A stretch of 64,000 nucleotides of DNA from Branchiostoma floridae. Taxonomy: Eukaryota; Chordata; Leptocardii; Amphioxiformes; Branchiostomatidae. Each line of letters begins with the position of its first letter. Within the stretch, counting starts at the first letter, position 1. Below, piece by piece: positions 1 through 64,000 of this stretch. Under the pieces are notes generated by a model. That model was not told the origin of the DNA. It did not search any database and saw only the letters and a list, made by a program, of their open reading frames with translations. The translations under genes and the position numbers were made by a program. The stretch is taken from assembly GCF_000003815.2 (NCBI RefSeq), contig NC_049988.1, positions 16,331,778 to 16,395,777 on the forward strand. The letters run 5' to 3'.

Positions 1-1940
1 AGCCTACGATCTTTCAACATATACATGCACCAAACTAGAGTTATATTCATATCAGGTGACAAAGCCCCTTCCATATGGCATGTACCTTTTTCATGTCTTC
101 GTACTTTAAGAACAAGAAGTGGGGGTCGTCACGTCTCTGCCACCAGCCAAGAACATGTTTGAAGTAGCAGCCGTAAGTATCTAAGAACAAAACAACTTCT
201 TAGCTATAGGTCAAGAAATGCACTTTTCTGTTATTCAACCGAGTTTACTGCGCATCCCAATGAAATGAAAAATGAAAAAGACCAAAATAAAGTACGCGCC
301 CCTTTCACCAATTTTGAACACATTATGTACAGGATGAATAGTGTGTCTTTTTCCAGAGTAATTTGGTCTAAATCAGTCTAAATTCATTTCTAAAATGTTA
401 TTGTTTTTGCCGCCGGTATCTGTAATTTGTCTCCACAAGCATATGAATCAAATGTGCCGCGAGGAAGGTGACTGAAATAAAGCAAGGGTTGTGAAAGAGT
501 GTCTCTTTATCCCCACTTACGTTTTCCAGCTAAGAACAGCTGAGAATACTCGTCCCACGAGGGAAGAGGTTTCCGTCCGTCCATAGACCGACGCTTCTGC
601 TCGAAGTGGAAGTAAGAGACCGCTGTGTCCTTTGGGTTCCTCATGAGAACGATGATCTTGACCTAAAACAGAAAAGTAAAGAAAACGGGTAATTTGAGGG
701 AAGGGGTCTGCGTTATGAAGAGCTGTGCCTAGCTTTAAATTCATCTAGACAATGTAGGTATATGACTTTTGGTTTGTATTAACGTAAGTATTGTCGGTCC
801 ATACAAACCAACAGAGATTAGATAGATAGGCCAAAAATCCCTGACCGAAAATTTCCCTGTCCGTAACTTTGATACAAGAGACGGTGGGCCATATAAACTT
901 CCTGGCACTTTTCACCAATTGCTGACGTCACAAATCCGTAAGGCCACATGATTTAGGGGATTGGTCCCGGAAGAAGATTACAGTTGGAGAGTGGAAAATT
1001 TGATACGTTGTTTTAATTTCTGTTGGAAGTTTAAGTTCTCTACTATATAGACGTCCTTAACGTACTTTATTTTGAGGATGAGCGATCCCAGGCGGGGCGG
1101 TGTCCGGGGCGAGGTGGGTGAGGATGACGCGGGGTGAGGCACATTCCTGCAGCATCACGTGACGGGGGCGTGGCTCGTGAGAATATTGGAACTCCAACTT
1201 CCCCATGGCAACCATGTCGTCAGATGAAGAGGCGTTAATCTTGCCACTGGTTACCAGGATCTTGTGTACGATTTCCAGAATCCAGTTGGTTCCTACAAAG
1301 AAGACGTGTAGGTTGCAGACTCGCAGATGTTTCAAGACCTTTTAAGATTACCGATTTTATTTAGGCGTAGGTCCCAATTGGAAAAAGGGGTCCTGTCGCC
1401 TCCCGGGGTATTTTGGGGTATGGCCGAGCACCGGTTTGAACTTAAATAATACTTAAAATGCACCCGGGACCCAGTAACAAAACGACGCCATGGTCTACCC
1501 GTGGGGAACACCGAGGGGTATTCCCGGTATCCGACAGTCCACAGTGACTAATGTGTGGCTTCGCAGCCCGACCGGGGCTACATCCCTGACGGGCGCCGGT
1601 GCACTTAGGACCTAAGCCTGATATGAGACAGATACAGATCTCTTCCTCAAACCCTTTCTTTATCCCATAAAATCAAATGACTCATTTTCAGCGATGAAAG
1701 ACAGTTTCAAAGATTCTTATACGTTTAGATACATACTTTTTTCATACATGGAGTGTAAGTACAGTGTATTGATCTCACACCTGCTTTTGGAAAAGCCACC
1801 ATGACGATGTCGTCATCCCGTATGTCAAACTCAGCCATGGCTTCCATATTCTCCCTCCTAACGTGAGGCGGATATCTGATACCGTTGATGACGTTGGTGT
1901 AGTCATCAGAGTCCATGAAATCTGCGCTCTCCTCTGCCAT
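1..1940 (-). CDS. SULT gene A, cytosolic sulfotransferase, partial (3' exons beyond left edge)
   Basis: Cytosolic sulfotransferases move the sulfonate of PAPS onto hydroxyl or amine groups of small molecules. Coding exons seen: 1781-1940, 1066-1292, 521-662 and 86-180; exons 5 and 6 must lie left of base 1. Exon 1 ends in the 5'-phosphosulfate loop (PKAG, completed by TNW in exon 2). Exon 2 carries the catalytic His in THLAPDTAP and exon 3 the 3'-phosphate site RNPKDTAVS. The start ATG follows an acceptor-like CTAG directly. Exon 2 is nine bases longer than in the other copies (extra residues around DDMVAMGKLEF), and its donor is AAA|GTACGT rather than AAC|GTGAGT. No copy of the non-coding first exon seen in B-G was found upstream. 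Together with its sequence this makes A one of the two most diverged members, along with H. The family call is firm; the substrate is unknown. Confidence 0.9.
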
Positions 1941-4900
1941 CTAGAGTTCAAGGTCAAGTTACTAAATTAAATGGAATAGGCTGCTCCAAAAATTGAAGAC
2001 AGAGGGGGTTGGGGGGTTGGAAGAGGCTGGATTGGATCCGGAGGTGGTAGGGTCAGTGAATGAATGAAGACCTTAGTTTATTCTACATACATACCCACTG
2101 GGTTCAATACAGGTCGCAACAAAAGATACATGAAATATTCTACTACGTGAATTCGACTTCTTCTCGTTTTCTTTGTGATATTGAAGATGTAGATCATCTG
2201 GATTGGAACTAGGGTAGGATTTGTTTGGAGCTTTTTGGCGACGCCTCAGGGGCGGAGGCATTTTCTACAGTATTACGATCGCTTTGAAAGAATTTAGAAA
2301 ATTCCACGAACGCATTCCCTTGGGAATTGATTTTTGGCTATACTCGGGGGGTGTCGTTCTTTGTTAGTGGTATTTGAGGACTATTCTAGCTGTTTATTTT
2401 TATTTGTTTAGGCATTCTTTGTGTCAGGATTAATGATTTAAGGAACGGTCTTTCCACATAACCGAGAATGACTGCAATCCTTGCACATCATAGGCAGTAC
2501 ACACTGTTACAGATTGTTACGATGTTTCGCATGCTTATGAATATCATAATGAAGATCAATATGTCCCAGCTTTTATTTCTTATATAAGCTTGTGCTTTTT
2601 GCAATTTGGAATGGAATGCTTCAAGTGGTTGTCGTTTGGAGCTATAGAAAGGATGATTTTGAGGGTAGAAAAATAGCTTTCGCCTTTGTCTTTAGAGCTT
2701 TGGGATGATATGCTTTCACGGGGTCAAAACAAATAATGAAGACGAATATGTCAGTTTTATGTCGATATCTATAAAATATAAAGTGAAGTGATTTCAGGTA
2801 ATTGTCGTTTGGAATTGAAGCTGGTGTGTTACGCCGAAGGGCGGTTATACCGGCTATATAGATACATATTAAGTAAAGCCTGATTGTGAAATGTTAATAA
2901 GTCACATATTTCAAACAAGTCATGAAACCAATGGATTTCACGTTGTTTAGATTCTGCTTTGAAGACTATGACTAGCACAGCTAGAATAAAGGAAGGACGC
3001 AGAGACAAGGTTTTCCGTACACTTGGCACGGGACACTGTTTAAGTGTTTTGACGTTACTACATAATGCTGACCCCGCTAACTTCGGTCACAGGTTGGATA
3101 CAGAATAATTGTACTGAACATTCCTATGGCGGTTCTCTCCTTTACTACATCCATCTCCGGTTTGATTCGGTCCGTCGTCGCTGAGGTTAACCTTATGTAC
3201 GGTTCTTTGATACACATGCACAATTAACTACTACTGCAATGTATACCCAGTACACTAAAATGCACAGTAATGGTATAAATCACCTCAAAACTAGTCCGTG
3301 AATTCTCTAACTAGTTTTAGGTTCACTATGGTTGTAGCAGCGCAATCGATTGGCTATTCTAGATCTGCTACTGGTCTGGCACTCCCCTCTCATTATCTTC
3401 CTCCTGTCGACGGTGCTGTTCTGGGTGATTTGTAGCTCCTTCCCGACTTTATAAGGCACACGGACGTCTATTCCGGCTCCTTCAGTGATGCAGCTCGTCT
3501 CACTGACTTGCACGGACTCCACTGACTTTCCCTGTCGTGGTAGGAGTCCCTGTGCACGTTGTGGCGGAACTGCGTCGTCCTGGTGGACACAGGTACGGGT
3601 GTCAGGAACACCTTGACGTTGTCACTCGTGTCCAGTATGTATGGTCAGTCTGTTGGGATCGAGAGAAAACACAGATCACATCGCCCGTTTCAAATACTTA
3701 ACGGATACACTGATACTGAAAATAGCGGTTTCTTCCAATTGAAAGCCAACTCATAAATTTGACACAGTCGTTGTACGGCTGTTTGGATCACAAAAAATAA
3801 ATACGAACATCTAAAACCTTCGCGTGTTTGTACTACTTTGGACAGCGCTTGTGTACCTCTGATCTGAGGATGCAGCCTGCTCCCTAAGATCTGATGGCGG
3901 GAGTGAGTGGGGATCCCACGTGTAGGTTAGACCCTGGGAGCGACTGCATCCAATTAACAACTTTGATCCCCGGGGGGGCCCAAAGATCCACTATTAGATC
4001 CGGGCCAGTTCTACACAAACCAGATGTTGTTCTGCAGTAAACACAAGTCCTACTTGAATACTACGTAATCTAGAATCAAATCAATGTGACTGTACACAGA
4101 TGACATTAACAGTTTCGGTGAACACAATTTGAAGACCAAGAAACAAATCTATCTTTAAATTCAATTTTTATACTCTGCAATCGTATACACCCTGAGTGTG
4201 GCCTTATCATACCCTAATCCCCTATGGATAAACCTATTGTTCGAATGATGTACCACGTATCAACTGTAATTCTCTACGTCAAATAAAATTTTGAACATAA
4301 AACAACACAGAAACAGATCAAACGTCAAAAGTATGGATGTTAGGTAATAAGATTCCCTTCTTCTTTTCTCCCAAGAAATTTCTGCCAAGCCCGAAGAAAA
4401 AAGAAAATAATATACACAGATCATGCATGCATGATCATGCATTCTTGGTCTATGGACATCCCAAAAGTTGAAATGGGGCAAGTGATGGGCTTTGTTACAC
4501 ACCCAACAATACTGTTGAATGACCGAGTCGGGATAGATCACAAGTAACTTGTTTGTTGTTGTTGTTTTTTTGTTTTCGCGCAAATCATCAGGAGAGATAA
4601 TCAACAACACATCGACGAAAACAAAAACTCTTGTACACGAAGTCGGCATTAGTCCTTGAATCATGAGGCATATTGGGGTACAAGTGCAGACGAAAATGTG
4701 TCATAAAATTGCGGTGTATTTAACAGTAACCGGTACTACAAATCGCTTCCGAGTTCCGCCTTATTCTATACAAAAAAAGCATTGTTTAGACCAACTTTCC
4801 GGTACCGATTTTCACTAACCTGGGGTGGTTCCTCGTCTTCCAGATACCTTGAGGCGAAACTACTGGCCCGGCTACGTGCACCAACATCATCCTCGGGAAA

Positions 4901-7900
4901 AACACTTCTTCGACTAGCGGCATTTTGTTTGTATCAGGCGGGAGAACTGGGACAGAGTGCCCCGGGACGCTATAGTTAGCAAAACGAAGATCACATGACT
5001 CGGAGCACGCACGCTCAAACGGGGTTCAAACATGACTCCGAGCACGCACTACTTACAGGTACATGTCAGTGCGTGCTCGCGGGGCTCAAACGTAAGAATT
5101 CTCATAGATCACGTAAAAGACCGGCAAGGGTTCACCATCAAAGCAGTTTTTTATTTTATTAAACTGAAATACAGAAACTTTCTATTTCTTGCAGAAAAGA
5201 TATTACAGGTAATAAATAAGACACAAATACTGGGTAATAGTATGTTCATGTTCATGCTACGATACGTGTTGTTTACATGGTGATAAGCAGTTTTATTACC
5301 CTTTGAAATATTCATGGGTGTAATATTTTCACCTGTGTATGTATGTCTGTGATTGCTTGTGTCAACTCAAGATAACTCAAGAACTGTTGCTGAATGATTT
5401 TGCTGTGTTGGTGGCGTGTGACAAAAACGGAAATAATTACGGGAATCTTCGGCCCATAACGGCTTCACTTGGAACTGCAACCGTTACGACACATGTTTTT
5501 TTTTTATATCTCGTGTTCTGAATAAGCCGTGGTTACGATTGATGGTTGGTAGATAGCTATTGTGCTAGGAAAGAAGGGCATACGTTTGGGCCCCCAGCGA
5601 TTGGTGTTGAAATTGCAAGGTAATTTTTGTCAAAACTTTCCGAAGACGATTACTCAAGAAAGAAATAACGGATTTTCATGATTTTTGGTCTGTATGTAGC
5701 TTAGACAAATGAAATGAATGTTGTACAAAATGAAATACACATTATGCAAAACAGGAGGTCATTTCCAGAATTAATGTGAATACGATATATCAGGGCCAAT
5801 TCCTAAGGTCTGTACAGTGGCAAGTTGACCAAGTATATGACTGTGCGGACGCTTTCTCTATCTCACTCTTGCTTTTCTTAAAGAACTACCCGTCTCCTAT
5901 ATCCTGTAGTTCAGGGCTCCGGGCTCGTCCTTCTACTCCCCGCTTGGCTAAACTCGAGTGAGAGCATATGGTGTGCTCTGTATTTAGACCCTTCCTCTCG
6001 CAAAGCATCTCGGGATAGTACTCAATTCCTTATCCCTTTGTCCTCTGTTCGGATTTAGATTTGTGTCGACATATCGGGGGCCCAAATTTTACCTATATAT
6101 AAACTACGTTCCCCCTTACTCCCCATTCCTTCTCTAACGGTAATGACAACACAACACCCTGCTCAAGTCTAGTTTTTTTTCTAAATGTTTCACTTTATCT
6201 CATACATTCGGATCCATATGCATCGTGTCTTTGCGTTACAATCATAACTTTACAAACTTCTAATGTTTCTAGGGAACGCCAACCGTTGAACGGCGTTGAT
6301 AACAATCTTGTCCTAAACATGATATGGTCTTGTCATTTAAGTGGCAGATAGCTTCTGTTGGGGCAGGTTTGAGCCCTCTAACTGATTCTGGAACTGTAGG
6401 GGCATAGTTGTCAAAACGTAGACAACTGACAATTACCTAGGGTCTGTATGCTTCTTCCCGTAAGGCCTGGTCAGGCTATTTTGATTTCCCATCATTCGCA
6501 GGGAATCTATTTCATTTGATGTAAATCATACGGAGGAAGTGATTATTTTCCGTAAGTGAATTTTAGTCAGGCCTTCCAATTTTTCGTGAGCCGTAGCGGA
6601 GACGGCATTACTATAATACACCATTATGGAACTTTCCATTTTCTTATTAGTAATGCAAATGGGGTCTTCAATTTGCATAATTGTCATCAATAGATGTTTC
6701 CCTCTTTCTCTGTTACATCCGCCGTGTGTTTGAAAGTACTGTTATGAAATCCAATAGATGTATTACATTTTCTTATTACTTATGCTGATAAAATACTGAT
6801 TTTCAACATTATCATCTAACGTTACCTAACGTCGCCGGGGTGTTTTTAAACACCACCCTTGTTTGGATTGGAACTAGAGTAGGATTTGTTTGGAGCAGTT
6901 TTGGATTGGAACTAGGGTAGGATTTGTTTGGAGATTTTTTGGATTGGAACTAGAGTAGGATTTGTTTGGAGCAATTTTGGATTGGAACTAGGGTAGGGGT
7001 TGCGCAGTTCTTGTGCTTCCTCCACCCCCTCCACATTTAATATTTGGAACAGCCCAATGTATATACTTTAAAGTTTTTGTCTGTTTACTGTGTTCACAAG
7101 TTAGTAATAACATACTTTCAATGTTGAGCTAAGAAAAAAATAATATAACACGTGCAAATTCTGACATATATAGAAGTAACAATGGGAGGTCAAAGGTCGA
7201 ATTTGCTTTCATCCATGGTCCATGGTAGACAACAAACAAACCGTTCGTCACCGCGCACTAGGCTCGATCGGAAAGTTCAGAGACATGAATTTGTGGAAAC
7301 ATTCCTTAACCTGTTCGCGGTTCCGACTGCGCATGCGCAGGTCAAAGGTAAAGGTCCTTGGGGCAGAAACAAAACAGATCTGGGTATTGTTATTAAAAAA
7401 TGAACGTACTTACAGTGTCAGTGACTTCCGGGTACAGCAGTAGACAAAATTCTTATCCAGATCTGCCTGCCTCTGTATCAGAGGGTATGGGTTCAAAGCC
7501 CACTGGAGTCCTCAATTATGTACAATATCGCACCTACTTTGGGCCCTTCTCAATGGACTTGAAGTTGTCGAAATCCCGAGAGTCTGCCACGTTTTAAAGC
7601 TATGAAGGAGACCTGATTTCTTGGCTCAACTCTAGGTAAAGTGTCGGACGTCCTTGCTACAAGTACTAAGACAATGGCATTAGTGAACGTTACGTCTTGA
7701 GCTGCTCACCTGTTACTGAACACAAGACAGATCGATGGAAGACGCACGGTACAGGTAAACATCGGGTCTGCTGACTTGTGTTTCTGTTGCCTTGACCTTT
7801 GCACTATTGACCTTTGACACGGTACAGAGTAAACTCAGCTAGCTTGAATGAATAGTGCAATGTTACCTCTATGAAAAATTGTCAGCAAGAGGTTGACGTT

Positions 7901-8129
7901 TGATGTCTCGTATGCATTAATCGCTAATTATATCTTAATGAGGACAGTTGCATTTCATGAAAGAAGGACTCTTGAACGTGTGGCGCGCGTGTGTCTTACG
8001 GCCTTCGAAAGTTACTTAAGTAAGTAAATATGAACATTAGCAAACGTAAATTATGTAAGTAAGGCAATCTGTGACATATTCTATGAGGAATTAGTCTTTT
8101 TTGCCAAGATAAGACTATCATACTTTGAA
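1941..8129. other. Intergenic, SULT A to the Mutator-like element
   Basis: No coding exon recognised on either strand. Contents: one stray unit of a 38-bp repeat at 2200, the tandem array at 6865-7000, and A/T-rich unique-looking sequence. Confidence 0.6.
6865..7000. repeat. 38-bp tandem repeat, about 3.5 copies
   Basis: GGATTGGAACTAGRGTAGG begins at 6865, 6903, 6941 and 6979, a 38-bp spacing. A single unit also occurs at 2200-2238. Confidence 0.85.
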
Positions 8130-8138
8130 TTATTTTAG

Positions 8139-9074
8139 GGGTTTACGGAAAAGGCTGGGCTGTCTACCTGGGCTGTCTACCTGGGCTGTCTACCTGGGCT
8201 GGCTATCACGTCAGGCTACTTGAACCTACGAAAGCCCATTGGGACAAAAGCTGTTTTAGCAGTAGAGCTGTTTTAGCAGTAGGGGTAGCAGTTTGTGCTC
8301 AATGAAGAAGCTATGTGTGAAGCTATTGTGTGTGTTACATAACCAAGAGGTTCTGGGTTCAAATCACTTGATATGCCACCGATCTTGTACCCTTGGGAAG
8401 GGCTATTAACACGACTTATCGGGCTGATTGGATTAGTCTTAAGACTGGTGGCTAGTTGGTCAAAGGCGGCCAGGAGCCGTTCTTTAGGAGCTGTCAGGGT
8501 CCAGGCTTCTGCGCCATACATTAGGATCAACAATTGAATTGTGAGGAGCTTAAAATAAGCGTTGCTAAAAGTGCAAGGGTCTGGAACTGCTGCCATTTGG
8601 TGCTAACTCAGGTGACCTCAATACGACAGCAATTACCCCAGGTGCGGCCATAGGACTTAAGGTTTTGAACCACTTACACTGGGAAGGAAGGACCCCTAGT
8701 CTTTTCCGTAAGTGTGGTGGGTTCTTTGCCCTATCTGAGGGAGGGCCCTTACCGAAGCTAGGTACTCTTTTCTCTACCCTAGTGAAGGGAGGAAAGTCGT
8801 GTTAAGAGCCCTTCCCAAGTGCACAAGATTGGTGGCATATCAACTGATTCAAACCCAAACTGATTCAAACAGCTCCTTCACACACTGCCACTTCACACAG
8901 CTCTTTCACATAATAACACACAGATCCTTCGCTGAGCACAAACAGCCCCTACTGCTAAAACAGCTTTTGTCCCAATGGGCTTTCGTAGGTCCAAGTAGCC
9001 TGACGTGATAGCCAGCCCAGGTAGACAGCCCAGGTAGACAGCCCAGGTAGACAGCCCAGCCTTTCCGTAAACCC
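8139..9074. mobile_element. Mutator-like inverted-repeat element with 9-bp target duplication
   Basis: A 936-bp element begins GGGTTTACGG and ends CCGTAAACCC. Its inverted arms run to about 270 bp each (8139-8415 and 8798-9074). Each arm carries three to four copies of a 14-bp CTGGGCTGTCTACC unit near the tip. It is flanked on both sides by the 9-bp TTATTTTAG (8130-8138 and 9075-9083). Long arms and 9-bp duplications fit Mutator-like elements. No transposase is seen, so it is non-autonomous. Parts of the arms resemble the repeat blocks upstream of SULT B, C and E. Confidence 0.8.
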
Positions 9075-9083
9075 TTATTTTAG

Positions 9084-9869
9084 TAGATAAACTGATCAAC
9101 TGATATAATTTACGCTAATAAGCAACTTATTTGTATAATCCATGAGGAGCATTTATGATACGTCACTCAAAAAGGCTACCGTATGAGGCATTGTTGAGGG
9201 GCCATGCATTTTGGCAAAAAATGTTCAGTTTCAAGATGCAATATACTTGACTACTGGGTCACAGGTATAGCTAATAATCAACAATAAACAAAACGTGAAC
9301 ACAACCGGTAGTCTCTCTGTATTGAATATATCTTTTAATGGAGGAATGGAACAATTGAAAGAGATGCAATTTGTGGTAACTGCGCTTTATTAGTACCAAT
9401 TCTAGAAGAATTGTCAATTCATGCTTCTCTTTTATCATGCTGCTACGTGTCATCATATCACCAACCAACGCTCGTATTGTCATCACGGTGAGGTTAGTTT
9501 GGCCTGGAGTGAATTTAATATACATTGACCCATTAACCGACCGCAGGAGCTGGAACACATGACACAACAGTGTATGGAAAATGATTCTTGAACAGTCGTT
9601 AGTGCAAAATCAGTAATCTCAATCTATGCCGAAGCAAAGATGTCATATCCGAGTCCTTTATGACCTGTATGACACAAGGTAATGCGACTGGCTTGTTGGA
9701 TTAGTATCGATCACATTAAATCATAAACAGACTGACTTGAAAGAAGATACATCAATAAGATGGACCTTAAGTACACAGAGTGTACACGTGCCTTTGAGGT
9801 GTAGTCACATAATTACATTTGTCACACACAGACAACTATCAGGGAATGTAATCTTTACTGAGACTTGAG
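9084..9869. other. 3' flank of SULT B
   Basis: No gene seen. About 9270-9869 is recognisably similar to 29090-29675, the 3' flank of SULT G, and so is part of a duplicated unit. Confidence 0.6.
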
Positions 9870-12080
9870 CTATTCAAAGTTAAAGTGAAGTCCTGTTCCT
9901 TCCAGCTTTGCCTTGCATTTAAAGTCGAGCAGCCTGCTTTGCTCGTCGGTAAACATCGTCTTCCAGTCACCAACAATACCTAAAAGTTGACAAAAATTTA
10001 GAAACTTTATACAAATCGCATGATATTAAAAAGGCCTACACTAGACACGTCTTAGCTTTGGGAAAAATCGAATATAATATAACTAACTACGCCTTTCCTC
10101 CTAGCCCCAGTTCAAAACGTCACAAAATGTCAGATGAAATGTGAACACAGTACTACGACAATAAGTCAATAAGATGGTATTATTTAAAAGCGAAGTTACC
10201 TTTCGTTGAAGAGATTCATTAGGCTGGGAGCTGCCCAAGTCCTACTTACCTCTACGGCGAAAGGAGGCGGGGGTAAGGGGCAGAAGATCCATGCAAGTCT
10301 CGACCTAGTTCTCGCAACTCTCGCGAGAACTAGGTCACTCCGTGATCATGATGGACTGATAGCCATCGAAAATTTGGAGGTATGTGCATTTACCTGTCAA
10401 AACTAGTCACTGATTGATGAAAATTTCTATTAACTGAAGTTACCTTTGCGGGCCATAAGAGTCCTGTCTTCGTACCGTGAGTTATCCAGGGTGGTCTTCA
10501 TATTGGAGAAGGTGCACGCATGCGCGATAGTGTCGATGGAAGCGTCATCCAGTTTGACCTGAAGGAACGCCGCCACTGTCTTCACGGCTTTAGGGAGGTC
10601 CTGGGAAAAACAGGTGTGAGTTGAGAATGCAAGATTGCACGTGTGCGTATACTTTCAACCTCATAAATGAGACAGAATTAAACTATAATCGAGAACCATC
10701 TACCTGCTTCATGTCTTCGTACTTTAAGAACAAGAAGTGGGGGTCGTCACGTTTCTGCCACCAACTAAGGACATGGTCGAAGTAGCAGCCGAAGGGATCT
10801 AAGAATAAAACAAGATCCTATAAAAAATGCCACTTTTAACCGGATACGTTTTTCACTTACTTTGGTTAAGGAATACATATGCTGATTCACTCTGCTAGAT
10901 TTAAAATGTGCTGCGTAGATTAAGCATATATTGATATGATCTGATAACAGTAAGTAAATAATCTGTTGGATATCCATACTTATAAAAGTACAACCGAACA
11001 GCTACAAACGTTATCGAACACTAGTATGCATCGGACTGATTTCAAAGTGGTTTGTTTAACAAATTTATATCGTTGAATAATTTCTTCCTACTTACGATTG
11101 CCGGACAGGAAGTTCTGCATAAAATACTCGTCCCACGAAGGAGACTGCTTCATTGCAAAACGAGACCTCATCTTCTCTCCGAAGTGGAAGAAAGACACCG
11201 CCGTGTCCTTAGGGTTCCTCATGACGACGATCACTTTAACCTTTGACAGAAGGGTCAGAAAACAAATTATCAAATTCCTTAAATTTTGTAGTTGAACTAA
11301 TAACTACAGTCATCGTGACATTTCATATGAATATTTGTACGTCTAAGAAACCCTCCAGAATGTGACTTCACGTGCAGACACGCTCACGTGACCTCATTTG
11401 ATTATGACGTGTTGTCCGCCATATTGGATGGTTAAACCTGGAAATTGGCAGGTAGATTTGTACATATAACTACAGTCATATAATCGTCACATATCTAAAG
11501 AAACCCTTGGGAATGTGTAGTTACGTGCAGACACACTCACGTTGTTCTGAGGATGAGCGATCCCAGGCGGGGCGGTGTCCGGGGTGAGGTGGGTGAGGAT
11601 GACGCGGGGAGAGGCACATTCCTGCAGCATCACGTGTTGAGGGCGTGACTCGTCATCATACTGGAACTCCAGCTTCCCCACCATGTCGTCAGAAGAGGCG
11701 TCGGTCCGGCCGCCGGCTGACAGGATCTTGTTGACGATCTCTAGTGTCCAGTTGGTTCCTGTAGGTTATAAAGTCATAATCTCAAATCCAGTCCAACCCT
11801 ATCTTTGTGTGTCAACGTACCATCGTCAGTGCTGATATAAGATTACAACGGTTGTAAAGCAGCTACCGATGTGAAAGTATTCTGTATACAATGTATCACT
11901 CACCACACTGTCGCACACACCTGTTTTTGGGTAACTCACAATGACGATGTCGTCATCCCGGATGTCAAAGGTCGCCATGGCTTTCAAATTGGCCTCGGAA
12001 ACAAACCGTGGGTATATGATGCCCTTGACGACATGACTGAAGTCATCGTCGTCCATGAAACTTGCAGTTGCCTCCGCCAT
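9870..12080 (-). CDS. SULT gene B, cytosolic sulfotransferase, complete
   Basis: Six coding exons: 11921-12080, 11541-11758, 11096-11240, 10704-10798, 10444-10600 and 9870-9979; 885 nt, 294 residues, the usual length for cytosolic SULTs. PAPS-binding PKTGTNW is at residues 51-57, the catalytic His at about 110 (THLTPDTAP), and RNPKDTAVS at 134-142. The C-terminal PAPS signature RKGIVGDWK starts at about residue 257 and spans the exon 5/6 junction. Exon phases (1,0,1,0,1) are identical in all copies. No signal peptide or membrane segment is seen, which fits a cytosolic enzyme. The start is fixed by the TTAG acceptor directly before ATG and by the shared N-terminus MAEAT. Exon 3 has one codon more than in A, D, F, G and H, as it does in C and E. 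Intron 5 (9980-10443) holds a perfect 14-bp hairpin. Confidence 0.93.
10302..10336. repeat. Perfect 14-bp hairpin in intron 5 of SULT B
   Basis: GACCTAGTTCTCGC and its exact inverse GCGAGAACTAGGTC are separated by seven bases. Confidence 0.75.
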
Positions 12081-12472
12081 CTAATATTCAGATTTAACCT
12101 TTGAGTTAGTTATGGAATGGCCATGTATTTGTCTCGTGGTGTTTTCTATGTTTTCTATTAAATGACAACTAACTTATCACACTGACACCATGGCATCTTT
12201 AAATTTGGATCTGTAGGAACCAGCCCAGGGGTAGCCCCACCTCAAATTCTAAACTGTAAACGCCAGAACACGCACTAACTCTCAGTTTTCCCCCCTCACC
12301 ATAGTAGAACGCCGTGCCTGGCACGCGTACAGCTCTCATCGCTGAGTCATTCCGTACCAGGCAAGAGGCCTGCCCGTCCTAGCCCGCACCCGGTAACCCC
12401 CCCCCCCCCACGTTGCTTCTGATAGGGTTATTTGTGGGTATCCCCAATGTAGAAGTAGATATAGGTACTTAC

Positions 12473-12640
12473 CGTCCTTGATGATGCCTCTACAGTAGAT
12501 GTACACAATAAATAATTCTGCACACAATAAAGAATTCTACACACAAATTCTAACTCCGCTGCCTCTGTAGTCGTAGGTGTTGTACTTTGTCGACGTCACA
12601 AGTGGACTGTATGTAAATATTGATATAAGGTGAACGGTCA
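12473..12640 (-). other. Non-coding first exon of SULT B (5' UTR)
   Basis: The minus strand reads ATCAAGGACG|GTAAGTACC with the donor at 12473. The upstream block is conserved in six copies: a TCTACTGTAGAGG-type stretch, repeated AATTCTTTATTGTG, and AACCCTGCCCTGCTG. It would splice onto the acceptor directly preceding the ATG at 12080. The 5' end is approximate. A shared A/T-rich AAATAAACAAG about 30 bases further upstream (about 12660-12670) could serve as a weak TATA-like element. The exon call rests on conservation and the donor; no transcript evidence is available here. Confidence 0.6.
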
Positions 12641-12719
12641 GCAGGGCAGGGTTCAAAACTTGTTTATTTAGCTCAAACCCCTCACAGAAGTGGTACGGTG
12701 GGATCATGACAGCGAATAA

Positions 12720-13355
12720 ATGACTAATATGGAAGCTGTGTGTGAAGGAACTCTAAATGGGCTGTATGTGAAGTGGCAGTGTGTGAAGGAGCTATTTGTG
12801 AAGGAGCTGCGTTGAAGGAGCCGTCTGTGAAGTGGCAGTGTGTGAAGGAGCGATTTGTGAAGGAGCTGTGTGTGTTACATAACTCAGAGGCTTTGGGTTA
12901 GAATCAGTTGATAGTCAAGTCAAGTCAAATTTATTGCATCAGGTACAATGTATGGCAAAATTATAACGTATTGCTAACAGCTACAAATTGATATGCCACC
13001 GATCTTGTGTGCTTGGGAAGGGCTCTTTCCTCACATCACTAAGGTAGAAAAATGAGTAACTTAAGTTAGGGCTGTCCCTCAGATTTGAGGAGATCCACAT
13101 GTTAAAGAACCCACCAAACTTATGGAAAAGAATAGGGGTACCGGTCCTTCCCGGTGTGAGTGTTCAAACCCCTAAGTCATATGGCTGCACCTGGAGCAAT
13201 TGCTGTCGCTGTTTGGAAATCATTTACAAATGGATGGCAGCTTCACAGAATACATGCAAGTGGTTGAGGGACAGCCCTATGTATTTTCACATACATGGTC
13301 GACCTTTGGGACTTTGGGACCATACCGCCCTCACTATTAAAGGCTTATTAATAAA
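12720..13355. repeat. Intergenic repeat block between SULT B and C
   Basis: Begins with short GTGTGTGAAGGAGCT units (12740-12870), then AACTCAGAGGCTTTGGGTT, TCAAGTCAAGTCAAATTTATTGCA and CACCGATCTTGTGTGCTTGG. Related blocks occur at about 16100-16736 and 24545-25237, and partly inverted inside the element at 8139-9074. The GGGTTCGAATC in the third copy resembles a tRNA B box, so it may be SINE-derived. No gene. Confidence 0.65.
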
Positions 13356-15450
13356 CTATTCGAAGTTAAACTGCAGTCCAGTTCCCTCCAGCTTTGTCTT
13401 GCATTTCAAGTCGAGCAGCCTGCTTTGCTCGTCGGTAAACATCGTCTTCCAGTCGCCAACAATACCTACAAATGAAATAAAATTTAGACATAACTTCCAG
13501 ACGCCTAGAACACCTTAAAATTGATACAGAGTTAGAAACATGAATTTACCAGTTTTGCGAGAAGTTTTGGGAGAGATGTTGAAAATGACGAGCGTTGAAA
13601 TATTTTTTTGTACATAATACAGAATCAACATGAGGTGTAATCTGTGCTCGTCGACTACCAACAAAACTGGTCGAATCGACTGCTTTATAAGACCTAAGGT
13701 ATTTGATATAGATGCACGTAAATGAATCAAGGAAAAAACTCGATATAGTACAGCAAACATGCGGCATCGCCTCTCCTGCATGCCAGCCCCACTTCAACAC
13801 GAAACGAAATGTCTGATGTGATGTGAACATCTTAAACATGAACTCGAAGTTACCTTTGCGGGCCATAACAGTCCTGTCGTCGTACCGTGAGTTATCCAGG
13901 GTGGACTTCATATTGGAGAAGGTGCACGCATGCGCGATAGTCTCGATGGAAGCGTCATCCAGTTTGACCTGAAGAAACGCCGCCACTGTCTTCACGGCTT
14001 TGGGAAGGTCCTTAGACAAACGGATGTGAGTTCAGAATGCAAGATTGCACTTGTGCATACTTTCAACCTCATAAATGAGACAGAATTATACGATAATCGA
14101 GACCCATCTACCTGCTTCATGTCTTCGTACTTTAAGAACAAGAAGTGAGGGTCGTCACGTTTCTGCCACCAGCCAAGGATGTGGTCGAAGTAGCAGCCGA
14201 ATGGATCTAAGAATACAACAAAGTTTCTCACTCATTTTGGTTTAGGAATACATACTTTGAGTCACTCTGCTATATTTAAAAATGTGTCACGTGGACTAAG
14301 CATATATTGTTATGATCTGTTAACAGTAAATAATGTTGGATACCCTTACATATAAAAGTACAGCCGTACAGCTACAAACGCTATCGAACCCTAGTATTGG
14401 ACTGACTTCAAAGTGGTTCATTTAACAAATTTATATCGTTGAATAATTTCTTCCTACTTACGATTGCCGGGCAGGAAATTCTGCATAAAATATTCATCCC
14501 ACGAATGATGTGCCTGCTTTCCCAAACGAGACCTCATCTTCTGTTCAAAGTGGAAGAAAGAAACCGCCGTGTCCTTGGGATTCCTCATAACGACGATTAC
14601 CTTAACCTGTGACAGAAGGGGCAGAAAACAAATTAAGAATTGTAGTTGTATTCCTTTAAGAATTGTAGTTGTACTACGTAATCGTGACATTTCATATGAA
14701 TAATTGTAACGGTACGTCTAAGAAACCCTTCAGAATGTGACGTCACGTGAAGAGACACTCACGTGACCTTACGTGATGATGACGCAGTATTGCCCGCCAT
14801 GTTGGATGGTTAAACCTGGAAGTTTACAGGTAGATTTGTACATATAACTACAGTCACATAATCGTCACATATCTAAAGAGACCCTTGGGAATGTGTAGTT
14901 ACGTGCAGACACACTCACGTTGTTCTGAGGATGAGCGATCCCAGGCGGGGCGGTGTCCGGGGTGAGGTGGGTGAGGATGACGCGGGGAGAGGCACATTCC
15001 TGTAGCATCACGTGATGAGGGCGTGGCTCGTCAGGATACTGGAACTCCAGCTTCCCCACCATGTCGTCAGAAGAGGCGTCGGTCCGGCCGCCGGCTGACA
15101 GGATCTTGTTGACGATCTCTAGCGTCCAGTTGGTTCCTGTAGGTTATAAAGTCATAACCTCAAACCCATGATTGTTTAGATCCAGTCCAACCCTGTCTTT
15201 GTGTGTCAACGACAAAGTTTAACACAGTTTGCAAAGCAGCTACCGGTGTGAACGCATTCTGTATACAATGTATTACACTATCGCACGCACCTGTTTTCGG
15301 ATACGTCACTATTACGATGTCGTCATCCCGGATGTCAAAAGTCGCCATGGCTTTCAAGTTGTCCTCGGAAACAAACCGTGGATACCTGATGCCCTTGACG
15401 ACATGAGTGAAGTCATCGTCGTCCATGGAACGTGCAGTCGCCTCCGCCAT
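13356..15450 (-). CDS. SULT gene C, cytosolic sulfotransferase, complete
   Basis: Six coding exons: 15291-15450, 14919-15136, 14462-14606, 14112-14206, 13854-14010 and 13356-13465; 294 residues. All SULT signatures are present: YPKTGTNW across the exon 1/2 junction, THLTPDTAP with the catalytic His in exon 2, [13 protein letters not shown] in exon 3 and [12 protein letters not shown] across exons 5/6. The N-terminus is MAEATARSMDDDDF. The gene body from exon 4 through the upstream non-coding exon (about 14.1-16.05 kb) is nearly identical to that of SULT E (about 22.5-24.5 kb), introns included, so the two are recent duplicates or have been converted. The 3' end (exons 5-6 and their flanks) differs more. 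It lies 1.3 kb downstream of B's start on the same strand, with no shared transcript implied. Confidence 0.93.
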
Positions 15451-15844
15451 CTAATATTCAGATTTAACCTTTGAGTTAGTAATGGAATGGCCATGTATTT
15501 GTCTCGTATGTTTTCTATTAAATGACAACTAATTTATCACACTGAAACCATGGCATATTTCAATCTAGATCTGTAGGAACCAGCCCAGGGGTAGCCCCAC
15601 CTCAAATTCTAAACTGTAAACGCCAGATCACGCACTAACTCTCAGTTTCCCCCCCTCCCCTCGCCATAGTAGAACGCCGTGCCTGGTACGCGTACAGCTC
15701 TCATCGCTGAGTCATTCCGTACCAGGCAAAGGCCTGCCCAACCTATCCCGCATACACCTCCTCCCCCCCCCCCCCACACACTTTGTCCCTGATAGGGTTA
15801 TTTGTGGGTATCCCCCCAATGTAGAAGTAGATATAGGTACTTAC

Positions 15845-16015
15845 CGTTCTTGATGATGCCTCTACAGTAGATGTACACAATAAATAATTCTGCACACAAT
15901 AAAGAATTCTGAGCACAAAGAAGAATTCTAACTCCGCCCCTTCTGTACTCGTACTTGTATGGTGTCGACGTACAAGTGGACTGTGCGTAAATGTTTGATA
16001 TGAGGTGAAGGAGCA
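15845..16015 (-). other. Non-coding first exon of SULT C (5' UTR)
   Basis: Homologous to the non-coding exon of B. The donor is AAGAACG|GTAAGTACC on the minus strand at 15845. It contains the shared AATTCTTTATTGTG and CTACTGTAGAGG blocks; the 5' boundary is approximate. Confidence 0.58.
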
Positions 16016-16099
16016 GCAGGGCAGGGTTCAAAACTTGTTTATTTTTCGCTCAAACCCCATCACAGAAGTGGTTCGGTGGGATTGTGATAGCGAATAGAT

Positions 16100-16736
16100 G
16101 ACTGACATGAAAGCTGTGTGTGAAGGAACTATGTTAATGGGCTGTACGTGAAGGGGCAGTGTGTGAAGGGACTTTTTGAAAAGCAGCTGTGTGTGAAGGA
16201 GATGTGTGTGTTACATAACTCAGAAGCTCTGGGTTTGAATCAGTTGGTAGTCAAGTCAAGTCAAGTTTATTGCACAACGATTTCATCATGTACAATGCAT
16301 GGCAAATGATAACGTATTACTAACAGCTACAAATTGATATGCCACCGATCTTGTGTGGTTGGGAAGGGCTCTTAACACGACTTTCCTCACATCACTAAGG
16401 TAGAGAAATTAACTTCAGTAAGGGCTGTCCCTCGGATAGTTAAATGGATCCGGAGGTCTCGTATTTGAGGAGTTCCACGTGCTAAAGAACCCACCACACT
16501 TATGGAAAAGAGTAAGGGTCCTTCCGGATGTGAGTGGTTCAAACCCTTAAATCCTATGGCTGCACCTGGGGCAATTGCTGTTGCTGTTTGGAAATCATTT
16601 ACAAATGGATGACAACTTCACAGAATACATGTTTGAGGTGCAGCCCTATGTATTTTCACATACAATCAAGTGCATGGTCGAGCTTTGGGACTTGGGGACT
16701 TTGGGACCATACCGTCCTCACTATTAAAGGCTTGAA
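16100..16736. repeat. Intergenic repeat block between SULT C and D
   Basis: Second copy of the block at 12720-13355, with GAAGGGGC units, TCAAGTCAAGTCAAGTTTATT and the same 3' flank. No gene seen. Confidence 0.65.
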
Positions 16737-17205
16737 CTATTCGAAGTTAAACTGCAGTCCAGTTCCCTCCAGTTTTGTCTTGCAGTTCGAGTCGAGCAGC
16801 CTGCTTTGCTCGTCGGTAAACATCGTCTTCCAGTCCCCAACAATACCTACAAAAATGACACAAATTTAGAAAATCACATGATGTCCATGCCTAAACTAGA
16901 CACGTCTAAGCTTTAGGAGTAATGCTAACAATGACGAGCGTTAAGAATATTGTTTTCAGACATACATCTAATACAGAGCTAACGTGTAGTGTGATGCTAC
17001 ACTTATCATCGAAAGTAGTCGAAACAATTGCTTTATGGCCTAAGGTAGCTGACACTGTTCCGCGTAAACAAATCAAGAGCGAAACGAAATCGAATAAAGT
17101 ACAACTATCGCCTTTCCTCCCAGTTCAAAACGTATCAAAATATCAGATGAGATGTGAACACAGTACTACGACGATCATCATCATCATTGCGGGCCGTTTG
17201 CCCGG

Positions 17206-17945
17206 ACCAAGTCCACCGGGTGTGCCTAAACACCACAAACGACCACAAACGACTCAGAAACACCACAAACGACCACAAACGACTCTACTATGCAGTGTAT
17301 ATGGGTCAAAGACCTTGTGTGGCGCTCTGAAGACATTGTTTATACATTTATGAATTTAAAAAACGCAGCAATTCTACGTATTCACCAGTTATTTCGAGTT
17401 AGTCCGGTTTCTAGATTATAGTAATTCTTGGCCACCATGTTGGATCGTGCTTGTTTGCATTTGAGGCTGAAAAACACTTAGTATACAAGTTTCATAAGTT
17501 GACAATGATAGAATTGCGGTATGCTATAATCTATGAACCAACAGCTTTCATCGTTTTATCGCCATGTCGTCTATGGAGCCGAGGAAGGTATCAAGAACTT
17601 CCCCATGCAGACCCCAAGCACGGGCGATCCAACATGGCGGCCAAGAATGGTCCATTGCTTCGATCTTGAAACCAGCAGACTAACTCGAAATAACTGGTGA
17701 ATACGTAGGACTTGCTGCGTTTTTTAGATTCANNNNNNNNNNNNNNNNNNNNNNNNNNNNNNNNNNNNNNNNNNNNNNNNNNNNNNNNNNNNNNNNNNNN
17801 NNNNNNNNNNNNNNNNNNNNNNNNNNNNNNNNCTCCAGACCGCCATACAAGATCTTTGACCCATATACACTGCACAATAGAGTCGTTTGTGGTCGTTTGT
17901 GGTGTTTCTGGGTCGTTTGTGGTCGTTTGTGGTGTTTAGGCGGAC
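17206..17945. mobile_element. Inverted-repeat insertion in intron 5 of SULT D, containing the assembly gap
   Basis: The left arm (about 17217-17470) begins CCTAAACACCACAAACGACC. The right arm (about 17590-17940) is its inverse and ends with GGTGTTTAGG. Each tip has four CACCACAAACGAC-type units. The corresponding intron of SULT F continues without this block, so it is an insertion. Exact ends and target duplication are uncertain. Confidence 0.65.
17733..17832. other. Assembly gap (100 N)
   Basis: Exactly 100 N, the usual placeholder for unknown size. It lies inside the right arm of an inverted repeat. Confidence 0.99.
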
Positions 17946-19513
17946 CTTCCAGACACGACAGTAGTCAATAAAAATGTCGTTATCTAAAACTTGAATGGGG
18001 AAGTTACCTTTGCGCGCGTTCACAGCCCTGCCTCGGTAACGTGAGTTATCCAGGCTGGCCTTCATGCTGGAGAAGGTGCACGCATGCGCGATAGTCTCGA
18101 TGGAAGCGTCATCCAGTTTGACCTGAAGGAACGCCGCAACTGTCTTCACGGCTTTGGGAAGGTCCTGAGACAAACGGTAGCGAGTTGGGAACGCAAGATT
18201 GCACATATACATACCTTCAACTTCATAAGTGAAACAACATGAAACGATAATCGAGAACCATCTACCTGCTTCATGTTTTCGTACTTTAAGAACAAGAAGT
18301 GAGGGTCGTCACGTTTCTGCCACCAGCCAAGGATGTGGTCGAAGTAGCAGCCGAAGTTATCTAAAGAAAACAAGTTCCTAAATATAAAACGTTTTAACCA
18401 GATAGTCCTTAATTTTATCTATCAGGACTGATTATGAATAGTATAATTCATTCAGCTATGTTGAAAATGTGCAGCTTAGATGGACAAGACATAATGGTAA
18501 ACAATTAGAATAAATTACTTGATAACATGTATGTTGATAACTTGTATGAACTGATGTGTTAAAAAAGTAAAAAATGTTTAAGCACAATCTGTTGAATACG
18601 CGTTGAAGCTAATGTCAACGTGGTCCATTTAGCAACATTGCCCTTGGTAGCTTCTCTCTACTTACACTTGCCGGCCAGGAATAACTGAAAGAACTCGTCC
18701 CATGAAGGAGGCGTCTTTCTGGCAAAATGAGACCTGAGCTTCTGTCCGAAGTGGAAGTAAGAAACCGCCGTGTCCTTGGGGTTCCGCATAACGACGATAA
18801 CTTTAACCTGCGACGGAAGGGTCAGAAAACAAATCATCAAATTCCTCAAAGAATTATAATTATTATAGTTGTACAGCAATCGTGACATTTCATATGAATA
18901 TTTGTACGTCTAAGAAACCCTTTAGAATGTGACGTCACGCGCAGACAAACTCACGTGATCTCACCTGATTATGATGTGTTATCCGCCATATTGGATGGTT
19001 AAACCTGGAAGTTGGCAGGTAGATTTGTACATATAATTACAGTCACATAACCGTGACATATTATGTGAGTATGCCTAACAAACCCTTCAGAATGTGACGT
19101 CACGCGCAGACACACTCACGTTGTTCTGAGGATGAGCGATCCCAGGCGGGGCGGTGTCCGGGGTGAGGTGGGTGAGGATGACGCGGGGAGAGGCACATTC
19201 CTGCAGCATCACGTGATGAGGGCGTGGCTCGTCAGGATACTGGAACTCCAGCTTCCCCACCATGTCGTCAGAAGAGGCGTCGGTCCGGCCGCCGGCTGAC
19301 AGGATCTTGGTGACGATTTCTAGTGTCCAGTTGGTTCCTGTAGTTTATAAAGCCATAGTCTCGTATACATGATTGTCCAGGTCCAGTCCGATCCTTTTTT
19401 TGGTAAAGGGATCTAAGGAGCTGAACTGGAGCAAGAAGGCTCCAGAACATTATGGTTACCAGATTGATACATTCAGGATGTTACAGACACAGAAAAACGC
19501 ACACATGTTGTAG

Positions 19514-19791
19514 TTATGTATGTTTGTGTGTCTGTATGCGTGTGTATATGTGTGTGGGGTGTGTGTGTTTGTGAGGTGTTTGTGTGTGTATATGAGCATG
19601 TGTCTGTATTTGAGTGTATGTATTTGTGCGAGAGTGTGTGCGTGTGTGTGCGAGTTTTGGTGTGTGCATGTAACTATGTAAATGTGTCACTGTGTGCGTG
19701 TGTGTATGTGTGTTTGGTGTGTCTATGTGTGTGTATGTTTTGGTGTGTGTATGTGTGTGATTTGGTGTATGTGTGTGTGTTTCTGTATTTA

Positions 19792-19826
<35 letters not shown>

Positions 19827-19905
19827 GGGTACATGTATGTGTGTGTGTATGTGTGTGTGTGTGTGTTTGTGTTCGTGTGTGTGTGTGTATGTTTGCGCTT
19901 ACTCA
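19514..19905. repeat. TG microsatellite in intron 1 of SULT D
   Basis: Roughly 390 bases of interrupted TGTG on the plus strand. Long ORFs of Cys-Val or Thr-His in it are artefacts. Confidence 0.95.
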
Positions 19906-20445
19906 TCACACACCTGATTTAGGATAAGCCGCTATGACGATGTCGTCATCACGGATGTCAAAGTTCACCATGGCTTCCAGATTGGCCTCAGTAACAACCG
20001 GTGGGTATACCTGATGCCCTTGACGACATGGGTGAAGTCATCTTGGTCTATGGAATGTGCAGTCGCCTCTGCCATCTAATATTCAAAGTTAACCTTTAAG
20101 TTAGTTAGTTATGGAATGGCCATTTTGTATTTGAGTTAGTTATGGAATGGCCATTATGTATTTGAGTTAGTTATGGAATGGCCATTATGTATTTGCCTCG
20201 CGGTGTTTTCTATAAAATGACAACCAACTTATCACACTGAAACCACGGCATCTTTAACTCTAGATCGGTAGGAACCAGCCCTGGGGTAGCCACCACCTCA
20301 AATTCTTAACTATACATGCCAGAACACGTAAGAATTCTTTTATTATTCTTATTCATATATACCCCCCCCCCCCCCCCCCAAAAACACATTGCCTCTCTGA
20401 TGACCTGGATGTTTCTTCTCTGTACATGTAAATGTAGGTACTTAC

Positions 20446-20620
20446 CGGCCTTGATGATACCTGTGCAGTAGATGTACCGTGATAATACAGACTTCTGTAC
20501 ACAATAAAGAATTCTGCACACAAAGAAGAATTCTAACCCCTTCTGTAGTCGTAGGTGTATGGTGTCGACGTACAAGTGGACTGTGCGTAAATATTTGATG
20601 TGAGGTGAAGGATCAGTAGG
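20446..20620 (-). other. Non-coding first exon of SULT D (5' UTR)
   Basis: Homologue of the B-G non-coding exon, with donor AAGGCCG|GTAAGTACC at 20446 on the minus strand. Its presence suggests D could still be transcribed despite the frameshift. The 5' edge is approximate. Confidence 0.55.
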
Positions 20621-21761
20621 GCAGGGTTCAAAACTTGTTTATTTTTCGCTCAACCCCCATCACAGAAGTGGTATGGTGGGATTGTGACAGCTAATCAATG
20701 GCTATGATGATCATACGATATTTATATCAGGGTTCTGTCAGATCGGACCAGTAGACTGGACGGTTAATTCTCCAGGATGCTATGTGTCGTGTATAACAAG
20801 CCTTGATGGGGACACACAACAAACAAACACCTCTATGGGACTTTTCGACCCATCTCAACTGAAATCAGGCGACGCCGGCAAAGTTTAGCTGGCCTTGTCA
20901 CTCGGCATAGCGAACCAGCCGGAAAACTTCTCCTGTGGTCCCCAGAGGCAAAGAGGCGAAGAGGCAGTATCTACCTTACGTTAAAGAACATTTATTGAAT
21001 CAGAGACTGGACTAAGTGATAGGAACCTGATTACAATGATGCATGATAGATCTCACTGGGGAAACTTTGCTAAGCTTGAACTCTATGCATGTATGTCTGT
21101 CATATCAGAATCAATCTCTTCCCTGAGTTGGGCCGCACTGACTTAATTTTATGGATAACATTGTCGCGCACATTGATATGAGCATGTTCTAAAAAAGCAA
21201 CAAAAAAAAAAAAAACACGAAACATGTGGCCATATGTCACCCAATAATATCCCTGGTCAATTAGAATTCTATGCTTGCCAGATCGAGGATCTGCTCTCTG
21301 GGGTAAGATTCCCGGGGCACATGGTCAGGGCATAAGGCAACAGTACACTTGTTCTCTGTTTAAACAAGAATGGCAATAAAAACATTGTTAAAACGGCAAC
21401 AATTATCTCTTATAATCTTACTAGAGGTGAACACAAGGCAAGCCTGGGAAAGAAATTGCCTTAAAAGTCCTGTGGTTTAGCAGCATTTTTTGCAGCATTT
21501 GTCTTTTTTCGCCCTCGTGCATTGATTTGGGGGCGCATAAGACTAAAAGAGTAGCTAGGAGCAATTTGCCAGTTGGACACTGTATGGCCGGCTTTTTCTT
21601 TTGTATAATGCCACTGGTAAATATGCTTGGAGATTATTTACAGATTGATGGCAGGTTCAAAGAACACACACAAGGGTTTGAGTTGTACTCCTATGTATTT
21701 GTCACATACAGTCACATGCATGATCTACCTTTGTGGAATATACTCTTAACTGAGGCTTAAA
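20621..21761. other. Intergenic, SULT D to E
   Basis: No gene seen. It differs from the repeat blocks in the neighbouring intergenic gaps; there is an oligo-A run near 21205. Confidence 0.55.
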
Positions 21762-23904
21762 CTATTCGAAGTTAAACTGAAGTCCAGTCCCCTCCAGCTT
21801 TGTCTTGCATTTCAAGTCGAGCAGCCTGCTTTGTTCGTCGGTAAACATCGTCTTCCAGTCTCCAACAATACCTACAAATTCAAACAATTTAGAAACATAA
21901 CTTCCAGTCGCCTATAACAACTTAAAATTAAGTTAGAAATATGACTTTAGCAGCTTTGGGAGATTTGTTGAAAATGACGAGCATTACAAATATTGTTTTC
22001 CTACATAATACAGAACTAACATGTAGTGTCATCCGTGCTTGTCAACTACCAGCAAATTAGTTGAATCGATTGCTTTATAAGCCCTAAGGTATTTGATATA
22101 GATCCACGTAAATAAATCAAGGACAAAAATGTCGATAGAGTACAGCAAACGTGCTAGCTCCACTTCAACACGTAACAAAATGTCCGATGAAATGTGAACA
22201 TAGTACTACCCCAGTAAGCAGTGAAAATGGTGTTAAAACATGAACGTGAAGTTACCTTTGCGGGCCATAAGAGTCCTGTCGTCGTACCGTGAGTTATCCA
22301 GGGTGGACTTCATGCTGGAGAAGGTGCACGCATGCGCGATAGTCTCGATGGAAGCGTCATCCAGTTTGACCTGGAGAATCGCCGCCACTGTCTTCACGGC
22401 TTTGGGAAGGTCCTGAGACAAACAGATGTGAGTTGAGAATGCAAGATTGCACATGTACGTACTTTCAACCTCATAAATAAGACAGAATTATACGATAATC
22501 GAGAACCATCTACCTGCTTCATGTCTTCATACTTTAAGAACAAGAAGTGGGGGTCGTCACGTCTCTCCCACCAGCCAAGGATGTGGTCGAAGTAGCAGCC
22601 GAATGGATCTAAGAATACAACAAAGTCATATAAAAAGTTTTAACTTTTAATCGGATACGTTTCTCACTCATTTTGGTTTAGGAATACATACTTTGAGTCA
22701 CTCTGCTATATTTAAAAATGTGTCGCGTGGATTAAGCATATATTGTTATGATCTGTTAACAGTAAATAATGTTGGATACCCTTACATATAAAAGTACAGC
22801 CGTACAGCTACAAACGCTATCGAACCCTAGTATCGGACTGACTTCAAAGTAGTTCATTTAACAAATTTATATCGTTGAATAATTTCTTCCTACTTACGAT
22901 TGCCGGGCAGGAAATTCTGCATAAAATATTCATCCCACGAATGATGTGCCTGCTTTCCCAAACGAGACCTCATCTTCTGTTCGAAGTGGAAGAAAGAAAC
23001 CGCCGTGTCCTTGGGATTCCTCATAACGACGATTACCTTAACCTGTGACAGAAGGGGCAGAAAACAAATTAAGAATTGTAGTTGTATTCCTCAAAGAATT
23101 GTAGTTGTACTACGTAATCGTGACATTTCATATGAATAATTGTAACGGTACGTCTAAGAAACCCTTCAGAATGTGACGTCACGCGCAGAGACACTCACGT
23201 GACCTTACGTGATGATGACGCAGTATTGCCCGCCATGTTGGATGGTTAAACCTGGAAGTTGACAGGTAGAATTGTACATATAACTACAGTCACACAATCG
23301 TCACATATCTAAAGAGACCCTTGGGAATGTGACGTCACGCGCAGACACACTCACGTTGTTCTGAGGATGAGCGATCCCAGGCGGGGCGGTGTCGGGGGTG
23401 AGGTGGGTGAGGATGACGCGGGGAGAGGCACATTCCTGTAGCATCACGTGATGAGGGCGTGGCTCGTCAGGATACTGGAACTCCAGCTTCCCCACCATGT
23501 CGTCAGAAGAGGCGTCGGTCCGGCCGCCGGCTGACAGGATCTTGTTGACGATCTCTAGCGTCCAGTTGGTTCCTGTAGGTTATAAAGTCATAACCTCAAA
23601 CCCATGATTGTTTAGATCCAGTCCAACCCTGTCTTTGTGTGTCAATGTGCCATCGTCAGTGCTAATATTAGATTAACAAAGTTTGCAAAGCAGCTACCGG
23701 TGTGAACGCATTCTGTATACAATGTATTACACTGTCGCACGCACCTGCTTTCGGATACGTCACTATTACGATGTCGTCATCCCGGATGTCAAAAGTCGCC
23801 ATGGCTTTCAAGTTGTCCTCGGAAACAAACCGTGGATACCTGATGCCCTTGACGACATGAGTGAAGTCATCGTCGTCCATGGAACGTGCAGTCGCCTCCG
23901 CCAT
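21762..23904 (-). CDS. SULT gene E, cytosolic sulfotransferase, complete
   Basis: Six coding exons: 23745-23904, 23355-23572, 22898-23042, 22514-22608, 22256-22412 and 21762-21871; 294 residues. Exon 1 reads MAEATARSMDDDDF through YPKAG, so the loop here is PKAGTNW, where C has [29 protein letters not shown] and RKG-GDWKTMF are intact. Exon 4 has [11 protein letters not shown] where B and C have a Q in place of the first E. Exon 5 has AAILQVKL where most copies have AAFLQVKL. Introns 1-3 and the 5' region match SULT C almost base for base. It is probably the same kind of enzyme as C, with little functional divergence. Confidence 0.93.
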
Positions 23905-24287
23905 CTAATATTCAGATTTAACCTTTGAGTTAGTTATGGAATGGCCATGTATTTGTCTCGTATGTTTTCTATAAAATGACAACTAACTTATCACACTGAA
24001 ACCATGGCATATTTCAATCTAGATCTGTAGGAACCAGCCCAGGGGTAGCCCCACCTCAAATTCTAAACTGTAAACGCCAGAACACGCACTAACTCTCAGT
24101 TTTCCCCCCTCACCACAGTGGAACGCCGTGCCTGGCACGCGTACAGCTCTCATCGCTGAGTCATTCCGTACCAGGCAAAGGCCTGCCCAACCTATCCCGC
24201 ATACACCTCCTCCCCCCCACACACTTTGTCCCTGATAGGGTTATTTGTGGGTATCCCCCCAATGTAGAAGTAAATATAGGTACTTAC

Positions 24288-24460
24288 CGTTCTTGATGAT
24301 GCCTCTACAGTAGATGTACACAATAAATAATTCTGCACACAATAAAGAATTCTGAGCACAAAGAAGAATTCTAACTCCGTCCCTTCTGTACTCGTACTTG
24401 TATGGTGTCGACGTACAAGTGGACTGTGCGTAAATGTTTGATATGAGGTGAAGGACCAGC
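24288..24460 (-). other. Non-coding first exon of SULT E (5' UTR)
   Basis: Donor AAGAACG|GTAAGTACC at 24288 on the minus strand. The block is nearly identical to the exon upstream of C. The 5' edge is approximate. Confidence 0.58.
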
Positions 24461-24544
24461 AGGGCAGGGTTCAAAACTTGTTTATTTGTCGCTCCAACCC
24501 CATCACAGAAGTGGTTCGGTGGGAGTATGATAGCGAAGAGATGA

Positions 24545-25237
24545 CTGACATGAAAGCTGTGTGTGAAGGAACTATGTGAATGGGCTGTATGTGAGTGGCA
24601 GTGTGTGAAGGAACTGTGTTTGAAGGAGCTGTGTGTGAAGGAGCTGTGTTTGAAGGAGCTGTGTTTGAAGGGGCCTTGTGTGAAGGGACTTTTTGAAAAG
24701 CAGCTGTGTGTGAAGGAAATGTGTGTGTGTTACATAACTCAGAGGATCTGGGTTCGAATCAGTTGATAGTCAAGTCAAGTTTATTGCACAATCATTAATT
24801 GCATCAGGTACAATGTATGGCAAATTTATAAGGTATTAATAACAGCTACAAATTGACATGCCACCGATCTTGTGTGCTTGGGAAGGGCTCTTAACACGAC
24901 TTTCCTCACATCACTAAGGTAGAGAAATTAACTTCAGTAAGGGCTGTCCCTCGGATAGTTAAATGGAGGTCCAGTATTTGAGGAGATCAAAATGTTAAAG
25001 AACCCACCACACTTATGGAAAAGAGTAAGGGTCCTTCCGGATGTGAGTGGTTCAAACCCTTAAGTCCTATGACTGCACCCGGGGCAATTGCTGTTGCTGT
25101 TTGGAAATCATTTACAAATGGATGGCAGCTTCACAGAATACATGCAAGTGGTTGAGGGACAGCCCTATGTATTTTCACATACATGGTCGATCTTTGGGAC
25201 TTTGGGACCATACCGCCCTCACTATTAAAGGCTTAAA
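24545..25237. repeat. Intergenic repeat block between SULT E and F
   Basis: Third copy. The GTGTTTGAAGGAGCT units are most regular here (24560-24720) and are followed by GGGTTCGAATCAGTTG. No gene seen. Confidence 0.65.
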
Positions 25238-27508
25238 CTATTCGAAGTTAAACTGAAGTCCAGTTCCCTCCAGCTTTGTCTTGCATTTCAAGTCGAGCAG
25301 CCTGCTTTGCTCGTCGGTAAATATCGTCTTCCAGTCGCCAACAATACCTACAAAAATGACACAAATTTAGAAAATCACATGATGTCCATGCCTAAACTAG
25401 ACACGTCTTAAGTTTTTGGAGAATGCTAACGATAACGTGTGTTATTGAAAATAATGTTTTCATACATGATACAGAGCTAACGTGTAGTGTGATGCTACAC
25501 TTATCGTCGAAAGTAGTCGAAACAATTGCTTTATGGCCTAAGGTAGTTGACACTGTTCCACGTAAACAAATCAAGTGCGAAAGGAAATCGAATAAAGTAC
25601 AACTATTGCCTTTCCTCCTAGCCCCAGTTCAAAACGTAACAAAATATCAGATGAGATGTGAAAACAGTACTACGGCGGTAGTCAATAAAAATGGTGTTAT
25701 CTAAAACTTGATTGGGGAAGTTACCTTTGCGAGCGTTCAGAGTCCTGCCGTCGTACCTTGAGTTATCCAGGGCGGCCTTCATGTTGGAGAAGGTGCACGC
25801 ATGCGCGATAGTCTCGATGGAAGCGTCATCCAGTTTGACCTGAAGAAACTCCGCCACTGTCTTCACGGCTTTGGGAAGGTCCTGAGACAAACGGATGTGA
25901 GTTGAGAATGCAAGATTGCACGTGTGCGTACTTTCAACCTCATAAATGAGACAGAATTAAACGGTAATCGAGAACTATCTACCTGCTTCATGTCTTCGTA
26001 CTTTAAGAACAAGAAGTGGGGGTCGTCACGTCTCTGCCACCAGCTAAGGACATGATCGAAGTAGCAACCGAAGTTAGCTGAAGAAAAACAAGGTCCTATA
26101 TATTAACAGTTTTAAAAAGATACGTTCTTTCTTTGATTTATCAATAACTCATAATTTGGTTCATTCAGTTATGTGAAAAATTTGTAGCTTAGCTAGACAA
26201 CACATCGCTAGTAAGTAACATTAAACTGTTTGATAACATTGTATGAGCGCATACGTGAAAAGATAGAAAAGTTCAAAAGTACAAAACTCTGTTGAATATG
26301 CGTTGAAGCTAATGTCAAAGTGGTCCGTTCAACAACATTGTCCTTGCTAGCTTCTGTCTACTTACACTTGCCGGACATGAATAACTGAAAGAACTCGCCC
26401 CATGAAGGAAACCGCTTTTGTCCAGTCTGAAAGCTGATCTTTTCTAGGAAGTGGAAATATGAGACCGCTGTATCCTTCGGGTTCCTCATTACTACGATCA
26501 CCTTAACCTGTGAGGAGAGACACCAAAACAAATTTATCATTGCTTGAAAGGCGCTGATAGACCGCACTGTACATCATAGGCTTTTGCGCTCACGTGATTA
26601 TGACGTAGTATTGTCCGCCATATTGGATGGTTAAACCTGGAAGTAGGCAGCTAGATTTGTACATTTAACTACAGTCACATAATCGTGACATACCATGTGA
26701 GCATGCCTAACAAACCCTTCAGAATGTGACGTTACGTGCAGACACACTCACGTTGTTCTGAGGATGAGCGATCCCAGGCGGGGCGGTGTCCGGGGTGAGG
26801 TGGGTGAGGATGACGCGGGGAGAGGCACATTCCTGCAGCATCACGTGATGAGGGCGTGGCTCGTGAGGATATGTGAACTCCAGCTTCCCCACCATGTCAT
26901 CAGAAGAGGCGTCGGTCCGGCCGCCGGCTGACAGGATCTTAGTGATGATTTCTAGCATCCAGTTGGTTCCTGTAGGTTATACATTAAAAACCTGGAATCA
27001 CCCTGCTCTAGTTCCAGTCCGATCCTATCTTTGGCAATTTAAAGTGATCTACGGAGCGAACCGGAGATAGAAGGCTCAAGATTGATACGTTCAGGACATG
27101 TACGTGTGTGTGTGTGTGTGTGTTCGTGTGTGTGTGTTGTGCGTTCTTGTGTGTGTGTGTGTGTGTGTGCGTGCGTGCGTGTGTGTGTGTGTCTGTATGT
27201 GTGTATGCGAGTATATTGGCATACATATCGTCAGTGCTGATATCTTTAATTTGCCTGTGCACGTGAGATTACAACGGTTGAAAGTAGCTACACGTGTGAA
27301 AGTATTTTGTATACAATGTATTACTCACTACACTGTCGCACACACCTGTTTTCGGAAAAGTCACTATGGCTATGTCGTCATCCCGGATGTCAAAGGTCGC
27401 CATGGCTTCCAGATTGGCCTCGGTAACAAAAGGTGGATATCTGATGCCCTCGGTGACGACATGAGTGAAGTTATCGTCGTCCATGAAACTTGCAGTTGCC
27501 TCCGCCAT
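25238..27508 (-). CDS. SULT gene F, cytosolic sulfotransferase, complete
   Basis: Six coding exons: 27346-27508, 26752-26969, 26366-26507, 25983-26077, 25725-25881 and 25238-25347; 885 nt, 294 residues. Exon 1 has one additional codon (THVVTEGIRYP) and exon 3 one fewer than B, so the total length is unchanged. Loop TFPKTGTNW, catalytic [22 protein letters not shown] and RKG-GDWK are all intact. Exon 4 starts with CT rather than AT after the acceptor, giving SNFGCYF. Exon 3 (FLEKISFQTGQKRFPSWGEFFQ) differs strongly from its neighbours in the substrate-side segment after RNPKDTAVS, so specificity may differ. Intron 1 holds a TG microsatellite. Confidence 0.92.
27098..27205. repeat. TG microsatellite in intron 1 of SULT F
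   Basis: About 110 bases of TG with interruptions, at the same intron position as in D and G. Confidence 0.95.
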
Positions 27509-27899
27509 CTGATATTCAAATTTAATCGTTGAGTTAGTTATGGAATGGCCAAGTATTTGCCTCGCGGTGTTTTCTATTACTAGTAAATGCCAACCAACTT
27601 ATCACACTGAAACCACGGCATCTTTAAATCTAGATATGTAGGAATCAGCCCAGGGGCGCGCTCGCGTAGCCACCGCCTCAAATTCTAAACTATAAATGCC
27701 CCAAACACGGACTAATTCTCAGTTTTCCCCCTCACCATAGACATAGTGGAACGCCGTGCCTGGCACGCGTACAGCTCTCATCGCTGAGTCATTTCGTGCG
27801 AGGCACTAGGCCTGCCCGACCTAGCCCGCAATTACAACCTCAAGCCGCCCCTTTGGATGTTTCTCTTATGTACATGTACATGTAAATGTAGGTACTTAC

Positions 27900-28075
27900 C
27901 GTCCTTGATGATACCTGTGCAGTAGATATACACAATAAAGACTTCTGCACACAATAAAGAATTCTGCGCACAATAAACAATTCTAAACCCGCTGCCTCAG
28001 TCTGTAGTCGTAGGTGTACTTTGTCGACGTCACCAGTGGACTGTATGTACATATTGATATAAGGTGAAGGATTAG
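27900..28075 (-). other. Non-coding first exon of SULT F (5' UTR)
   Basis: Donor AAGGACG|GTAAGTACC at 27900 on the minus strand, followed upstream by three AATTCTTTATTGTG-like units and the shared GACGTCGACAAAGTAC block. The 5' edge is approximate. Confidence 0.57.
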
Positions 28076-29675
28076 CAGTGCACAAGTTCAAAACTTCTTT
28101 ATTTGTCGCCAGTCACAGAAGTCGTACGGCGGGATTTTTGAAACAAATAAATGACTATACGATATGTATCTTAGGGTTATGCACGTTCTATGACTTATGT
28201 GACTCTGCCTCTAACGCAGGCGCGTGTATTCGGTGTACCTTGCGCCTATCGTGTTATTTTCAGACTTAGGATCTCATCCAGGTATTATTCCGAGTGGGTA
28301 TAAAAAGATCCGACCCAAAAACTGAACGGCTGCATAGACGCGTGTTTTTAGCGGTAAGAAATTCCCTTTCAGCCAGCCCAACTGATCTTAAAAGTTAGAT
28401 TGGTAAAAGTTTCTTTGTAATATATAAGAAATTAGCCGGTAATGTTTGGCAACCGCGCGTTAGGTCGGAGGCACACAGTCCAAGGTTCTGAGTGGTGCTG
28501 CTGTACACCAACACTACAGCAAAAAAGTGCCTCTTACTGGGATTGACTAATTGTAGTTTATAATTGCTATAAACATGGTATAAAACACGTGCCAAAGCGA
28601 GGAATGTCGATGGATATGAATCATGCAAATGACTTTATTTGCATAATTAAGGAGACGACGCTATTTTCCATAGTGCTAAATGACGTATATATCATTAATG
28701 CGGCTTTTACAGAAAATTTCAAGTTATATCACATCGACTCCAAGTCGTCGTCTTTAGGATTTATACTATGTATATTCAACAATAAATTGTAGACATTCAG
28801 ACATTACAAGTGAATTCCACACTCTCAAAACGACACGCTACCGTATCTGGATAATTTCATGGCATGTGCTACGCTCAACCCCTGGTATGAGTATCTTGGG
28901 CCAGTTGATGCGTTTTGAGTTAAAGATGTGTCTAGCTTCAATACCACACCCCAGCCCGATCTCAAAAATATCTATCGTGCAGGGGTCTGGCCGGATGACA
29001 TTGGTCCTCTTCTCAATTTTGCCCCTGCACGATAGATATTTTTGAAATCGGGCTGGGGGTGTGGTAACCAGGCTAAGGTGTGTCCAGTATGTAACAATAA
29101 ACGAAATATAAAGAAGACCTAGTATCTAGTCTCTCGTATTGAATTTACCTTTTATGGATGAATGGATAAATTGCTCAACAATTAAGATAGGTGCAATGTG
29201 TAGCAACTACATTCTATTTACCAGTTCCATGAAGAATGGGCAATTCATATGCTTCTAACTTTAATAGTTTTATCATTTCACCAACGCATGTATACTCGTG
29301 TGAGGTTAGTCTGGTCTGGCCCTCAGAGTGAATTTAACATGTAAAAAATGACCCACGAAGCGAATGCAGGAGTACATGTTAATCGTGTAAGGAAAATGAT
29401 CTGTGTACAGTCATCAACTAGAATGTAAAATCATTAATCTGAATCTCTGGCGAAGCAAAGTTCATGTCCGAGTCCTTTCTGACCTGCATGACACAAGCTA
29501 ATGCGACTAGGTTGTTGAATAAGTATCAGGTACACTAAATGATAACCAGAATGACTTGAATGAAGATACATTTATTTAATGATATGGTTGGCAGGTACAC
29601 AGAATGTACACATGCTTTTGACGTGTAGTCCCTTTACTGTCAGGGAATGTACTAAACTCTTTACTGAGGCTTGGG
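28076..29675. other. Intergenic, SULT F to G
   Basis: No gene seen. Holds the foldback repeat at 28943-29066 and, from about 29090, the duplicated 3' flank shared with SULT B. Confidence 0.55.
28943..29066. repeat. Foldback inverted repeat
   Basis: Arms 28943-28986 and 29021-29066 are near-perfect inverses (ACCACACCCCAGCCCGAT... and its inverse) around a 34-base centre. Possibly a small MITE; target duplication not clear. Confidence 0.65.
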
Positions 29676-32025
29676 CTATTCAAAGTTAAACTGCAGTCCA
29701 GTTCCCTCCAGCTTTTTCTTGCATTTCGAGTCGAGCAGCCTGCTTTGTTCCTCGGTAAACATCGTCTTCCAGTCTCCAACAATACCTGCAAATTGACACA
29801 AATTTAGAAACTTTATACAAATCAAATGATATCCATGCCTAAACTAGACACGTCTTAAGTTTTGGTAGAAATGCTAAAATGACGAGCGTTAAAGATATTG
29901 TTTTGAAAATTCGTTCTACTCCATGTCGACTAACATGTGGTGTGATGCGCGCTTGTTACGCTTTTAAAACACCGAAAGTAGTCTAAATCTATAGTTGCTT
30001 TTTGAGGTATCTGACATGTAGTACTGTAACAGTTAACGTGTGCCATCGTCTCTCCTTCTAGCCTCACTTCAACACGTATCAAAATGTCCGATGAGATGTG
30101 AACATAGTACTACCCAGTAAGCAGTGAAAATGGTGTTAAAACTTGAACGTGAAGTTACCTTTGCGGGCCATAAGAGTCCTGTCCTCGTACCGTGAGTTGT
30201 CCAGGGTGGACTTCATGTTGGAGAAGGTGCACGCATGCGCGATAGTCTCGATGGAAGCGTCATCCAGTTTGACCTGAAGGAACGCCGCCACTGTCTTTAC
30301 GGCTTTGGGAAGGTCCTGAGACAAACAGATGGGAATTCAAGATTGAACATGTATATGGGCTTTCAATCTCACAAGGGAAACAACACAAAAAGATAATCCA
30401 GAACCATCTACCTGCTTCATGTCTTCGTACTTTAAGAACAAGAAGTGGGGGTCGTCACGTTTCTGCCACCAGCCAAGAACATGGTCGAAGTAGCAGCCAA
30501 ATGTATCTAAGAATAAAACAAGGTCATGTATATAAAAGTTTTAAGAGTTACATACATGTTTTTTTTATCTATCAGGAATGATTATGAATGATATAATTCA
30601 TTCAGCTATGTTGAAAATGTGCAGCTTAGATGGACAAGACATAATGGTAAATAATTAGAATAAATTACTTGATAACATTGTATTAAAAGATGTGTTAAAA
30701 AAGTAAGAAATGTTTAAGCACAATCTGTTGAATACGCATTGAAGCTAATGTCAACGTGGTCCATTTAGCAACATTGCCCTTGGTAGCTTCTCTCTACTTA
30801 CACTTGCCGGCCAGGAATAACTGAAAGAACTCGTCCCATGAAGGAGGCGTCTTTCTGGCAAAATGAGACCTGAGCTTCTGTCCGAAGTGGAAGTAAGAAA
30901 CCGCCGTGTCCTTGGGGTTCCGCATAACGACGATAACTTTAACCTGCGACGGAAGGGTCAGAAAACAAATCATCAAATTCCTCAAAGAATTATAATCATT
31001 GTAGTTGTACTAATAACTACAGTCATCGAGACATTCATATGAATATTTGTACGTCTAAGAAACCATTCAGAATGTGACGTCACGCGCAGACACACTCACG
31101 TGACCTCACGCGATTATGATGTCATATATTCCGCCATATTGGATGGTTAAACCTGGAAGTTGGCAGGTAGATTTGTACATATAATTACAGTCACATAACC
31201 GTGACATATTATGTGAGTATGCCTAAGAAACCCTTCAGAATGTAACGTCACGCGCAGACACACTCACGTTGTTCTGAGGATGAGCGATCCCAGGCGGGGC
31301 CGTGTCCGGGGTGAGGTGGGTGAGGATGACGCGGGGAGAGGCACATTCCTGCAGCATCACGTGATGAGGGCGTGGCTCGTCATCATACTGGAACTCCAGC
31401 TTCCCCACCATGTCGTCAGAAGAGGCGTCGGTCCGGCCGCCGGCTGACAGGATCTTGGTGACGATTTCCAGCATCCAGTTGGTCCCTGTAGGTTATACAT
31501 TTAATAGCCTTGTGTCATCCTGGTCTAGTTCCAGTCCGATCCTATCTTTGGCAAAGTGACCAGAGGAGCGAATCGGAGATGGAAGGCTCAAGTTTGATAC
31601 GTTCAGGACATGTACTCATGTGTGTGTGTCTGTGTTCTTTTGTGTGTGTGTGTTCTTTTGTGTGTGTGTATGTGTGTATGTGTGTGTGTGCGTGTTTGTG
31701 CGCGCGCGTGTGTGTGTATGTGTGCATGCGAGTGTGTTGACATACATTACATATCTTCAGTGCTTATATATATATAATTTGCCTAGCCTGTGAGATTACA
31801 ACAGTTGAAAGCAGCTACAGGTGTGGGTGTATTCTGTATATTAGTCACTACACTGTCGCACGCACCTGTTTTCGGAAAAGTCACTATGGCTATGTCGTCA
31901 TCCCGGATGTCAAAGGTCGCCATGGCTTCTAAATTGGCCTCGGTAACAAACCGTGGATATCTGATGCCGTTGATAACATGAGTGAAGTCATCGTCGTCCA
32001 GGAAACTTGTATCTGCCTCTGCCAT
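29676..32025 (-). CDS. SULT gene G, cytosolic sulfotransferase, complete
   Basis: Six coding exons: 31866-32025, 31268-31485, 30802-30943, 30412-30506, 30159-30315 and 29676-29785; 882 nt, 293 residues. The true start is MAEADTSF at 32025, after the acceptor CCAG. An in-frame ATG at 32046 lies on the intron side of that acceptor and is not used in this model. [31 protein letters not shown] and RKG-GDWK are present. Exon 3 and about 500 bases around it (30.64-31.2 kb) match SULT D (18.5-19.05 kb) almost exactly. The 3' flank (29.09-29.67 kb) instead matches that of B (9.27-9.87 kb), so the copy looks mosaic. Intron 1 holds a TG repeat. Confidence 0.92.
31614..31735. repeat. TG microsatellite in intron 1 of SULT G
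   Basis: About 120 bases of TG with TTCTTT interruptions. Confidence 0.95.
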
Positions 32026-32470
32026 CTGGTATTCAAAGTTAACCATTGATTTAGTTAGTTGATTAAGGGTTAATGACCCGCCCCGATGCGTATCGATGGT
32101 GTCATAATGCCTGATCCTTCGCTATAACCACCGAATAAAACCACCTTTACACCAGTACCTCCCTTGCAAACGTTATGCCCATGCATTCATTGATCGAGCA
32201 CCAGGGTTTATTTTGTGAATGGTTTATAAAACAAACACAAGCTCTCCAATGATGTCACATCAAATGCCATACTATAAACGCCAGAACAGACACCACAAAT
32301 GCCCAGTTTTCCTCCGTACCATCCCGAGTGGAATGCCGTACCTGGCACGCTTGTGACAGCTCCCACCGCTGTTAAATTCCGTGCCAGGCTGGTGGCATGC
32401 CCGCCCTAACCCGCCAACTCAACTTTACCCCCACAAACTTTGACCCTAATGGGGTTATTTTGGGGTATCC

Positions 32471-32733
32471 TACCCTGGGTGCCAGACAGGATCGGGTAGC
32501 TAGCGAGTTTTGTTCGGGGAGTCAAGGCAGTCAGCCCGCCTATCTCACATTAGCGCTCCGGGGAGTTTAAGCCCGAAGGAGTTATCGCTACCCTTTTCCG
32601 AAAAGGGCAGGTGGACGTAACGTTAATCGGGCTTAAACTCCCCGGGGTGCTAATAGTAGATAGGCGGACCTGGCTGTTTTGGGCCGCCGAATAAACTGTC
32701 CTAGCTGCCCTATCCCGGCTGGCCCCCAGGGTA
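32471..32733. mobile_element. Short Mutator-like MITE in the 5' intron of SULT G
   Basis: A 263-bp element with imperfect arms of about 110 bp; the ends are TACCCTGGGTGCCA and the inverse TGGCCCCCAGGGTA. It is flanked by the 9-bp GGGGTATCC (32462-32470 and 32734-32742). The paralogous introns of B, C and E carry a single GGGTATCC-type site without the element, an empty-site comparison. No coding capacity. Confidence 0.78.
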
Positions 32734-32765
32734 GGGGTATCCCATATGTAGATGTAGGTACTTGC

Positions 32766-32945
32766 CGTCCTTGATAATACCGCTGCAGTAGATGCACAAT
32801 GGGTAATTCTTACCCCGCCCTTTCTGTAGTCGTAGGTGTACGTTGTCGACGTCACTAGTGGACAGTACGTTAATATTTGAGACGCCACTAGTGGACAGTA
32901 CGTTAATATTTGACAGAAGGTGAAGGGTCAGTAGGGCAGGGTTCA
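32766..32945 (-). other. Non-coding first exon of SULT G with GC splice donor
   Basis: Homologous block with minus-strand reading AAGGACG|GCAAGTACC at 32766. The donor is GC instead of the GT seen in the five other copies, but keeps the AAGT context typical of functional GC-AG introns. The exon contains a 33-bp tandem duplication (about 32847-32914). A 263-bp transposon sits just downstream of the donor, inside the intron. Confidence 0.55.
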
Positions 32946-35016
32946 AAAGTTCTTTATTTGTCACTCAACCCCCCATCACAGAAGTAATACGGCGGTATTA
33001 TTATAGCGAATAGATGACTAAGATGATCACACGATATTTATGGTAGGGTTATGCCAGATCGCAATTGATGTTTTCAGATCGCAATTGATGTCGGACCAGT
33101 TAGACTTGTCAGTTCGTACGCATGAACCCCACTGCTATATTGCTTCCCCCCTTTCCTCTCTCTCAAGAGTCTTTCTTTCTTCAATCTCTGAGCACGATAT
33201 CCATGTGCGGCTCATTTTGTCATTGCTCACAGACTGGTGTGGGAACCACTGAAAGCATTAGAGTCTACTGGATCACTACATTCGAACTCGCGTCACCAAC
33301 TCCCGAACCAATCGCACTATAGCTACCAGCAAATCTAAAAGGTCCGGACCAGTAAGACTATTCAGTTGGTGGCGCTTGAAACCCACCGTTACCTGACCGT
33401 CATGTCAGATTAGGCACGTGACACGGGGCTCGATTAGCAACACAGCGACGCACAAATAAAGACACGTTTTGAACCTTGTACCCCGCACCGTTACCCTTTT
33501 ACCGGTATATCAGATAGCTAATGTTTACACCTATCATGACTCGACAAAAGCTTAGACTACAGAAAACAGCGTAGTCAAAACTTGTCCTTGTATAGAACTA
33601 TTGCAGAGGTTTCATCAAGTACGGTAAGAGAATCGTAGGGCATTACTTTTTCTTATTTTATTTTTATTCAATTAGGATTCACCGTAAAACAAGGCTCATG
33701 GAGCCACTCAAGCGTCTTGGGTTACAATACTGTATTGTGAAGAAGGATGTCTGTTATTCCCTGACTTAAACAATTTCAGATTGTATCCCATGGGGAAGCA
33801 AGTCCGTGGAAGCTTATTCCATGGTTATGTTGTTCTAGGAAAGACGCTCTCAGGCACTTTAAACAGAGCTAGATTTCGACATTTTCAAGTCGGTCAAAAT
33901 GTAAAAGAAAGCATAGTACCGCTGGTCGGATTAATGGATGTTCTGTTCATTATACTGAGCCCAGTGGGTATGCATGTGCAATCTAGGTCTTCTTCATTAC
34001 CTGCATGTATGCAGGTATGGTTTTCACGGGCATGGGAAAATTTGGAAGCTGGGGATTTAGGGCGCTGTATCTCGAGAACGGATGGTGCGAGCACGACGAT
34101 TTTTGGTATGTGGGTTGGGGGTGGTGGCTTGACACTCAGGTTTGATTTTGGGCCTCCTGGCGTTTGAACTTGACATTGCAGGTGGCATTTTTGGTGTTTT
34201 GGGGGCACTTTTGGCGCTGTGTGTTTGGAACGATACGCGCGATTGCGGACGCACGATACGGTATATTTGGGGGGATGTTTGCTGGGTGTTCACTCTGACT
34301 ACAACAGCTTTCTGAACTTTTTAAAGTTGCCAGCAGCTTGCCATTTATGAATGGGATTGACAAGGACATTTTGAGTAGTAAATTCTGCTGTAAAATTTGG
34401 CGTAGGTACTTCAGGAGATTTAGGTTTTAGTTGGACGGATTGAACAAAATATCATACCACCCTAATGCTGCTGGATGGGGCCTACCACTATTCATATTGT
34501 CTATGGAACTACTGTAAAAATATAATTTTTCAAATTATGCAAATAACCTTCCAGTGTCAAGTGATATAACACTCCAGAAATAAATCTTTAATGAATATCA
34601 TTGGTACAATAAGGAGATTTAGCAGCTGCATTAGGTCAGTACATTGAAATAAGAAGATATCAGTACTGAATATATCATATGTGACAGAACAACTACATGG
34701 GCCATCTGTCTCTGAGACCAAAAAAGGTAGGAAAAGTCGTCTCAATAACTTTAAGGTACTGTGGTTGGTTACATGCTTAAGAAATCCAAAATAATCAATG
34801 TTCATCCATGCCCAAACTTACACATTCTGAAAATGGAATTTCAGACTTTTGCATGGTGCACAACCAACACGGTAAAAATATCACTTTTCCAACCACGCAA
34901 CCAGGGACGAAAAGGAAAAAAAATACACAATATGTCTACAGACACCTAATACATTTCATGCAGGCCTGAGGTCTACGAACTCTTGTTATATCAGTAACCT
35001 GAACTTTAAATCCTAG
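32946..35016. other. Head-to-head intergenic region, SULT G and H
   Basis: Should contain both promoters. No coding exon or clear homologue of the shared non-coding first exon is seen on the H side. A G/T-rich stretch at 34.0-34.3 kb with long ORFs has no recognisable domain. Confidence 0.5.
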
Positions 35017-35312
35017 ATGGCGAAGACGTCTGCAAATTTCATGGACGATGATGACTTCACTCATGTCGTCAAGGGCATCAGGTACCCTCCTGACGTCACC
35101 AAGGACAACCTGGAAGCCATGGTGAACTTTGACCTTCGGGATGACGACATCATCATAGCGGCTTTTCCAAAAGCAGGTGTGTGACGAATCCCTTGAATTT
35201 TGGGATAAAGACACAGTCTAACCGTTTCAGTTCTACAGACAGAAATATCAGCACTTTGTGTTAATTAGAAAACACCGAAACACACAGACACACACAGACA
35301 CACACATACATA

Positions 35313-35361
<49 letters not shown>

Positions 35362-35372
35362 TCACAGACACA

Positions 35373-35438
<66 letters not shown>

Positions 35439-38017
35439 GACACAATCACAGACACACTCACACAAGCGGAATGGAGCTAGAGCATGATGCATACCAAGCT
35501 ATTAATGTTTAACCTACAGGAACCAACTGGATGTTAGAAATCGTCAACAAGATCCTGTCAGCCGGCGGCCGGACCGACGCCTCTTCTGACGACATGGTGG
35601 GAAAGCTGGAGTTCACATATCCTCACGAGCCACGCCCCCGTCACGTGATGCTGCAGGAATGTGCCTCTCCCCGCGTCATCCTCACCCATCTCACCCCGGA
35701 CACCGCCCCGCCTGTGATCGCTCATCCTCAGAACAACGTGAGTGTGTTTTTACGTGACGTCACGATCTGAAGGGTTTCTTTAGACATACCCATATAATAT
35801 ATCACAGTCTAGTGACTGTAGTTAAAAGTACAAATCTACCTGCAAACATCAAGGTTTAACCATCCAACATGGCGGACAACACTACGTCATAATCACGTGA
35901 GCACGTGAGTGCGTCTGCACGTGACGTCATATTCTGAAGGGTTTCTTAGACGTAAAGATAAATATTCATATGAAACGTTACAATAACGTGATGCAGTTAT
36001 ATGTACAAATCTACCTGCTAACTTCTAGGTTTAACCATCCAACATGGCGGACAACACTACGTCATAATCACGTGAGCGCAAAAGCCTATAATGTACAGTT
36101 AGGTCAGTCAGCGCCTTCAAAGAAATGGTGAATTTGTTTTGGTGTCTCTCCCCACAGGTTAAGGTGATCGTCGTGATGAGGAACCCTAAGGACACGGCGG
36201 TCTCTTACTTCCACTTCGAACAGAAGCTCAGGTCTCGTTTTGGGCGGAAGCCGATCCCTTCTTGGGACGAGTTCTTCCAGTTGTTCCTAGCCGGAAAGCG
36301 TAAGTAGGAAAATCTTATCAAAGACAACGTTGCTAAATGTAGCACTTTTGAGATCGGCCACACGCATGTTCAATACCCCTGTTCGTGGTTCCAGCTGCGT
36401 ATGCGCAGCTGCGTATTGTGGCTGACATGTCAAAGGTCAAGGACCCTAACTTGTGATCAGTTCTTGTCCAGACCATGCTTAATTTACATCCAGACGTGTT
36501 TTTAGAATGTCTCGGGAGACTTCACACTTTTGACGTTCGCTACGTATGCGTAGTTGGGACCGTGAAGAGGCTTGTTGCAAATGACATGTAATCAGAGGGA
36601 CTATAACGCTAGCTTACATTTATTCACACGGTAACCTATATCCGTTGTTTTTAGAAATAGGGCATTGAGCTGGATACCAAATCGAAGAACGGTGGTTTAA
36701 ACTGCAAAAATAATGTTTAAAAATCACACTTCATTTAAAGAAGATATTCACCGTCCGTCGACTTGATATCCCAAAGTACATTTTGTACCCTTTATTTAAA
36801 AACAACGGATATAGGTTACCCTGCGGATTAAGGTAAACTAGCGTTATCAACATTGCATGAAGCATACAATGTTACGAAAGTTCAATTAAGCTCTATGAAA
36901 AAAGAAGTATATCTTGTTACAACTGCACAACTATTTTTCTTATACTTAGGACCTTGTTTTGTTCTTAGATACATACGGCTGCTACTTCGACCACGTCCTT
37001 GGCTGGTGGGAGAGACGTGACGACCCCCACTTCTTGTTCTTAAAGTACGAAGACATGAAGCAGGTAGATGGTTCACATTTATCATTTCATTCTGTCTCAT
37101 TTATGATGTTGAAAGTACGCACAAGTGCAATCTTTGAGTTACTCCATATTTTCTTCAGGCAATGACAGTTTTTAAAGGGAAGGTCATTGCTTGAAAATTT
37201 GGAGTAACTGTACATGTATTCATACGTGACTGATGAACCTCTTCAACGATGTGCAATATTGCATTCCCAACTCACATCTGTTTGTCTCAGGACCTTCCCA
37301 AAGCCGTGAAGACAGTGGCGGAGTTCCTTCAGGTCAAAATGGATGACGCTTCCATCGAGACTATCGCGCATGCGTGCACCTTCTCCAGCATGAAGGCCGC
37401 CCTGGATAACTCACGGTATGGAGACAGGACTGTGAACGCGCGCAAAGGTAAATTCACTTCTCCTAAAATTTCAGATAACGCCTTATTCACTGAGCACTAT
37501 AGCATTATGTTCACATGTAACATCTTGATACATCTTGAAAAAGAAGGACGAGGGAAGCAGGCGAAGGGACACTGTAGTAAATACTAGTATACACATGTAC
37601 TTTGGCTGTGCTGTATTGGACATTCTTTTTCGTCCTTGGTTTATCTAGATGGATCAGTGCCTGCCACCTAGGGCTTAGCCCTTATGAAGCTACTTTTAGT
37701 ATAAGTGCAACATCCATTATGTATGAAACTAAATGAATGTTGTATTATGTATACTAACTATTCAAACCACAAGAACAATAGTCAACGTTATTCTTTTTAA
37801 AATTTCGAAGTGTTTAACCTAGACATACCTAGATATCAGACGACATGTATTAACTCACTATCCAGTGATGAAATTTTAATGTATGTAAAATTTGTGTCAA
37901 TTTTAAGGTATTGTTGGGGACTGGAAGACGATGTTTACCGACGAACAAAGCAGGATGCTCGACTTGAAATGCAAGACAAAACTGGAGGGAACTGGATTGC
38001 ATTTAAACTTCGAATAA
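35017..38017 (+). CDS. SULT gene H, cytosolic sulfotransferase, complete, inverted copy
   Basis: Six coding exons on the plus strand: 35017-35176, 35520-35737, 36158-36299, 36969-37063, 37291-37447 and 37908-38017; 882 nt, 293 residues, ending in TAA rather than TAG. The N-terminus [14 protein letters not shown] starts directly after CCTAG. Loop AFPKAGTNW, catalytic [22 protein letters not shown] and RKG-GDWKTMF are intact. It is head to head with G, about 3 kb between start codons, and is the only copy in this orientation. Exon 1 is the most divergent ([10 protein letters not shown]), and no homologue of the shared non-coding exon was found upstream. Intron 1 has a long CA repeat, and intron 3 holds a 243-bp inverted-repeat MITE. 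Confidence 0.93.
35275..35464. repeat. CA microsatellite in intron 1 of SULT H
   Basis: About 190 bases of nearly pure CA on the coding strand, the same sense-strand repeat as in the inverted genes D, F and G. Confidence 0.95.
36604..36847. mobile_element. TIR MITE, family 1, in intron 3 of SULT H
   Basis: About 243 bp, with ends AACGCTAG and CTAGCGTT plus inner inverted segments GGTAACCTATATCCGTTGTT and its inverse. TA on both sides suggests a TA target duplication. A second copy lies in intron 2 of ninjurin 1. Confidence 0.7.
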
Positions 38018-38694
38018 GTCTATCTTCACTTGATTCAAGGCAAAGATTGCAGATTGCTATTGGACTGAGCAGAGTACCATGTCTTGAGATGTAAAATCCT
38101 GGAAAAAATCTTGAGATCATTTTAAAGAATCTTGAGACTTTCTGAAAGATCTTAAATGTTCAGTAACAAATCTCAAGTTTGTTTGGAAAAATCTCGAGAC
38201 TGTCTCGAAAAATATTGTGTAAAAACTTTTGAGATTTACCACACAATCTCGAGATGTTTCTGGGGGTTATGGCTTGAAAGTTCATCTGTCTGTGTTAATA
38301 AACTTTTGGCAACTTATGGTCAACCGTTCTCTGATGAGTCAAGTGTTCTATCTCCATTAGGTGACATCTTTAAAGCCCATGTTTTGACGTAGACAGTAAT
38401 CTCCAAGCAGATCCTAGGGTAGCAAAAGTTAGTACTAAAAGCTGACAGAGGAGTAAAGACGGCATAGGAGTGTGTGTTTGCTACCGGTGCCCGTCTGACT
38501 CCCTTTGGCCGGCTGTACTCCTTTGTGCCAGCTTTGATCTTATGGCATCGTAGGATCTGCTTGGAGATTAGAAGACAACCATATAAACAGTAGAATTTTA
38601 GGGGTCTACAACACCTACGCACATACATTTTGTACCAAATATTTGTCACAATCCATCCAGAGGTTCTTAAGATATTGTACGTACAGACATGGTA

Positions 38695-38862
38695 CAGTAG
38701 AAGCCGTCTAATTGCACTTCCCATTTACCATCACATTTTGTGCAATTATCCGGATGGCGTAACAAAGCGAAGTCATTCAGCTGGAACGCATCACTATGGG
38801 ACTTTGGGATTCCATGCAATCAACAGAATTGTATCCGTTGTGCAAGTAAATAACTTCTACTG
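38695..38862. mobile_element. Pogo/Tigger-like MITE
   Basis: 168 bp; the left end CAGTAGAAGCCGTCTAATTG and the right end are imperfect inverse repeats of about 23 bp. The element is flanked by TA (38693-38694 and 38863-38864). The CAGT start and TA flank fit pogo-type elements. No transposase. Confidence 0.55.
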
Positions 38863-39786
38863 TAGAAATAGTAGATCTGGTCCGGGCAAATGGCCTGTGA
38901 TGATTACGTACAGACATTAAAAAAATCAAAACAATACCTCTCATTTTTCACGGAGGTAATACCTTTCCCGCGTGGTTTGGTCCAAAGGTTCACCTTCAGC
39001 CAAAGTTGACTGAACAACAACAAAAAGAGTTCTCGCTTTCTAATTACGTTACGCCGATATGGGTCATTGTTTACTGGAGCATAACGTATCGTCTGGTCCG
39101 AGGTTGGTCGTTCTGTGTTATGTTGAGGGTTTAGAACCTCACCTATCAGTGGGTGATTCGGCGACACACTGAGTACGTACTGTGTTTTACAGGTAAGGAA
39201 AACACTTATTATGTTTGTTAAGCAGGGATCCGGAGTAAAACATCACCAACTCAATGGAAGGTCATTTTATGGTTTAGTCGTAATCCGTGCTAAAGAGCTA
39301 TTATCAACATTACTGTCTTATGCATAGTGTTGTACAAGTCACGACCTTAGATAGCACCGTGTAGAGATTAAACCATGTGAAGGTATCGTGAAAGAATTGT
39401 GTCATAATAGTAAACAGAAGAGCTGATGTTATGCTTGGCATATTTTTATTCTTGATACGACAAATATATCACACGATAGCTAGGCGTTGATTACTGAAAC
39501 GTTACATAGGAGAAAACCTCGTAAGAGAAGTACAATACGTATTGCTCTTGCTGCATATGCATTGCTTTATCTATTACAAATCCATGTGTTAAAACTTAAG
39601 AACACATCAAAACATGTATGACTCTATAGCATGTTTTCAGACACAGCCATTGTGATTTATATCCCTAACGCTACTTCGAGGGACAGGTTGATCGACCGGT
39701 TTCACTGCTCATATGATCAAGGACTGTTCCATTTGTAGCGATTTCTGGGGGGATGTTTTTATTCTAAACATAGGCGAGTCGAAATG

Positions 39787-40235
39787 TTAAGGCTATCCAA
39801 CACCAGCTTTGTGCAAGGCATGAACATGCATACACATACATGCAAATTTATACTCTATCGAGATGAAGCATTAACAAAGTTCCGCTTCCAGTGCGACCCA
39901 TCCTTCATCATTACAGTTAGGTCTTCATCATGAACATACAACAAACAATTTATAGTTAGAATTGACTCATTTTGGTACATGAACCTTGCTGTTGACTTCC
40001 GGAGAGCAGGACCATGACTGAGCAACAGAGCTAAAGGCTACCCAATACCAGAATTGTACAAGGCATGGACATACAACAAACAGTTAGACTTGACTCATTT
40101 TAGGTACATGAATTTTGCTGTAGACTTCCTGAGAGTAGTTAGACGATGGTTGGGCTTAAGGCTACCCAACACCGGCTTTGTGCAAGGCATAAATATACAA
40201 CAAACAACTTAGTTAGACTTTACTCATTTTAGGTA
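39787..40235. repeat. Degenerate direct repeats, three copies
   Basis: Units starting GGCTAYCCAAYACCAG occur at about 39789, 40036 and 40163, followed by similar TGCAAGGCAT and TTAGACTTGACTCATTTT segments. Confidence 0.6.
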
Positions 40236-40526
40236 TATTTGACTTTGACTTTATTTGGATCCACAGTTAGCTTGACATGATTTCTGCTAGTTTTTCTTAC
40301 TGCAGTCCTGCACATAAAATGCAATACAATAACATCACATAGCGGACATGACAGAAAGGTTACAAAAGTTATCACACTAACCGTTATATCAGATACATCA
40401 TACAAGTCTACATTACAAAACTTCAGAAATAAAAAAGAAAATACAAGTTCATTCAGCAACTGTTTTATCAAGTGAAGGTATACCGTGTATGAATCTTGTT
40501 GTAGGTTGTCGGAGTGTGGTTAGACC

Positions 40527-42468
40527 ATGACTGAAATGGAGGACCCTGTTGCGGTCCCCACCGTGAAGATCCAGTCCGAGACCAGCGCACTGATCCCGGG
40601 CCGTCTGCAGGGGCTGAAGGAGAAGGGTGAGACTAAATCTTCTTCCGTATAAGATAACCGTCAACTATTCTGATAAAACCACAACAAGTAGATGCTATGT
40701 GTGACATCAGCGAACTCATTACTTTTCGATTGATCTTGAAATTATTTTTCCACTCCTTTGATGATGGTGAACGTTGCGAGAAATTTCCAAAATGGAAAAA
40801 CAATGCCGTATGGTAGTCTTAACTGTACTTGTAGAGTTACACTAGCGACAATTTGTATTGTTTAAATGTTGATTCTTCATTTGTTTAGATGCGAAAACTA
40901 TATGGCAGAAATGTTACCTATAAGGACCATACAACGATGAAAGATGGCATGAGAGCAATTATCTTCTTTGTGATTGTTTAGCTAAGAAAACGACGCAGGA
41001 CATGGCAGAGAACACGCACACCTATAAGGGTCAGAAGACGATGGAAGATAGCCCAAGACCAGCTTATATTTCTGTATTGTTTAAATGTTAACTTTGAAAT
41101 GGTTTATTTTTCTGGCTAAGAAAACGACGCAGGATATGGCAGAAAATACTCACACACACTCATACCTCTAAGTACCACAAGAGGTTGAAAAGTGATGAAA
41201 TTCTTTTGTTTTAATGTTCCCATATTGTTTATTTGTCTAGCTAAGAAAACGACACAGGACATGGCAGAGAACACCCACACCTACAAGGGGCAGAAGACGA
41301 TGCACGAGGGTCTACAAAACACGGCCCTGGTCACCAGTAATGTAGCACAGATGATAACTCTAGTGAAGGGCACAGCAGAGGCCGCACTCACCGGACCACA
41401 GGTGATGTAACACTAGTTCACTTTTATCTGCGGGGTAACCTATATCGGTTGTTTAAAAAATCAGTAATTTTGGAACTCAAGTCAACAGACAGTTATTTTA
41501 CTTTGCAGGACATTGTATTTTCAAAACATCGGAGTTTGAAACCATCGTCGACTTGATATCTGTAAATACCGTTTTTTTAACAACGGATATAGGCTACCCC
41601 ACGGATAAATGTGAACTGGCGTTAATGTATCTTCAATATGTTTTAAACAAAGGCCATTCCAATTTTGAAACTGTATTGTTACGAAACTGTACTGGTTTCG
41701 CGTGACGTGACGTCTACCATTGTTAATCAGCATCACTAGAATGAACTGGCAGAACGAGCCAATAGTACGTAGTACATGGGGTTTTACTGGAAAAACTGGT
41801 TGAACATAATGAAATCACTAACTCGCTGAAGAGCAGTGATAGATGTTACTCAAAACGTCCAGAAGTAATCTCCCGATGTTTTCCAGTTGCAGAGATAGAC
41901 CTTAGAGTTAGACATCGTGTCTCAGGCCTACCCTTCATCAACGTGTCTTTAAGTTGGTTTTCAAAGTTGGTATCTTTGAAGTTATTCTGTGGTGTAACGC
42001 TAACTGACCTAATATCAACTTTTTTAATTCAATAGAAAAGCGATGTCCTTAATTAAAGAGATGAAATAGAATGCATCATCATTATCCAGAAAGTATGCAC
42101 ATCTCAGGTACCCAAGTATTCAACACATTCTTGAGAAGGCTTCGATAACACTTTTTGTGTTTAATATATTGGTCTTAGGGAACCCGTTGGGACAATGGAA
42201 GTTGAAGTTGTGTATCAACTGTTCATGTATGTCGCTTTCTTTCTAGATCGCCAGAATGGTACTTCTAGCAATCTCCCTGTTCTTCCAAGGAATCATCTAC
42301 ATCTTACTCCTGCTGCAAGGCAAGACGCGTGTGAGGAAGAAGGAGGAGTACGCCGTGGCGGAACACAGGAACCAGGAGAAGAAGAAGCTGAGGAACACCA
42401 ATAAGGTGGCGATGGCTTTCACGGGACTAGTGTTAGTCATTAACTTCGCTATAACACAACTGGAGTGA
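40527..42468 (+). CDS. ninj: Ninjurin-like membrane protein 1
   Basis: Three exons: 40527-40626, 41241-41401 and 42247-42468; 160 residues (human NINJ1 is 152). Ninjurins are small plasma-membrane proteins; NINJ1 oligomerises to rupture the membrane in lytic cell death and was first described in adhesion. Residues 1-33 form a polar N-tail. Exon 2 encodes the helical region before the membrane (HTYKGQKTMHEGLQNTALVT, then SNVAQMITLV), matching the family's amphipathic helices and its conserved N-A-Q-like motif. Exon 3 supplies two hydrophobic helices (about residues 91-111 and 140-158) joined by a basic loop KTRVRKKEEY. Two partial copies of exon 2 lie in intron 1. It faces ninjurin 2 tail to tail. 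Confidence 0.87.
40982..41152 (+). pseudogene. Two truncated copies of ninjurin 1 exon 2
   Basis: CTAAGAAAACGACGCAGGA occurs at 40982 and 41116 and, with one base different, at the real exon (41241). The first copy keeps an AG acceptor and about 62 matching bases, then diverges with no donor. The second has CTGG in place of the CTAG acceptor and is shorter. Spacings are 134 and 125 bases. Neither can replace the full 161-nt exon. Confidence 0.75.
41408..41624. mobile_element. TIR MITE, family 1, in intron 2 of ninjurin 1
   Basis: About 217 bp, related to the copy in SULT H (GGTAACCTATATCGGTTGTT and inverse). It begins only six bases after the exon 2 donor GTGATG, so it fills the start of the intron. 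Confidence 0.68.
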
Positions 42469-42828
42469 GCTAGATACAGCTAGCCGAGGTAATAAGGGCA
42501 TTGAAAAATGGATTGAAATACAAGAGACAATATACAATGATTACATGGGCATAGAGATTGAGGTTAAGTGCTTTCTACATCTTTTTGTGTACAGGGGTGG
42601 TGCCCATCTTAGGTTTATACCCCTTGGGCCACACACGGCCATTACAGCAGGGGGCTAGTCCACTGGTAGCGGTGTTTGTTCAACAAGTAGACTCTCTTTC
42701 ATAAGTGCCTTAAAGGAAAAACGAACAAAGCAGAAGCGGTCTTAAACTGTCTTGTATGTGAAGGTAAATATGAAGAGAGTGATAATGTGGAAATGTATTG
42801 GTGACAACCATAGGGATACATACATCAT

Positions 42829-42834
42829 AATAAA
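42829..42834 (+). promoter_or_regulatory. Likely polyadenylation signal of ninjurin 1
   Basis: AATAAA about 360 bases after the stop codon, on the coding strand and before the convergent ninjurin 2. It is the first canonical hexamer seen downstream. Confidence 0.45.
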
Positions 42835-43139
42835 GTCTTTTGCTTCCAAATACTGCATTAACTTTAAACTCGTTAGGCATTGTAACAACATTTAAAAATA
42901 AAATCTTAAATTAATGAATAAGAGTAAAGGATGACGGCTTAACATAAAACATTAAAGCTTTCCCCCCTCTTCCTAAATACGTCATTTCCTACTCATTTGT
43001 GAAAGTGAATAAATAAAACAAAACAAATAAACAAACAATATTGTATTGTAAAAAAGAGCTCAATTAACAAACAATTCATGACTGTTTTCCTCTTCATTAA
43101 ACACAACCAAGGAACTTTTTGTCGTCTGTCGACCACTTT

Positions 43140-44110
43140 TCATTCATTCAGCTGAGTCAGGGCGAAGTTAGCAGCCATCACCAGTACAGAGAACACAATG
43201 GCAGCCTTGTTCTCCGTCATCAGTCTCTGTTTGTCTTCCTGTCTCTGTCCCGGCCGGGCATACTCGTGTTCCTTCTTCACCACTGTCTTACCCTGCAGCA
43301 GCAGCAGTATGTAGATCACCAGTTGGAACAGGATGGACGCTCCAAGGAGGGCTATCCGGGCCACCTAGCGGAATGAAATGGAGTAGGATACAGTCAGACC
43401 TGACCAAGTAACCTTATACGGACCACATGGCCACTTAAAGTGAATAGCCTTTAGGGTATGTCGAATTAATCACACAGTCTACGTTCCACTCAGAGATTTT
43501 TCCGCTGGTACCAACAAATGTCTTAGACTTATTATATGGATTATACGAAAATAAAGAGATCATGATCATACGTCTTACGCTTTACCTGCATAGTGGTGAG
43601 ACTTGATACTTCTGGGTTTTCTATCAGCAGTGCGACCAACTGTGCCACATTCGTGCCGAACAGGGCAGTGTTCTGGACGGTCTCGTGGAGGGTTTTCTGT
43701 CCCTTGTACGTTTGTGTGTTTCGTTTCAAATTCTGGATCACTTCCGAACCTGGATTGAAGTACAAAGCAAGTCACATTTGTGTCACTCGATCAGTGGGCA
43801 GCACCCAAATACTTTTAGCCTTGTAGAGACGTTGTCTTGCACTTTGCTAGCCGTAGGCGCTGTTGCTGTGTGGATATTGGTGGGACACACAACAAAAGGG
43901 CTTTTCTAACACTGTCTCACGCAGGCAATACCCAGCGAATCAAATACGTACTTGTCAACCTCCTGTTACCAGTATTCCTAAGACATATTTTGAAAATGAA
44001 CTAAAAGCAGCTAGCATGGATAAAGCCGTACCTCCTTCTGTGCCCGAACGACCTTGGATAAGAGGCGTTGTCTCATCGACGCCACCGGCCACGTCTACAC
44101 CAGTAGACAT
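43140..44110 (-). CDS. ninj: Ninjurin-like membrane protein 2
   Basis: Three exons: 44032-44110, 43586-43749 and 43140-43364; 155 residues from MSTGVDVAGG. An in-frame ATG at 44194 would add 28 residues (MKSLYSRGF...). The nearer ATG is preferred because it gives an N-tail like those of the other two copies, but this is not certain. Exon 2 (QTYKGQKTLHETVQNTALFG, then TNVAQLVALL) is the amphipathic-helix region. Exon 3 opens with VARIALLGASILFQLVIYIL, the first membrane helix, then a charged loop (KKEHEYARPGQRQEDK) and a second helix ending ALTQLNE. Exon borders and phases match ninjurins 1 and 3. Transcription converges with ninjurin 1, with 670 bases between the two stop codons. Confidence 0.86.
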
Positions 44111-46009
44111 CACGAATGTTTCTGTTTGTAAACAAAGGCATTGATTGACCAGGTAAACTTTATCATCGAATCCTCTGCTATACAGGCTTTTCATTTGATG
44201 TCACCTGTGCCATGTTGGATTATAGTTCACGTCTGTTAACCACAGGAAGATGCTACTGCTTAATTCAATTACCTGCCAACATGGTCGTCTGAGGATTCAA
44301 GTTATAATTATCATGACGGCAATGAAAAGCCTGTATAGGAAGCATCAGTAACACATTGTGTGTATACTACTAGTAGTCACGTCAAGATGACAAGTGTACA
44401 GCATTATGGCACAGTAACATATCTTATGGCACAGTAACATATGGTGGAAAGAAGAAACGGAGAGATTGTCAACAGACATCGATACTTACAATCTGTGGCG
44501 ACAGGGATAACCTGACGACGATATGACAGGAGCAGGTGATTGAGTCACCCTAAAATCGACCCTGAAGAGCACGAGGAGATCTCGGGACGCGCGAACAGGA
44601 GGTAGGAGTGCTTTGTTTTGAAACTCAACTCATCAAACTGGTTTGACAGGTAGAAGTGAGGAAAACGACCGGCGGAGCTCATTTGTATGCAAATTAACAA
44701 CGGAATAGCACAGATGTTGGAGACGAAAATATTTTGATTTCGTTTCTATCATATTGTGGATTAGAGACATAAAATTACCAAATAGTTGGAGAACATTTGA
44801 CAAAATATCTGTTAAATATATACATATATACCCATAACTCACACCTGCATTGTAATCAGTCTTTGAGGCATTTAATGAGAAATGAAAAATTTGGTCAATG
44901 CTTTCAAGTATGCACCTCACTGCATACACCAAAAGCAGAAAAGAAAAATAGCAAGAAATACAAATGATAACACTTGGGTATATATCTTTATTGGGGGATA
45001 TAGAAGTGGTGACTATAAAAAACGATTATAATACATCGCATTCATGCGTACGCATAACGTACCTTAAGTGTACAAACAACTGAAGCTGTGCCTACCAGTT
45101 TAATCATTCTATGCCCACAAAATACAATCATATTTGCATCTCAACTGCAATTATGTAAAGAACATTGATAGCTAAATTATACAAAATATCAAGGTTACAT
45201 ATACAGACAAAAAATAATGTTAGAACAAATCCATGTCAGCATACAGACACTTCCACGTGACAATGACATACCGTTCTTGCTTAATGATAAGTACTGTGTG
45301 ATCCAAGGGCTATGGGCACTGCCCTATACAATGAAAGCTGTGTCCTGCAAGAACCTTACCTTAGCTCCTGTGCTCAAACAACAGGGACTCATTTGCATAA
45401 TCTTTGTCTCGACTTTGTCTTCTTTTCGTTTCATATTTGTCTATCCGATACTTGTCTTCATCTTCTTTACATATCGATTCATCGTAAAGGGATTAAAACC
45501 TGCCCTTTGATTAACAGATCTTGCTCAGTGTTACTAAGAAACGTAGTGAATGCTACTTGAAAAGTATGACCGTTTCCAACTTATATCAAGTTGCTTGAGT
45601 AACTGCTATCTTATTACCTGGATGCCTAACTTTTATCGACGTAACAGTACTTGATATTTGAGATTTTCCCGGAAATTTGTTGCATACAGGTCGACTCCTA
45701 CATTTCTTCCAATGTGCGAAATTTGACATCATTTTGTAATGTTCGAGGTTTCTTCCATGTCCAGTGTCCAGCCGACAACGTGCAGTCTACTTTCTTCCAG
45801 TCATCTAACTAACCAGCGAACCAAGCTCTTAGCCAATCAACGCATCGGCAAGCAAACAAACAATCAAAACGAAAAATGCAAACAATCGTTCGAAAATAGA
45901 ATTGCCTCCATAAACTGTAGTAGCCTCCATACCAGATCAAGTCCACGATTCCTGATGCTTCCAACACTCACATAATAAAGTTGCAGTGAGCATTTCATTT
46001 CAAGTTCCT
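44111..46009. other. Intergenic, ninjurin 2 to the TIR-TMEM268 3' end
   Basis: No gene seen. An ORF of 97 codons at 45217 has no recognisable feature beyond chance hydrophobic runs. Confidence 0.5.
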
Positions 46010-46240
46010 CGCTCACACGACTCAGGCTTATTCTTCTGTTCAGTTTTTCTTCACACGACCGAGGTACTAGGTTTCTTCTCTGTTCAGTTTTTCTTCACAC
46101 GACCGAGGTTTCTTCTCTGTCCAGTTTCTCTTCACACGACCGAGGTTTCTTCTCTGTCCAGTTTCTCTTCACACAACCGAGGTTTCCTCTCTGTCCAGTT
46201 TCTCTTCACACGACCGATGTTTGTTCCCGGTCCAGTTTCC
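46010..46240. repeat. 37-bp minisatellite at the 3' end of the TIR-TMEM268 gene
   Basis: TTCACACGACCGAGG-type units occur at about 46052, 46096, 46133, 46170 and 46207, mostly at 37-bp spacing. The last unit contains the stop codon (46206-46208), so the array seems to have grown from the coding end. Confidence 0.85.
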
Positions 46241-49200
46241 AGCCGAACTCTCTCATCTCCACCAGCTGACACAGACAGGCGCCCTGCTGGGTGTGACCGC
46301 GAGACTGGCGGGGCTGCGGCAGCATCTTGGTGACCAGGAGCCGGACATACTCTTCACTGTACTTCAGAAGCAGGGCCTCGGCTTCCGTCTGAAGAGGGAG
46401 GGAAATGATATCATCACAGTTCCTAGGACATTTTCTTACAACTGCAGGGACTATCTTCTTGGTGGCCAGCAGCCGGACGTACTCTTCACTGTACTTCAGA
46501 AGTAGGGCCTCGGCTTCCGTCTGGAGAGGGAGGGAAAGTTCTCATCAACAGTTCCTATCATTATGGTATTTTCTTACAACTGCAGGGACTATCTTAATGG
46601 TGACCAGCAGCCGGACGTACTGGTCACTGTACTTCAGCAGTAGGGCCTCGGCTTCAGCCTACATAAGGAGGATCATTACAGACCGGGAGCTTAGGAGACG
46701 TCCACATGATTTTGGAACCTGCACAACTAACACGCATGGTAGTGTTGTGAAAGCCTGTGTATGTACTTGCCTCCATAGCAGGTTCTCTGGGCCTTTTTCT
46801 GGAGGGGGGGGGGGGGGGGGGGGGTGTTCATGATACATTTTTGCAGCCGTTTCTTTTTTGTACTAAGTCGCTTTGGCCGGCGGTCGGCAAAATTGTATTA
46901 TGAGACCCCCAAAACGGGGCAAAGGCCAGATACCCTGCTACGGAGGCTATGTACATGTATGTTCGCGTTGGGGGCCTGAATATGCAGAGAAAATTGGAAA
47001 CCCTATCCCTAAATTACTTACTAGTAATATGTGTTGCTCGACCATTTTTACAGGGAGCAATATGTACCTTGAGTGCTGACATTCGGGATGTTTGTGACGA
47101 GCTGCCACCTTGGAAATCTGTGTCTGCGCATGCGTCGTCACTCCCCTCTGACAGAAGAGGAGCCGCATCGTCCACCTCTATGGTTACAACACAGGATGTC
47201 GAGGCACTTTCGGACTCCTGGCAAAATAAAATTACAATTGAATTTTCCTCTGAATACAAATGGGTGAATGACTGAATGACTGAATGACCGAATGACTGAA
47301 TGACTGACTGAATGAATGAATGTATAGCCACTTGTTGAAAGAAAAAGCTCGGCGTTTTAGATACTAGAAGACATCAAACGTATGTACTTCTTATGACTAG
47401 AAGTTTAGACTATGGTTGGCTGTAACGTTACCGGTGGATCATGCATGTTTGATGATGTCGGGGAATCCGATGAGCTCCTCGCCATCAGGTCCTCTAGTAT
47501 CTTCATCTGTAAGTAAAACGGTAAACGGGACCTTGAGCAATGAAACATGAAACCTTGAACAGAAATCTCTACAGCTGTTTCTTTTATCCAGTTGTAGAGA
47601 ATGAATTGTATCTGAATATCACAGCATTTAAGTTCATATGAGTTAGTAGGTTACATTATGGAGAATGTAAACTGTTCGCCTTCGTCTGAATTTTCGACGG
47701 AATCGCTGAGCGAACATCACAGCTGCTCATTGATACTTACCAGTAGGGCTGGGTATCGGTACAGCGTACCGGTACAAAACCGGTTTTTCTTATTGGACCG
47801 GTCCAGAAAAACCGGACCTGAAAAAATTAGGTGGACCGGATGTTGGACCGATTAGAAAATTAACAGATCATCATAAGGCATTCACACGTTTTGACGCTTG
47901 CAGGTGGAAGAAAATAACAAGAGTGAAGTAGAGTAGAGTTTATAGTAATTTCTACCAAGGTTTACAGCCAATCATACTGGTGCAGTTAGCGTTGTAGGAT
48001 TTTAAAACGCCAGTGTAAGTCTAATACTCCACCAAACAGATTTCTTTGTAGTGAAATGGACCATTGGTATGAGTCATACTGCATCAGGTCCAGGTTCAGG
48101 TCCGGACCTGGACCTGATCCTCTGGACCTGAACCGGACCTGGACCTGAATGTTCTGTACCGGTACCCACCCCTACTTACCAGACAAGATCCTCTCTCGTA
48201 GTACACAAAATGGAGCTGATTGTCAAGGTAAGGACAAAGGCATTGTCGGATCCAGATAAAAAATGAAACTATCGTATGAGATTCATAAACCTTTCGAACT
48301 GTAAAAAATGTATACAAATTCACCTAAGGGACCTTGAGTTACAAGTGTGAACACACGCAACCAAAAACAGTACCCCCGTCAGAGGGTACTGTATTTATTT
48401 ATTCTATTAATTTGTTTGGCTGTTCCCTTCCCGAAGGTAATTGTTAAGTACCAGTGAAACATGAAGATCTTGTAGCCTCCATGAGATTTGAGAAGGCTCT
48501 CTGGGCATTTTTCTAGTTTTTTGCGGGGCTCATAATTTTGCTGGCCAAGTCTGGCCGCTTGTCTGCAGTAAAATAGACTTGTATCATTGATTTGAAAGGA
48601 TACAACAGCCACTGGATGGCATATGCATCGTTCTGTCACGCTCGCAAGGATGTGGGACCTGGCCAGGATGGTGTTCACCTCCAGCAGAGTCCTTTTCAAA
48701 GTCCTATCCGTCTGTAAAACATAAGATGGAAGCAAATGATTTCACACTTGATTGCCAACGTGAAAAATGCAACGTTTACAGTACGCCAGAGGCTTGGGAA
48801 AATCACCATCAGCTTTATTCTTACATCAAAGATTATAACGTTATTCGATAAAAAATGTCTAGTATTTAGCAAATCAAAAGTGCAAAATTGTCAAAAGTGT
48901 TGTCTCTTATTAAAACTGTTGGTCATTGTGACTTTACGACAAGGCCATCTAATGAAGAGTACAAAACAATTCGTTGTAATTTATCTAACATCAAAGCATC
49001 CTTTTATGTACCTCTGGAAATACTTTATTAGAGAACACGTTTGAAAGTCTTACTGAATTCCCCGTTGCATGAATCAAAGTCTGAATGTTACCAAGGTCTA
49101 AAAACACAGTGCTAGGCTTACCAAACACAAGAATACAAGACAGGATAATAACGTAAGACCTACCTTGATGCGTGAGATACAGCGAAACACCAGAACCACG

Positions 49201-50064
49201 TGTAGGGCTGCTAGCAACACAGCCAAGGCGACATATTCGTTATAAAGAGCGGCATCGGTACTAGCGTCGATGTAATCGTCGGGTGTACTCATGTAGAACA
49301 ATATAAAAAATGCGTAAAATACAGCTAACACAGGAAATATGACTAGGCAAGTCGGTATCCAGAAGCAGGCCTCGCTAGAGCAGCAGTTGAACCCCTGCAT
49401 CTTGCCAGTCTCCGTGAGTTTGCTGATGGCCTCGTAGTAGTCTTTTCTCGGTATCTACAGATGGAAAGTTTATAAATAATCAGTCATCAACAACTTGTAG
49501 TTGCATACACGTAAGCTACTCGTTTTGATTGGGTATATTTCTACTCCATTTCTACAATAGTTTAATTTACTGACTGTAATTCAAACATTTCGGATAATTA
49601 CGTTACAAGTTACAAAGGAAAGTTGTTTGTTTTTGTACATGTTTCAGGTGAAACTATTTCATTCGTCGCAAATGAATCATTTGCACATTTGTTGCATATT
49701 TCAATTATTCTAAACAGTACTAGTCCGTACCCGAATGCCTTTGGACGTCAGCTCAGTAGGAACAATCTGATCGTCAAACTGGGCACAGGGTGGACAGCAT
49801 GCAGCCGCCGCTTCAATCTTCAACAGCTGTTGTCCATTGTTGAAGTCTGTAAGTATGCAGAAATATATAGAAATTTTTGCGGAGTCCATGTCATAGTCTG
49901 TACTATACTGACTGACAGAGGTAGTTGTAGTTAATATGCAGTATATGCAATATTTTGTTGTTGATACTGACTAACGACACCAATCTAATCAAACAATTTT
50001 TACTAAAATTCTACCATCATCTGTCAAGATGAAAGGATGCCTACTACTACTACTATTGCTATTT

Positions 50065-50129
<65 letters not shown>

Positions 50130-51356
50130 GCCACTACCACTACTAATACCAGGACAATTAGAGTTACAAGTTTTGATGTTAAGACTACTACTACTACTAC
50201 TACTACTGCCACTACCACTACTAATACCAGGACAATTAGAGTTACAAGTTTTGATGTTAAGACTACTACTACTACTACTACTACTGCCACTACCACTACT
50301 AATACCAGGACAATTAGAGTTACAAGTTTTGATGTTAAGAAGACCGGTAACGTTACCATGCCAAAGGTCAGATGGTATATACATGTATTCTACATGTTCT
50401 GAGCTTTTATTCTTGTCCCTGTACAGGTTATTTTGTACAATATTTACTAGTACTACATTTTACATATGTGTTACACGGCCAAAAATTGATACTTACTGGG
50501 GTTGTAGGTGAATGGTGAAAAGGAATCCGATTGGCTGCTTGGATCGTCTGAAGTGCATTCTAAAGTCAAAAACAAAATAAACATTCAAAGAAACAATTGA
50601 CTATTCAACCATTTAAATGTGATTTCACCAACGGATGGTGACAGAGTATGTCGCAGTTTTATGCTCAGATGTATGATCGACCAAAATGAATTTTCCAAAA
50701 TTTTTGTTTTTAGTTTACTTAATAAACATACCTTTCAATGCACCGATGAACCTGTCGAAAAAGTACGGAGTCCACTCTTCCAGGTACGTCATGTGTTGGA
50801 GGAAGTCGGGTAGGACACATTCGCGGAGCATGACGGGAATGACCTTTTTGTTTTCTTCCCTGAGGTTAGCGCCCATGACCATCTGCCGTTCGAAATTGCA
50901 CCACCTGCTGTCCACGAAGTCTCGCGAGAGTACGAAGACGGTCTTTTGGCTCTTTTGGATGGAACGTATGATGTTGTCAATGATGGCCATGCCGGGAAGA
51001 AAATCGCGCTCGTGAAAACAGCACTTGAACCCGAGTTCATCTGATTCGAGTTTCTGGATCATATTTTTCACCCATGGTGCATCAGCGCTGCTGTAGCAGA
51101 AGAAAACGTGGTACTTCTCGTGTTGGCCGAGAGGGGGCGCTATTCCCACCGCCACGCTTTCGTTGTCGTTGTTGCTGCTGTCAGTATCGTCTTCACTATC
51201 GGCTGGAGAATGAAATTCTAGGTCCGCACTACCTCTCCTTTGTCCTGGCATGCATGCATGTGCCCGGCTGTCGCCTTGATGTGCCTCAGAATGACGATGC
51301 ACATTTTCTTTTTGCCCCACTGCGCTGTCTTGTGCAGCCGAAGGTCCCTCACTCAT
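46206..51356 (-). CDS. tmem268: TIR domain fused to TMEM268-like two-pass membrane protein
   Basis: Eleven coding exons join in frame to 602 residues: 50732-51356, 50497-50559, 49731-49846, 49164-49454, 48604-48711, 48180-48215, 47432-47506, 47068-47217, 46578-46658, 46440-46520 and 46206-46388. Residues 1-79 are acidic and Ser-rich. A TIR domain spans about 80-208: box 1 [12 protein letters not shown], box 2 HERDFLPGM, then SRWCNFE and the C-terminal [10 protein letters not shown]. Exon 2 is a Ser-rich linker. From exon 3 on it follows TMEM268: [22 protein letters not shown], two membrane helices (about 299-323 and 342-360), [31 protein letters not shown] and a C-end with [12 protein letters not shown] and CLCQLVE. 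I know vertebrate TMEM268 as lacking a TIR domain. The TIR exon ends in phase 1 with a good donor (AAAG|GTATG) and exon 2 accepts in phase 1, so the fusion is consistent, but a separate TMEM268 start is possible. The last exons repeat a 27-residue module three times. Confidence 0.75.
46801..46826. repeat. Poly-G run in a TIR-TMEM268 intron
   Basis: An almost uninterrupted G tract of over 20 bases on the plus strand; its length is probably poorly determined. Confidence 0.9.
47266..47322. repeat. GAATGACT tandem repeat
   Basis: Seven to eight imperfect GAATGACT units in the intron before the DDAAPLL exon. Confidence 0.85.
47744..48174. mobile_element. hAT-like MITE inserted at a splice donor of the TIR-TMEM268 gene
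   Basis: A 431-bp element with ends TAGGGCTGGGT and the inverse of TAGGGGTGGGT, matching the hAT terminal pattern YARNG. The flanking 8-bp CTTACCAG occurs at 47736-47743 and 48175-48182. Internally it is rich in GGTACC and GGTCC palindromic runs. No ORF resembling a transposase is present. Confidence 0.78.
50056..50345. repeat. CTA triplet repeat plus 78-bp minisatellite (3 copies)
   Basis: A CTA/TAC triplet run (about 50056-50130) is followed by units starting GCCACTACCACTACTAATAC at 50130, 50208 and 50286. It lies in intron 2 of the TIR-TMEM268 gene. Its poly-Leu, poly-Thr and poly-Ser frames are artefacts. Confidence 0.9.
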
Positions 51357-51437
51357 GATGGTAATTCGATGATCCCTAAAAAGTTGAAGCTTTTTTTATT
51401 CTTAATTACGTCAAAACACACAGACACGTGACACAAC

Positions 51438-51725
51438 GCGCGCGCGCGCGCACACACACACACACACACAAAAAACACACACACACACACACACACACTC
51501 ACACACATACACACATACACACAGAAACACACACACAAACACATACACACACAAACACAGACACAAACACAGACACAAGCGCGCACACACAAACGAATGC
51601 ACACACACACGCACATACACACGCACACGTACGCACGCGCACACACACGCACTCACATAAACACGAACACACACGCGAGCACACCGTGCGACTCACGCGC
51701 ACACACATGCGCATACACATAATGA
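51438..51725. repeat. CA-rich microsatellite upstream of the TIR-TMEM268 gene
   Basis: CG then CA repeats with interruptions start about 80 bases upstream of the predicted ATG. A short CA run also occurs at 51905-51935. Confidence 0.95.
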
Positions 51726-51902
51726 TATTGATAATTCACTTCCACAACAGACTACTGTTGCTTCGTATGGGAAAACACAACACAGAACAACACAAGAGCA
51801 CTACAGGTGGTTGTACTGTGTAAAGAATAGACAACATGAAGAATAGCCTCTTAAAAGGCTAATTGTGGATCTAATTAAACTCAAACTGCCAGTCAAACTC
51901 AA

Positions 51903-51933
<31 letters not shown>

Positions 51934-52309
51934 TGCACACACCACGCTAGGTCATGAAAGTGCAAACTGGCGAAATATTAATATTCAATGTCTTTTCAAA
52001 AGAACAGAAATCCCTCATACCTTTTTGTGAACCCCAAAAGGCGACAACTTTCTGCACTTAAAAGCTCTGGTTGGTATCTTCACTAATCGAGCACATGTCT
52101 CCGTTTTCAGAATCGGCGCGCGGCTGGTTAATGATTGCTGAAAACGAGCCACGAAACCGGTTACCAGTAATAAAATGTGGGAGGATGGGGAGAAAAGAAA
52201 ATTTGTCTAGTTTCGGTCGCCGTCAACCCGGAAGTATGTTTGTTGCAATTGCGCATGCGTCCTAGAGTCATTCAAATCGGGTCATGCAGGTCACTTGTCT
52301 TGTGTTACC

Positions 52310-52445
52310 ATCTCTCTCTCTCTCACTCACTCACTCAGTCACTCACTTACTCACTCTCACACTCACTCACTCACTCACTCACTCACTCACTCACTCACTC
52401 ACTCACTCACTCACTCACAAACACACACACGCACACAGACACGCA
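52310..52445. repeat. CTCA tetranucleotide repeat
   Basis: CTCACTCA repeats followed by CACA; non-coding. Confidence 0.95.
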
Positions 52446-54127
52446 CACATCTTTATGGCACCCTAAAATCCCTCCTCTCAAAATGAAGTTTGAATCATGA
52501 TAATCTACTATGATGTGACAGTGTCAATACAATACTCCATTTGGCGATGATGTGCTCATATACAAGGATTTACACTGTGACCGTAAAATTTGAAAATTGT
52601 GACGGTAAAAAAGACAACTTTTCATTTCTTTATATTTGAAAGGGAACCTGGGAAGATAATAAACCCCACGACAATAACTTTGAATAAGATTGGTACTGAT
52701 TGTTATTGTATCATTATCATCGTACTTTCATACAAGTATTTTTGCAATTAGCCTCCGGGCATGAATTTGCAATAAAGATTATATATATATATAAAAGTGG
52801 TGTCATGAGAAGCAAAACATCGGGATCTACATCAACCCAACTTCCCGACCTATAATGGTCTATCCCGGTCCCCAGACACAGGGGCTCGAGTTCCGCCTAT
52901 TAATCTGCCGGACAAAAATAGCGGCTGACGTCACCAAAAAACCCTCTATACAAAATGAACAACAGCAATTGTCACACTTGGAGACTATGCACACACGCCT
53001 GAAACCCGGTTTTAACGAGCGGGAGAGACCATTACAATTGTAATATTGTAAGGGATACTCTTTTTTCACTATTCGCCACTATCAAGTAATTAGATTTTGT
53101 TCACTAAGTAGGTATGTTTATTTTATTGCAACAATCTTACGAACAATGTTATCTGTTTTATTTGCACAGAAATTGTTTAGGAATGGTCGCACTATTCCCC
53201 TTTCCATTTTCAAGAACCCCCTCCGCTTGAACAACAGTGAACCGTCCCACTCAGAAATACCGTTGTTTGATGGTGAGAGGCCGTGGAAGCTTTGTTAGCC
53301 GTTTAATAGTAGATTCCCACACTACGTTGCTGTATCGTTCGCTTAGAAAGGCTGCGTTTGTAACGGTCCCCAAAACGAAGGTGAGTTCCTATGTACGATT
53401 ATGACCTCTGTCTGATCCTGTCTTTGGTCTACGGAACTGGGTGCTCTCCGACGACTGGTGACAGCTTTTAGTTCTGTACTTCAACGTAATTACTTCAACG
53501 TTGTGTGACTTACGGTACGGTGGCCTTGGGTGGTGAGTGTCTACAAAGATCTACAAACACTTAAGCTTGAACATGTAAATAGAAGTACACAGTGGTCAAC
53601 AGTGACTTCCGTAGTCAGGAAGCTAGCGGGACTGAGGGTACGCTGGCTGACACAGTGACAGAAAAACTCGTCCTGACCTCCTTTTCCCGTAAATTATAGG
53701 TCAGGGAAACCACTAGTACTGACTCCACAATTTGTTTTCCGATCCAGCCAGTAGAATGATAGAAACTGTAGTAGTTCACGACACAGAGTCTAGGAAAACC
53801 CTCCAAACATGCACACACGAGTGCACCGAGGATTTCAAACAAGTTGGCTTGTATGTACTGGAGTGGGGAGTTGGTTTTAGTTTATAGTCCCTGGTCAGAG
53901 TTCCATGTATCCGTTTTTGATAGAAACCAAACACCGCCGATAACACCGCCCAGAAATGTGACCCAGTCGGCCGCATTGTTGGATTATTATTCAATGTCCC
54001 ATGGGGGCAGCCCGGGTCATTTCATTCATACGGGATCTTTGGATGTTTTCAACGCTTTTGAAGAACAATAGTGCAGCACTGTCTCTTTTTCTTTCCAGTT
54101 TCTGTCGTGCAGTGCCGCTTTTCTACA

Positions 54128-54197
54128 AAAAAAAAAGAAATAGATAGAAAGAGAGAGAGAGAGAGAAAGATGGAGAGAGGGGGGGAGAGAGAGAGGG

Positions 54198-54239
<42 letters not shown>

Positions 54240-54245
54240 AAAGAT
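54128..54245. repeat. GA-rich low-complexity tract
   Basis: Interrupted GAGAGA with G runs; non-coding. Confidence 0.9.
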
Positions 54246-56697
54246 AGAATGAGATAGGAAGGGAGAAAGAGGCGGGGCACATTATCTGAAAGACGTACAA
54301 AAATCCAGACCGTCAACTACTCTGACTGGAGTTAAAACAGCTGTATTGTATTAGATCTAAAGCCGGTGGTCGTTATGTGTAGAAGTGCACGTACGCTTAG
54401 ATGTTGACATATTCTGTCTAGCGTTTACGTGCAGTCAGCACTTTTTAAGGTCGGGTCTCGCGTGAGAAAGAACGGCAAAGACTGAAAGGGCCCTGAAAGA
54501 GGAAGTGCCACACTGGGAAGGGGAAAACTTATGATTCAACTCTCCGGACGGGGTCGAATGTAGTCTCAAAACCTAGAAACTAACCTACTCTCCTCTGGTC
54601 GGCTCCTCTGTCAGTCAGTCTGTCTTTTAGCTGACAGAAACTTTTCTGTTTTTACCTGTACTCTTTGAGTTTTTACCTTCGGGAGCGATGTAACCAAGGA
54701 GCTTTTGTAAAAGCTTTTGTAAAAGCTCCTTGATGTAACCTAACCTAAACCTTAAAAAAACCCGGCATACGCAGATGATTTTGGTCGGTGAGAAGGAAAC
54801 TGCGAAAGGTTTTAGCGGCCACTAGAAAGAAAGTCTAGATTATTTTCCAAGCAGAGGTTCAGTCGCGGAGCTAGATAGTTACCACTATCTCTACTTAGAT
54901 CTACTTAGAATATGCCTATCGCTTTGACGGTGGTGTATACTCTCACAAGCTATCCTCCCCGCGACTGAGTTCCGAGGTTACACCCTAGTTCCTGTTCCAT
55001 CTGTAAGGTTTCGGTGGTGACATCGTCGGGGATGTCATGGGGACGATTTTATACGGATCGTGACCTTTTACGGCTGGTCACGGGGACCGTACATTTTTTG
55101 GTTCATTCTAGGGGTATGGACTATAGGTGTAAATCCCATAACAGTATGCTCTCACCTACTTTTTACGAAATTTTAGTTTTACTAAACTGTATAGCAGGCT
55201 TGAACAAATTCTTCTTCGTTTAACACGCAACCTTCCTTTAATTCTTCAGTAAACATTTCGACGACCATATGCCGTCTTCATCAGTACAAAATGAAACAAA
55301 TACTATTGGTGCGATATGAACTAGACAGAGTCAGTGCAACCTGATAAAATTCAATTTATTTACGGATATATAGCAGACTGTTATAGGCTGTGTGGCATAG
55401 GAGGACTGGAATAAATGGAAATGCGTAGTCCGAAAACCACAGATATTCTAACTGGCACATGACGAATAGAAACCGAAAACGGATGCGTGGCGTACCTATT
55501 TCTTTAGAAAGTTTCGTATCGAATATCTATTTTTTACAGTGGTGCCCTTTAAAGTTACCGTTCGACAGCAAGTTTAGGTGTGTTGGGACTATTCCAGATT
55601 TGTCGTATTGAGGTGGAGAACAAAAGGTGTGGCTTTTTGTGAGTGCAAGTGGGTGATAACACCAGACGGATTTTCAACGCCTACATTGATGTTTTACGTA
55701 AGAGCCGCATGTGCCTTGAAGGTAGCAGAACACAGTTTTCGGCCTATGGGGATTTCTATAGTTAAGGGCCTCAAGGTGACTAGCTTCGACGCAATGAAAA
55801 ATATAGTAGGGTGCACTTTTGGAATACCAAAATCGGATATGTTTGAGTTGAAGGTACAAGCCACAATATATTAAAAAACAAAAAAATACTGTCGGCGTAT
55901 CGTCTTCTCACGCCCTCTTTGAAATGCCCCTCTGCGGAGGTCACAGAACTGCAGCCGGCTCACGCTAGAAAGGCAGTTGCGTAATGGAGCGCATTTATAC
56001 ACAAAATAGAAAACTTTCACAATCCAAACCATGCAGTCTCAGAGTCGACACCTTCCGTGACCACGTAGCACAGGTTATATCTGGCTGCCCCTCAAATAAG
56101 GTTTTTTACCTCTCCTTCAACAAGTTTATCCGTACTATTTTATGTACCCGCGTCATACACCCCGGGGTTCGCCCACTAATACTGTGTTCTGCTACTTGAC
56201 AGAGCAAGCCAACACCGTTAGTTAGGTACGCAGACTGCATACTTAAAGTTTGCGTTCCTCCCACACAGGTCAACTACAGTTTACCGAGCTGACAGGAACT
56301 GTTGTATTCCAGTGGCATTGGCGACACAAGCAATTAAAAGCCAAGACAGATGTCGAACGAACATACCACCGTCGTGGTGGGAAGGGCGCGGTCACAAAGG
56401 TCGTGTGATCGTTGTAAGATCGCTATTATAAACTTCGGGCATTTTGGAGGACTAAAATGTATGTCTTCTGCAAAGTTCAACTGTCCTGGTACACAAAATG
56501 CTGTTTTGGTTTGATGTCGGTAGTCAGTCCTGTCCTGCTTGAAAATACTATGGCATCAAAATCGTACGACGATCGCACGATGATGATGATGATTATACCC
56601 CTGTGACAGTATCCCATGGCTACTTATTTGTCCCTATTTGGCCAAATTCTTCTCTTTTGTCATCCAGGTGACACGTCTGCTTGAGGACTAGAGGAAC

Positions 56698-58503
56698 ATG
56701 CCGAACGAACGTAGCACAGGGGTGGAGATGGAACCCCTGACCACCACGGAAACTACCACTACTCCAGAGGGGGGCGATGGTGCCAGCGAAAAAAGTTCGG
56801 AACACGAGAACCCCACAGGTACATGTATAACGTTTTTATCGGAAAAGTGGTGGAAAGAAATGGAAGTACATAGATTTTAACAATTACGACTTACAACAGT
56901 TTCTTCTGACTAATATTATAAGACTGAGAACTGTCTGAGAACTTCCTTGCACTGTCATACTATAGACGGAGGGGAATGGCTTCTCCCATCTGCAGCTTTG
57001 TTGGGTAAAACTTTTTTCTTTCTTGACTTCGGCAACCCCAAAGTACAGCTTTGCACCTTAATTAAAGCAGACCCCACTTTGCACTTACAGGGCCTTTGTA
57101 CTCACGTGACTATGACGTAATTGTCCGCCATGATGGACGATTAATACTGATGGGTGATGGAGAAATTCGAATATTTCATACGTCACGTGATTATGACGTA
57201 ATCAACATTTATCCAGGCTCAACCAACCAACATGTGGCCGTGACGTCACATGCAGACATCCAACAAGAATCGCATTCAATTTTGTTATCATAAGAAATAG
57301 ATCACGCTTATAGCTCAGCTCTTCGGCTTCTATTAAGGCTGATATTTTAACTTTTTCCTTGTTACAGAACTGTTGAGATGTGATGATCAAGAGAAAAGAA
57401 CAATCAAAAGAAAAAAAATCATAGATTTCCATAGCAATTCTTGCAGTTAGGTGTGCAAAGAGAAGCTGCTGCCGCACTGCTTGAATGTGACGCTAACTTC
57501 TGTGTTACGCCAGATGCAAATACCCAAATCTCTATACTTCTTTTTTGTTTTTATTGTGTTTAAATTTTCCGTCTTCATTTAGGTCGTGTGATCAGTAACG
57601 TGAACACATACGCGACGCTGAAGACGGTGGTGCAGGGACTGATGGACACGGCGCTGTTCACCAGTAACGCCTCACAGATGGCAAACCTGCTCAAGGGCAG
57701 GGAGACGGACCCTTTCACGCACCTAGAGGTAAGGAGTGTTTTAAAGATGTTGAAGACTTTCTTACTTACATCTTCCTCAGGTAGGCCTTGGGGTCTGTCA
57801 GCTGAGAGCATCGTCTTTTCCACTCTTCTTGTGATATTGGAAGATTCCTCCTCTTCCAGTCTGCTCAGACTGTACTTTTTCAGTATTTACTGTATGTTGC
57901 CTTTCCATATGTTGAAGACTTTAAGTTTGCTAAAGTCTTGACATTTGAATGTTGACGTTTCATTCTTCAAAGTACATGTACTTTCAATGTTACTGATATG
58001 TATTGCTAGCACACAAATGCACATAGAAGTCTTTGGGGAGGATTTGGACGTTGCTGTTTTACAAGGGAAACATGAGATAGTCTGAAAAGGAAATATCAAA
58101 ATGTTAACCAAAGTGAGCTATAGAGGCTAAATTACGAGTTGCTAGTCTGGTATCCAAACCCATTATAGCTCCTCTCATTCAACAAAGAGACTTTGTAGCT
58201 ATATAATTTTTTCCTTTTTTTAGGTTTGAGCACCAGGCTACGAATTGCAAGTATGTCCTTAACTGTAATAATGTTCTATTCCACTAGGTGGCGCGTGTGA
58301 CACTGCTGTCCTTCTCCATGGTGTTCCAAGTGGTCATCTTCTCCCTCCTGGTTGTCCAGGGAGCAACAAACATCGAGAAGTTGGAGGAGGACAAGGAGAA
58401 GAGGAAGAAACAGGAGGACATGCTGAAGGCAACAAACATCGCTGCCATTGTGTTCTCTATGTTGGTTGTTCTGATCAACATATTTGTGACAAAGTTGGAA
58501 TAA
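56698..58503 (+). CDS. ninj: Ninjurin-like membrane protein 3
   Basis: Three exons: 56698-56818, 57583-57728 and 58288-58503; 160 residues. The Thr/Glu/Ser-rich N-tail (residues 1-40) is followed by the helical region in exon 2 (VQGLMDTALFTSNASQMANL), the clearest match to the ninjurin core NASQ motif in this window. Exon 3 gives two hydrophobic helices (about 93-112 and 140-158) separated by a long charged linker rich in Lys and Glu (EKLEEDKEKRKKQEDML), and the C-terminus is IFVTKLE. Phases match ninjurins 1 and 2. It sits on the far side of the TIR-TMEM268 gene, head to head with it across 5.3 kb. Its 3' end (last codons and 3' flank) is duplicated in tandem at 58.73-58.94 kb. Confidence 0.88.
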
Positions 58504-58944
58504 GTTGAATTTTATGGACAGAAAAAATACATTCTCACAAGGGGAAAATATACTGTAGGCTACTTTTCAAGGTAAATAAGTAAAATATTTTGAGCATCTC
58601 CACTTTTTATGTGACTTTTACACTAGTGTGACTTGATTTTCTAGATACGAATCATGTGAAAAGTTTTAAGGTAAAATCTATTTTCAATATTTCTAATATT
58701 TATTTTTTGAATACATGTACAAAGTTTTCCGTGTTGGTTGTTCTGATCAACATATTTGTCACAAAGTTGGAATAAGTCATATTCTAAGGACAGAAGGAAT
58801 AACATTTTTGTAAGGGAAAAATATACTGTAGGCTACTTTTTATGAATAAGTTAAGTATTTTGAGCATTACAATTTTTATGTGACCTTCACACTAGCGTGA
58901 CTCAAATTTCTAGATATGAATCATGTGAAAAACATTTTAGGTGC
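58461..58944 (+). repeat. Tandem duplication of the ninjurin 3 3' end
   Basis: The block from GTTGGTTGTTCTGATCAAC (58461) through the 3' flank recurs 272 bases later at 58733-58944. The second copy keeps the last codons (INIFVTKLE and stop) but has no upstream exon sequence. Confidence 0.85.
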
Positions 58945-59484
58945 ATTTTTTTATTCTCTTTTTTCTGAATATGGAGTATTGACTATTTCTTTGTAGTTGT
59001 GTCAGCCCATTTCCTTGTCTCCAAATGACCAAGCCAGATTTATATACCCATTTGTTGCAAGCCTTTTCTTAAGAATATTCCTGTTCAATGTCTTGATGGC
59101 ATGCTTGTATCCGCTGTCCTTCCACATATTAGTTTCCTATGTACACAAAACCATAAACTGTATACAAGTAATGTCTATGCACAAAAAGTACATTAAAAAA
59201 CGTGGAAGATAAACTATTATCATGTCTTGTAAAATTTCTGTGTATTCTCTTATTAAATCTACTTTATACTAACCAGATACGTTGATATTCACTAAACAAA
59301 TAAGCCTAAAATGGCTCAACAGACTGTTATCGTACATTTGTAAGTTACCATTGATCTGTTACACAACATTGGCCATGATTATACAGATTAGATATCCAAG
59401 TAAACATTATCTAAAGGTAATTCAATCTCTACAACTGGAGATTTTTATGGTAGAGATTGAATTACCAGTAGATATGTTAATAAA
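58945..59484. other. Intergenic, ninjurin 3 to BARD1
   Basis: A/T-rich with no gene seen. The two genes are convergent across this stretch. Confidence 0.5.
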
Positions 59485-59521
59485 CATGATCAGTTTGGTA
59501 GCTCCAGCAGGCTGAAGTCAG
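59485..59521 (-). pseudogene. Duplicated end of the last BARD1 exon
   Basis: The minus strand encodes [10 protein letters not shown] then TGA, identical in protein to the real end at 59898-59928, with a few silent changes (CTACCAAAC versus CTGCCTAAC). It lies about 410 bases downstream of the real stop. Confidence 0.75.
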
Positions 59522-59897
59522 ATTACACCATGTAAACTCACTCCATTGGCCCTGTGAGAATTTGGTCACGTGGCACCAACTGTGCCCCACTGTCAACAGA
59601 CAGGAACGCACAAGCATGTCTGCACTCTCGGACTTGTCTCAGCTTAAGCTTGTGTGGTTTTCACCAGTATCTCTATGAGAAATTTACTAACACTTTCAAA
59701 TAAATCACTACTTCTTACCATTTTGAGAACTTAATCTAGTCTAGTAAGTCAATCTATGTTTGCATAAATTGCACAAGAGCAAATTCTCACAGGAGCCTGC
59801 CCGTGTATAGGCTATGGGCAAGACTCCACGAGACAGACTTTTTCAAAGTGGTGGACATAATTGACCTGGCAGAATTATGTAAGTAAACGTTCCATGA

Positions 59898-62800
59898 TCA
59901 GTTAGGCAGCTCCAGCAGGCTGAAGTCAGTGACACAGTCCATGAGCCAGGTGACAGGAACGGTACACAGCTTGGCCGTGCGGATCCTGGGAGGGATCTTG
60001 GCGGATTTCTCATCGTACAGAATGAAGTGGGAGCAGTGTGCGAGGTCCGAGTCCTTCCGGGCGTGGTAGGCAACCGTGGTGGAGGCCTGGAACAGGAGGA
60101 AGACGTGGTCAGAGTTGTATGTTTGTGCATATTGTCATGATTTTCAAGTGGTGGGTAGCTCTTGTTTCAATGTTGTAGCTTCAGGGGGCATTCAATCAAT
60201 TCTTGGCTTTAGCTACACATGGGCACAACAAAAATTTCCGGAATACTTTTAAAAGAGGTACAACTCTAATAAGTCAAATTCTTTCTATACCACTAAACAA
60301 TACAAATGAGGGCAGCAAGTCTTTCAGAAGTTATCAGACTTCTTTCATAAGTGAAAAGAAAAGTTTACAAAGAATAAGCATGAAACTAGCAAAATACTTA
60401 CAATAAAAAACTGACTTTGGGGTTTTGATACATTTGTAGCTCGTGTTCTCAATCTGGACATGCTATGGTCATAATTGTTTTGACTGCTTAAGTTGTTGAA
60501 TCGAATTACTATTGACACAACAAGAATTACAGTGACCCTTTGGTAAAGGTTATATCTACAACACTGTGAGAATACCCTCACCTGTAAACAGTCGCTGTCA
60601 GGTTTGGGTTCCCTGGCCAGCACCCCCCCTCCCCCTGCCCTGATCAGCTCGATAAGCTCCTTCCTGGGGGGTGTGGGGGGCTGGAACTTCCCATGCAGGA
60701 AGAAGTGGCAGCCATCGAACAGTCCCGGCAGCTGGGGGAGGAAAAAAGTGAATATAAGAAATTTTTGTTAGAAAACATATAAGCTGCAGAGCACCCACCT
60801 GCTTCTTGGACATCAGTACAGTGTACAAATAGAAGCTGTGCATGTAAAGAAGTAGTAGCAGTATATAGTAAAGGTAGCAGTAAAGTTAACAATAATTTTG
60901 AATATACAGTGTAATACAGAAGGATGCAAATGGTAATACCATGTATGTCAAACGTAATGTATCTAATGTGTCAAAGCCTTATGATATAATCTAAATACTT
61001 GTAACCTGTTGTTTGCCAGAAGGCTACAAGTTTGTTTGTACTAGAAAAAAGTGCTTTAAATGGCTAGATTTAAACCCAGGTTTTGTCCCTATATTAACCT
61101 CATAAAACAAACCAAAAAACTTGGACTTCAAACAAACAAACAAAACAAACAAACAAACAGACCTGTTGCTCTTTGTTAAGCCTCCCCCTGCTGGCCCCTG
61201 TACTGTCAGGTTTAGCTGCTGTTCCCAGGACTTCATACGGACCCTCTGGTACATGCTGCTGTTCCTCCAGACAGGCAGACACCCCTGGACACATACAGAG
61301 GAAAGATTTAAATCTATAAAATATTTCTGTAACATAAGGCCTCCTTAATAAGATACTGTAAATGCAGAAACTTTCGCGGTGGTATAATGTTCGTGGGTTT
61401 TCACGGTGGCCGCTTCACCGCGAACTTAAAACCACCGCGAACATTTTTCCATGGCAGTAAGACTAACTAAGAGACTACAGTGCATGGTGCTACCGGGAAC
61501 TTAAAAACCACAACATAAAGTCATTTTTCCCGCTACTGAGAAATTAAATCCCCGCATTTACAGTATCCTGGACACATTTAGAGGAGAGACTCAAGTCTCA
61601 TTTAGGAGTCCTGTCTGTGCGGTGTATATTGTATAGTGGTCTGCGCACTCACTGTTTAATGTACAGAGGTTTGATGCATGAGGGGAATGCCCAAGGCTTC
61701 TCATACATGGGTACATATTCAAACACAATTCAATCTCAAAAACTGAATAAAAAGAGGGATTGAATTTGTAGAGGTTGAATTGTATTTGGATATTGTTTAG
61801 CTGGATGTTTAACCTTCATAAACGTATCAGGAGTACATATGTACTGAATTCTGACTGCTGCTATATTCTGATAGTCTAGCCAAAAAAGTGTTTCTTCAAA
61901 TAAGAGTACAGCTAGCCTCACATTTGAACATAGAGTAAGAGTAAAGCTAGCCTCACATTTGAACATAGAGTAAGAGTAAAGCTAGCCTCACATTTGAAGC
62001 TGACGATCCACTTCCCGGTGAGGACCCCCCGGAGGTACTTGATGGTGCGAGGGCAGCGTCTGGTGTCGTCACAAGCTGCGACAAGATGGGTCACTGCAAA
62101 TGGGAACAGCAGGTACATCAAGTTTGTATTACTGCGTATACAATGATGAAATACAAAATACATTGTAGAGTCATACCTTGTCCATGTTTATGTCTATGTA
62201 TTATCTATGTATAGAAGAATCTCAATAGATAGATAAATAAATAAATAACATTTGTCCACATCATCACTTTTAAACCACAGTAAAGAAAGGCAAACTGAGA
62301 AGTGATATGGTCAAGTGTCCCAGTCATCGGGACTAGATAGAACTATCATGCAGGAAGAAAGAGGCGTAGGCAGAGAATGAACAGGTATGACATTGAGTGA
62401 AACAAAGAAGAAAAGAAAACCGTTAGTCAATTGGACATTTTGTAGTATTATTGTACCAAAAATGGTATTCTCACCTTGGTCACTGAATGTCTTTACCACT
62501 TTCCCATCCAGGACCAGCATGCACTGCTCCAGCGCTTCCCTCTGTTTGGTGTCCAGTCCCGTTGCCAAGGCAACGACCTGTCCAACCTGGCTGCTTGTTG
62601 TCATGACAACCTAGGGCATCAAAATTACTGTTTAAAACTTGTGCCGAGACAATGTCAAGGTAAAATGTTTAAAAAAAAAAGTAACCTTTAAGATATACAT
62701 GTATCAACTACGAAGAAAGTGACTCTTCAATAACTTAAACTTTTTCTGAGGAAAAAATAACACCTTTCTATCTTTATCTATCTAGATCTAATAGTAAATA

Positions 62801-63699
62801 GCTGTTGTAACTGCTGTTCATGGCAACAAATCAGCTTTGCAGGCACACAGCAATATAGTAACTGATTATAATTTTATTCAACTCACACTGAATGATCTGT
62901 CATATTGAAGTTGTGATCTTACCTTTGAACACCCTTGCTACAAGTATTGCTCTATGATAGAGTGCTTGGTGGCAACAAGTTCCACTCTATCATAAATTTA
63001 GGGAAAGGCTTTTGAAGACAGCATTTGCTATCTGTGGTTGTGTGAATGCAGAGTTGTGGTATTGAATGCCAAAAAGTTAGCATGTTTTGTCATGTACATG
63101 TATCTACCTGTGGCTGAGTGTGAAGGGGCTTGGTGTTCAGAGCTTCCTTCATGGCTTCAGAAACGGCAAGGTCTGCAGGTAGGTGCCCAAGTTTGTTTCT
63201 GGGCAAGAGGGGGACAAATATCAACACAAACACACAGTTTGAAATCAAATATACTAGCTTATAGATTGAGTGTATGTTACTGTCTTAAGATAAATAAAGT
63301 GAGTAAAATTAACAGCAGTGGATGCTTTCCATAGTTTTTACAATAAGTGCTGAGAGTGAGAGTTACATACATTGAGAAAACAGTATGTACCATTATTTTC
63401 AAGTCTTAAGTATGAGTCAGGGAATCGAACCAGCAACCTAACACACGCAGAGCAAGTACTCTGCTATTGCTTCAGTATTCCTGTGATATTTACTGAATCT
63501 CCCTCGGACTTTAGTCATCAACTCACCTGACATCTAATGAAGCTCCCCTGGACACCAGTAACCTAGCAACCTCCACCCTTCCGTTGGCCACAGCGTCGTG
63601 CAGGGGAGAATCATTTTCAAACGCAGTGGTGTTGATGAGTGCTCTGTGGTCCAACAGTACCTCTGCTACTCTGGTGTGGCCGTGGTTACAGGCCTCATG
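59898..63699 (-). CDS. bard1: BARD1 orthologue, 3' part (ankyrin end and tandem BRCT), partial
   Basis: Seven in-frame exons: 63527-63699, 63108-63198, 62475-62610, 61992-62093, 61163-61284, 60582-60731 and 59898-60086. They make 321 codons including the TGA stop, the C-terminal 320 residues. BARD1 pairs with BRCA1 as a nuclear RING ubiquitin ligase in DNA repair. The first exon here encodes ankyrin repeats (HEACNHGH, then [13 protein letters not shown] and [12 protein letters not shown]), which are very close to the vertebrate pattern. BRCT1 covers [17 protein letters not shown] to GKWIVSFKW; the Trp codon is split between exons. BRCT2 runs from [16 protein letters not shown] through AREPKPDSD and [12 protein letters not shown] to [17 protein letters not shown]. 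The N-terminal RING and the first ankyrin repeats lie right of base 64000. No frameshift is seen. A 35-bp minisatellite has multiplied one splice-donor region (61.9-62.0 kb). Confidence 0.92.
61354..61565. mobile_element. TIR MITE in a BARD1 intron
   Basis: 212 bp bounded by TACTGTAAATGC and GCATTTACAGTA, with inner inverted TTCGCGGTGG-type segments. TA at both tips fits a TA target duplication (Tc1/mariner-like). It is non-coding and lies in the intron between exons 61163-61284 and 61992-62093. Confidence 0.72.
61908..61998. repeat. 35-bp minisatellite copying a BARD1 splice donor
   Basis: CCTCACATTTGAA occurs at 61916, 61951 and 61986. The last is the real donor (TTCAAAT|GTGAGG on the minus strand). 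Confidence 0.85.
63408..63465 (-). repeat. tRNA-derived SINE fragment
   Basis: The minus strand has a TAGCAGAGTACTTG A-box-like stretch, followed by GGTTCGATTCC, an intact B-box consensus. The arms do not fold into a full tRNA. It lies in a BARD1 intron. Confidence 0.45.
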
Positions 63700-64000
63700 C
63701 TGGGAGGAAGAGAAAACGTATTTTTATGTAGTAGATACACTGAAAAAGATCAACAATTGTAACAAATATTTTTCTGAAACTTGTTCAAATATGTAATTTA
63801 AATTTGCATAAAGATAACCTACAATTTAAAGATCTGAATCAGGGCTGTCTCAAAATTTCCCAAAAGGGAATTTGCTTCTAGGTAGGGAGAAAAATTCACC
63901 CTGTCCATGAACTTCATGATGTGAAATTGAAGAAAAGGTACTTTTGCAAATGACAGACTTAAGAACTAAGATTAACAACATGGGCTGCGAATAATGAGCT

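Follow-up and report, generated by a model that had tools for sequence, protein, structure and literature searches.

The window, by which we mean the whole 64,000-nucleotide stretch analysed, carries on its minus strand (51356-46206) what is very probably, judging from the sequence, one gene encoding a whole TMEM268 (DUF4481) protein to whose N-terminal side a TLR-like TIR domain is fused via a small linker exon. Spliced in silico, its 11 exons give a single open frame of 602 codons, with GT..AG at every internal junction and agreeing phases. This confirms the eleven phase-consistent exons put forward in a preliminary description of this DNA, and the two junctions named there (50732 to 50559 and 50497 to 49846) are present exactly, also in agreeing phases. 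In the model, the TLR-like TIR exon is followed by a linker exon of 63 nt and then by the exons of a near-complete DUF4481/TMEM268 body, which has two membrane helices. The model comprises the following features.

51376..51377, minus strand: AG, probable splice acceptor, lying 19 nt ahead of the start codon
50732..51356, minus strand: exon 1, with the start codon, an N-terminal stretch of about 80 residues and the whole TIR (Pfam TIR_2/TIR); ends in phase 1
51116-50733, minus strand: TIR domain within exon 1 (Pfam TIR_2/TIR)
50497..50559, minus strand: exon 2, linker, 63 nt (21 residues), phase 1-1, found in six of six copies
49731..49846, minus strand: exon 3, first DUF4481/TMEM268 exon, phase-1 start, 116 nt in six of six copies
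49164..49454, minus strand: exon 4, both membrane helices and a short loop (hydropathy)
49352-49296, minus strand: helix 1, aa 303-321, in exon 4 (hydropathy)
49232-49176, minus strand: helix 2, aa 343-361, in exon 4 (hydropathy)
48604..48711, minus strand: exon 5, 108 nt, donor GTATCC; length and donor the same in six of six copies
48180..48215, minus strand: exon 6, 36 nt (12 residues), 36 nt in five of six copies
47432..47506, minus strand: exon 7 (frame and splice sites)
47068..47217, minus strand: exon 8, with the acidic dileucine-type motif DDAAPLL at 47172-47152 (spliced gene model)
46578..46658, minus strand: exon 9, 81 nt, repeats the start of exon 11 in tandem (spliced gene model)
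46440..46520, minus strand: exon 10, 81 nt, second such repeat (spliced gene model)
46206..46388, minus strand: exon 11, C-terminal DUF4481 motif (PF14800 match, own-genome search) and stop codon

A longer exon 5 (48711-48452) was rejected because it breaks the frame; the donor GTATCC at 48603 keeps the frame open and lies at the same place in all six copies of the gene (the window copy, C10, located at C10:16377983-16383133, and P1 to P5). The start codon (MSE or MSD) is common to the five copies that are readable there, P1 having an assembly gap. All five also carry an AG 18-25 nt before this ATG, which suggests a further exon upstream, and in P2 and P3 an in-frame stop lies between the two. 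No separate extra exon of the exon 9/10 kind was found by tblastn in the other five copies, no Rfam match at gathering scores in the window, and neither AATAAA nor ATTAAA within 706 bases past the stop codon.

In Pfam, the modelled protein matches TIR_2 (6.8e-22, aa 84-193) and TIR (3.3e-18), both above their curated cut-offs (78.7 bits against 28 and 66.5 against 21.3), and DUF4481 in two stretches (1.5e-23; 84.1 bits against a cut-off of 25); TIR and DUF4481 are the only domains above cut-off. The best DUF4481 stretch (aa 233-512) covers positions 2-272 of the 293 in the profile. The two helices of that description hold: there are two strong hydropathy peaks, at aa 303-321 (2.61) and aa 343-361 (2.59). 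A weaker third hydrophobic peak inside the exon 9/10 repeat (aa 505-523, 1.69) could upset the topology. Among the 43 matches listed, the nearest solved structure to the TIR is the TLR2 TIR (E 1.3e-24); the TMEM268 part matched no solved structure at E up to 1. Single-sequence AlphaFold prediction of the TIR gave a mean pLDDT of 38.4, too low to judge its fold.

Like TMEM268 (C9orf91, DUF4481, PF14800), the modelled protein has a near-full-length DUF4481 and two close membrane helices, and the splice junctions compared match those of a stand-alone TMEM268 gene of the same genome. In human TMEM268, DUF4481 starts at residue 38 and the helices span 104-126 and 130-152, as described in PMC6748091; known TMEM268 has no TIR, whereas in the fusion more than 220 residues (TIR and linker exon) precede DUF4481. 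The TIR is of the TLR2/TLR1 type in its closest solved structure listed and in its BB-loop motif RDF-x-PG, which is found in five of the six copies (P3 is without the usual Pro-Gly order). Unlike in a TLR, where a leucine-rich ectodomain and a single helix precede a C-terminal TIR, the modelled protein has no such ectodomain, an N-terminal TIR and two helices. Membership of the MyD88 and SARM1 families was rejected, Pfam finding in the modelled protein neither a death domain nor a SAM or ARM match. Solved relatives of the TIR also include that of a Toll-receptor-related 2 protein (4w8h, E 2.5e-15), presumably from Hydra, and that of metazoan TIR-STING (6wt6, E 2.4e-13), in which an animal TIR is likewise combined with a second immune module, in that case STING and not DUF4481. 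Hydra HyTRR-1/2 are also membrane TIR proteins without leucine-rich repeats, but they have a short extracellular domain and are not described as TMEM268 in the text consulted (PMC1896004).

Among 88 reported TIR matches in the genome, six are 73-100% identical to the window TIR; the other 82 reach 26-45% and include no clear nearest relative. All six close TIR exons are followed on the same strand, in matching phases, by linker and TMEM268 exons, an adjacency far beyond chance. Seven TMEM268 loci were found in total, six of them TIR-bearing, and these six are spread over three chromosomes and both strands. P3, P4 and P5 could each be joined into an open frame (that of P5 without exon 8), and both domains exceed the Pfam cut-offs in all three. 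In the C8 copies, exons 7 and 8 show poor conservation. The TIR is under purifying selection and strongly constrained, with dN/dS of 0.08-0.34 across all 15 copy pairs. Exon 4 has the highest dN of those compared, three copies having been modelled for this, and the short linker exon has dN/dS above 1 in three of 15 pairs, each involving P3, which was counted against the fusion reading. In its favour, distances between copies in the TIR and in the body covary (r = 0.85), a value that 2 of 720 permutations reach when the observed order is counted among them.

At the seventh TMEM268 locus the gene begins with a short first exon of its own, and no TIR lies nearby. An intron separates its two helices, whereas in the fusion gene both lie in exon 4; the later junctions compared match those of the fusion gene. 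Its first intron is in phase 1, and exon 3 of the fusion starts in the same phase as its exon 2, which points to exon shuffling at this position: a TMEM268 gene, once duplicated, probably took up a TIR in its phase-1 first intron, and the fusion would then have spread by duplication. TIR domain shuffling in amphioxus is already known, 28 TIR combinations having been reported, 20 of them amphioxus-specific, among them TIR-NACHT, TIR-NB-ARC-WD40, TIR-SAM and TIR-Laminin (PMC2575513). TIR-TMEM268 follows the same trend, and TMEM268 would be a new TIR partner: the main text of that paper contains no word starting with DUF, its supplementary list may give the combination under another name, and no description of a TIR-TMEM268 fusion was found in the literature. 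The fusion brings a membrane module to the TIR repertoire of amphioxus, and exon phase allows the origin of that module to be traced.

Taken together, the fusion gene, its origin by shuffling and a role of its product as a membrane-anchored adaptor or co-receptor make up a reading that we consider reasonably probable; the role by itself, although the most likely one, is a tentative proposal. A membrane-anchored TIR without a Toll-like ectodomain, as first suggested, fits the model as read from the start codon. Two helices separated by a short loop would anchor the product in the membrane, an arrangement that would leave both protein ends, the TIR included, in the cytosol. The TMEM268 body might hold the TIR close to a partner at the plasma membrane or endosome; if mouse TMEM268 is a guide, this partner could be an integrin's cytoplasmic tail. 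The TIR could dock through its BB loop onto TLR or MyD88-type TIR domains. The preliminary description had rightly linked TMEM268 to integrin beta-4 (PMC6748091), but its 'unknown function' does not stand: in mice, TMEM268 is described as stabilising the integrin CD11b, its loss lowering CD11b and worsening sepsis through it, which connects the protein with antibacterial immunity (PMC11169502). The stand-alone TMEM268 carries DEESPLL, dileucine-type like the DDAAPLL of exon 8, where the pattern [DE]xxxL[LI] is also present in P1 and P2. The lack of this sorting motif in exon 8 of P3 and P4 was counted against the adaptor mechanism, as was the fact that integrin binding is known for mammalian TMEM268 only.

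The fusion might be real and yet act as an inhibitor, with the membrane TIR serving as a decoy that ties up the TIR domains of TLRs or MyD88. There is a precedent for inhibition by a membrane TIR decoy in SIGIRR, and the modelled protein has, in Pfam, neither a sensing ectodomain nor a death domain. Furthermore, the authors of the mouse study link loss of Tmem268 to raised cytokines and, tentatively, to enhanced TLR signalling (PMC11169502), so that TMEM268 may damp TLR output. The BB-loop motif and the strong constraint on the TIR suit decoy and activator equally and do not decide between them; overall, we regard a decoy as unlikely. Still less probable is that the TIR acts as an NADase, held at the membrane by TMEM268 as a cell-death executioner. 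A glutamate in the stretch S[RK]WC[NE]FE, at what we take to be the position of the SARM1 catalytic glutamate, is present in all six copies, but the TLR2 TIR, which is not known to be catalytic, has the same glutamate (WCKYE); moreover, TLRs supply the closest solved TIRs, and the 43 matches listed include no chain named SARM1.

Two neighbouring genes could in principle underlie the same exons, one TIR-only, with a frame of 213 codons that ends at 50715, and the other a TMEM268 starting from its own ATG or an unseen first exon. It had been argued that the TIR exon, having no stop, must splice onward; the exon is indeed open to its donor, but the argument is weak, since the window copy meets a stop five codons past the donor and intron retention could yield a TIR-only product. 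An in-frame ATG directly precedes exon 3 in C10 and exon 2 in C10, P2 and P3, and intron 2 contains one AATAAA (at 50411); a scan of introns 1-2 in P1, P2, P3 and P4 gave 1, 0, 2 and 5 AATAAA, respectively. However, the ATG before exon 3 is confined to one copy in six, those before exon 2 to three, at differing distances (8, 48 and 7 codons) and with unlike residues, and the read-through tails vary (5, 18, 13, at least 50, 21 and 6 codons). By contrast, the phase-1 GT donor at the TIR end and the exon-3 acceptor are kept in all six copies, as are the linker exon (63 nt long in half of the copies and 51 nt in the others), its splice sites and its phase. This exon is more alike than its surroundings (0.86-0.92 against 0.57-0.66 for the intron flanks in the C10/P1/P2 group), and separate genes would leave the TIR-exon donor and the exon-2 acceptor with little role. 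Kept donor, linker exon and phases, set against variable ATGs and read-through tails, led us to reject two separate genes as very unlikely, and the originally proposed fused gene is borne out by six copies with conserved order, linker exon and phases and by comparison with the stand-alone TMEM268. An assembly artefact or dead duplicate is extremely improbable, for although P2 has frameshifts (exons 4 and 6, exon 6 being one base short) and the C12 region contains assembly gaps (N), the window copy and three others form open frames in agreeing phases, and six copies with low TIR dN/dS lie on three chromosomes and both strands.

A six-copy fusion gene of this kind hints that TMEM268 itself is part of immune signalling. 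Few functional papers on TMEM268 have appeared so far, and six TIR-joined TMEM268 genes provide independent evolutionary evidence for its suspected link with TLRs, one that becomes testable as an association of human TMEM268 with TLR, MyD88 or TIRAP. A broader conjecture, which we hold to be somewhat unlikely, is that TMEM268 is an old immune scaffold tying integrin phagocytic receptors and endosomal sorting to TIR signalling, which amphioxus fused and multiplied. On this view the fusion proteins would form a new class of TIR protein, polytopic in the membrane, in which the signalling TIR is conserved and the membrane part changes fast, and they would serve as a 'Rosetta stone', indicating that mammalian TMEM268 acts with a TIR protein in trans.

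Spliced in silico, eleven minus-strand exons of the window locus give a frame of 602 codons with GT..AG at every internal junction, which bears out the phase-consistent series of the preliminary description.

Exons of the fusion gene in the window
51356-50732, minus, exon 1 (TIR), starts in phase 0
50559-50497, minus, exon 2 (linker), phase 1
49846-49731, minus, exon 3 (TMEM268), phase 1
49454-49164, minus, exon 4 (two strong hydrophobic stretches), phase 0
48711-48604, minus, exon 5, phase 0
48215-48180, minus, exon 6, phase 0
47506-47432, minus, exon 7, phase 0
47217-47068, minus, exon 8, phase 0
46658-46578, minus, exon 9, phase 0
46520-46440, minus, exon 10, phase 0
46388-46206, minus, exon 11, phase 0

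Pfam matches to TIR_2 (6.8e-22), TIR (3.3e-18) and to DUF4481, to which human TMEM268 belongs (1.5e-23, best stretch aa 233-512), together with the strong hydrophobic stretches of exon 4 (aa 303-321 and aa 343-361, about 20 residues apart), confirm, at the level of the gene model, the TIR joined to a TMEM268 body with two membrane helices. A third, weaker hydrophobic stretch (aa 505-523) falls within the repeat formed by exons 9 and 10. The human helices are reported at 104-126 and 130-152 (PMC6748091). Two helices place the N- and C-terminal ends of the fusion protein on one side of the membrane, which, as the TIR implies, would be the cytosol. The solved structures nearest to this TIR are TLR2 (1.3e-24) and TLR1, followed by TLR6, a TLR15/TLR2 entry and TLR10, with further matches to Toll-receptor-related 2 (2.5e-15) and a metazoan TIR-STING fusion (2.4e-13). 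The start of exon 11 is repeated in tandem (46658-46388, minus): exons 9 and 10, both 81 nt long and phase 0-0, are copies of it, and each brings a donor of its own. Within intron 2, at 50340-50040 (minus), there is an AGT run together with a minisatellite built of three near-identical units.

Taken alone, the window locus may also be compatible with two separate genes, one for TIR and one for TMEM268. The TIR exon had been described as having no stop and being bound to splice onward; the donor stands, but the frame closes only 5 codons beyond it, which weakens that argument, and in-frame ATGs lie directly 5' of exon 3 and 5' of exon 2. In the same assembly (513,431,437 bases in 431 contigs), at least 88 matches to the window TIR (107 candidates scored, both counts being lower bounds) comprise six with 73-100% identity and 82 with 26-45%. 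Seven TMEM268 loci were located, six by the family model (8 exon matches) and one, C8:3840410, by protein search. All six close TIRs have TMEM268 exons downstream on the same strand.

Fusion copies in the genome
C10, the window gene, minus (the window is C10:16331778-16395777)
P1: C12, ending at 22314059; a gap hides the start of its TIR exon, which reaches 22319357 or beyond
P2: C12:22310898-22296934
P3: C8:3708824-3702483
P4: C8:3683538-3668454
P5: C8:3833938-3840592, plus

Across these copies the two-gene reading fares poorly: all six share the phase-1 GT donor at the TIR end and the exon-3 acceptor, whereas an in-frame ATG directly before exon 3 occurs in one copy only, one directly before exon 2 in three (C10, P2, P3) with differing spacing and sequence, and the read-through tails past the donor are dissimilar. 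Exon 2 comes in two lengths, 63 nt and 51 nt, each found in three copies, and is phase 1-1 throughout; exon 3 (116 nt) and exon 5 (108 nt, donor GTATCC) are constant, and exon 6 has 36 nt in five copies. In the C8 copies, exons 7 and 8 show little conservation. Joined models of P3 (searched without its last residues), P4 and P5 (without exon 8) pass the Pfam cut-offs for both TIR and DUF4481. Because exon 6 of P2 is one base short and its frame shifts within exon 4, this copy is either a pseudogene or affected by assembly errors. An AG lies 18-25 nt upstream of the start codon in all five readable copies; since an in-frame stop intervenes only in P2 and P3, the other three may have upstream coding sequence. 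Exon 11 of P4 carries a short internal repeat of the segment duplicated in window exons 9/10. Four clustered single-exon TIR frames of 197-217 aa, sharing 33-38% identity with the window TIR, were also seen (C16:4047093-4107771, minus), and C16:4040001-4110000 gave no TMEM268 exon match at E up to 0.5.

Values of dN/dS are 0.08-0.34 for the TIR in all 15 copy pairs, 0.07-0.48 for exon 3 in 12 pairs (dS saturated in three) and 0 to 0.65 for exon 5 in 15 pairs. For exon 2, a short exon of 16-20 codons, they are 0.12-0.54 in ten pairs and above 1 in three, all involving P3, with dS saturated in two. Within C10/P1/P2 exon 2 is 86-92% identical (ungapped) versus 57-66% in the 60-nt flanks (gapped; shuffled baseline about 50%), and between C10 and P4 or P5, 63-65% versus 44-52%. 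Protein distances of the TIR and of exons 3+5 correlate (r = 0.85, reached by 2 of 720 permutations, the observed order included); clustering of both parts agrees on C10/P1/P2, and the order of P3-P5 differs. Exon 4, compared in C10, P1 and P4, has the highest dN (0.36-0.82) of the exons compared, exons 7 and 8 being left out. In these three copies it evolves far more rapidly than the TIR and varies in length, a hint that the membrane part may be diversifying.

The seventh TMEM268 locus stands alone (about C8:18457370-18449405, minus, exons by our own reading). Its first exon (124 nt) lacks a TIR, and C8:18445001-18475000 gave no TIR match at E up to 1. Its first intron is in phase 1, like that preceding fusion exon 3. 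A GTATCC donor and a 36-nt exon are present here too, though the helices, which share exon 4 in the fusion gene, are split between two exons. The following phase-0 junction (ARIQ|IPSDD in the stand-alone gene, GIR|IPRKD in the fusion) falls in the same place in both genes. In human TMEM268, a single Gln following Ile71 distinguishes the isoforms (PMC6748091), which probably reflects a splice junction at this spot. Judged from gene structure, the fusion looks like a product of exon shuffling at a phase-1 first intron.

The tail of the window protein contains DDAAPLL, a motif of the acidic-dileucine sorting type, with matching motifs in P1 and P2 and DEESPLL in stand-alone TMEM268; exon 8 of P3 or P4 has no such motif. 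Human TMEM268 binds integrin beta-4 (PMC6748091), residues 1-152 of TMEM268 bind the CD11b C-terminus, and the mouse protein slows endosomal-lysosomal CD11b degradation; raised cytokines in knock-outs were tied to enhanced TLR signalling by authors who ask for more evidence (PMC11169502). Integrin binding, the CD11b/TLR link and the sorting-type motif lead us to favour, by analogy, a membrane-anchored TIR adaptor or co-receptor, which would couple an integrin-like partner to TLR/MyD88-type TIRs. The main rival is a TIR decoy; a NADase TIR is less likely.

TIR shuffling is known in amphioxus, with 28 combinations reported, 20 of them amphioxus-specific (PMC2575513), and the TIR-TMEM268 fusion, which may have Rosetta-stone value, extends it. 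In the open-access literature, TMEM268 gave no match with 'TIR domain' or 'amphioxus', and DUF4481 was found in a single paper, on human TMEM268; as the search covered open-access literature, this architecture may already have a database entry.

Further exons were noted elsewhere in the window.

57564-57941, plus, Ninjurin-like exon, opposite in strand to the fusion gene and some 6 kb upstream of it (Pfam 1.1e-08)
13546-14031, minus, sulfotransferase-like exon (Pfam Sulfotransfer_1)
17730-18308, minus, sulfotransferase-like exon resembling the preceding one, as read from the ORF list alone
60345-60767, minus, BRCT-like exon, slightly below the Pfam cut-off (26.3 versus 27.3 bits)
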